From Thermoplasmata archaeon (GTDB lineage: Archaea > Thermoplasmatota > Thermoplasmata > Lutacidiplasmatales > UBA184), in NCBI GenBank assembly GCA_030041075.1, contig JASHOP010000059.1, positions 1 to 32,859 of the forward strand: a stretch of DNA of 32,859 bases. Reading direction: 5' to 3'. The notes below the pieces were generated by a model. It ran no database searches and was not told where the DNA came from. It was given only the letters and a program-made list of their open reading frames with translations. The position numbers and the translations under genes were made by a program. Below are positions 1 to 32,859 of the stretch, one piece after another (position 1 is the stretch's first letter; each line of letters starts with the position of its first letter).

Positions 1-653
1 AGCTCTGTAAGAGCCCTGGGATCAAACCGCAGTATTCCCCTGTGGGTCAATCCAAGGTACAGGAGAGCTACGTCGGACATCAAGTTGGCATGTTCAAGCA
101 GGCCGATCCCGTCGTCGAAGACGTGAGTCCGAATCGAGATGGAGCTATTGTTGAAGCCCGGGGGAATTCGGCTCAGCACCCTTAGCGATCTACGCGAGGT
201 CCGTCCAGGCAGCGTGACCAATCCGAGTTTCTGCCAATGAGCCAGTTCGCTGTCGTGCGGAAATCGACCCTGGTAGGGACGGCCACGTGCGTCGATTGGC
301 GAGTAGCCGTTCTGCAGGTAGGTGAGCTCGGTGTCTTGGAAAGCCTCCTGAACGAACGCGAGCCGGTCGGGCAGGTAGCAGTCGTCGTCCTCGAGCATCG
401 TGGCGATCTCGCCCGAGGAACGATGCAAGCCGTCCAGGATCTTTCCACCGAGGCTGACGGCGGAGGACTGGACAAACTCCACCTCTTGCCCGAGCGGGCC
501 GCGCTCAAGGATTTCGGGCCGCGTGGGACCGACGACGAGGATCTCGTAACTGCCGCGGTCCAGCGACTGATGGACCGCGGAAGCGATAGCTCCAGGAAGG
601 TAGGTAAGACGGGCGTGAAAGATGACAAGGACCGACAGGCTGGGGCGTGGCAT
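1..653 (-). CDS. Glycosyltransferase family 2, partial (C-terminus off the left edge)
   Basis: This frame runs off the left edge, so the ORF track does not list it. Reading the minus strand from the ATG at 653 gives about 217 residues with no stop. It opens like a GT-A fold (MPRPSLSVLVIFHAR, then YEILVVG) and has the acidic metal/nucleotide-sugar site LEDDDCY at about residues 88-94. GT2 enzymes transfer a sugar from a nucleotide-sugar donor to a growing glycan, usually at the cytoplasmic membrane face. Its neighbours rmlC, rmlD, rmlA and a flippase fit surface-glycan assembly. The donor and acceptor cannot be read from the sequence. The ORFs at 182-628 (-) and 237-695 (+) are shadows of this gene. 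A weak TATA-like stretch lies near 675-684. Confidence 0.8.
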   Translation of the reverse strand, partial: MPRPSLSVLVIFHARLTYLPGAIASAVHQSLDRGSYEILVVGPTRPEILERGPLGQEVEFVQSSAVSLGGKILDGLHRSSGEIATMLEDDDCYLPDRLAFVQEAFQDTELTYLQNGYSPIDARGRPYQGRFPHDSELAHWQKLGLVTLPGRTSRRSLRVLSRIPPGFNNSSISIRTHVFDDGIGLLEHANLMSDVALLYLGLTHRGILRFDPRALTE

Positions 654-1208
654 CCGCTCAGCTTACTCCCAAGCCTTCAATCGGCCGCCGACTAGTTGGG
701 GCGTTTGGGTCCCCTACCCGGTCGGATCGCCGAGGGCGTATCAGTCTCATGCGCGCCGATCGCCTCTGAGAAGATAGTCCGGACAGACCGCCGCCATCGT
801 CTGCGGGCCGCACGGTCGGTTGAGTCGGCAGGCGACCCCCGGCAAACATCAACGCGCTCGGTCCCAAATCACCACGTGAGTACTTAGTCGGAGCGAAAGC
901 CAGCCATCATCGTGAGTTCAAGCGGACGGTTTCGAACCCTCACGTCGGATGAGGGGGCGGGCGCAAACAGTCCAGCTCCGCGCTGAAGGATCGTCATGGC
1001 TCGATAGGTTCCTCCTGGGATCCGATGAGGCTCACGCTGGGGAAGGCTCCGGACTCGGCCACTGCTTCGCTGCGCGACATTCGCCTCGGGTGGCAAGGGA
1101 GTGAGTGAAACCCCACGGGAGACTCGGTGAACGCGTCGCAGGATCCCAGGCCAACGACCCCCGGCTACGACTTAAATGCGAGTAGGACTCCAACGCCGGG
1201 GGGGACAG
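654..1208. other. 555-bp stretch with no convincing gene
   Basis: This lies between the divergently transcribed glycosyltransferase and rmlC. The short ORFs here (696-887 +, 658-867 -, 884-1096 -) show no recognisable motif, so I do not call them. A TTCGAA near 930 superficially resembles a tRNA T-loop, but the flanks do not pair as a T-stem. The only supported element is the rmlC TATA box at the right end. Confidence 0.5.
1171..1178 (+). promoter_or_regulatory. TATA-like box of rmlC-rmlD
   Basis: CTTAAATG sits about 34 bp before the ATG at 1209. Archaeal spacing of about 26 bp puts transcription start near 1202, giving a leader of only a few bases. The upstream start used in the ORF track (1176) would lie inside this box and before the transcript begins. 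Confidence 0.5.
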
Positions 1209-1724
1209 ATGCTTCCGGGAGTGCGTGTCCTCGACCTCACACGTAACATCGACGAACGCGGTTCATTCACCGAAATCCTCCGTGAAGATTGGACATCCTT
1301 CCTCGGATCTGAACGACCGGTGCAGGCGAACTTCTCTCTGTCTTTCCCCGGCATGATTAGAGCCTGGCACCGTCACGAGCGAGGCCAGTACGACATCTTC
1401 GTAGTCGTTCGGGGATCCCTCAAAATCTGCGCCTACAACGATCTCGGAGACCCTCAGAACGGAGAGCTGGATGAAGTGGTCTTGAGCGGCGACCGGTTCC
1501 AAGCGGCCATGGTGCGGGGGCATTACTGGCACGGCACGAAGTGTGTAAGCTCCCGTCCATCCGAGACGATCTACTTCGTGACACGGCTCTACGACCCCAA
1601 GTCGCCCGACGAGATTCGTCGCCCCTGGAACGATCCATCGATTGTTCCGAAGTCGATCAACGGCAATGCCAAGGACCCCCGGATCGGGAAGGCGTGGGAC
1701 TGGAACGCGCCCCCGCACAAGTGA
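1209..1724 (+). CDS. rmlC: dTDP-4-dehydrorhamnose 3,5-epimerase-like cupin (RmlC)
   Basis: RmlC epimerises C3 and C5 of dTDP-4-keto-6-deoxyglucose, the third step to dTDP-L-rhamnose, in the cytoplasm. The 171-residue protein matches the family length. It has the opening V-L-D-L...DERGSFTEI, the conserved GMIRAWHRH segment carrying the active-site histidine region, and the C-terminal YDPKSPDEIRRPWNDP block. The ORF track starts at 1176; I prefer the ATG at 1209 because the TATA box covers 1171-1178, a G-rich stretch precedes this ATG, and the family alignment begins at MLPGVRVLDL. The stop is 5 bp from rmlD, so the two genes are probably co-transcribed. A related sugar 3,5- or 3-epimerase is the main alternative. 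Confidence 0.85.
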   Translation: MLPGVRVLDLTRNIDERGSFTEILREDWTSFLGSERPVQANFSLSFPGMIRAWHRHERGQYDIFVVVRGSLKICAYNDLGDPQNGELDEVVLSGDRFQAAMVRGHYWHGTKCVSSRPSETIYFVTRLYDPKSPDEIRRPWNDPSIVPKSINGNAKDPRIGKAWDWNAPPHK

Positions 1725-1729
1725 GCTCG

Positions 1730-2605
1730 ATGGATCGGGCTCTGGTCCTGGGCGGGACGGGGTTCGTCGGCCGTGAGCTCGCGGAGTACCTTCGTTGCCC
1801 GACCGCTTCGCTCAGCGGAGGGGGCGGGTCGATCGCGGTCGATGCCAGGCATTTGGCTGACCTTCGGACCAAGGTGGGCCAGCTTGCGCCCCAGACGTTG
1901 GTGAACTGCGTCGGCCTGGCCGACGTAGATCTTGCCGAGCGGGATCCCGAGCTCGCGGACTCGCTGAACCGGAGAGTTGTAGATAATCTCGTTAGGATCC
2001 AGCCGGAGATGGGGTTTCGCTTAATCCACATCTCCACCGATTACGTCTTCGACGGTCAAAGGGGTGGATACCAGGAGACGGACCCCCCTAACCCCATCAA
2101 CGAGTACGGTCGTTCCAAGCTGCGAGGGGAGGAGGTCGCCTTGGGTTCCAATGGGTCCCTCGTCGTTCGCATTTCGTCGCCCTACGGCCGGGGGTTTGGC
2201 GTGCGGAAACCACAATTCTTCCGATATGTGACCGAGGCGTTGCGGTCGGGAAAGGCGGTCAAGGCGCTGACCGACCAGCGCGTGACGGCGACCTTTCTTC
2301 CGGACCTCGCGAGCGCGATCGAAACGCTGTCTCAGAGATCGGTTGCCGGGCTGGTCCACGTCGCCAGCGCCGAGGCGATGACCCGATTCGAATTTGCCCG
2401 GCAGATTGCCCGGGTGGTCGGCGCCGACCCGGAGCTGGTGACACCAGGACTCCGATCGGACATGAAGCAGTGGATGGCTCCCCGGCCCGCTGATACGTCG
2501 CTCAACATCGAGCTCTCCGAGGGGCACGGTGTGAGCTACACTCCGGTGGAGACGGCGCTCCGGTCCCTGTTGACCGTTGGACCGGAGAGGAAGGCCGGGG
2601 GTTGA
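1730..2605 (+). CDS. rmlD: dTDP-4-dehydrorhamnose reductase (RmlD)
   Basis: RmlD is an NAD(P)H-dependent extended SDR that reduces dTDP-4-keto-L-rhamnose to dTDP-L-rhamnose, the last pathway step. The protein is 291 residues. It shows the dinucleotide motif GGTGFVG near the N-terminus, the HISTDYVFDG strand typical of RmlD, and the catalytic pair in NEYGRSKLRGE (YxxxK intact). The ORF track extends back into rmlC; the ATG at 1730 comes just after the rmlC stop and starts directly on the Rossmann fold. Codon use is less GC-rich than in the right half of the window. It ends 16 bp from the convergent epimerase gene. Confidence 0.9.
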   Translation: MDRALVLGGTGFVGRELAEYLRCPTASLSGGGGSIAVDARHLADLRTKVGQLAPQTLVNCVGLADVDLAERDPELADSLNRRVVDNLVRIQPEMGFRLIHISTDYVFDGQRGGYQETDPPNPINEYGRSKLRGEEVALGSNGSLVVRISSPYGRGFGVRKPQFFRYVTEALRSGKAVKALTDQRVTATFLPDLASAIETLSQRSVAGLVHVASAEAMTRFEFARQIARVVGADPELVTPGLRSDMKQWMAPRPADTSLNIELSEGHGVSYTPVETALRSLLTVGPERKAGG

Positions 2606-2621
2606 GGTCGCCCCAGGGTCC

Positions 2622-3641
2622 TTAGAGCACGACCCCGCGCAACGCGACCGATTGACTCGCCGCCGTGTCGTTGAGAAGGTGATGATACCACTCAACGGTC
2701 ATGTGCCGGGTCGATGGAACGACGGCGCCGGATGCGATAGCCGATTCGATCTCATGGGCGGCGTCCACCGGGGTCAGTTGGGCGAGGAAGCGAAGCTCCT
2801 CACGAGCCCTACGGAAGCTGACACGATACGACCGTAGATCGGGGTCGCCGTACCACTCCAGCGACGGCCGCCCCTGCATCGACCCGGCGACGAGCTCCGC
2901 GAGCTTGGCGATCTGGTAGTTCTGTTCGTCGGATCCGATATTGAAGGTTCGGCCCCGGATGGAGGACGGGTCCTGCTCCAATAAGTCAGCCAGCGCGCGC
3001 GCGGCGTCCCGGACATGTAGGAACGGTCGCCACTGAGTCCCGTCCTTCATGATCGGGATCTTGCCGGTCTGTCGGGCTCCCTTTACCATACCGTTGACCG
3101 CCAGATCGAATCGCATGCGTCCTGAGAGCCCGTACAGGGTGGCAAAGCGCACCGCGGTCGGACAGAAGTTAGCGGTCGCAAGAGGCAGGGTGTCGGACTC
3201 GGCCATGACGTTGGCTCGGGCGTATGCGGTCAGCGGATTCGGGGGAGTGCTCTCGTCTAGGAGGCCGTCTCGAAAACCGTAGACGGAGCACGACGAAGTG
3301 AGGATGTACCGAGAGAGGCCCGCTTCCCGGGCTAAGCGCGCCACCCGGACGCGGCCGAGATAGTTGATATCGAACGTCTTCCAAGGGTCCATCTCCCCGG
3401 CGGGGTCGTTGGAGAGGGCGGCCATGTCAACGACCGCATCCTGACCGGCCATCATGCTGCCGTCGAACCACCGTACGTCATTGCGCACGAGCTGCAGCGA
3501 CGGATTGTCGCGGAGCGCGTCGAATACCTGGTCACCGAAGAAGAATCGATCGAGGACCGTCACCCGGTGCCCACGCTCCAGAAGCATGGGAACGAGGGAC
3601 GTTCCGAGGTACCCCCCGCCACCGGTGAGTACAATTTTCAC
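2622..3641 (-). CDS. NAD-dependent sugar epimerase/dehydratase (extended SDR) with altered catalytic lysine
   Basis: This 339-residue protein begins MKIVLTGGGGYLG, an NAD-binding Rossmann motif. It has the SSCSVYG serine-motif region and a C-terminal substrate domain ending in the epimerase-like segment FNIGSDEQNY. It probably acts on a nucleotide sugar in the adjacent rml pathway, but it lacks clear RmlB hallmarks. The usual YxxxK catalytic pair reads Y140-A-R-A-N144 (codon AAC), so the lysine is absent. Natural function, lost activity and a base error cannot be told apart here. The start is GTG, with an AT-rich box about 28 bp upstream (3665-3675), indicating a leaderless transcript. It is divergent from rmlA and convergent with rmlD. 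Confidence 0.82.
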   Translation of the reverse strand: MKIVLTGGGGYLGTSLVPMLLERGHRVTVLDRFFFGDQVFDALRDNPSLQLVRNDVRWFDGSMMAGQDAVVDMAALSNDPAGEMDPWKTFDINYLGRVRVARLAREAGLSRYILTSSCSVYGFRDGLLDESTPPNPLTAYARANVMAESDTLPLATANFCPTAVRFATLYGLSGRMRFDLAVNGMVKGARQTGKIPIMKDGTQWRPFLHVRDAARALADLLEQDPSSIRGRTFNIGSDEQNYQIAKLAELVAGSMQGRPSLEWYGDPDLRSYRVSFRRAREELRFLAQLTPVDAAHEIESAIASGAVVPSTRHMTVEWYHHLLNDTAASQSVALRGVVL

Positions 3642-3664
3642 GGGGTCTTTCAGTGGACCCGATT

Positions 3665-3675
3665 CTTAATATGTT
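3665..3675. promoter_or_regulatory. Shared divergent TATA region of rmlA and the SDR gene
   Basis: CTTAATATGTT is the only AT-rich stretch in the 99-bp divergent gap. Read on the minus strand it is centred about 28 bp from the GTG at 3641, the spacing for a leaderless transcript. Read on the plus strand it predicts a leader of about 45 nt to the rmlA GTG at 3741. One box may serve both genes. Confidence 0.5.
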
Positions 3676-3740
3676 ATCTGCCGACGGACCCGTTGGGTTT
3701 GGAGCGTGACTCCGAACACGACGCGGACCGGGAAGTTTCG

Positions 3741-4811
3741 GTGAAGGGACTGGTACTTGCGGGAGGGCACGGGACCCGGCTGCGGCCCCTGACCTTCTCC
3801 GGAAACAAGCACATGATCCCGATCGCCAACCAGCCGATCCTATTCTACGGGCTACACCACCTCGCCCAGGTCGGAGTTCGAGACGTTGCCATCGTGCTGG
3901 GTCCGATCCAGGAAGGGATCCGGGAGAGCGTCGGCGACGGGTCCAAATTCGGTCTTCGGGTCGAATACATCGAGCAGGGCCCGCCCAAGGGCCTGGCGCA
4001 TGCGGTGCTGTGTGCCCACGACTTCCTCGGCCGGGACCCGTTTCTGATGTACTTGGGCGATAACCTCCTGCAGGCCGGCCTTCGTAGCTTCGTAGAGTCG
4101 TTTGAATCCGCTCATCCCGACGCGGTGGTGGGCGCATCGCCCGTCACCCATCCGGACCGGTACGGAGTCATCGAGCTGGACGACGGAAGGATCGTTTCGA
4201 TAGAGGAGAAACCCCCCCAGCCGCGGAGCAATCTCGCTCTGATCGGCGTCTACCTGTTTACCGAGTCGATCCACCCGGTGGTGGCGGCGTTGCGGCCCTC
4301 GGCGCGCGGAGAGCTCGAGATCACCGATGCCATTCGAACGCTCTGGGAGACTCGTCGCAAGGTCGAAGTGGTGCGGGTCACCGGATGGTGGAAGGATACG
4401 GGACGCCCCGGCGATCTGCTCGAGGCGAACGAACTCGTCCTCGGTACGCTTCCGGACGCGAGCTTCCGTATGGAGGGCGTCCTGGAACCGGCCGCCCAAA
4501 TCGACGGTAAGGTCGGGTTGGGGAGTGGCTCCGTGATCAAAGACGGGGCCCGCGTCACCGGGCCCGTGGTCATCGGATCGGATGTGGTGGTTTCGGCAGG
4601 GAGTCGCGTAGGGCCCAGCTGCGCCATCGGGAACGGGGTCAAACTGGACCGGTCCCAGATTCGACGGTCGATCGTTTTGGATGGGGCTATGATCGAGGGT
4701 CTATCGCTTGCGGACAGCATCGTGGGACGGAACGTGCAGTTACGGGCCTTCGAACCCATCGACCGAGATCTGACCGTGGTAATCGGAGACGCCTCAACCG
4801 CCCTCCTCTGA
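3741..4811 (+). CDS. rmlA: Glucose-1-phosphate thymidylyltransferase, long archaeal form (RmlA)
   Basis: RmlA joins glucose-1-phosphate and dTTP to make dTDP-glucose, entry to the dTDP-rhamnose pathway. The 356-residue protein opens VKGLVLAGGHGTRLRPLT, the nucleotidyltransferase signature, followed by MYLGDN (metal-binding aspartate) and the EEKP segment. After about residue 245 it has hexapeptide repeats of a left-handed beta-helix (for example VIGSDVVVSAGSRVG), the extension of long-form enzymes. UTP- or GTP-specific relatives share these motifs, so nucleotide preference is inferred from the rmlC/rmlD neighbours. The track start at 3567 reads through the opposite gene's start region; the GTG at 3741 begins exactly on the family motif. 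Confidence 0.88.
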   Translation: MKGLVLAGGHGTRLRPLTFSGNKHMIPIANQPILFYGLHHLAQVGVRDVAIVLGPIQEGIRESVGDGSKFGLRVEYIEQGPPKGLAHAVLCAHDFLGRDPFLMYLGDNLLQAGLRSFVESFESAHPDAVVGASPVTHPDRYGVIELDDGRIVSIEEKPPQPRSNLALIGVYLFTESIHPVVAALRPSARGELEITDAIRTLWETRRKVEVVRVTGWWKDTGRPGDLLEANELVLGTLPDASFRMEGVLEPAAQIDGKVGLGSGSVIKDGARVTGPVVIGSDVVVSAGSRVGPSCAIGNGVKLDRSQIRRSIVLDGAMIEGLSLADSIVGRNVQLRAFEPIDRDLTVVIGDASTALL

Positions 4812-4949
4812 CCCCGGAGCGGGACTGTACTCGAATGGTGGCCCGAACCGGGGTCCACATCCACCCTGGCGGAAGCCCACTGTCACGGTCTGGGGAGCCT
4901 TCCGTTCTCGAGGCTCCTTTCGACCGTGAGAGGCGAGGGGGTAGTGACG

Positions 4950-6203
4950 ATGGCCGAGCGTTTTGACGTCGTGATCGTCGGGGGTGGGATCGTGGGGCTC
5001 GCCACGGCGAGGGCGGTCCACAGGCGACGGCCCGACCTGTCGATCGCGATCCTGGAGAAGGAACGTACGGTGGGCACTCATCAGTCGGGCCACAACAGCG
5101 GAGTGGTTCACTCGGGGGTCTACTACCGCCCGGGTACGCTCAAGGCGAAACTCTGCCTTGAAGGGCGGAAGGGGCTCTTGGCGTATGCCGCGGAACACGA
5201 GGTACCGGTCCGGGCGGTTGGAAAGCTCATCGTGGCAACTCGTCCCCGAGAGGTTCCGACGCTCGACGAGCTCGCCGATCGCGCACGAAGGAACGGAGTA
5301 GACTCGGTCCGACGCCTCACGGCCGAGGAACTCCAAGACCGGCTCCCGGGGATCGCGGGCCTGGGGGCCCTTCAGGTTCCCACCGCAGCCATCACCGACT
5401 ACCCTGCCCTGGCCTCGAGCCTTGCGGCGACCCTACAGCGGGACGGGGTCGCGATACTGACAGATCAGAGACTTGAATCCGCCGCACGGGAGCCCCACGG
5501 TTGGCAACTCTCGACGTACGGCCGTGAGCTCCGAACCGGCTTCGTCATCAACTGCGCCGGGTTACACGCCGACCTCGTCGCGGGGACCATGGGATCGCGG
5601 CCCCCGGTTCAGATCGTTCCGGTCCGCGGTGACTTCTATAAACTTTCGGCGCGGTTTCGGACCCAGGTACCGTGCCTCGTATACCCGGTACCGGACCCGA
5701 ACGTCCCCTTCCTCGGAGTCCATCTCACCCCCACGGTTGGCGGAGACGTGCTGGCCGGACCGAACGCCGCGATTGCGCTCTCTCGGGAAGGGTACCGTCC
5801 CGGACAGTGGGACCTCAGGCAGCTGGGCCGGATGATGGCGTACCGAGGCACCCTAGGACTCGCGCGCGGCTACGGATCTTTCGGGGCGCGGGAGTGGCTT
5901 CGGTCGTGGTGCCCGGCGGAATTCCTATCTGCAATCCGACGAATGTGGCCGTCCACGACCCCGGACGACCTTATGTCCCGCACGAGTGGCGTCCGAGCCC
6001 AGGCCGTCCGGCCCGACGGATCGATGGAGGACGACTTCGTGTTCCTGCGGGGTGAGGAGGCCCTCCACGTCCTCAACGCGCCGTCCCCGGCCGCCACCGC
6101 GTCGTTCGCGATTGCGGAGCGGATCGCGGATGAGTCCGGATTTTCCGGCGGGGTCAACGATCCGAACACGAGGTCGATAGGGGGCGAGGGAGCTCCAGAG
6201 TAG
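4950..6203 (+). CDS. lhgO: L-2-hydroxyglutarate oxidase-like FAD-dependent oxidoreductase (LhgO family)
   Basis: LhgO-family enzymes oxidise L-2-hydroxyglutarate to 2-oxoglutarate using FAD, often passing electrons to quinone. The 417-residue protein has the FAD dinucleotide fold FDVVIVGGGIVGLATAR, then ILEKE, then the diagnostic segment HQSGHNSGVVHSGVYY. FVINCAGLHAD and a C-terminal glycine/alanine helix for FAD (NAPSPAATASFAIAE) follow. Three in-frame starts exist (4926 GTG, 4944 GTG, 4950 ATG); ATG 4950 is preceded by a GAGGGGG-type SD site at a usual distance and begins on the Rossmann fold. It is preceded by a 138-bp gap after rmlA. A link to glycan synthesis is not evident. A related alpha-hydroxyacid oxidase is possible. 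Confidence 0.85.
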   Translation: MAERFDVVIVGGGIVGLATARAVHRRRPDLSIAILEKERTVGTHQSGHNSGVVHSGVYYRPGTLKAKLCLEGRKGLLAYAAEHEVPVRAVGKLIVATRPREVPTLDELADRARRNGVDSVRRLTAEELQDRLPGIAGLGALQVPTAAITDYPALASSLAATLQRDGVAILTDQRLESAAREPHGWQLSTYGRELRTGFVINCAGLHADLVAGTMGSRPPVQIVPVRGDFYKLSARFRTQVPCLVYPVPDPNVPFLGVHLTPTVGGDVLAGPNAAIALSREGYRPGQWDLRQLGRMMAYRGTLGLARGYGSFGAREWLRSWCPAEFLSAIRRMWPSTTPDDLMSRTSGVRAQAVRPDGSMEDDFVFLRGEEALHVLNAPSPAATASFAIAERIADESGFSGGVNDPNTRSIGGEGAPE

Positions 6204-6390
6204 TCGACCGGTAGTGAGCCGTATCGGTCGGGAACGCGACGAAGTGCGAACGGATTGCGCGAGGGCACGACCGGCGATGGCTCCTGTCTCCGGCGTCCCT
6301 ACGCCGCCGGCCCGTTGGGATGCGCAGTGGCGGCTATCGCGCGCTTAGGGTCTCCGTTCGAGGTCTGCTATGCTGACCTCGTCGCCACCC

Positions 6391-6399
6391 ATTTAACGT
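6391..6399 (+). promoter_or_regulatory. TATA-like box of the flippase gene
   Basis: ATTTAACGT lies about 33 bp before a TTG codon at 6429, predicting a transcript with almost no leader. It argues against the ORF-track start at 6255, which is upstream of the promoter. Confidence 0.5.
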
Positions 6400-6428
6400 T
6401 TGGAGCGAGCAGGGACTCGGGCTCCATC

Positions 6429-7979
6429 TTGGCCACGACAAGCACGACCGAGCTTCGCGACGGTTTGACCACCGTCACACGGGGCACGCTGCTCGTGTTC
6501 GTCTCGACGATCTGTCTCGTTCTGCTCACGTTCGTCTCCCGCGTCGTCCTGGTCCGCAGTCCCTCCGCGGACTGGAACTCCTTCTCGCTCGAACTTTCGT
6601 ACGCCTCCCTGCTGATTGCAGTGGCCAACCTCGGACTCCCCAGCGCCGTTGCCCGCAGCCTGCCGCACGCGACGACAGACCCCGAACGACGCACCATCGT
6701 CCGGTGGTCGGCCCTCGCCACCACGGGGTCGGCGGGGCTCGTGGTAGTCGCCCTTTGGTTGACAGCGCCCGTGGTTGCCACGGCGCTAGGCATTCCCGAT
6801 CTCAAGGTCGGTCTCGAGTTCTTCTCGATCGCCATCGCCACGTCGCTGGGCTCGAGTCTCATCGCGGCGATCTTCCGCGGATATTCCAACGTCGTCCCCT
6901 ACGCCCTCTTCCTCCAGATACTGAGCCCCGCCCTCTTCGTCGCGTTTCTCCTGGCCGCCTTGCTGTTGCCCGCTCGGGGGATTTCCTACGCGTACGCCCT
7001 AGCCGCCTACGCGCTAGCGAACGCGGTCACGCTGGTCGCGCTTGTCGCCTATGCGGCACGTCGGTTGCCGAAGCACCTGCCTCCCGGTCCGCACGCTCTC
7101 GAGGCTCGGTCCCGGCTGTTCCAATTCACCGCCCCGCTGTTCGTCGTGAGCGTCATGCTGACCCTGGCCGGCTGGGGGGATACGGTGGTGCTGGGCGTGT
7201 ATCATCCTGCCCAAGTAGGGACCTACACCGCCTCGCTGACCCTCGCCCGGCTCGTCGTGGTCGGAATCAGCTCCCTAGGGTACATCTTCCTGCCGGTCGC
7301 GACCCGTTTCCTGCGTCGCGGCAATCCGCTGGCGGTCCGCGTGACGTACGCCACGGTCACGAAGTGGATGCTGGCGTTCTCGATGCCGCTGTTCTTCTTG
7401 TTCGTATTCCTCCCCCAGCGCTCGCTCGGCCTCGTCTTCGGTCCCGCCTACTCCGCGGTCGTGGTGCCGCTCCAGCTCACGGTGGCGGGAGCATTCGCCG
7501 CCACGATCCTCGGCCCAGGATCGACCACCCAGATCGCGTACGGCCGGGTCCGTCTCCTGGCGATCAATGCCTCGGTCGCTGGCGTGATTGATGTGGGGCT
7601 GGCGCTCGCGCTCGTGCCGGCTCATGGGTACGTGGGAGCCGCGGTCGCGTGGGGTATCTCGACCTTTGTCTACGCCGCGCTCTGCCTTGCCGAGCTGGCG
7701 GCAATGGACGGGATCCGGCTCTTTGGCCGGCACTTCGTCCTCCCCCTGCTCGCGACCTCGATCCCGTTCGCTCTCGGGTTGCTCGCGTTCCGAACTCGGA
7801 TTCCCGAGTGGACGCTGCCGCCGCTGGGTCTGGCGATGGCCGGGGCGTTCGTCCTCGTGGTCCTTGCCACCCGAAGCGTGGACGACGGCGATCGACTGCT
7901 GCTGGGGGCGGTAGAGGAAATGCTGGGCCGGCCGGTTCCACTCATCCGGAGGCTCGCGCGTTGGGCGGGGGTCCGGTGA
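6429..7979 (+). CDS. Polysaccharide flippase (Wzx/MATE-like, oligosaccharidyl-lipid translocase)
   Basis: This integral membrane protein of about 516 residues would flip lipid-linked oligosaccharides from the cytoplasmic to the outer face. It has about 12-14 hydrophobic segments across its length. The first is TRGTLLVFVSTICLVLLTFV, followed by the polysaccharide-synthesis-protein pattern of residues A-N-L-G-L-P-S-A-V-A-R-S after the second segment. The C-terminal loop is short and basic (RRLARWAGVR). The first 58 residues of the ORF-track protein are soluble-looking and precede the TATA box, so I place the start at TTG 6429; a slightly downstream start is possible. Together with the glycosyltransferase and rml genes it supports surface-glycan or N-glycan export. 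Substrate unknown. Confidence 0.82.
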   Translation: MATTSTTELRDGLTTVTRGTLLVFVSTICLVLLTFVSRVVLVRSPSADWNSFSLELSYASLLIAVANLGLPSAVARSLPHATTDPERRTIVRWSALATTGSAGLVVVALWLTAPVVATALGIPDLKVGLEFFSIAIATSLGSSLIAAIFRGYSNVVPYALFLQILSPALFVAFLLAALLLPARGISYAYALAAYALANAVTLVALVAYAARRLPKHLPPGPHALEARSRLFQFTAPLFVVSVMLTLAGWGDTVVLGVYHPAQVGTYTASLTLARLVVVGISSLGYIFLPVATRFLRRGNPLAVRVTYATVTKWMLAFSMPLFFLFVFLPQRSLGLVFGPAYSAVVVPLQLTVAGAFAATILGPGSTTQIAYGRVRLLAINASVAGVIDVGLALALVPAHGYVGAAVAWGISTFVYAALCLAELAAMDGIRLFGRHFVLPLLATSIPFALGLLAFRTRIPEWTLPPLGLAMAGAFVLVVLATRSVDDGDRLLLGAVEEMLGRPVPLIRRLARWAGVR

Positions 7980-8260
7980 TCGGAGCCCGGAGGGATGCTC
8001 GTTCTAGTCGCGGGGTCAGACTCTCGAGGTCGAGGAATGAGCTCGCTTCGTACCGGAACGTGCCACGGAGCCCACCCCTGCGTGGCGTGGATAGACCGAG
8101 CGCCAGTCGTCTCGACGGCCGAGCGAGTTGTTCATCGGTCGACCGGGGTCCTTCGACGAGCTGCCTTGGATGCGCATTCCTCCGGCGATGGGCTCGGTCC
8201 TCCCACTTCGATTTCCACTAAGTTCATGTACTAGCACGCTGTGCGGTAGGCAGGGTGGCT

Positions 8261-9388
8261 ATGCGGCGGGTTAGACTAATCGGGATTGTCGTCGTGCTTG
8301 CTCTCGCGGTCACGGCGTTCGTTCTGTCGTCAATCGGAGTGATCAGCGCGCAGTCGGTGTTTCCGTACGCGAATCCCAACCCGGTTCTCGTAGATCATTC
8401 GACCACGATCTACTCGGGCTACAACCCTACCGGGGTGGGGTACGGACAGGGCTTCGGGTACGGTAACGGATACGGCTACACCACCTACGCTTGGACTTTC
8501 ACCATCCCGGGTTGCAGCAACCCCGGCAGCGTTTCCCAGTTCGTCTGTACTCCCAACACGGTGGGCCAGTACACGGTTCAAGTTTCCGTGACCGACAGCG
8601 CCGGCACGATCTCGAATCAGTTCACGCTCCAGGTCAATCCGGTGACGGTGACGTTCACCGAGACGGGCCTGCCTGTTCACAGCCACGCGAAGTGGTCAGC
8701 GAGCTTCCAGAACGACACCCAGACCGTGCTGCAGGGGGATTCCATCGTCTTCCCCGTCGCGAACGGTCAGACGGACTATGCCTTCCTGGTCACCGGCCCC
8801 GCGGGCTGGCAGGGGACGACCAATGTGGGCAACGGCGAGGGCTCGGTCGGCCTGCCCAGCCAGAGCTCGGTGGTCGTGACGTTTGCGCGTGGCCCGACCT
8901 ATACCCTCGCTTTCCACGAGATTGGAGCCAAAGCGGGCTCTACTTGGTGCGTTAGCGTCTCGGGTGGTTCGTTCTGCACCGACAAGGCCAGGGAACCCCT
9001 GAAGGACTTGACACCGAACTCGTACTCGTACTCGGTCCGCACGCTCGGGAGCGCGACCACGTTGATCGAGGTCGGGACCGCGTGGACGGTCGCCTCGAGC
9101 GGAGTCGCGACGCTAGCTCCGTCGACCGCGGTCCAGATCCGGTTCGCTTACCCGGTGACGTTCACGGAGCATGGGCTCACGGGGGCGTACAGTTGGTTCG
9201 TACGATCGCAGGGGATTGAGGTCACGTCGTCCACGGACCAGATCGTACTGTACCTCACGAACGGAACCCGCGCATACGCGATCGTCCACGAGGCAGGGTT
9301 CAAGCTGACGGCCCCGGTCGTGCCGCATCACGTGATCGTGGCGGGAGCGCCTATCTCCGTCACGGTGACGTACACCCCGAGGCCCTGA
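8261..9388 (+). CDS. Secreted surface protein with PKD-like domain and ETGLP-type modules
   Basis: The 375-residue product starts with a signal peptide or membrane anchor (MRRVRLIGIVVVLALAVTAFV). A PKD-like beta-sandwich domain follows, ending YTVQVSVTDSAGTISNQFTL, and it contains an unusual Gly/Tyr-rich insert (GVGYGQGFGYGNGYGY). Then come three modules opening VTFTETGLPVHSHAKW, LAFHEIGAKAGSTW and VTFTEHGLTGAYSW, of the ETGLP type common in Thermoplasmata surface proteins. No C-terminal anchor is visible. The last two modules closely match the C-terminus of the convergent gene at 9870-12431. A GTG lies 6 bp upstream (8255); ATG 8261 begins on the basic residues of the signal. Probable role: cell-surface or S-layer-associated adhesion; exact function unknown. 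Confidence 0.75.
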   Translation: MRRVRLIGIVVVLALAVTAFVLSSIGVISAQSVFPYANPNPVLVDHSTTIYSGYNPTGVGYGQGFGYGNGYGYTTYAWTFTIPGCSNPGSVSQFVCTPNTVGQYTVQVSVTDSAGTISNQFTLQVNPVTVTFTETGLPVHSHAKWSASFQNDTQTVLQGDSIVFPVANGQTDYAFLVTGPAGWQGTTNVGNGEGSVGLPSQSSVVVTFARGPTYTLAFHEIGAKAGSTWCVSVSGGSFCTDKAREPLKDLTPNSYSYSVRTLGSATTLIEVGTAWTVASSGVATLAPSTAVQIRFAYPVTFTEHGLTGAYSWFVRSQGIEVTSSTDQIVLYLTNGTRAYAIVHEAGFKLTAPVVPHHVIVAGAPISVTVTYTPRP

Positions 9389-9869
9389 GATCGGAGTACG
9401 CTTGGGCTCGGGAGTCGACGGCGGCTCCCGGGTGCCAACCCGCGTGAGCGGGGGCGACCGACGAACCCTTTCCCTCTTCCCTTTTCATGCGCGGGATAGC
9501 GCGCTCCGCTCACTCTAGCCAGCGCGTACCGCCGATTGTCGCGGCTTGCGGCTCTCATCCCAGCTCAGCAGTCCCAGCGAAGTCGGAACCCGGGCACCGG
9601 CCGTGCGTCCGACCCGATCGCGGGGGGCGGGATCCGGCACGGTACGGCCAGAGTTCACCGCGAGCTCGAGGGACGAGCGTCCCCGGGATGGTCTCTTGTG
9701 GCGACTCTCCGCCCCACGGCGCCTGCGGGTCGGGGGCGCAGAATCTCGCCGATCCCGAATTTGTTGATCATCCGACCGGGCGAGGATCCCGGGATGCGTG
9801 GGTCCCCAGGTGAGCCCTGCACCGACGAAGGATCTCGTCGGAGCGCTTGATCCGGCGGTCGTCTAGGAC
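9389..9869. other. 481-bp convergent intergenic region with no convincing gene
   Basis: Three plus-strand ORFs overlap here in different frames (9487, 9536, 9546). None has recognisable motifs, membrane segments or a promoter, so they are probably chance frames. The left part holds two hairpins and a pyrimidine tract, listed separately. Nothing else is recognised. Confidence 0.5.
9407..9486 (+). terminator. Two tandem hairpins followed by a pyrimidine-rich tract
   Basis: Hairpin one pairs CGGGAG (9409-9414) with CTCCCG (9425-9430). Hairpin two pairs CCCGC (9439-9443) with GCGGG (9448-9452) around a GTGA loop of the GNRA type. About 15 bases later a C/T-only tract ends in four Ts (CCCTTTCCCTCTTCCCTTTT). 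The position, just after the stop of the secreted-protein gene, fits transcription termination or a protective mRNA 3' end. A small structured RNA is an alternative. Confidence 0.45.
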
Positions 9870-12431
9870 CTAGTGAAGGCGAGAAACGGCGATATCGGCG
9901 ACCGAGGCACGAGCCTCCACGTCCGGGTCCAGCCCCGCGGCCGCCCCGGAGACGCCCCGGGGCTTGAACGTCACCGAAACGCTCGCGGGCCGCCCGTCCA
10001 CCACCAGGCGGCCCGAGGCCGGGGACCGGAGGTACCCGGGTTCAGCATGGACCGAGAACCCCTGGGTCCCGTTCGTGAGGTCGAGCACGACCGTCGTCGA
10101 GTTCGCCGCGGAGGTGCCGGTCTCGCCCTCGGCGCTCACGCTCCAGGTGAACGGTGCGACGAGCCCCGTTTCCTGGAACGTCACGGGATAGGCGAATCGC
10201 ACCTGCACCGTCGTGCTCCGGGAGACGAGAGAGGCCCCTAGAGCCTCCGCCGACCACGCGGGTCCCTCCTTCACGAGGGTCGTCGCGCCGGGGATCGCGC
10301 CGACGGCATACGAATAGCTCCCCGGCGTCAGGTTCTTGAAGACGACCGTCGATTTCGTCGAGCAGAGCGGGGACCCGACCGCCACGCACCACTTCGAGCC
10401 GGCGGCCAGGCCGACCTCGTGGAACGTGAGGGAGTACGTCGGTCCCCGCACGAACGTCACCGCCTCGCTCAGGGCGCTCCCGTTCGTCGTGAGGTTCCCC
10501 TCGGGGGGGGCGGGCGTCGCCACCTCGAATCCCGCGGGCCCGACGATCAGGTACGGGTAGGTGCCGTTCAGCACCGCGAAGCTCACCGAGGTCACGGTCG
10601 AGGTCCGCGCGGTCCCGGGCGTCGCCTCGGGGTAGCCGTCGAGCGTCACCGACCACCGCTTCCCCTTGATCGGGAGCCCCGTCTCCGTGAAGCTCACGGG
10701 GGTGAACGTCACCGGGACCGATACCGGGGCTCCGTTCACGGTCACGGAGCCGGAGTCGACCATCGGCGGGGCGCCCGACGGGTCCGCGACGGAGTAGCCG
10801 TACGTCCCGTTCGGCTCCTCGAACGTGAGCCCGGACCCGGTCGAGCTCTGGGGGGTCCCGTTGAGGGTGGCGGTCCACTTCGTGTCGGTCGGAAGGCCGG
10901 GGACCGTGAACGAGACCGGGTAGGTGACCCGCTCGAACGCGAGGGTCACCTCGGTCACCGACGCCCCGGTCACCGTGAACGTTCCCTGGTACGGGATCGT
11001 CGTCTGGTGCCACCCCGGTACGTCGCCGATCGAGTAGCCGTAGCTCCCGTTCGGCACGGTGAACGCGATCGCGGTCCCGGTCGTCGACCTTCTCGCCCCG
11101 CCGAGGGTGACGGACCAGGAGGTCGCCTTCGGAAGCCCCGTCTCCGCGATCCGGATCGAGTTCTCGGGGACGATCACGCTCACGTTGTTGGAGTTGTAGT
11201 TCGTGACGTAGATGTCGCCGTCCTGGCTGTCGAAGAGGGCGTCGACCGGGTCGAGGCCGACGTTCAGCGATCCCAGGTAATCGATACCTCCGATCACGCT
11301 CACGTTCTCGGAGCCCGACTCCGGGACGTAGACGGTGCCGGTCGCGGTCGAGTAGCCCGGGACGAACGGGGTCGACGCGAGGGCCACGGTGCCGACGACC
11401 GTCGTGCCGTCGATCACGGTCACGTTGTCGGACCCGAACGCCGAGTCGACGGCGTACACGTAGCCGTTCTCGCCGTCGTACAGGGCCGAGTCGATGAACG
11501 TCGTGTTGAACCCGCTCGACTCGCCGGCGGCCCCGACCGTCAGCGTCGCCAGGACGGTGAGGCCGTCGATGACGCTGACGGTGCCCGAGTAGCGGTTCAT
11601 GACGTAGACGTAGCCGTTCCCGCCGTCGTAGGCTGCGGAGTACGGCTCGACGCCGACGTCGACGGTCCCCACGACCGTAGTGCCGCCGATCACCGTGACG
11701 GTGCCGGCGTCCCAGTTCGTGACGTAGACCCACCCGTTCCCGCTGTCGTAGGTCGAGGCGAACGGGTACGCGCCGACGTTCACCGACTGGACGACGGTGG
11801 TTCCGCTGAGGACGCTCACGTTGTCGGACGGGCCGTTGGTCACGTAGACGTAGCCATCGGCGCTATCGTAGGTCGCGGAGAGCGGCAGGGCTCCCACCCC
11901 GACGGAGCCGACGAGCGATGTCCCGTCGATCACGCTCACGTTCCGGGTGTCGAAGTCGGTCACGTAGACGTAGCCGTTCGCGCCGTCGTACGCCCCGTTG
12001 AACGGGGCGGGTCCCACGTCCACCGTTCCGACCAGGGCCGTACCGGAGAGCACGGAGACCCGGTCCCCGTCCCAGTCGAGAACGTAGACGTATCCGGTCG
12101 CGGGATCATAGACCTCCAGCCCGGGGCTGTTGCTCACGTTGACGTGGGGCGGCTCCGTCGCGCCGATGGGGTCGAGGTCGACGGGCTCGACCACGTCCGG
12201 TGCGGAACCGGCGCCGGCGTTCGGGACCGACGGAGCCGGTGGTACGGGAGCCGCGTCCGGCGATCGATCCGAGGGAGTCGACGCGGCAAGGGCGCGGACG
12301 GAGCCCCCGGGAGTAGCGGCGAAAGCGACGCCGGGGGACTCGGTCGCCGCGCCGGCGGCCATCCCAAGGAGGAGCAGGGTGACGGAGACCGCCCCTAGTG
12401 GGCCTAGCCAGAACCTCGCGCAGGCGGCCAC
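9870..12431 (-). CDS. Secreted YVTN beta-propeller protein with five ETGLP-type modules
   Basis: The 853-residue protein has an N-terminal signal (GPLGAVSVTLLLLGMAAGAA) and a low-complexity linker. Eight propeller blades follow, each built on the pattern YDxxNGYVYVTN...NVSVIDGTxVVGTVxVG. Five beta-sandwich modules come next, opening AETGLPKATSW, FTVPGLPTDTKW, FTETGLPIKGKRW, FHEVGLAAGSKW and FQETGLVAPFTW. No C-terminal membrane anchor is visible. YVTN propellers in archaeal envelope proteins are usually surface-layer or adhesion modules, so this is probably an exported surface protein. The track starts at GTG 12452, but an AATAT box centred near 12458 predicts transcription starting at about 12431, where an in-frame GTG occurs. 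A 563-residue minus-strand ORF and a 659-residue plus-strand ORF here are shadows. Confidence 0.8.
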   Translation of the reverse strand: MAACARFWLGPLGAVSVTLLLLGMAAGAATESPGVAFAATPGGSVRALAASTPSDRSPDAAPVPPAPSVPNAGAGSAPDVVEPVDLDPIGATEPPHVNVSNSPGLEVYDPATGYVYVLDWDGDRVSVLSGTALVGTVDVGPAPFNGAYDGANGYVYVTDFDTRNVSVIDGTSLVGSVGVGALPLSATYDSADGYVYVTNGPSDNVSVLSGTTVVQSVNVGAYPFASTYDSGNGWVYVTNWDAGTVTVIGGTTVVGTVDVGVEPYSAAYDGGNGYVYVMNRYSGTVSVIDGLTVLATLTVGAAGESSGFNTTFIDSALYDGENGYVYAVDSAFGSDNVTVIDGTTVVGTVALASTPFVPGYSTATGTVYVPESGSENVSVIGGIDYLGSLNVGLDPVDALFDSQDGDIYVTNYNSNNVSVIVPENSIRIAETGLPKATSWSVTLGGARRSTTGTAIAFTVPNGSYGYSIGDVPGWHQTTIPYQGTFTVTGASVTEVTLAFERVTYPVSFTVPGLPTDTKWTATLNGTPQSSTGSGLTFEEPNGTYGYSVADPSGAPPMVDSGSVTVNGAPVSVPVTFTPVSFTETGLPIKGKRWSVTLDGYPEATPGTARTSTVTSVSFAVLNGTYPYLIVGPAGFEVATPAPPEGNLTTNGSALSEAVTFVRGPTYSLTFHEVGLAAGSKWCVAVGSPLCSTKSTVVFKNLTPGSYSYAVGAIPGATTLVKEGPAWSAEALGASLVSRSTTVQVRFAYPVTFQETGLVAPFTWSVSAEGETGTSAANSTTVVLDLTNGTQGFSVHAEPGYLRSPASGRLVVDGRPASVSVTFKPRGVSGAAAGLDPDVEARASVADIAVSRLH

Positions 12432-12453
12432 AGCGTAGAGAGCGCGGCCCACG

Positions 12454-12463
12454 TCATATTCTT
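12454..12463 (-). promoter_or_regulatory. TATA-like box of the YVTN-propeller gene
   Basis: On the minus strand this reads AAGAATATGA. Its centre is 27 bp from the GTG at 12431, the spacing of an archaeal leaderless promoter, and it supports that start over GTG 12452. Confidence 0.45.
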
Positions 12464-12768
12464 GTCGTCTCCGGTCGAGGCTTCACCGGGGGAAGTCGGG
12501 CCGGCAAGCTGCCGAAAGACGAGCTGGCGAAGGTCGCGGCGTGTCGCCGCGTCGCGCGCGAGGAAGGGGCGCCGCCTCGGCCGAGTCCCATCGGTGCATC
12601 CATCGCCATGCTCGGAACCTCCATCCGTCCCGCGGGGGAATCGGCCCCGGTTCGAGGCCGGTGCCGGGCTTACGAGCCCGAGCGCACTCCGACGTGGTCG
12701 ATGCCGTGTCCCGAGACGCGGTGCTGTCCCACGGACCCGTCAGGGACCCGAAGCCCGGGCCATCACGG

Positions 12769-12777
12769 TTTATCTAC
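12769..12777 (+). promoter_or_regulatory. TATA-like box of the giant stalk-protein gene
   Basis: TTTATCTAC lies about 35 bp before ATG 12808, predicting a leader of roughly 10 nt. It excludes the 267 bp added by the ORF-track start. Confidence 0.5.
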
Positions 12778-12807
12778 CCGTGGCTCGTTGGCGCGGCGGA
12801 GCCTTCC

Positions 12808-15800
12808 ATGAGGACGAGTCCATCGAGCCGAGCCCCCGCGGTCGTTAGCGTTCTGATCGTTGGCCTGTTCGTCGCTTCGGCTCTGACCGCGATCGGGGCG
12901 GACCGCGGGGCGCCCGTTTCCGCCGGCCCGGCCCGCTCCTCCGGGACCTCCGGGGTCGCCCCCCTCGTGACCTCCCCGTACAACCTCACTCTCGATCCGG
13001 TCATCTTCTCCACCTACTACGCCTCCAACGGGACCGGGATCGCCTCGACGGTCGTGGTGACGAACGGGGCCACGTTCGGCTCCGGGTTCACCGTCGACTT
13101 CTGCGTCAGCACGTCGGAGACGTTCAACGGCCCACCCTCGCAGGAGGTCGGCAGCATCGTCCTGAACGCCGGCCAGACGGCCCTCGCGAACACGCTGGTG
13201 ACGTTCTCGGACTCGCAGAGCACGATCCTGGACGGAGCCGGCACCTACTACATCGCGGCCACCGACTCCGTGGGCGGCTGCGGCGGCGGAGCGTCCTCGT
13301 ACTCCAACGCCACGAAGATCACCACGACGACGGTCGCCCCGACGCTCGCGTTCGCCTCGCCGGACACGGTCGGGGCGACCGACGCGGTCTCGGGAGCGCA
13401 CTGGGACGCCAACGCGACCCTCACACTCCACCTCAACAACCTGACCGGTCGCACGCTGGCGACCCTGGAGACCAACGCGGAGGGCAACCTCACCGCCGGC
13501 TCCTCGTTCGTCGTCCCCACCCTGCCGTACACCCCTTCGGGATACACCCTCGTCGCGCAGGAGACGGCGCCGACCGGCGGTCTGTACGGAATCAGCGTCG
13601 CTCGGGCGTTCCAGATCGAGTCGAACGTCTCCGCGACGCCGTTCTTCTTCAGCGGCAAGGCCGGGATGACGCTCGACCTCACCGGGACCGGGTTCGCCGC
13701 CGGGGCTACGATCGCCAAGAACTCAATCACGGTCGCCGGAGTGGCCACATCCCATGCCGCTGTGACGACCGCGAGTTCGGGCGGCTTCAACGTCACCGTG
13801 ACGATGGATACGTCGATTCCACTGAGTCCCGGAGGCTACGAGTCGATCGGAATCACCACGTCCCCGGGCTCGTCCCGGACCACGTTCCCCGACCGGATCT
13901 TCGTGTCGAGCCCCAGTCCGGGTTCCCTCCAGTTTACGTTGAACACCTCCTCCGTCGTGTACGGGAGCTCGATCCTCGCCCGGGCGTGGAACTTCCCCGC
14001 CGGCGCCTCCCTGACCTTCTTCGCCGGCTCGACCGTTCTCGGCACGGTCGTGGCCAGCTCGCTCGGCTTCGCGCAGCTCGTCACCACCTTCCCGGCCATG
14101 CCGGCCGGGACGTACGACGCGTACGCGGCCGACGCGGCGGCGGATCTCGTCTCGCCGACCGTCTCCGTCACGGTCAATCCCCGGTACTCGGCCCGGGACC
14201 CGACCGGGTTCTCGCTCCCCACGACCGCCCCGACCGAGTACGTGCCGAGCAACGGCACGATCGGGGTCCAGGCCTACGGCCTCTCGCCCGCGACCGGTAT
14301 GACGTTCACCGACACCGTCTGGACCGGCGTCGTCGCCGGCAACTCGATCGGCCTCGCGTCGTCCCAGGGGTACGCGGCCATCGCGATATCGGTCGGATCG
14401 CTCAACGCCTCCACCGGCGTCTTCACCCCCGCCCCGAACGGGACGCTCGCCTTCGCCTACCTGCCCGACTACGCGCGGATCCCCTCGCTCGCGACCGGGA
14501 CGCTCGAAGAGATCGGCAACGCGAGCGTCGCCTTCGGTTCGTACGCTACGGTCACGGCCCCCGACCTGTCGAGCATCGCGGAGTACGCCGCCTTCCACAC
14601 CGGGACCGACGTGACGATCACGATCAGCAACCTGATCCCCCAGTCAGCCCGCCTCTACCCGGGATCGACGGCCGACTACAATGTTCTCCTGGGCGCGACG
14701 GTCCTCTCGGGGCTCACCGGTTCGACCTGTCCGGCCCTCACTCCCACGGTCTGCTACGGAGCCGGCACGCCCGCCGCGACCCTGACCCTCAAGTTCGCCG
14801 TGCCGATTCCGGCGGGCCTCCTCCCGCTGACGATCCGGTACAACGGCTCGACCGCGGCGCTCGCCTCGGTCTCCGTGCTCGTCTCGCTGCCGGGGGCGGC
14901 CCCGGGCGACGGAACGCTCGAGGCCGTCGTGGACCCGGTCTCCCACAACACGGAGATCGTCGGCTTCGACCTCTTCCCCTCCACCCTGAACTACACGCTG
15001 TACGTCTCGAACCTGTCGACGTCGGCGGGCGTGGACTCCACGATCGCGCCCGCGGTGGGTCCCTCCGGCGCGCTCGGTCCGATCGACATCTCGAGCCCGG
15101 TCGCCTACACGAGCGAACCGGCGGGAACCTACGCGGTGTATCTCCTCTACAGCAACGCGACGACCTCGGCGTCCGTCAGCACGACCTACACCGTGGCGCT
15201 CGGCGCGCTCGACGTGTCGCCCGGCAGCGGGCCGGTCGGGGACTCGGTCGTCGTTTCCACGACCGGACTCGATCCCGGGTCGTACTACGACGTCTACCTC
15301 GGCTCCGCGCTGTGGATCGCGGGCCAGTCGTCGTCGAACGGGTCGTTCGCGGCGACCGGATCGGTGCCGCGCGTGGCCGAGGGGACCTACACGATCTCGC
15401 TCGACCCGGCCGGATCGACCTCGCCGGTCGAGAGCGCGCCGTTCTCGGTGACGGGCACCGTGTCGCTCGTCACCGCCGGCACCGACCAGCTCTACGCGTT
15501 CCCGGGCGAGCTCGTCGACTTCGCATGGGACGTGGCCGGCGTGGCTCCCCCCTCCCAGTACCCGTTCACCGTGACCGTTCTCCTGAACGGATCGGCGTAC
15601 GAGACCGAGGCCGGGATCCTCAACGGAACGACCATCGAGGGCAGCTTCACGATGCCGAACGCGTGTCCGGGCTCGGAGACGTCGTGCGGAGGGGGTAGCT
15701 ACTGGTGGGTCACGCTGGATTGGAGCCAGGTCTACGTCGTCGGCGGCATGGTGATGACGTCCGGCTACAACGACACGGACCCCGCCTACCTGGAATTGGT

Positions 15801-17226
15801 CAGCGGCAACGGCGCGCTCGTCCTGAGCGTCACGCCGACCGACATCGCGGAGATCGCCACGCTCACGGGGCAGGACGTGAACGTCACGCTCGAGGCCCTG
15901 GACGCCAAGATCTCGGGCGTCTGGGCCAGCGGGAACACGACCTACGCGCAGCTCGCCACCGACTTCGGCGACATGAACGTCTCGCTGGCGACGCTGAGCG
16001 CGAAGATCTCGGGCGTCTGGGCGAGCGGGAACACGACGTTCGTCCAGCTGAAGACCGACTTCGGGGACGTGAACGTCACCCTCGCCGACCTCAGCGGGAA
16101 GATCTCGAGCGTGTGGGCGAGCGGGAACACGACGTTCGTCCAGTTGAAGACCGACTTCGGGGACGTGAACGTCACCCTCGCGGCCCTGAGCGCGAAGGTC
16201 TCGGGCGTCTGGGCGAGCGGGAACACGACGTTCGTCCAATTGAAGACCGACTTCGGCGACCTGAACGTCACGCTGGCCTCCCTCAGCGCCAAGGTCTCGG
16301 ATGTCTGGGCGAGCGGGAACACCACCTACGCCCAGCTGAAGACGGACGTCGGGGACCTCAACGTCACGCTGGCGTCGCTCGGCGCCAAGATCTCGGGCGT
16401 CTGGACGAGCGGGAACACCACCCTCGTCGAGCTGAAGTCGGACATCGGGGATCTCAACGCGACGCTCGCGTCCCTGGGCGCGAAGATCGCCGACGTCTGG
16501 GCGAGCGGGAACACCACCGACGCCGAGCTGAAGACCGACTTCGGGGATGTGAACGTCACCCTCGCCGACCTGGGCGCGTCGGTGACCACCGTGGTCGACG
16601 GCAACGCCAAGATCGAGACGTCGCTCGGGAACGTCACCGCGTCGCTCAAGGCGATCAACGCCACGGTCAACTCGATCGAGTCGACCTCGTTGACGCTCAG
16701 CACGACCCTGGGCGAGGTCCACACGACCCTCAACGCCGTGAACGCGAACCTGAGCGCCGTGAGGAACGACGTGCTCGAGCTGACCACCGCCGTCGGGGAC
16801 CTGAACCTCAGCGTAGCGTCGCTGAACGCGACCCTCACCCTCGTCAACGGCACCGTGTTCACGATCTCGACCAACCTGGGCCGGGTCGAGGCGTCGCTGA
16901 CGAGCGTGGCGACGACGGTCACGGCGATCAACTCGAGCACGAACTCGCTGCTCGGGTCGACGGTGATCGTGAAGACCGACCTGGGCGACCTCCTCGGCAC
17001 GGTCGACCTCGTCAACGGCAACGTGACGACCGTCGAGACGGGGATCGGCCAGCTCCTGATGTCGACCGCCGCCATCCAGGCGGCGCAGGGATCGCAGCCG
17101 ACGACCGGCGACCTCAACGGCGTGGCCGACCTCGTCTACGTGTCGATCGCGCTGATCGCCGTGACGCTGGCGCTCGCCCTCCTCCTGTTCCTCGGGTGGA
17201 CCCGACGCCGCGGGGGAACGCTGTAG
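12808..17226 (+). CDS. Giant membrane-anchored surface protein with 32-residue repeats and coiled-coil stalk
   Basis: The 1472-residue protein has a signal peptide (VVSVLIVGLFVASALTAIG). About 1000 residues of Ser/Thr/Gly-rich beta-sandwich-like sequence follow, with many N-glycosylation sequons. Seven exact-length 32-residue repeats span residues 1034-1257. About 180 residues of heptad-like sequence (for example TLGEVHTTLNAVNANLSAV) come next. A C-terminal membrane helix (VSIALIAVTLALALLLFLGW) ends in the basic tail TRRRGGTL, so the protein is displayed outside and anchored by its C-terminus. No enzyme motif is seen; a stalked S-layer or adhesin role is inferred. The start follows the TATA box. 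The overlapping 570-, 926- and 792-residue ORFs in other frames are shadows favoured by high GC. Confidence 0.85.
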   Translation: MRTSPSSRAPAVVSVLIVGLFVASALTAIGADRGAPVSAGPARSSGTSGVAPLVTSPYNLTLDPVIFSTYYASNGTGIASTVVVTNGATFGSGFTVDFCVSTSETFNGPPSQEVGSIVLNAGQTALANTLVTFSDSQSTILDGAGTYYIAATDSVGGCGGGASSYSNATKITTTTVAPTLAFASPDTVGATDAVSGAHWDANATLTLHLNNLTGRTLATLETNAEGNLTAGSSFVVPTLPYTPSGYTLVAQETAPTGGLYGISVARAFQIESNVSATPFFFSGKAGMTLDLTGTGFAAGATIAKNSITVAGVATSHAAVTTASSGGFNVTVTMDTSIPLSPGGYESIGITTSPGSSRTTFPDRIFVSSPSPGSLQFTLNTSSVVYGSSILARAWNFPAGASLTFFAGSTVLGTVVASSLGFAQLVTTFPAMPAGTYDAYAADAAADLVSPTVSVTVNPRYSARDPTGFSLPTTAPTEYVPSNGTIGVQAYGLSPATGMTFTDTVWTGVVAGNSIGLASSQGYAAIAISVGSLNASTGVFTPAPNGTLAFAYLPDYARIPSLATGTLEEIGNASVAFGSYATVTAPDLSSIAEYAAFHTGTDVTITISNLIPQSARLYPGSTADYNVLLGATVLSGLTGSTCPALTPTVCYGAGTPAATLTLKFAVPIPAGLLPLTIRYNGSTAALASVSVLVSLPGAAPGDGTLEAVVDPVSHNTEIVGFDLFPSTLNYTLYVSNLSTSAGVDSTIAPAVGPSGALGPIDISSPVAYTSEPAGTYAVYLLYSNATTSASVSTTYTVALGALDVSPGSGPVGDSVVVSTTGLDPGSYYDVYLGSALWIAGQSSSNGSFAATGSVPRVAEGTYTISLDPAGSTSPVESAPFSVTGTVSLVTAGTDQLYAFPGELVDFAWDVAGVAPPSQYPFTVTVLLNGSAYETEAGILNGTTIEGSFTMPNACPGSETSCGGGSYWWVTLDWSQVYVVGGMVMTSGYNDTDPAYLELVSGNGALVLSVTPTDIAEIATLTGQDVNVTLEALDAKISGVWASGNTTYAQLATDFGDMNVSLATLSAKISGVWASGNTTFVQLKTDFGDVNVTLADLSGKISSVWASGNTTFVQLKTDFGDVNVTLAALSAKVSGVWASGNTTFVQLKTDFGDLNVTLASLSAKVSDVWASGNTTYAQLKTDVGDLNVTLASLGAKISGVWTSGNTTLVELKSDIGDLNATLASLGAKIADVWASGNTTDAELKTDFGDVNVTLADLGASVTTVVDGNAKIETSLGNVTASLKAINATVNSIESTSLTLSTTLGEVHTTLNAVNANLSAVRNDVLELTTAVGDLNLSVASLNATLTLVNGTVFTISTNLGRVEASLTSVATTVTAINSSTNSLLGSTVIVKTDLGDLLGTVDLVNGNVTTVETGIGQLLMSTAAIQAAQGSQPTTGDLNGVADLVYVSIALIAVTLALALLLFLGWTRRRGGTL
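15907..16578 (+). repeat. Seven tandem 96-bp repeats encoding a 32-residue glycosylatable unit
   Basis: The unit reads approximately K-I-S-G-V-W-A-S-G-N-T-T, then F-V-Q-L-K-T-D-F-G-D, then V-N-V-T-L-A-x-L-S-A. Unit starts fall every 96 bp (15907 for the first, 16483 for the seventh), with no insertions. A partial copy precedes the array. Most units carry two N-linked sequons (NTT, and NVT, NVS or NAT). The middle copies are nearly identical at DNA level, suggesting recent duplication or gene conversion. Confidence 0.9.
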
Positions 17227-17424
17227 TCGACGGGTCCGCCGATCGAGCTCGCCCCGCGCTCGCGATCGATCGGCCCGGGGCGAGGGCCCCGGTGGGGTCC
17301 GCCGACCCCGACGGTCGCCCGCGCTCGGGTCGGGGCTCCGGCCGCCGGTGTCTTCGGGTCGGGCCGGGCGGACCCGTCGCGGGCCGCAAGGCGTTCGCCC
17401 CGGGCGTCGGAGGTGCCGGGACAA

Positions 17425-17433
17425 GCATTATCG
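17425..17433 (+). promoter_or_regulatory. TATA-like box of the 159-residue membrane protein gene
   Basis: GCATTATCG is the only AT-rich stretch in the 240-bp gap. It lies about 38 bp before ATG 17467, predicting a leader of about 11 nt. Nothing else is recognised in 17227-17424. Confidence 0.4.
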
Positions 17434-17466
17434 GACCACCCGAGGTCGTACCCTCGAGTCCGCGCG

Positions 17467-17946
17467 ATGCCGAACCCGGAGTCCCCGCGAACCCGCAAGC
17501 CGAGCTCTCCGAAGCCGGGGGTCCTCAAGCCCGCGGCGCCCAAGCAGGGCCTGCGTCGCTGGACGTTGTCGTTCACGATCTCGGGCGTCATGATCGTGGC
17601 GGTCGTCGCCGCGTTCGCCGGGGTCCCCGTGGCCCAGTCGACGCCGTTCGCGTTCTCGATCACGAACCCGGGCAGCTCGATGACGCCCTCCAACCACACG
17701 ACCTCCTTCGCCCATGCCGGGACGATCGTGTTCACCTGGTCGAAGTCCGGGGCGAACGGCGTGACGTTCTCGGTCCGGGTCGCTTCGAGCGGCGCGCTCC
17801 TCTACTCGATGTCGGCGACCGTCGCGAACGTGACCCTCAGCGTGCACGCCGACACGCCGTACAAGTTCGGCGTCCAGACGCAGTACGCGACCACGGTCTC
17901 GGTCTCGGGGAGCCTCGACTTCAAGGCGCCGGTGCTCACCCTCTGA
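17467..17946 (+). CDS. Small single-pass membrane or secreted protein, unknown function
   Basis: The 159-residue protein has a Pro/Lys/Arg-rich cytoplasmic start (RTRKPSSPKPG) and one hydrophobic segment (FTISGVMIVAVVAAFAGVPVA). An outward beta-rich domain of about 105 residues follows, with NHT and NVT sequons. No family is recognised. The basic start followed by a single helix suggests a type II membrane protein, although cleavage after the helix is possible. It lies between the giant stalk protein and the PadR-ABC operon and has its own TATA-like box, so a link to either is only positional. The ORF track begins at GTG 17413, which lies before the promoter; ATG 17467 is preferred. Confidence 0.65.
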   Translation: MPNPESPRTRKPSSPKPGVLKPAAPKQGLRRWTLSFTISGVMIVAVVAAFAGVPVAQSTPFAFSITNPGSSMTPSNHTTSFAHAGTIVFTWSKSGANGVTFSVRVASSGALLYSMSATVANVTLSVHADTPYKFGVQTQYATTVSVSGSLDFKAPVLTL

Positions 17947-17999
17947 GCTCCGCGTGCCCGTCCCGCGTCCCTGCCCGCGGAGCCGGGGCGTCCTCCTTG

Positions 18000-18013
18000 T
18001 ATCGAAATCGATA
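18000..18013 (+). promoter_or_regulatory. Inverted-repeat operator overlapping the PadR promoter
   Basis: TATCGA AA TCGATA is a perfect 6-bp inverted repeat with a 2-bp spacer, overlapping the TATA-like CGATATA at 18009-18015. It ends 30 bp before the PadR ATG at 18044, so a bound dimer would block TBP. Autoregulation by PadR is inferred from position; PadR proteins are winged-helix dimers that bind palindromes. Confidence 0.6.
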
Positions 18014-18043
18014 TAGCCATCGAACGCCGGCGGGGGGCCGTCG

Positions 18044-18553
18044 ATGCCGGGGCGGATCATCGGCCTCTACGCCCTCGCGTTGATGGATCGGGACGGTCCG
18101 GTCTACGGCTACCTCATCTCCCGCCGGATCTCCGAGCGCACGGGAGGGGCCTGGAGCCCCGGGGCGGGGGCGGTCTATCCCGCGCTTCGGGCGCTCGTGG
18201 ACCGGGGCCTGGCCCGGAGCGGCGGCGGGGGCCGCCGGCGCGAGTACCGGATCACGGCGGCGGGCCGCGTCGCGCTGCGGCGGCTGCGGCGCGAGTCGCT
18301 CTCGGCGGGCCGTTCCGCACCCGACCTCAGCGTCCTCTGGGCGGACGTCGTGGGCCGGCGCGACCTCGGCCCGTTCCTCCTCCACCGGCTGCGCCGGACG
18401 ATCCGGGCGCTGGAGGCCCAGTCCGGGCGCCACGCGGAGTCGCCCGCGGCCCGCGCGCTGCGACGGAACGTGCTCCGCGAGCTCGCCGCCGCCCAGCGGA
18501 GGATCGCTGGCGACCGTCGCTCGCCCCGGGTCCCGGGGGAAGGATCCCGATGA
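18044..18553 (+). CDS. PadR family transcriptional regulator
   Basis: The 169-residue protein has the PadR winged-helix domain in its first 85 residues: IIGLYALALMDRDGPVYGYLISRRI, then GAVYPALRALVDRGLAR, then the wing and YRITAAGR. A basic, helical C-terminal region follows (LLHRLRRTIRALEAQ), as expected for dimerisation. PadR proteins commonly repress adjacent transporter genes and lose DNA binding when they meet a ligand. Here the gene overlaps the ABC ATPase gene by 4 bp (ATGA), giving translational coupling, and a palindrome covers its promoter. A repressor that controls its own exporter operon is the simplest reading; the ligand is unknown. Confidence 0.88.
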   Translation: MPGRIIGLYALALMDRDGPVYGYLISRRISERTGGAWSPGAGAVYPALRALVDRGLARSGGGGRRREYRITAAGRVALRRLRRESLSAGRSAPDLSVLWADVVGRRDLGPFLLHRLRRTIRALEAQSGRHAESPAARALRRNVLRELAAAQRRIAGDRRSPRVPGEGSR

Positions 18554-19554
18554 GCGCTCCCCCCGATCGGAGCGCCATCCTCGTGAACGACCTGTCGAAG
18601 CACTACGGCTCGCGCGACCACCCGGTCCGGGCTCTCGACCACGTCTCGCTCCGGATCCCGTCGGGGACCGTGTTCGGCCTGCTCGGCCCGAACGGCGCGG
18701 GCAAGACGACCCTCATCAAGGTCCTCACGGGGATAACCGACGCCACGGCCGGGGAGGCGAGCGTCGCCGGGTTCGACGTCCGGCGGCAGTCGATGGCGGT
18801 CCGCGCCCAGATCGGGTGGGTCGCGGCCGAGGTGATCCTCGACGACGACTTCAGCGCGCGGGAGAACCTCTGGTTCCAGGCGAAGCTCCAGGGTCTCAAG
18901 GGCTGGGAGTCGCGCGCCGAGGACCTGCTCGCGTTCTTCTCGCTCGCCGACCGGGCGGACGACAAGGTCGGCAAGTTCTCCACGGGGATGCGCAAGAAGC
19001 TCGAGATCGCGCTCGCGCTCCTCCACCAGCCGCTCGTGATCTTCATGGACGAGCCGACGATCGGCCTCGACGTCAGCACCCGGCGGATGCTCTGGGAGAT
19101 CGTGACCGGGGTCCACCGGGAGTTCGGCGTCACGGTCCTCCTCACGACCCACTACATCGAGGAGGCCGACGCGCTGTGCGACCGCGTCGCGATCATCGAC
19201 CAGGGGCGCATCCTCGCGGAGGGCACGCCGTCGGAGCTCAAGGGCCGGGTGAAGGCGGACGTCGTCGAGCTCGAGACCTCCGAGCCACTCGAGGCGGCGC
19301 GGCTCTCGGCGCTGCCGGGGGTCCAGGAGGTCCACGCCCAGGGCAACGACTGGACGATCCGCGTCGGCACGTCCGACGACTTCCTGCCGCGGCTGTTCGC
19401 GACGATCCGGCCCGACCGGATCCGGCGGATCAGCGTGGAGAAGCCGAGCCTCGAGACCGTCTTCCTCGAGGTGACCGGACGGAGGCTCGGCCAGGACGAG
19501 CCGATCCGCGACCTAAGGAAGTTCTACGCCCAGATGCAGAGGGCGCGCCGATGA
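18550..19554 (+). CDS. ABC transporter ATP-binding protein (DrrA/CcmA-like)
   Basis: The 334-residue nucleotide-binding subunit powers the permease encoded next. Visible motifs are Walker A GPNGAGKTT (46-54), a signature motif in the variant form FSTGMRKK (143-150), Walker B VIFMDEP (163-169) and the switch histidine in LLTTHYIEE (H201). About 100 further residues form the C-terminal domain seen in daunorubicin-type exporters. The start overlaps PadR by 4 bp, and the stop overlaps the permease start by 4 bp. Drug, lipid or glycan export is possible; the substrate cannot be read from sequence. Confidence 0.92.
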   Translation: MSAPPDRSAILVNDLSKHYGSRDHPVRALDHVSLRIPSGTVFGLLGPNGAGKTTLIKVLTGITDATAGEASVAGFDVRRQSMAVRAQIGWVAAEVILDDDFSARENLWFQAKLQGLKGWESRAEDLLAFFSLADRADDKVGKFSTGMRKKLEIALALLHQPLVIFMDEPTIGLDVSTRRMLWEIVTGVHREFGVTVLLTTHYIEEADALCDRVAIIDQGRILAEGTPSELKGRVKADVVELETSEPLEAARLSALPGVQEVHAQGNDWTIRVGTSDDFLPRLFATIRPDRIRRISVEKPSLETVFLEVTGRRLGQDEPIRDLRKFYAQMQRARR

Positions 19555-20327
19555 GGATCCCGTGGAGCCCGTTCTGGGGCCTCTACTGGCGGGAGATCGT
19601 TAGGACGTTCCGCAACCCGTTCGTCCTCCTGATCACCGTCGTCCAGCCGTTCATGTGGCTCGCGTTCTTCGGCAGCAGCTTCTCGCTCCTGCCCGCGTCC
19701 GAGCTCGAGGGCCTGTTCGGGGCGTCGAACTACATCCAGTTCCTTCTCCCCGGGGTCCTGTCCACGTCGATGCTCACGGTCGGGATGTTCGGCTCGATGA
19801 GCACAATCCAGGACAAGCGGTTCGGTTTCATGAAGCGGATCCTGATCACCCCGACCTCGAAGGGGACGGTGTTCGTCACGAAGGCGCTCGGGTCCGCGTC
19901 GCGCGGGCTCGTGCAGTTCCCCGTGATGATCGCGGCGGCGCTCGCCTTCGGGGTCTCGTTCCACCTCTCGCCGCTCCAGTGGGCGGCCTGGGTCTCCGCG
20001 CTGATGCTCCTCGCGATCGGCTTCTGCAGCCTGTTCCTCGCGATCACCGCCCGTTCGACCGACTGGCAGACCCCGGGGGTGGTCTCGAACTTCATCACCA
20101 TGCCGCTCATGTTCGCGAGCGCGGCGCTGTTCGGCAGCAGCCACTTCCCGGTCTGGATGCAGACGATCTCGAAGGTGAACCCGATCACGTTCTCGGCGCT
20201 CCTCGGGCGCAGCTTCATGCTGGGCACCGCGACGAACTGGTGGGACCTCGGGTACCTCGCGCTGTTCTCCCTGACGATGCTGGGTGTCGGGTACTTCGTC
20301 TCGAGCCGCTGGCTCCGCGTCGAGTGA
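19551..20327 (+). CDS. ABC-2 type transporter permease
   Basis: The 258-residue membrane subunit begins MRIPWSPFWGLYWREIVRTFRNPFVLL, typical of the ABC-2 exporter family. It has about six hydrophobic segments and the family-like central stretch KRFGFMKRILITPTSKGTVF. The C-terminal part carries the conserved segment VNPITFSALLGRSFMLG. The ORF track merges it with a shadow frame starting at 18816; ATG 19551 overlaps the ATPase stop and follows an AGAGGG SD-like site. With PadR and the ATPase it forms a compact three-gene exporter operon. Confidence 0.9.
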   Translation: MRIPWSPFWGLYWREIVRTFRNPFVLLITVVQPFMWLAFFGSSFSLLPASELEGLFGASNYIQFLLPGVLSTSMLTVGMFGSMSTIQDKRFGFMKRILITPTSKGTVFVTKALGSASRGLVQFPVMIAAALAFGVSFHLSPLQWAAWVSALMLLAIGFCSLFLAITARSTDWQTPGVVSNFITMPLMFASAALFGSSHFPVWMQTISKVNPITFSALLGRSFMLGTATNWWDLGYLALFSLTMLGVGYFVSSRWLRVE

Positions 20328-20488
20328 GCGACCCGAAGAGGCGGCGAGGCGGGTCCGGTAAGACGAGGGGCATGGGACGCTGGGGGGCTGTGCAGCGGCA
20401 CCCTTTCGCCTCGTGCGAGCGGTGTCCCAGCCGTTCCACGCCCTGTTCGGACCGGCCCATGGTGGGCACCCTCCGAACCGTCCCGAAC

Positions 20489-20511
20489 GTTCTTTAGGGC
20501 GGTATCGCCCT
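20489..20511 (+). promoter_or_regulatory. TATA-like box and palindromic operator of the two-gene cassette
   Basis: GTTCTTTA (20489-20496) is followed directly by AGGGCG-GTAT-CGCCCT (20496-20511), a perfect 6-bp inverted repeat with a 4-bp spacer. Start spacing from the box predicts a transcript beginning near the ATG at 20522. The palindrome lies between box and start, a good site for an autorepressor. Confidence 0.55.
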
Positions 20512-20521
20512 GCGGACGACG

Positions 20522-20698
20522 ATGACAGGGCCTCCCGCTGGGCTACCGTGGACGGACGTGACCGTCGGAACCCAGACCGTGAGCGTCTTCCGTGGCTTCC
20601 CCCGGCACTTCTACGCGCTGGACCCCACCACAGGCAGCGTGGTCAGCGGAACGACGCTGGACGCCGTGGTCGAGCGACTGAGAGCCCACGTCGGGTGA
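20522..20698 (+). CDS. 58-residue protein, possible antitoxin-like partner (DUF5678-like)
   Basis: This ORF is too short for the ORF track. It reads MTGPPAGLPWTDVTV at the start and ends LDAVVERLRAHVG. The middle (FRGFPRHFYALDP, then GSVVSGTTLDAVVE) resembles small DUF5678-type proteins, in which a short beta unit with a YALDP/VVxxG pattern precedes a helix; this is a visual resemblance only. The ATG follows the TATA/palindrome region with almost no leader. Its stop codon lies inside the SD site of the next gene, 5 bp before that start, so the two are coupled. Small size, order and coupling recall antitoxin-toxin pairs. Confidence 0.55.
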   Translation: MTGPPAGLPWTDVTVGTQTVSVFRGFPRHFYALDPTTGSVVSGTTLDAVVERLRAHVG

Positions 20699-20701
20699 TC
20701 C
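20694..20701 (+). promoter_or_regulatory. Ribosome binding site embedded in the upstream stop codon
   Basis: GGTGATCC is perfectly complementary to the usual archaeal 16S 3' end (GGATCACC). It contains the TGA stop of the 58-residue ORF and lies 2 bp before ATG 20704. This decides the start of the HEPN-like gene and supports the small ORF as real. Confidence 0.55.
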
Positions 20702-20703
20702 GG

Positions 20704-21108
20704 ATGGCGACCGAGACGCACCCGGTACCCGTGGGGGATGCGCTCCTGGGGGGAGCGAAAGAGTACCGGGAGGGGGCGGCCCAGCGGAACCGCCTCAAGG
20801 TACGAGAGGCGGCGGAGAAGGTGTGGCGGGCCGTCACCCAAGCGACCGACGCCTCCATTTACGGGGCTACCGGGGCGCGAGTGGAGTTCAACTCCGAGAG
20901 GCTCGAGGCTCTCGAGGAGATGGGACGAGGCGACCTCGCCGGTAGGGTCGCGGAGATCGCCCAGCTCGTCCATGGAGACTGCTTCTACCACGGCTACTGC
21001 ACCAACGTGGACGTCCGGATGGAGGAGGCGTGCCAGCTCGTCCAGGACATCACCGGCGATAGCTCGTACCGCGAGACCTTCCGAAGCGCGCTCCGAGGGG
21101 ACGCGTAG
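20704..21108 (+). CDS. PaREP1/HEPN-like helical protein
   Basis: The 134-residue protein is mostly alpha-helical. It carries the PaREP1/HEPN-like pattern in VREAAEKVWRAVTQATDAS, and near its end LVHGDCFYHGYCTNVDVRMEE, where the family usually has a helix with LH and FY. HEPN-type proteins act as RNases or nucleotide-transferase partners in toxin-antitoxin and defence modules. The canonical Rx4-6H RNase motif is not evident here (the nearest R and H are too far apart), so RNase activity is uncertain. The track starts at 20413, which reads through the upstream small ORF in another frame; ATG 20704 has a strong SD site. It is convergent with the glucoamylase gene. Confidence 0.65.
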   Translation: MATETHPVPVGDALLGGAKEYREGAAQRNRLKVREAAEKVWRAVTQATDASIYGATGARVEFNSERLEALEEMGRGDLAGRVAEIAQLVHGDCFYHGYCTNVDVRMEEACQLVQDITGDSSYRETFRSALRGDA

Positions 21109-21261
21109 GGAGGCGTAGACCGCTGGCCGAGGTGAGCCGGCCGATCGGGGCCGCGGTCGCCCGTACGTCGTCCTCGCCCCGTTCGGTGGCAGCCCCATCC
21201 GGTCCGGAGGGCGACGACCCTGAAGGGACTCGGTGTCGCCGGATCCCCGGAGCGACTGGCG

Positions 21262-23667
21262 CTAGCCCGGCGCCGCCGCGCGAGCCTCGAAGTCGCGTCC
21301 TTCCCAGCGGTCCGACTCCGGCCAGTAGAACGTGAACCTCCACGAACGGTCGGGCCCTCGAAGCGGGGCGAGGTCGACGAACTCGAGTCCCAGGCCGGTG
21401 CGGCGGGACTCGAGGCTCTGGAGCGTCCCCCAGCCGTCGTCGCTCGCCCGCAGCCGGAACGGGGCTCCGGCGACGACCCGGAGGGTCGCTTCGGGGGGGA
21501 CCCGCGACGTCTGGCGGTTGAACGTCCAGTACTCGAGGGTCAGGGGCCGTCGCTCCCGGCCCTGGTACCGCTCCGCGACCGCCGGCACCCGATCGAACAC
21601 CGCTCCGTCGGCCGACGAACGCAGGAGCTCGAGGTACTCGGCGTGGGCCCACGCGAGCGGCATCGCCGCCTCCGTCGGCCGCCCGAGCTCGAGGTAGAGG
21701 GACGGGAGGTCCGGCCCGTCCCAGACCTGCTCCGTCACGAGGCCCGTGGTCGTCGCGAACCGCTCCATCGCCTCGAGGTACGGCGCGGGGTCGTTGCCGG
21801 CGGCGAGCTCGTAGTGGCCCCGCTCGCCGGTGAGCACCGGCCACCCCCGGCCCTGGCCCCAGTCCGTGTAGGGGCCCCCGTCGTCCCGCTGGCCGTACCC
21901 GTCGCGGTTGTACCGGCGCCAGACCGGTCCGAACGGCGTGTCGACCTTCAGGACCCGGTCGACGACGCGGAGGGAGTCGACGACGAGCGGATCGTCCGGG
22001 GCGCGGACGCCGTAGCGGACGAGGTCGAGGAACCCCGCGTCGACGATCTCGCTCGCGGGGAACGCGTTGGGGGTCCCGGGCGGAAGGTTCGGGAGCCAGA
22101 CGGTCCCGAGGTCGGGCCCCTCGTCCGGGACCGTGCTGTGGACCGACGCCGGCCGGACCCGGACGTAGTGGCGGGGGACCCCCTCCACCAAGGTCCCGCT
22201 CCGCGTGACGGTCCAGAGGTCGACGTGGGACTCGAGGAAGTCCGCGTAGTCCTGGATGAACGCCGCGGAGGCGGCGTCGCCGCCGGCCCGGACGAACCCC
22301 GCGGCGACGGTGAGCGCGGCGATGCTCGTCGCGATCGTCGACGGCGAGTAGCCCCCGACCTCCTCCCAGCGATCCTCCTCCGTCGCGGGACCGCGCTCGA
22401 TCAGGAAGCGGGCGCCCTGCCGGACCATCGGCTCGGGGTCGAAGCCGGAGTTGCCGCGCGTCTCCTTGAGCTTCGCGGCGAGCAGGATCGGAAGCGCGAC
22501 CTCGTCCAGCTGGACCCCGTGCCAGTACGGCGTGCCGTCGACCCAGAAGTTCTGCGGGAAGCCGCCGTCCGGCTTCTGCTGGGTCGCGAGGTAGACGAGC
22601 GCCCGGAGGGCCGTCGTCTCGGCCCCGGAGGCGAGGAGCCCCAGGGCGCAGTGCGCCATGTCCCGCGTCCAGACGAGGTGGTAGCCGCCCCGGTCCTCGT
22701 CGGTCTGGGCCGCCCCCCACGGGATCGAGAGGGAGGCGATGAACGCGCCCGGGAACAGCTTGTCCTCGTGGGCGAGCAGGGTGGCCCGGCTCGCGTGGTA
22801 GAGCCGGCCGCCGTCCCCCGAGCGCCGGGCGAGGGGGAGCTCGTGCGCAGCGGTCCGCTGCCACTGGTCGAGGAAGCGGCGGTGGTGGAGCTCGAACGGC
22901 GTGGCGAGCGACTGGTGGAGCGTCGTCACCGCCGACTGGATCGAGTCGCCGAAGGCGACGCCCAGGGTGAACTCGGTGACCTCCCCGACGGGGAGCTCGC
23001 CCGTCAGCGCGACGTTGCCGTCCGGCGCCCGGTCGAACTCCCAGGCCATCGACCCGTGCTGGGCGATGTCGGTGTAGCCGTCGCTCGCGCCGACGTACCC
23101 GACCGAGCTCCGGGCGAACGGAAGGGTGGCCATCACCGCGAGGGCGGTCCCGCCCTTCTCCGCGGCGAGCACGTGTCTTCCCAGGAGCTCGTAGACGGTC
23201 GCGTAGTTGCCCCAGCCGCCGACCTCGAGATGGGGCGCGACGAGCGCGAACAGGCGCAGCTTGCCGACGAGCTCCGGGTCGAGCACGTCGAGCTTCGCCC
23301 GGACGAGGAGGCACGGCTGGTGGGGGTCGGCGATCACCGACTTCACGAGGCGGAAGCGACCGCCCGGCTCCTCCGACCGGACCGTGAACCCGAGCGCGCG
23401 CTCGTTCGGGCGCTCGGTGGTCGCGTCGAGATGGCGCTTCTCCTCGAGGAACAGCGACCCGCCGTCGGAGAACAGGAACTCGAGGTCGCGAAGCTGCGGG
23501 CGGTCGATCCTCGGGTAGTAGACCTCGGTCACGATCCCGCGCCAGAGGGTGTACCAGAGGCGCGAGTCGGACGAGTAGGCGGTCCCGATGCCTTCCTTGT
23601 TGCTGTGCGACCACCGCGGCTCGATCCCCGGCCCGCCGAACGCGAGCCGATCCCCCCGGGGCTGCAC
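21262..23667 (-). CDS. Glucoamylase, glycoside hydrolase family 15
   Basis: GH15 glucoamylases release glucose from non-reducing ends of alpha-glucans. The 801-residue protein has an N-terminal beta-sandwich (about 1-270), then an (alpha/alpha)6 barrel with YHLVWTRDMAH and the general acid in VQLDEVALP (E389). The general base is in LAWAHAEYLEL (E677). About 100 beta-rich residues follow (WRFTFYWPESDRWEGRDF). No signal peptide is visible, so it probably acts in the cytoplasm on stored glycogen or maltooligosaccharides. The start is GTG with a GGAGG SD site 7 bp upstream and a TATA-like stretch near 23704-23716. An overlapping 854-residue frame is a shadow. Trehalase-like GH15 members are an alternative. 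Confidence 0.9.
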   Translation of the reverse strand: MQPRGDRLAFGGPGIEPRWSHSNKEGIGTAYSSDSRLWYTLWRGIVTEVYYPRIDRPQLRDLEFLFSDGGSLFLEEKRHLDATTERPNERALGFTVRSEEPGGRFRLVKSVIADPHQPCLLVRAKLDVLDPELVGKLRLFALVAPHLEVGGWGNYATVYELLGRHVLAAEKGGTALAVMATLPFARSSVGYVGASDGYTDIAQHGSMAWEFDRAPDGNVALTGELPVGEVTEFTLGVAFGDSIQSAVTTLHQSLATPFELHHRRFLDQWQRTAAHELPLARRSGDGGRLYHASRATLLAHEDKLFPGAFIASLSIPWGAAQTDEDRGGYHLVWTRDMAHCALGLLASGAETTALRALVYLATQQKPDGGFPQNFWVDGTPYWHGVQLDEVALPILLAAKLKETRGNSGFDPEPMVRQGARFLIERGPATEEDRWEEVGGYSPSTIATSIAALTVAAGFVRAGGDAASAAFIQDYADFLESHVDLWTVTRSGTLVEGVPRHYVRVRPASVHSTVPDEGPDLGTVWLPNLPPGTPNAFPASEIVDAGFLDLVRYGVRAPDDPLVVDSLRVVDRVLKVDTPFGPVWRRYNRDGYGQRDDGGPYTDWGQGRGWPVLTGERGHYELAAGNDPAPYLEAMERFATTTGLVTEQVWDGPDLPSLYLELGRPTEAAMPLAWAHAEYLELLRSSADGAVFDRVPAVAERYQGRERRPLTLEYWTFNRQTSRVPPEATLRVVAGAPFRLRASDDGWGTLQSLESRRTGLGLEFVDLAPLRGPDRSWRFTFYWPESDRWEGRDFEARAAAPG

Positions 23668-23703
23668 CGACCTGCCTCCGGGCCGGCGAGACGGACCGGG
23701 GCT

Positions 23704-23716
23704 TTCAACCTTAACG
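23704..23716. promoter_or_regulatory. Divergent AT-rich promoter region, glucoamylase and TauE/SafE genes
   Basis: TTCAACCTTAAC is the most AT-rich stretch in the 113-bp divergent gap. On the minus strand (GTTAAGGTTGAA) it predicts a leader of about 17 nt, leaving room for the GGAGG site. The plus-strand gene could use it with a longer leader, or use GCTTTTCC at 23751-23758 as a leaderless promoter. Confidence 0.4.
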
Positions 23717-23780
23717 CCCCGACGCCACGGCCGCCGGCGCCGCCCGCCGGGCTTTTCCGACCCGGCGGGTACCGCGCGCC

Positions 23781-24635
23781 GTGGACCTCTGGGCCTGGGT
23801 GCTCCTGCTGGGGCTCACGGGCATCCTCGCGGGGCTCCTCGGGTCGTTGACGGGGCTCGGCGGGGCGGTCGTCGTCATCCCGGTCCTGATCGTGGGCTTC
23901 GGAGCGTCGTTCCCGGTCGCCGCCGGGGCGGGGCTGATCACCATCCTCGTGACGTCGTCGACGACCGGCGCGACGTACGTCCGCGACTACCTGACCGACC
24001 TTAGGATCGGGATGTTCTTCGAGATCGCCACGGTCCCGGGGGCGATCATCGGCGCCTCGGCGACCGTCCTCCTGACCCACGCGAGCCTCGACGACGCGCT
24101 CCTGGTCGCGCTCGGCATCGTCCTCCTCGCGATCATCCCCGGCAGCCTGCGGCGGCGGAACGAGGAGCTCCCCGCGGGGGTCGTGCCGGATCGCCGCTCC
24201 CAGCGGCTCGGGCTGGTCGGGGAGTACCACGACCAGGCGACCGACCGGGACGTCCGCTATGCCGCGGCGGAGACGAGCCCCGCGCTCGGGGTGATGTTCG
24301 GCGCCGGGATCGTGTCGGGGATGTTCGGCATCGGCGCCGGGGTGTTCAAGGTCCTCGCGCTCGACCACTACCTCCGTCTCCCGATGAAGGTCTCGACCGC
24401 GACGAGCAACTTCATGATGGGCGTGACGGCAGCGGCGGGCGCGGGGGTGCTGCTCGCCGCGGGCTACGTGAACCCGCTGATCGCCGCCCCGGCCGCGATG
24501 GGTACCGCGCTGGGGGCCTACTCCGGCTCGCGCCTCCTGCCGGGCCTTCGGAACCGGACGGTCCGCCTCATCCTGATCCCCGTCGTCGCCGTGCTCGGGG
24601 CCGAGACGATCCTCCGGGGGGTGGGGCTCCCGTGA
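23781..24635 (+). CDS. TauE/SafE family sulfite/organosulfur exporter (TSUP)
   Basis: The 284-residue integral membrane protein has two homologous halves. Each has the family's glycine-rich entry (GILAGLLGSLTGLGGAVVVIP; later SGMFGIGAGVFKVLAL), and hydrophobic segments cover most of the chain. A hydrophilic cytoplasmic loop (about residues 114-165) separates the halves, somewhat longer than usual. Family members move sulfite, sulfoacetate or related anions; substrate here is unknown. The start is GTG 23781. The stop overlaps the DUF1634 gene by 4 bp, a frequent pairing. Confidence 0.88.
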   Translation: MDLWAWVLLLGLTGILAGLLGSLTGLGGAVVVIPVLIVGFGASFPVAAGAGLITILVTSSTTGATYVRDYLTDLRIGMFFEIATVPGAIIGASATVLLTHASLDDALLVALGIVLLAIIPGSLRRRNEELPAGVVPDRRSQRLGLVGEYHDQATDRDVRYAAAETSPALGVMFGAGIVSGMFGIGAGVFKVLALDHYLRLPMKVSTATSNFMMGVTAAAGAGVLLAAGYVNPLIAAPAAMGTALGAYSGSRLLPGLRNRTVRLILIPVVAVLGAETILRGVGLP

Positions 24636-25057
24636 CCGGCTCGGATCCGAGCGCCTCCTCGCGGCTTCCGTTCCGTCGGCGTCTCCCGGTCGACGCGCGA
24701 CGGTACATGGCGTGGGTCTTGCGGGCCGGTCTGCTCGTCTCGATCGCCCTGCTGGCGGGCGGGATCGCGGCCTACGTCGCCCGCCACCCCGGGGGCACCG
24801 TTCGGGAGATCCTCGCCACGAACCCGATCGCCGGCTACCTATCGCTCGGCGGGCTCGCCCACGGGATCGCGGACGGGTCGCCGGAGGCGATCCTCACCCT
24901 TGGGATCCTCGTGATCGTGGTCACGCCGATCGTGCGCGTAGCCTCCGGATTCTACTACTTCGAGCGGGGCGGGGAGCGCACGATGTCGATGGTGACGCTG
25001 ACGGTGCTGCTCCTGTTGCTGCTCGGCCTCCTCGTCCTGGGCCCGCTCGTGCGGTAG
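24632..25057 (+). CDS. DUF1634 domain membrane protein
   Basis: This 141-residue protein has three predicted membrane helices: around YMAWVLRAGLLVSIALLAGG, LGILVIVVTPIVRVASGFYY and VTLTVLLLLLLGLLVLGPLV. The conserved-looking TPIVRV and FYYFERG segments between helices two and three are DUF1634-like. Such proteins are typically encoded beside TauE/SafE permeases, as here, and may be an accessory subunit. The GTG start is in a GTGA overlap with the permease stop, after a G-rich SD-like site. It is 22 bp from the convergent phosphohexomutase stop. Confidence 0.8.
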   Translation: MTGSDPSASSRLPFRRRLPVDARRYMAWVLRAGLLVSIALLAGGIAAYVARHPGGTVREILATNPIAGYLSLGGLAHGIADGSPEAILTLGILVIVVTPIVRVASGFYYFERGGERTMSMVTLTVLLLLLLGLLVLGPLVR

Positions 25058-25079
25058 CGCGAGCGCGGGGGGGGCCGGC

Positions 25080-26471
25080 TCACGGCTTCGACGGCGTCGG
25101 GGCCCCGAGCTCCGCGAGCGCGCGGCGGACCTGCTCGAGCCCGAGGTCCGCCAGGGCCCGGGCGCGCGCGGCGTCCTTCGACTCGGCCGAGATCCTAAAG
25201 ATCGGCTCGGTCCCGGAGGGCCGGAGCAGGACCCAGCCGCCGTCGAGAAACGCCTTCACGCCGTCGATCGTCTCCGTGCGCTCCGCGCTCGATCCCATCG
25301 CCTGGGCCACGCGCCCGATCACCCGGTCCCGGTACTCGACCGGGCAGGCGACCTTCTCCCGCACGAGCGCGTAGCGCGGGACCTCGCCGAGGAGGTCGGC
25401 GAGGGGCCGCTCGGTCCGGGCGAGCAGGTCGAGGGTGGCGGCGGCGGACATCGCGCCGTCGCGGGCGAGCTGGAACGAGGGGAAGATCAGCCCGCCGTTG
25501 TCCTCGCCCCCGAAGATCGCCCGGTGCTCGCGCATCGCCCGGGTGACGGTCGGCGAGCCGACGCGGGTGTAGACGACCGATCCGCCGAGGGGTCGCACGC
25601 AGTCCTCGACCGCCTGGGAGGCGGTCACGGGCACGACGATGGTACCGCTGTGGTGGCGGGCGACCGCTTCCCGGGCGTGCAGGGTCAGCATCTGCTCGCC
25701 CGGGACGTACCGCCCCGCGGCGTCCACGAAGACGGCCCGGTCCGCGTCGCCGTCGTGCGCCACGCCAAGCGCGGCGCCGACGGTGGGGACGACCCGGCAC
25801 AGGTCCGCGAGGGCGGACTCGGTCGGCTCGGAGGGGCGGCCGGGGAACGTCCCGTCGACCTGGGCGTTCAGGGAGACGACGCGGCAGCCGAGGCGGCTGA
25901 GGAGGACCGGGCTGGTCGGGATCGAGGCGCCGTTGCCGCAGTCGAGGGCGACGGTGAGGCGCCGCGACCGGATCCGCTCGGCGTCGACCTGCTGCTCGAT
26001 GCCGGCGAGGTATCGGTCGGCACCCGCGTGGTCCTCCAGCACGGACCCCACCCGTGTGTACGGCACGGAGGGCGTCACGCCCCGGTCGACCGCGGTCTCG
26101 ATCGCCTCCTCGGTCTCCCGCGTCGCCTCAAGCCCGTCCTCGCCGATGCACTTGAGGCCGTTGAACTCCGGGGGGTTGTGGGACGCGGTCACGATCACGG
26201 CCATCTTCGCGCCCACGCGCGGAACGTTGTACTGGATCGCGGGCGTCGGCAAGAGGCCGAGATCGACCACGCGATGTCCGGCGAGCGCCAGGGTCGAGGC
26301 GACGATACGCGAGAACGCCGGGCTGGAGGTCCGTCCGTCCCGGCCCACCGCGACGGTCGCGGGCGGCGGCAGCACCGACCCGATCGCCGCGGCTACGCGC
26401 GTCACGAACGGCGCCGTGAGCGTCCGCCCGACGACCTCGCGGATGCCGTTCGTGCCGAACCACCGCGTCAT
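25080..26471 (-). CDS. Phosphoglucosamine/phosphomannomutase (alpha-D-phosphohexomutase)
   Basis: This enzyme moves phosphate between C1 and C6 of a hexose phosphate through a phosphoserine. The 463-residue protein shows all four landmarks: phosphoserine loop VTASHNP (S97), metal loop DGDADR (240-245), sugar-binding loop GGEDNGG (321-327) and phosphate loop RPSGTEP (417-423). Archaeal phosphoglucosamine mutases often carry a similar GGExNGG sugar loop, so GlmM-type activity toward UDP-GlcNAc is favoured, but PMM/PGM activity cannot be excluded. The ATG 26471 start (MTRWFGTNGIRE) matches the family. It is divergent from the Mut7-C gene over a 74-bp gap and could feed the surface-glycan pathway. 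Confidence 0.9.
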   Translation of the reverse strand: MTRWFGTNGIREVVGRTLTAPFVTRVAAAIGSVLPPPATVAVGRDGRTSSPAFSRIVASTLALAGHRVVDLGLLPTPAIQYNVPRVGAKMAVIVTASHNPPEFNGLKCIGEDGLEATRETEEAIETAVDRGVTPSVPYTRVGSVLEDHAGADRYLAGIEQQVDAERIRSRRLTVALDCGNGASIPTSPVLLSRLGCRVVSLNAQVDGTFPGRPSEPTESALADLCRVVPTVGAALGVAHDGDADRAVFVDAAGRYVPGEQMLTLHAREAVARHHSGTIVVPVTASQAVEDCVRPLGGSVVYTRVGSPTVTRAMREHRAIFGGEDNGGLIFPSFQLARDGAMSAAATLDLLARTERPLADLLGEVPRYALVREKVACPVEYRDRVIGRVAQAMGSSAERTETIDGVKAFLDGGWVLLRPSGTEPIFRISAESKDAARARALADLGLEQVRRALAELGAPTPSKP

Positions 26472-26510
26472 CGTGGACCGTGGGCTTGGAAGCCGTCGCG
26501 CGAGCGAGTA

Positions 26511-26523
26511 CGAATAGTTATGC
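26511..26523. promoter_or_regulatory. Shared divergent TATA region, phosphohexomutase and Mut7-C genes
   Basis: CGAATAGTTATGC is the only AT-rich run in the gap. On the plus strand it is centred 29 bp before GTG 26546, predicting a leaderless mRNA. On the minus strand it predicts a leader of about 18 nt to ATG 26471. Confidence 0.45.
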
Positions 26524-26545
26524 TCGGCGGGCCCCGGTCCGGGCC

Positions 26546-27022
26546 GTGGCTCCCCCCCGATGGCTGGCCGACGAGATGCTCGGGCGGCTCGCGCGCTACC
26601 TCCGGTTCGTCGGGTGCGACACCGAGTACGTTCGGGGACTCTCCGACGACGAGCTCCTCGGGCGGGCGCAGGCCGAGGACCGCACCGTCCTGTCCCGGGA
26701 CCGGGGGCTGGCTCGCCGCTCCCCCCGGGTCTTCCTCCTGAAGAGCCCGGCGATCTCGGAGCAGTTCCGCGCCGTCCGCCGGGCCTGGCCGGAGGTCCCG
26801 GCCGAGCCGCAATTCGTCCGGTGCACCGTGTGCAACGGACGCCTCGCGCCGTACCGACGCGGGACCGATCGTTCCCGCGAGGCCGGTCTCCCCCCCGGAG
26901 GGGACGCGACGACCCGGAGCCTCTTCGCGTGCGACGTCTGCGGCCACCTCTACTGGGACGGTTCCCACACGGCGCGGATCCGAGAACGCCTCCGGGCGTG
27001 GTCCGAGGAGCCTTCCCCGTGA
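26546..27022 (+). CDS. Mut7-C RNase domain (PIN-like) with zinc ribbon
   Basis: The 158-residue protein begins RWLADEMLGRLARYLRFVG, the Mut7-C (DUF82) signature with an acidic residue at D9, followed by TVLSRDRGLA. A zinc ribbon has two CxxC pairs (C93/C96 and C129/C132) in CTVCNGRL and CDVCGHLYW. Mut7-C is a PIN-fold nuclease-like domain inferred to cut or process RNA. The track start at 26480 lies before the promoter; GTG 26546 fits a leaderless start and family length. The stop overlaps the Trm-G10 start by 4 bp (GTGA), so both are coupled and may act on the same RNA. Confidence 0.85.
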   Translation: MAPPRWLADEMLGRLARYLRFVGCDTEYVRGLSDDELLGRAQAEDRTVLSRDRGLARRSPRVFLLKSPAISEQFRAVRRAWPEVPAEPQFVRCTVCNGRLAPYRRGTDRSREAGLPPGGDATTRSLFACDVCGHLYWDGSHTARIRERLRAWSEEPSP

Positions 27023-28026
27023 TCGTCGGCTACGTCGAGCCTTCCGGCGAAGCGCCCGAGCTCGCCCGGGCCGAGGCGATCGCGGCGGCCGAGGCGATGG
27101 GAGGCGGCGCTCCGTCGGCCGACGCGCTCGAGCTCGACGCGCTGGTCGCGGTCGCGCTCCCCGACCGGGACGCGCTCCGGCGCCTCGGCTCGAGGATCGC
27201 GCTCGCGCGGCGGTGCCTCGAGCTCGTCCACCCGAGCGAGACGGCGGAGCCGGCCGCGGCGCGCGAGGGGACCGAGGGCCGGCCCGCCGTCTTCCGGCGG
27301 GTCGGCCGCTCCGAGGGATCGAGCGACTCTGCCGTGCGCTCCGCGGGCCGCGCGTACCGGTCCGCCGGTGGCTCGATCGACCTCGAGGCTCCCGAGCGAT
27401 CGTACTGGATCGCGACCGCCGCCGACGGCCGGACCCGCCTCCTCCGGGAGGTCGCCCGTGTCGACCGGGCGGGATTCTCGTCGCGCGCGATGCCCCGGCT
27501 CCCGTTCCGCCGACCCGTGTCGATGGCGCCCCGGCTCGCCCGGGCCGCCGCGAACCTAGCCCGGATCCGGCCCGGCGACCGGATCGTCGACCCGTTCCTC
27601 GGTACGGGGGCGCTCCTCGCCGAGGCCGCGCTGCTCGGAGGGCGTGTCTACGGCGTCGACCGCGACCCTTCGATGGTCCGCGGGGCGCTGAGGAACTTCG
27701 GCCATCTAGGCGTGGAAGCGGCCGAGCTGGTGGAGGGCGACGCCGGGGCGGTCGCCTTCGGGGACGCCGCGACCCGGTTCGAGGCCGTCCTGACGGACCC
27801 TCCGTACGGCCGCGCTTCCGCCACGGGCAAGGAGTCCGCGCCGGACGTCTGGGACCGGGTCCTCCCGCGGTGGGCGGAGCGCGTGGTGCCGGGCGGGCGC
27901 GTCGTCGCGATCGTTCCCTCCGGCTTCGGACCCCTCGATCCCCCCTGGGTCGGCCGGCTCGCGGTGCGGGTCCGGGTCCACCGCAGCCTGACCCGCGAGT
28001 TCCGGGTCTACGAGCGGGGCGGCTAG
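27019..28026 (+). CDS. trmG10: tRNA (guanine-10-N2)-methyltransferase, Trm-G10/Trm11 type
   Basis: The 335-residue protein has an N-terminal region of about 160 residues where the THUMP domain is expected. A Rossmann methyltransferase domain follows, with the SAM-site segment DPFLGTGALL (191-200), the acidic loop YGVDRDPSMV, and the catalytic amino-methyltransferase motif DPPYG (260-264). It would methylate N2 of G10 in tRNA. GTG 27019 overlaps the Mut7-C stop and is preceded by GAGGAG; the longer track frame (26560) is a shadow. Its stop overlaps the stop of the convergent protease gene by 3 bp. Confidence 0.88.
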   Translation: MIVGYVEPSGEAPELARAEAIAAAEAMGGGAPSADALELDALVAVALPDRDALRRLGSRIALARRCLELVHPSETAEPAAAREGTEGRPAVFRRVGRSEGSSDSAVRSAGRAYRSAGGSIDLEAPERSYWIATAADGRTRLLREVARVDRAGFSSRAMPRLPFRRPVSMAPRLARAAANLARIRPGDRIVDPFLGTGALLAEAALLGGRVYGVDRDPSMVRGALRNFGHLGVEAAELVEGDAGAVAFGDAATRFEAVLTDPPYGRASATGKESAPDVWDRVLPRWAERVVPGGRVVAIVPSGFGPLDPPWVGRLAVRVRVHRSLTREFRVYERGG

Positions 28027-29594
28027 GCGAACGTCGCCGTGAGCGTCGCCTGGGCGCTCCCTCCACCGGAGGGAGGGCAGAGCTCGTTCGCGTACAGCTC
28101 GAGCACGACGATCTCCGCCGGCAGGGCGTCCGAGAACTCGACCCGGAGCGGGACGCTCGAGGTCGCGCCGATCGTGACCCAGTCCGCTCCCGGGACGCTC
28201 GCGGAGCCGCCGGAGTAGGGGCCGGCGTCGAGGCCGTTCGGCAGCACGAACGTCCAGCTCGCGTTGTCCTCCCACGCGGCGAGCGCCGTGCCGTTCAGGA
28301 CGGTCGGCTGGCCGCCGGAGCCGTTGACCGTGACGCTCTGGATCCCCGTCGAGAAGTCGAACCCGTGCGCCACGGAGTCGTGGTTCACGACGTACGCCGT
28401 GAGGTTCGCCGCCACGCCCCCGTGCCCGCCCGGGTAGGCGATCGACGCGTCCGCGAAGCCGACCGACCCGGGGGCGACCGACAACGGAACGATCACGAAT
28501 CCGGCGACGAGGATCGCCGCGGCGCACGCACCGAGCGCCTGGCGCTTCCGTCCGAGCGGCGTCAGGTCGTTGAGCGGAGGAGGGTGACGCAGCCCGAGGA
28601 ACAGGACCAGGAACGCGAAGAGGAGCCAGCCGGTGTAGAGGAAGCCCAACGCGAACAGGGCGATCGCCGCGGCGTAGCTCACGAACCGGGATCGGTCGCC
28701 GAGCAGCGCGCGGACGACATGGCCCCCGTCGAGGGAGCCGGCCGGAAGGAGGTTGATCGCGGTGATCAGGATCCCCACCCAGCCGGCGAACGCCAGCGGG
28801 TTGTGGAGGGAGGCGATCGCGGGGGGAAAGAAGTAGGTGAGCAGCGACCAGAACAGCGAGGAGCCGAGGAGCAGGTTCCCGTAATCCTGGCCCAGGACCG
28901 TGACCCCGCAGTACGTCAGCGACGGGGGCGCGCCGTGGGCGGAAAGGTAGAGCCCCCCGAGCGCGACCGGGATCGCCACGGCGAGGCCGGCGAGCGGCCC
29001 CGAGACGCCGACGTCGAACAGCGCCCGCCGGTCGGGGAACGGCGAGCGGAGGCTGACGAACGCGCCGAACGTCCCGAGGATGTAGGGGACGGGGATGAAG
29101 TACGGCAGGGAGGCGTCGAGGTTCCGCCGTCGCGCCACCCAGAAGTGGGCCAGCTCGTGGATGCCGAGGATCGCCATCAGCGGGGTCGCAAAGAACGCGG
29201 CGCCGTAGGCAAAATCGAGGAGGGAGAGCGACAGCTGCCCCTCGTAGGTGAGCCAGATGAGGCCGCCGGCGAACACCGTCGTCGCGATCGTCGCCGCGAG
29301 CAGGGCGAGGTTCACCCAGGCCCGCCGGGGTCCGAGCTTCGGCCGTCGCACGACCTCGACGAACTCCTCCCCGGTCGCGCGTCGCAGGAACGGGACGTAC
29401 CCCTGCGTCCAGAGCGCCTGGCGGAGCTGGTCGAACTTCGCGTCGAGCGTCGAGCGGTCCGCGTGGATCGCGAGGAGCAGCGACTGCGGCGCGACGCGGG
29501 TCTCGTAGACGGGGAAGTAGGTCGCGACGGTCGACCGGATCCGCTCGAGTTCGCTCGAGCCCGAGCCCGGCAACGGGCCCGACCTCACCCCCAT
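28023..29594 (-). CDS. Site-2 protease family (M50) membrane metalloprotease
   Basis: The 523-residue protein has about 95 soluble N-terminal residues, then a membrane core with the zinc site GIHELAHFW (HExxH at 146-150). The third-ligand motif NLLPAGSLDGGH (281-292) follows. After about residue 375 there is an outward, beta-rich domain of about 150 residues with several sequons. S2P-type enzymes cut membrane-embedded substrates in regulated proteolysis. The soluble N-terminal and C-terminal domains may gate substrate entry. The start is 3 bp after the DUF5611-like gene, with a GGTGA SD-like site overlapping that gene's stop. Confidence 0.9.
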   Translation of the reverse strand: MGVRSGPLPGSGSSELERIRSTVATYFPVYETRVAPQSLLLAIHADRSTLDAKFDQLRQALWTQGYVPFLRRATGEEFVEVVRRPKLGPRRAWVNLALLAATIATTVFAGGLIWLTYEGQLSLSLLDFAYGAAFFATPLMAILGIHELAHFWVARRRNLDASLPYFIPVPYILGTFGAFVSLRSPFPDRRALFDVGVSGPLAGLAVAIPVALGGLYLSAHGAPPSLTYCGVTVLGQDYGNLLLGSSLFWSLLTYFFPPAIASLHNPLAFAGWVGILITAINLLPAGSLDGGHVVRALLGDRSRFVSYAAAIALFALGFLYTGWLLFAFLVLFLGLRHPPPLNDLTPLGRKRQALGACAAAILVAGFVIVPLSVAPGSVGFADASIAYPGGHGGVAANLTAYVVNHDSVAHGFDFSTGIQSVTVNGSGGQPTVLNGTALAAWEDNASWTFVLPNGLDAGPYSGGSASVPGADWVTIGATSSVPLRVEFSDALPAEIVVLELYANELCPPSGGGSAQATLTATFA

Positions 29595-29597
29595 CGG

Positions 29598-29915
29598 TCA
29601 GTCACCGGCGGTCGCGGACTTGCGAAGGCGTTTCGCCCGCTCCTTCGCGGAGAAGCCCGTCGCCTCCTCGAGGAATCGGTTGTAGCGGGCGATCGTCTCG
29701 CGCGCGATCTCGTCCGGTACCTTCGGGTTCATCCGGAGCTCCACGGCCAGCTCCCGGCCCTGGGCGTGCGCCCTCAGCGCCTCGATCGCACCGTACGTCG
29801 CCGAGACGGTCTCGCCGTCGACCGTCGCCGAGCCGAAATGGGTCCGCAGGATGCGCTCGAGGGCGACGGGGTTCAGGTTGCCTCGCTCGGCCGCCCGGAC
29901 CGGGTAGTTCTGCAC
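29598..29915 (-). CDS. Small DUF5611-like protein
   Basis: The 105-residue soluble protein begins MQNYPVRAAERGNLNPVALERILRTHFG and ends in a basic tail (KERAKRLRKSATAGD). The compact fold with alternating strands and helices resembles proteins annotated DUF5611 in Thermoplasmata and relatives; I am moderately sure of the family. It is the first gene of an operon with the site-2 protease. The GTG start is 29 bp from a TTTTAAC box, so the message is probably leaderless. No catalytic motif is visible. A regulatory or RNA-binding role is conceivable from the basic tail, but is not shown. Confidence 0.65.
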   Translation of the reverse strand: MQNYPVRAAERGNLNPVALERILRTHFGSATVDGETVSATYGAIEALRAHAQGRELAVELRMNPKVPDEIARETIARYNRFLEEATGFSAKERAKRLRKSATAGD

Positions 29916-29937
29916 GGCAGTGGGACGAACCGGTCTC

Positions 29938-29948
29938 GCGTTAAAAGG
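29938..29948 (-). promoter_or_regulatory. TATA-like box of the DUF5611-like/protease operon
   Basis: On the minus strand this reads CCTTTTAACGC. It is centred about 28 bp from the GTG at 29915, consistent with a leaderless transcript. The remaining gap to 30179 shows no supported gene; the 97-residue plus-strand ORF at 29920 has no motifs. Confidence 0.55.
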
Positions 29949-30179
29949 TCTGACCCGGCGGAACGCTTCCGGACCTTCCGGTCCTGGATTCGACGGTACG
30001 GTGGCTCTCCGCCTCCGGGGATCCGGGTGGCGGCTCGGCCGATCCTGCCGAGGCGGCCACGCGGTCGCCCGATCGGTACGCCCAGGCTCCGTGCGCTGGC
30101 GGACGCCCGGCCGAGGGTGGCCGGCCCTACGACCGGCTAGGATGGGCTGCGCCGTGGTCCAGGGAGGCCGACGGTCCGG

Positions 30180-30401
30180 TCAGACCGTCTCGACCTCGAG
30201 AAGGACGCGGTAGCCGCGGAGCTGCCGGATCAGTTCGTCCGACAGGTCGACGATCTGCTCGCGCGTGGCGCTCCCCTGCCAGTCGTAGACGAAATCGTAG
30301 TTGCCGTGGGTGGGGCGGAACCCGAACGACAGGAGGCGATCGGCGACCGCCGACGGCTTGGCCCCCTCGCTGCCGAAGGTGACCCGAAGATACGTCTCCA
30401 T
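30180..30401 (-). CDS. Conserved-looking 73-residue protein, unknown function
   Basis: The protein reads METYLRVTFGSEGAKPSAV at its start and ends GYRVLLEVETV. Strand-helix-strand-helix-strand spacing suggests a small ferredoxin-like fold, with FGFRPTHGNYDFVYDW in the middle. No family is recognised and no cysteines or catalytic motif are seen. A TATA-like CCTTTGACGC (30423-30432 on the minus strand) sits about 27 bp before the ATG, so it may be leaderless and independently expressed. The sequence looks protein-like rather than a shadow, and the longer overlapping frame (30230-30796) contains only Arg/Ser-rich sequence. Confidence 0.65.
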   Translation of the reverse strand: METYLRVTFGSEGAKPSAVADRLLSFGFRPTHGNYDFVYDWQGSATREQIVDLSDELIRQLRGYRVLLEVETV

Positions 30402-30425
30402 CGACGGTGGAACGGACCCGGTGCG

Positions 30426-31235
30426 TCAAAGGGGTTTCGCTCGCGACGGCCTGAGGATCCGGTCAAGACCCCGACGGAGCGCCGACGCCGGACCCCCGGG
30501 GATCGACCTCGGGTCCAGCGCGACCACCGGCGAGCGCTCCACGACCGTCCATCCCGAACGTTCCTTCCGGGCGATCCCCAGCGCGAGGTCGTGGCCCCGG
30601 AGCTCGGCCGCCGCGAGGGCGACCGCGCGCTTCCGCGCGCTCCCGCGCGTCCGACCCCCGACGTAGCCGAAGCGGACGGTGCCCCAGGGGAACGCCCGGC
30701 CGAGCGCGGCGGCGACCGCCGGGCGGTCGCGCGAGTCGTCGAGCCCGACGCCCACCGAGATCGGACCCCTCCGCCGTCCCTCGGCATCGATCTCACCGGC
30801 CCGGATCCGCCGGGAACTCACCGGGCGCAGGTCGTCCGCGAGAACGAGGGGGACGACGAGGAGCGGGACGGGCCGGCGCCCGAGGCGCCGTCGCCGGGCG
30901 TTGACGGCGCGGCCGCCGGCGACGGTCTCGCTCGAGACGACGAGGGCGTCGACCCCGTCCTCAGCGGAGCGTCCGACCGCGTCGTCGAGCGGCACGACCG
31001 CCCCCTCCCGACCCGGGTATCGCGCGCGGATCCACCGTCGCACGATCCGCGAGCGCGTCGCGAACGGCTGGATCGACCGGATCCCCGGCTTCGGGTGGTC
31101 CGCGAGGAACCGGTCGGAGGTGACCCCGACCGATACGCTCCGGCCCGCCCGGAACGCGGTCGCGAGGAGCGCCGCGTGCCCGACGTGGAACCGGTCGAAC
31201 GTCCCCCCGAGGACGACGTGGCGGAACCGGGGCAT
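30426..31235 (-). CDS. coaD: Archaeal pantetheine-phosphate adenylyltransferase fused to a DUF84-like domain
   Basis: CoaD adenylates 4'-phosphopantetheine to dephospho-CoA. Residues 1-150 show the archaeal enzyme: VVLGGTFDRFHVGH with HxGH at 17-20, and SSRRIRAGEID (140-150) matching the ISSTRIR-type phosphate site. Residues 158-240 form a second domain resembling DUF84/inosine-xanthosine triphosphatases (SVGVGLDDSRDRPAVAAALGR, then GHDLALGIARKE), but shorter and without obvious metal-binding acidic residues. The track start at 31406 would overlap the DUF2116 gene; ATG 31235 begins on MPRFRHVVLGG. It lies 8 bp downstream of DUF2116, in the same operon. Confidence 0.82.
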   Translation of the reverse strand: MPRFRHVVLGGTFDRFHVGHAALLATAFRAGRSVSVGVTSDRFLADHPKPGIRSIQPFATRSRIVRRWIRARYPGREGAVVPLDDAVGRSAEDGVDALVVSSETVAGGRAVNARRRRLGRRPVPLLVVPLVLADDLRPVSSRRIRAGEIDAEGRRRGPISVGVGLDDSRDRPAVAAALGRAFPWGTVRFGYVGGRTRGSARKRAVALAAAELRGHDLALGIARKERSGWTVVERSPVVALDPRSIPGGPASALRRGLDRILRPSRAKPL

Positions 31236-31243
31236 CCTACGTC

Positions 31244-31432
31244 CTACAGGTAGCGCGCGACGAAGACGAGGAGGACGAGCGCGATCGAGCCGTAGAGGAG
31301 CAGCGTGTAGTTCCGTCGGGACCGGGCCCGGTCCTCGCGCTCCTCGGCGCATGCCCGGCTGCACGTCTCCGAGCCCGGCGCGCAGACGCGGCCGCAGACC
31401 TTGCAATGCCGATGGTCGTCGTCGGGGGGCAC
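31244..31432 (-). CDS. Zinc-ribbon membrane protein (DUF2116-like)
   Basis: The 62-residue protein has four cysteines in HCKVCGRVCAPGSETCSRAC, then a charged stretch and one C-terminal membrane helix (YTLLLYGSIALVLLVFVARYL). This matches small DUF2116-type zinc-ribbon proteins of archaea, with the zinc domain in the cytoplasm and a tail anchor. GTG 31432 has a TATA-like GCATAAGGGG about 30 bp upstream (31457-31466 region). It is the first gene of the operon with coaD. Function unknown. Confidence 0.8.
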   Translation of the reverse strand: MPPDDDHRHCKVCGRVCAPGSETCSRACAEEREDRARSRRNYTLLLYGSIALVLLVFVARYL

Positions 31433-31456
31433 GGCGGTGCGGTTACGCCGGAGCTC

Positions 31457-31470
31457 CCCTTATGCTTACC
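31457..31470 (-). promoter_or_regulatory. TATA-like box of the DUF2116-coaD operon
   Basis: The minus strand reads GTAAGCATAAGGGG, centred about 30 bp from GTG 31432, in the short gap after the coiled-coil gene. It fits a leaderless start. Confidence 0.45.
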
Positions 31471-31489
31471 CGGCGCGCGGGGCGCGCCG

Positions 31490-32859
31490 TCACGCGCGCC
31501 GCGTCCGGCGCCGCGCGTCCCGGCTGGGCGTCTCGACCACGTCGGACGGCTCGGGGTCCATCGGGTTCACCGGGTCCGCCGGCGGCTCGGCGGCGTACGG
31601 GTCCATCGGGTTGGGAGGGGACGCCTCGGGCCCGGCCGCGTACGGGTCGTCGGTCAGGGCCGCCCGTCGCGCCGCCGGCGACGGGCCGACCGTCGCGCGG
31701 GTCGGGCGGCGGGGCTGCCGGTGCGAGGACGGAAGGGCGATCGGCGGCATCTCCCCGCCGCTCCCCGGCGAGAGCTGCCGCAGGAGGTTGAGCCAGATCC
31801 GGCCGTGCGTCGCGACGGACGCCTCGATCCGGTCCCTCAACTCGTTCGACCGCCGAAGCGACTCGGCCTCGATCCGGTCGAGCTCCGCGTCGAACTCCCG
31901 GCGCAGGGCCCCGAAGCGGGCCTCGAGTCGCGCGTAGATCGCCTTCTCCTGGGCCGCCGGGTGGAACTCCGCGACCTTGAGCCACGTCGCCCGCACGACG
32001 GGGAGGACGTGCTCGTTCACCACCGTGAGGCGTCGCTCGAGCTCGTCGATCTCGTCGCGGAGCGACGTCTCGAGCTGGGTCAGGTCGGCGCCGCGCTCCT
32101 CCATCTTCGCCTCGACCCCCTGGAGGCGGCCGAGGATCGCCTCGCCCTCCGTGCGGACCCGGGCCTCGGCCGCCTCGACCGAGTCGGCGAACGTCTTCCG
32201 CTGCTCGGCGGCCCGCGCCTCCACGATCCGCGCGAGGCGCTCGCGCAGCGCTCCCTCGAACTTCGGGGAGGCGAGCGAGCGGTCGACGTTCTGCTCGAGC
32301 TCGGCCTTGAGGCGCGCGAGGAGCTCGACGTACTTCTCCTGCTCCCGTACCTGGTCCTCGCGGATCCTCAGCTCGAAGAACGACTGGAGCCGCACCTGGA
32401 GGCCGGCGACCGCGGCGGTCTGGGCCTCGGAGATCTCGGCGAGGCGCGCGTCCCGGTCCACCGCGAGCCGCCGCTCGGCCTCGGCGATCCGCTCCTCGGT
32501 CGCCGCGACGATGCGCTCGGTCCGGGCGGTGAGGGCGGCGTCGAGCCGGGCCTCGGACTCCTTGGCCCGCCCGTCGACGAGCAGTCCCATCCGCTGCTCC
32601 GAGTCCCGGATCTCCTTGCTGGGCCCGGGCCCCTCCCGGGGCTCCTTCAGGATCTCCCGGACCCGCGCCTCGATCTCCTCCCGCAGCGCCGTGCCCTGCT
32701 CCTTCGCCTCGAGGATCTCGAGGTCGAGCTGCGCGACCAGCGCCGCACGCAACTCCTCCTCCGCGGTGACCGACTGGGCCGAGATCTGGTTCGCCATGAC
32801 CATCAGGTCGCGGCGGAGGCGCTCCTCGAGACCCGCGGAGGCGGTGCGGACCGCCTCCG
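31490..32859 (-). CDS. Long coiled-coil protein, partial (N-terminus off the right edge)
   Basis: The track starts at ATG 32803, but the frame stays open to the window edge and upstream codons read EAVRTASAGLEERLRRDL, which continues the same Glu/Arg/Leu pattern. I therefore call it 5'-truncated. At least 455 residues are visible. Nearly 300 are heptad-rich (for example ERIAEAERRLAVDRDARLAE), then a helical region with NEHVLPVVRATWLKVAEFHP. A Pro-rich tail carries a repeated DPYAA and NPMDP motif and ends in a basic cluster (RDARRRTRRA). No membrane segment or enzyme motif is visible. A cytoskeletal, scaffold or chromosome-associated role is possible, but no family is recognised. Confidence 0.75.
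   Translation of the reverse strand, partial: EAVRTASAGLEERLRRDLMVMANQISAQSVTAEEELRAALVAQLDLEILEAKEQGTALREEIEARVREILKEPREGPGPSKEIRDSEQRMGLLVDGRAKESEARLDAALTARTERIVAATEERIAEAERRLAVDRDARLAEISEAQTAAVAGLQVRLQSFFELRIREDQVREQEKYVELLARLKAELEQNVDRSLASPKFEGALRERLARIVEARAAEQRKTFADSVEAAEARVRTEGEAILGRLQGVEAKMEERGADLTQLETSLRDEIDELERRLTVVNEHVLPVVRATWLKVAEFHPAAQEKAIYARLEARFGALRREFDAELDRIEAESLRRSNELRDRIEASVATHGRIWLNLLRQLSPGSGGEMPPIALPSSHRQPRRPTRATVGPSPAARRAALTDDPYAAGPEASPPNPMDPYAAEPPADPVNPMDPEPSDVVETPSRDARRRTRRA

Follow-up and report, generated by a model that had tools for sequence, protein, structure and literature searches.

The question raised by this locus is whether two small neighbouring genes, coding for proteins of 58 and 134 amino acids, constitute an autoregulated toxin-antitoxin module, as the original prediction proposed from their arrangement, or were brought together in another way. 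To begin with, both genes are carried by a segment of ~0.93 kb (934 bp), located between the convergent genes of an ABC-2 permease and a GH15 protein in the 32.9-kb window, that is, the whole stretch of DNA analysed (Table 1). Orthologues of the permease appeared in 55 of the 78 genomes of the genus, and among the 29 other best same-genus permease loci, the permease and GH15 genes were directly adjoining in 15 (12 gaps measured by script and three adjacencies found by tblastn). In the 12 genomes of the genus with a measured gap, its length lay between -53 and +72 bp, compared to 934 bp here. The segment is an insertion relative to the sister genomes, at a defined spot with a documented empty site; its loss in all the sister genomes rather than its gain here is formally possible and less economical. 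It is present as a single copy in its own genome, the DNA of the 77 other genomes of the genus gave only short matches at chance level, and the pair of genes was found in one species only. Moreover, the GC3 of the pair was 0.81 and 0.86, as against 0.92-0.97 in the flanking genes. The 0.93-kb insertion itself is not marked by an integrase, by terminal repeats or by a target duplication (the last being judged by eye), and a mobile cassette with terminal inverted repeats was discarded, as the best pair of repeats (20458-20480/21200-21222) was reached by 26 out of 60 first-order Markov shuffles. Scanning the window for Rfam families and for tRNAs gave no matches. In another genome (G352, locus L103), a different single ORF, S-adenosylmethionine methyltransferase-like as named from its sequence only, lies between the convergent permease and GH15 genes; the spot therefore seems to be tolerant of insertions, which suggests a recurrent acceptor site.

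Table 1. Features of the locus, in window coordinates.
Feature	Position	Strand	Basis
ABC-2 permease, bordering the insertion site on the left	19551..20327	+	PF01061
Segment taken as acquired, ~0.93 kb	20328..21261		Empty site in relatives
6+6 inverted repeat AGGGCG-GTAT-CGCCCT, flanked by the weak TATA-like box and the ATG of the 58-aa gene	20496..20511		Sequence
58-aa protein gene, ATG ORF of 58 codons	20522..20698	+	Relatives, codon-position divergence, AF2 model
Shine-Dalgarno-like GGTGATC, contains the TGA stop of the 58-aa gene	20694..20700	+	Sequence
134-aa PaREP1/HEPN-T-like protein, ATG ORF of 134 codons	20704..21108	+	PF05942 sub-threshold, homologues, hhalign, alignment
GH15 glucodextranase-like gene, bordering the insertion site on the right	21262..23667	-	PF09137/PF00723

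The distribution of both genes was patchy and independent. A profile of the 134-aa protein had matches in 9 of the 103 genomes of the family, at different loci, and the 58-aa gene was missing upstream in all 13 homologous loci considered at family and class level, which include three weak matches and one locus (L005) with only about 120 bp upstream before the contig end; a fourteenth locus (L012), starting at a contig end, was excluded. In particular, the four closest homologues, which belong to the same genus and are 37-43% identical, all lack the 58-aa gene. Two of them share a locus between MFS/PhoU-like and tryptophanase-like genes, another is upstream of an ArsR-type gene and the remaining one is at a contig end, the neighbours having been read as ORFs only and named from their translations. 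On the 58-aa side, none of the three relatives had a 134-aa relative nearby, an absence of limited power because this family is very small. The explanation that we favour, and consider probable, is that acquired DNA placed a small gene associated with mobile elements upstream of a PaREP1-like HEPN gene that usually stands alone. A horizontally acquired stretch of ~0.93 kb would have settled between two convergent genes, where insertions are tolerated, joining a mobile-element-associated 58-aa gene, predicted to encode a compact beta-beta-beta-beta-alpha domain, to a PaREP1-like gene as a short operon. Their shared message would have little or no leader, and translation of the second gene from it would rely on a Shine-Dalgarno sequence of its own, overlapping the first stop codon. 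As to the 134-aa protein, it may be a helical, HEPN-like member of the mobile pool of conflict genes that interacts with RNA or acts in regulation, rather than a classical Rx4-6H RNase, and the 58-aa protein may be an accessory protein of elements with no obligate link to it, these biochemical roles being the least certain step of the proposal.

A rather unlikely alternative is that the 134-aa gene is the functional unit, with the 58-aa gene as a passenger giving only promoter and translation signals. This would agree with the solitary 134-aa homologues having their own upstream regions, and with the small number of 58-aa family members, one of which (L029, about 1470-1629, minus strand) contains an in-frame TAG; however, at this locus the 58-aa frame has no interruption, and both its composition and its divergence are of the coding type.

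It is also unlikely that the pair is a rare genuine two-gene toxin-antitoxin module, in which one protein would be toxic and the other would neutralise it, their complex binding the palindrome and repressing its own promoter. The layout on which the original prediction was based was confirmed in the source genome, where a compact and insertion-borne operon presents the small protein first and the HEPN-like protein second, with a Shine-Dalgarno site spanning the first stop codon. The motif of this site, GGTGATC, would be complementary to the 16S 3' end, as is general in archaea, and it is rare in the 32.9-kb window (14 occurrences on both strands), so its location immediately ahead of the second start is probably not due to chance, and the stop-overlapping Shine-Dalgarno of the 134-aa gene appears to be real. 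The predicted palindrome is likewise present, next to a TATA-like box (TTCTTTAGGG) that is weak. However, a total of 218 perfect 6+6 inverted repeats with a loop of 0-8 were found in the window (23 of them with a 4-base loop), which amounts to one per ~150 bp, and at such a background frequency the palindrome alone is no evidence of the promoter or operator that had been read into it. Furthermore, a conserved toxin-antitoxin module was ruled out by the distribution of both genes described above: the pair is unique to the source genome, and the joint conservation across genomes by which type II toxin-antitoxin systems are recognized was not found. The neighbourhood search suggested by the original prediction thus had a divided outcome, as the 58-residue frame was conserved in its homologues, but next to other neighbours, and the downstream gene was without it at all 13 homologous loci. 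A downstream gene consistently found alone was the second of the two outcomes named there as refuting an autoregulated pair, a reading that these comparisons do not sustain. The known MNT-HEPN toxin-antitoxin systems, in which HEPN proteins are partners (PMC2701414), likewise present a HEPN-like protein in a two-gene operon; in contrast, the partner gene here codes for something other than a nucleotidyltransferase, the catalytic motif of HEPN is lacking and the pairing is not conserved. In particular, the 58-aa protein had no nucleotidyltransferase match and its length is insufficient for one, the flanking genes of the window code for an ABC transporter and the GH15 protein, and no PADLOC match was obtained. 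Overall, sequence comparison offers no support for a toxin-antitoxin module, and an operon-like layout with a palindrome can resemble such a system without any conserved partnership.

Regarding the 134-aa protein, the HEPN/PaREP1-like family that had been guessed for it held. Its score against PF05942 (PaREP1) was 17.7 bits, under the curated cut-off of 24.4, and that of a bridging class-level homologue was 23.7 bits, also under the cut-off, while 5 of the 12 aligned members of its family matched PF05942 at E <= 0.01. When compared by hhalign with two above-cut-off Thermoplasmata PaREP1 proteins, the AAEKxWxA and the conserved LHxxxF/Y motifs were both aligned (P=0.00066), with a probability of only 27%. 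The protein is also similar to the PaREP1/PaREP8 proteins (PF05942; HEPN-T Parep1/8 group) in size, in its predicted all-helical architecture, in the retained histidine (H90, kept in 11 of the 12 aligned homologues) and in the absent arginine of Rx4-6H. This canonical HEPN RNase motif was, as originally noticed, not found, the nearest preceding arginine giving an R-x8-H that is not conserved. The PaREP1/8 HEPN family is characterized by a conserved histidine and the loss of the Rx4-6H arginine (PMC3710099, Table 1); the missing arginine is therefore the published state of this family and no pointer to a new effector, contrary to the variant effector initially suggested. The single-sequence model was all-helical with low confidence (pLDDT 60), and Foldseek searches with it listed 2q00, used as the reference for the four-helix HEPN bundle, and 2hsb at non-significant E-values of 1.7-2.7. 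Moreover, solved structures searched by sequence gave no credible match, and viral, phage and plasmid collections gave no matches. Unlike PaREP1/PaREP8, the 134-aa locus has no RHH fusion, tandem PaREP copies or MNT/REase neighbours, and the gene is preceded here by the unrelated 58-aa gene; in an earlier toxin-antitoxin survey, PaREP1 proteins were fused to RHH domains and none was in an operon with MNT (PMC2701414). Because its PF05942 score is below the curated cut-off, the protein is called PaREP1-like only, and was not filed as a member of PaREP1/PaREP8. The range of PaREP1-like HEPN proteins is thereby extended to a Thermoplasmata genus that is still uncultured. It is unlikely that the pair is a conflict module of recent assembly, with a PaREP1-like HEPN protein, devoid of the usual catalytic arginine, under the control of a small protein from mobile elements that represents a new family.

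The preferred reading, in which an element-associated gene was placed upstream of the PaREP1-like gene, also draws on the family of the first gene. Three relatives of the 58-aa protein, 40-48% identical, were found among the 106 genomes of the order, all in genomes of its family, with E-values of 6e-10 and 1e-8 from the single sequence and a weaker third of 8e-4; a profile of the four members found no fifth at E <= 0.001 in those 106 genomes. The divergence per codon position from the two intact relatives was 0.38/0.38/0.62 and 0.36/0.36/0.61. This third-position bias, together with the significant relatives, indicates that the predicted 58-residue frame is a real gene, and both frames of the pair are real. 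The AlphaFold (AF2) model obtained with the two intact relatives presented four short strands and a C-terminal helix (pLDDT 83). It is hardly conceivable that the 58-aa frame is open by chance, leaving the 134-aa gene as the only real one, as the absence of Pfam, NCBIfam, PHROGs or PADLOC matches for the small protein is set against its relatives in three other genomes, their coding-type divergence and this confident model.

Foldseek searches with the 58-aa model gave nothing significant, listing the T. thermophilus protein 2yzt, which we take to be UPF0150/HicB-like, and the lambda Int N-domains (1kjk, 2wcc) at E-values of 2.5-3.4. Short strands followed by a helix are shared with the lambda-type integrase arm-binding domain and the UPF0150/HicB-like small proteins, and one 58-aa relative is coupled to a tyrosine recombinase; this is a topology lead only, the fold matches having all been non-significant (E-values of 2.5 or more) and Pfam having given none. 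A HicB relationship was discarded, no profile alignment with a HicB-like protein having been obtained. All three relatives start inside the stop (ATGA) of unrelated upstream ORFs, namely the tyrosine recombinase (PF00589, 27.0 bits for a cut-off of 27.1) adjoining a tRNA-Lys in L027/L048, an ORF of 104 aa in L028/L049, on a contig that also carries a tRNA-Ala, together with a HicB-like gene, and, for L029, an unnamed ORF. The 58-aa protein defines a tiny new protein family, in one case tied to a recombinase beside a tRNA gene. That region (L048, 3668-5354) probably represents an element integrated in the genome of a Thermoplasmata MAG; besides the tRNA-Lys and the tyrosine recombinase, it contains the relative, which is 123 aa long and has an additional tail with cysteine. 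The HicB-like antitoxin gene (PF21748, PF15919) is located at positions 1709-1924 of L028, on the same contig as the family member.

Finally, elsewhere in the window, a very long frame with high GC3 was observed at positions 12541-17226. It is overlapped by another frame (15705-18083) with repeated segments, possibly coding for a repetitive surface protein.
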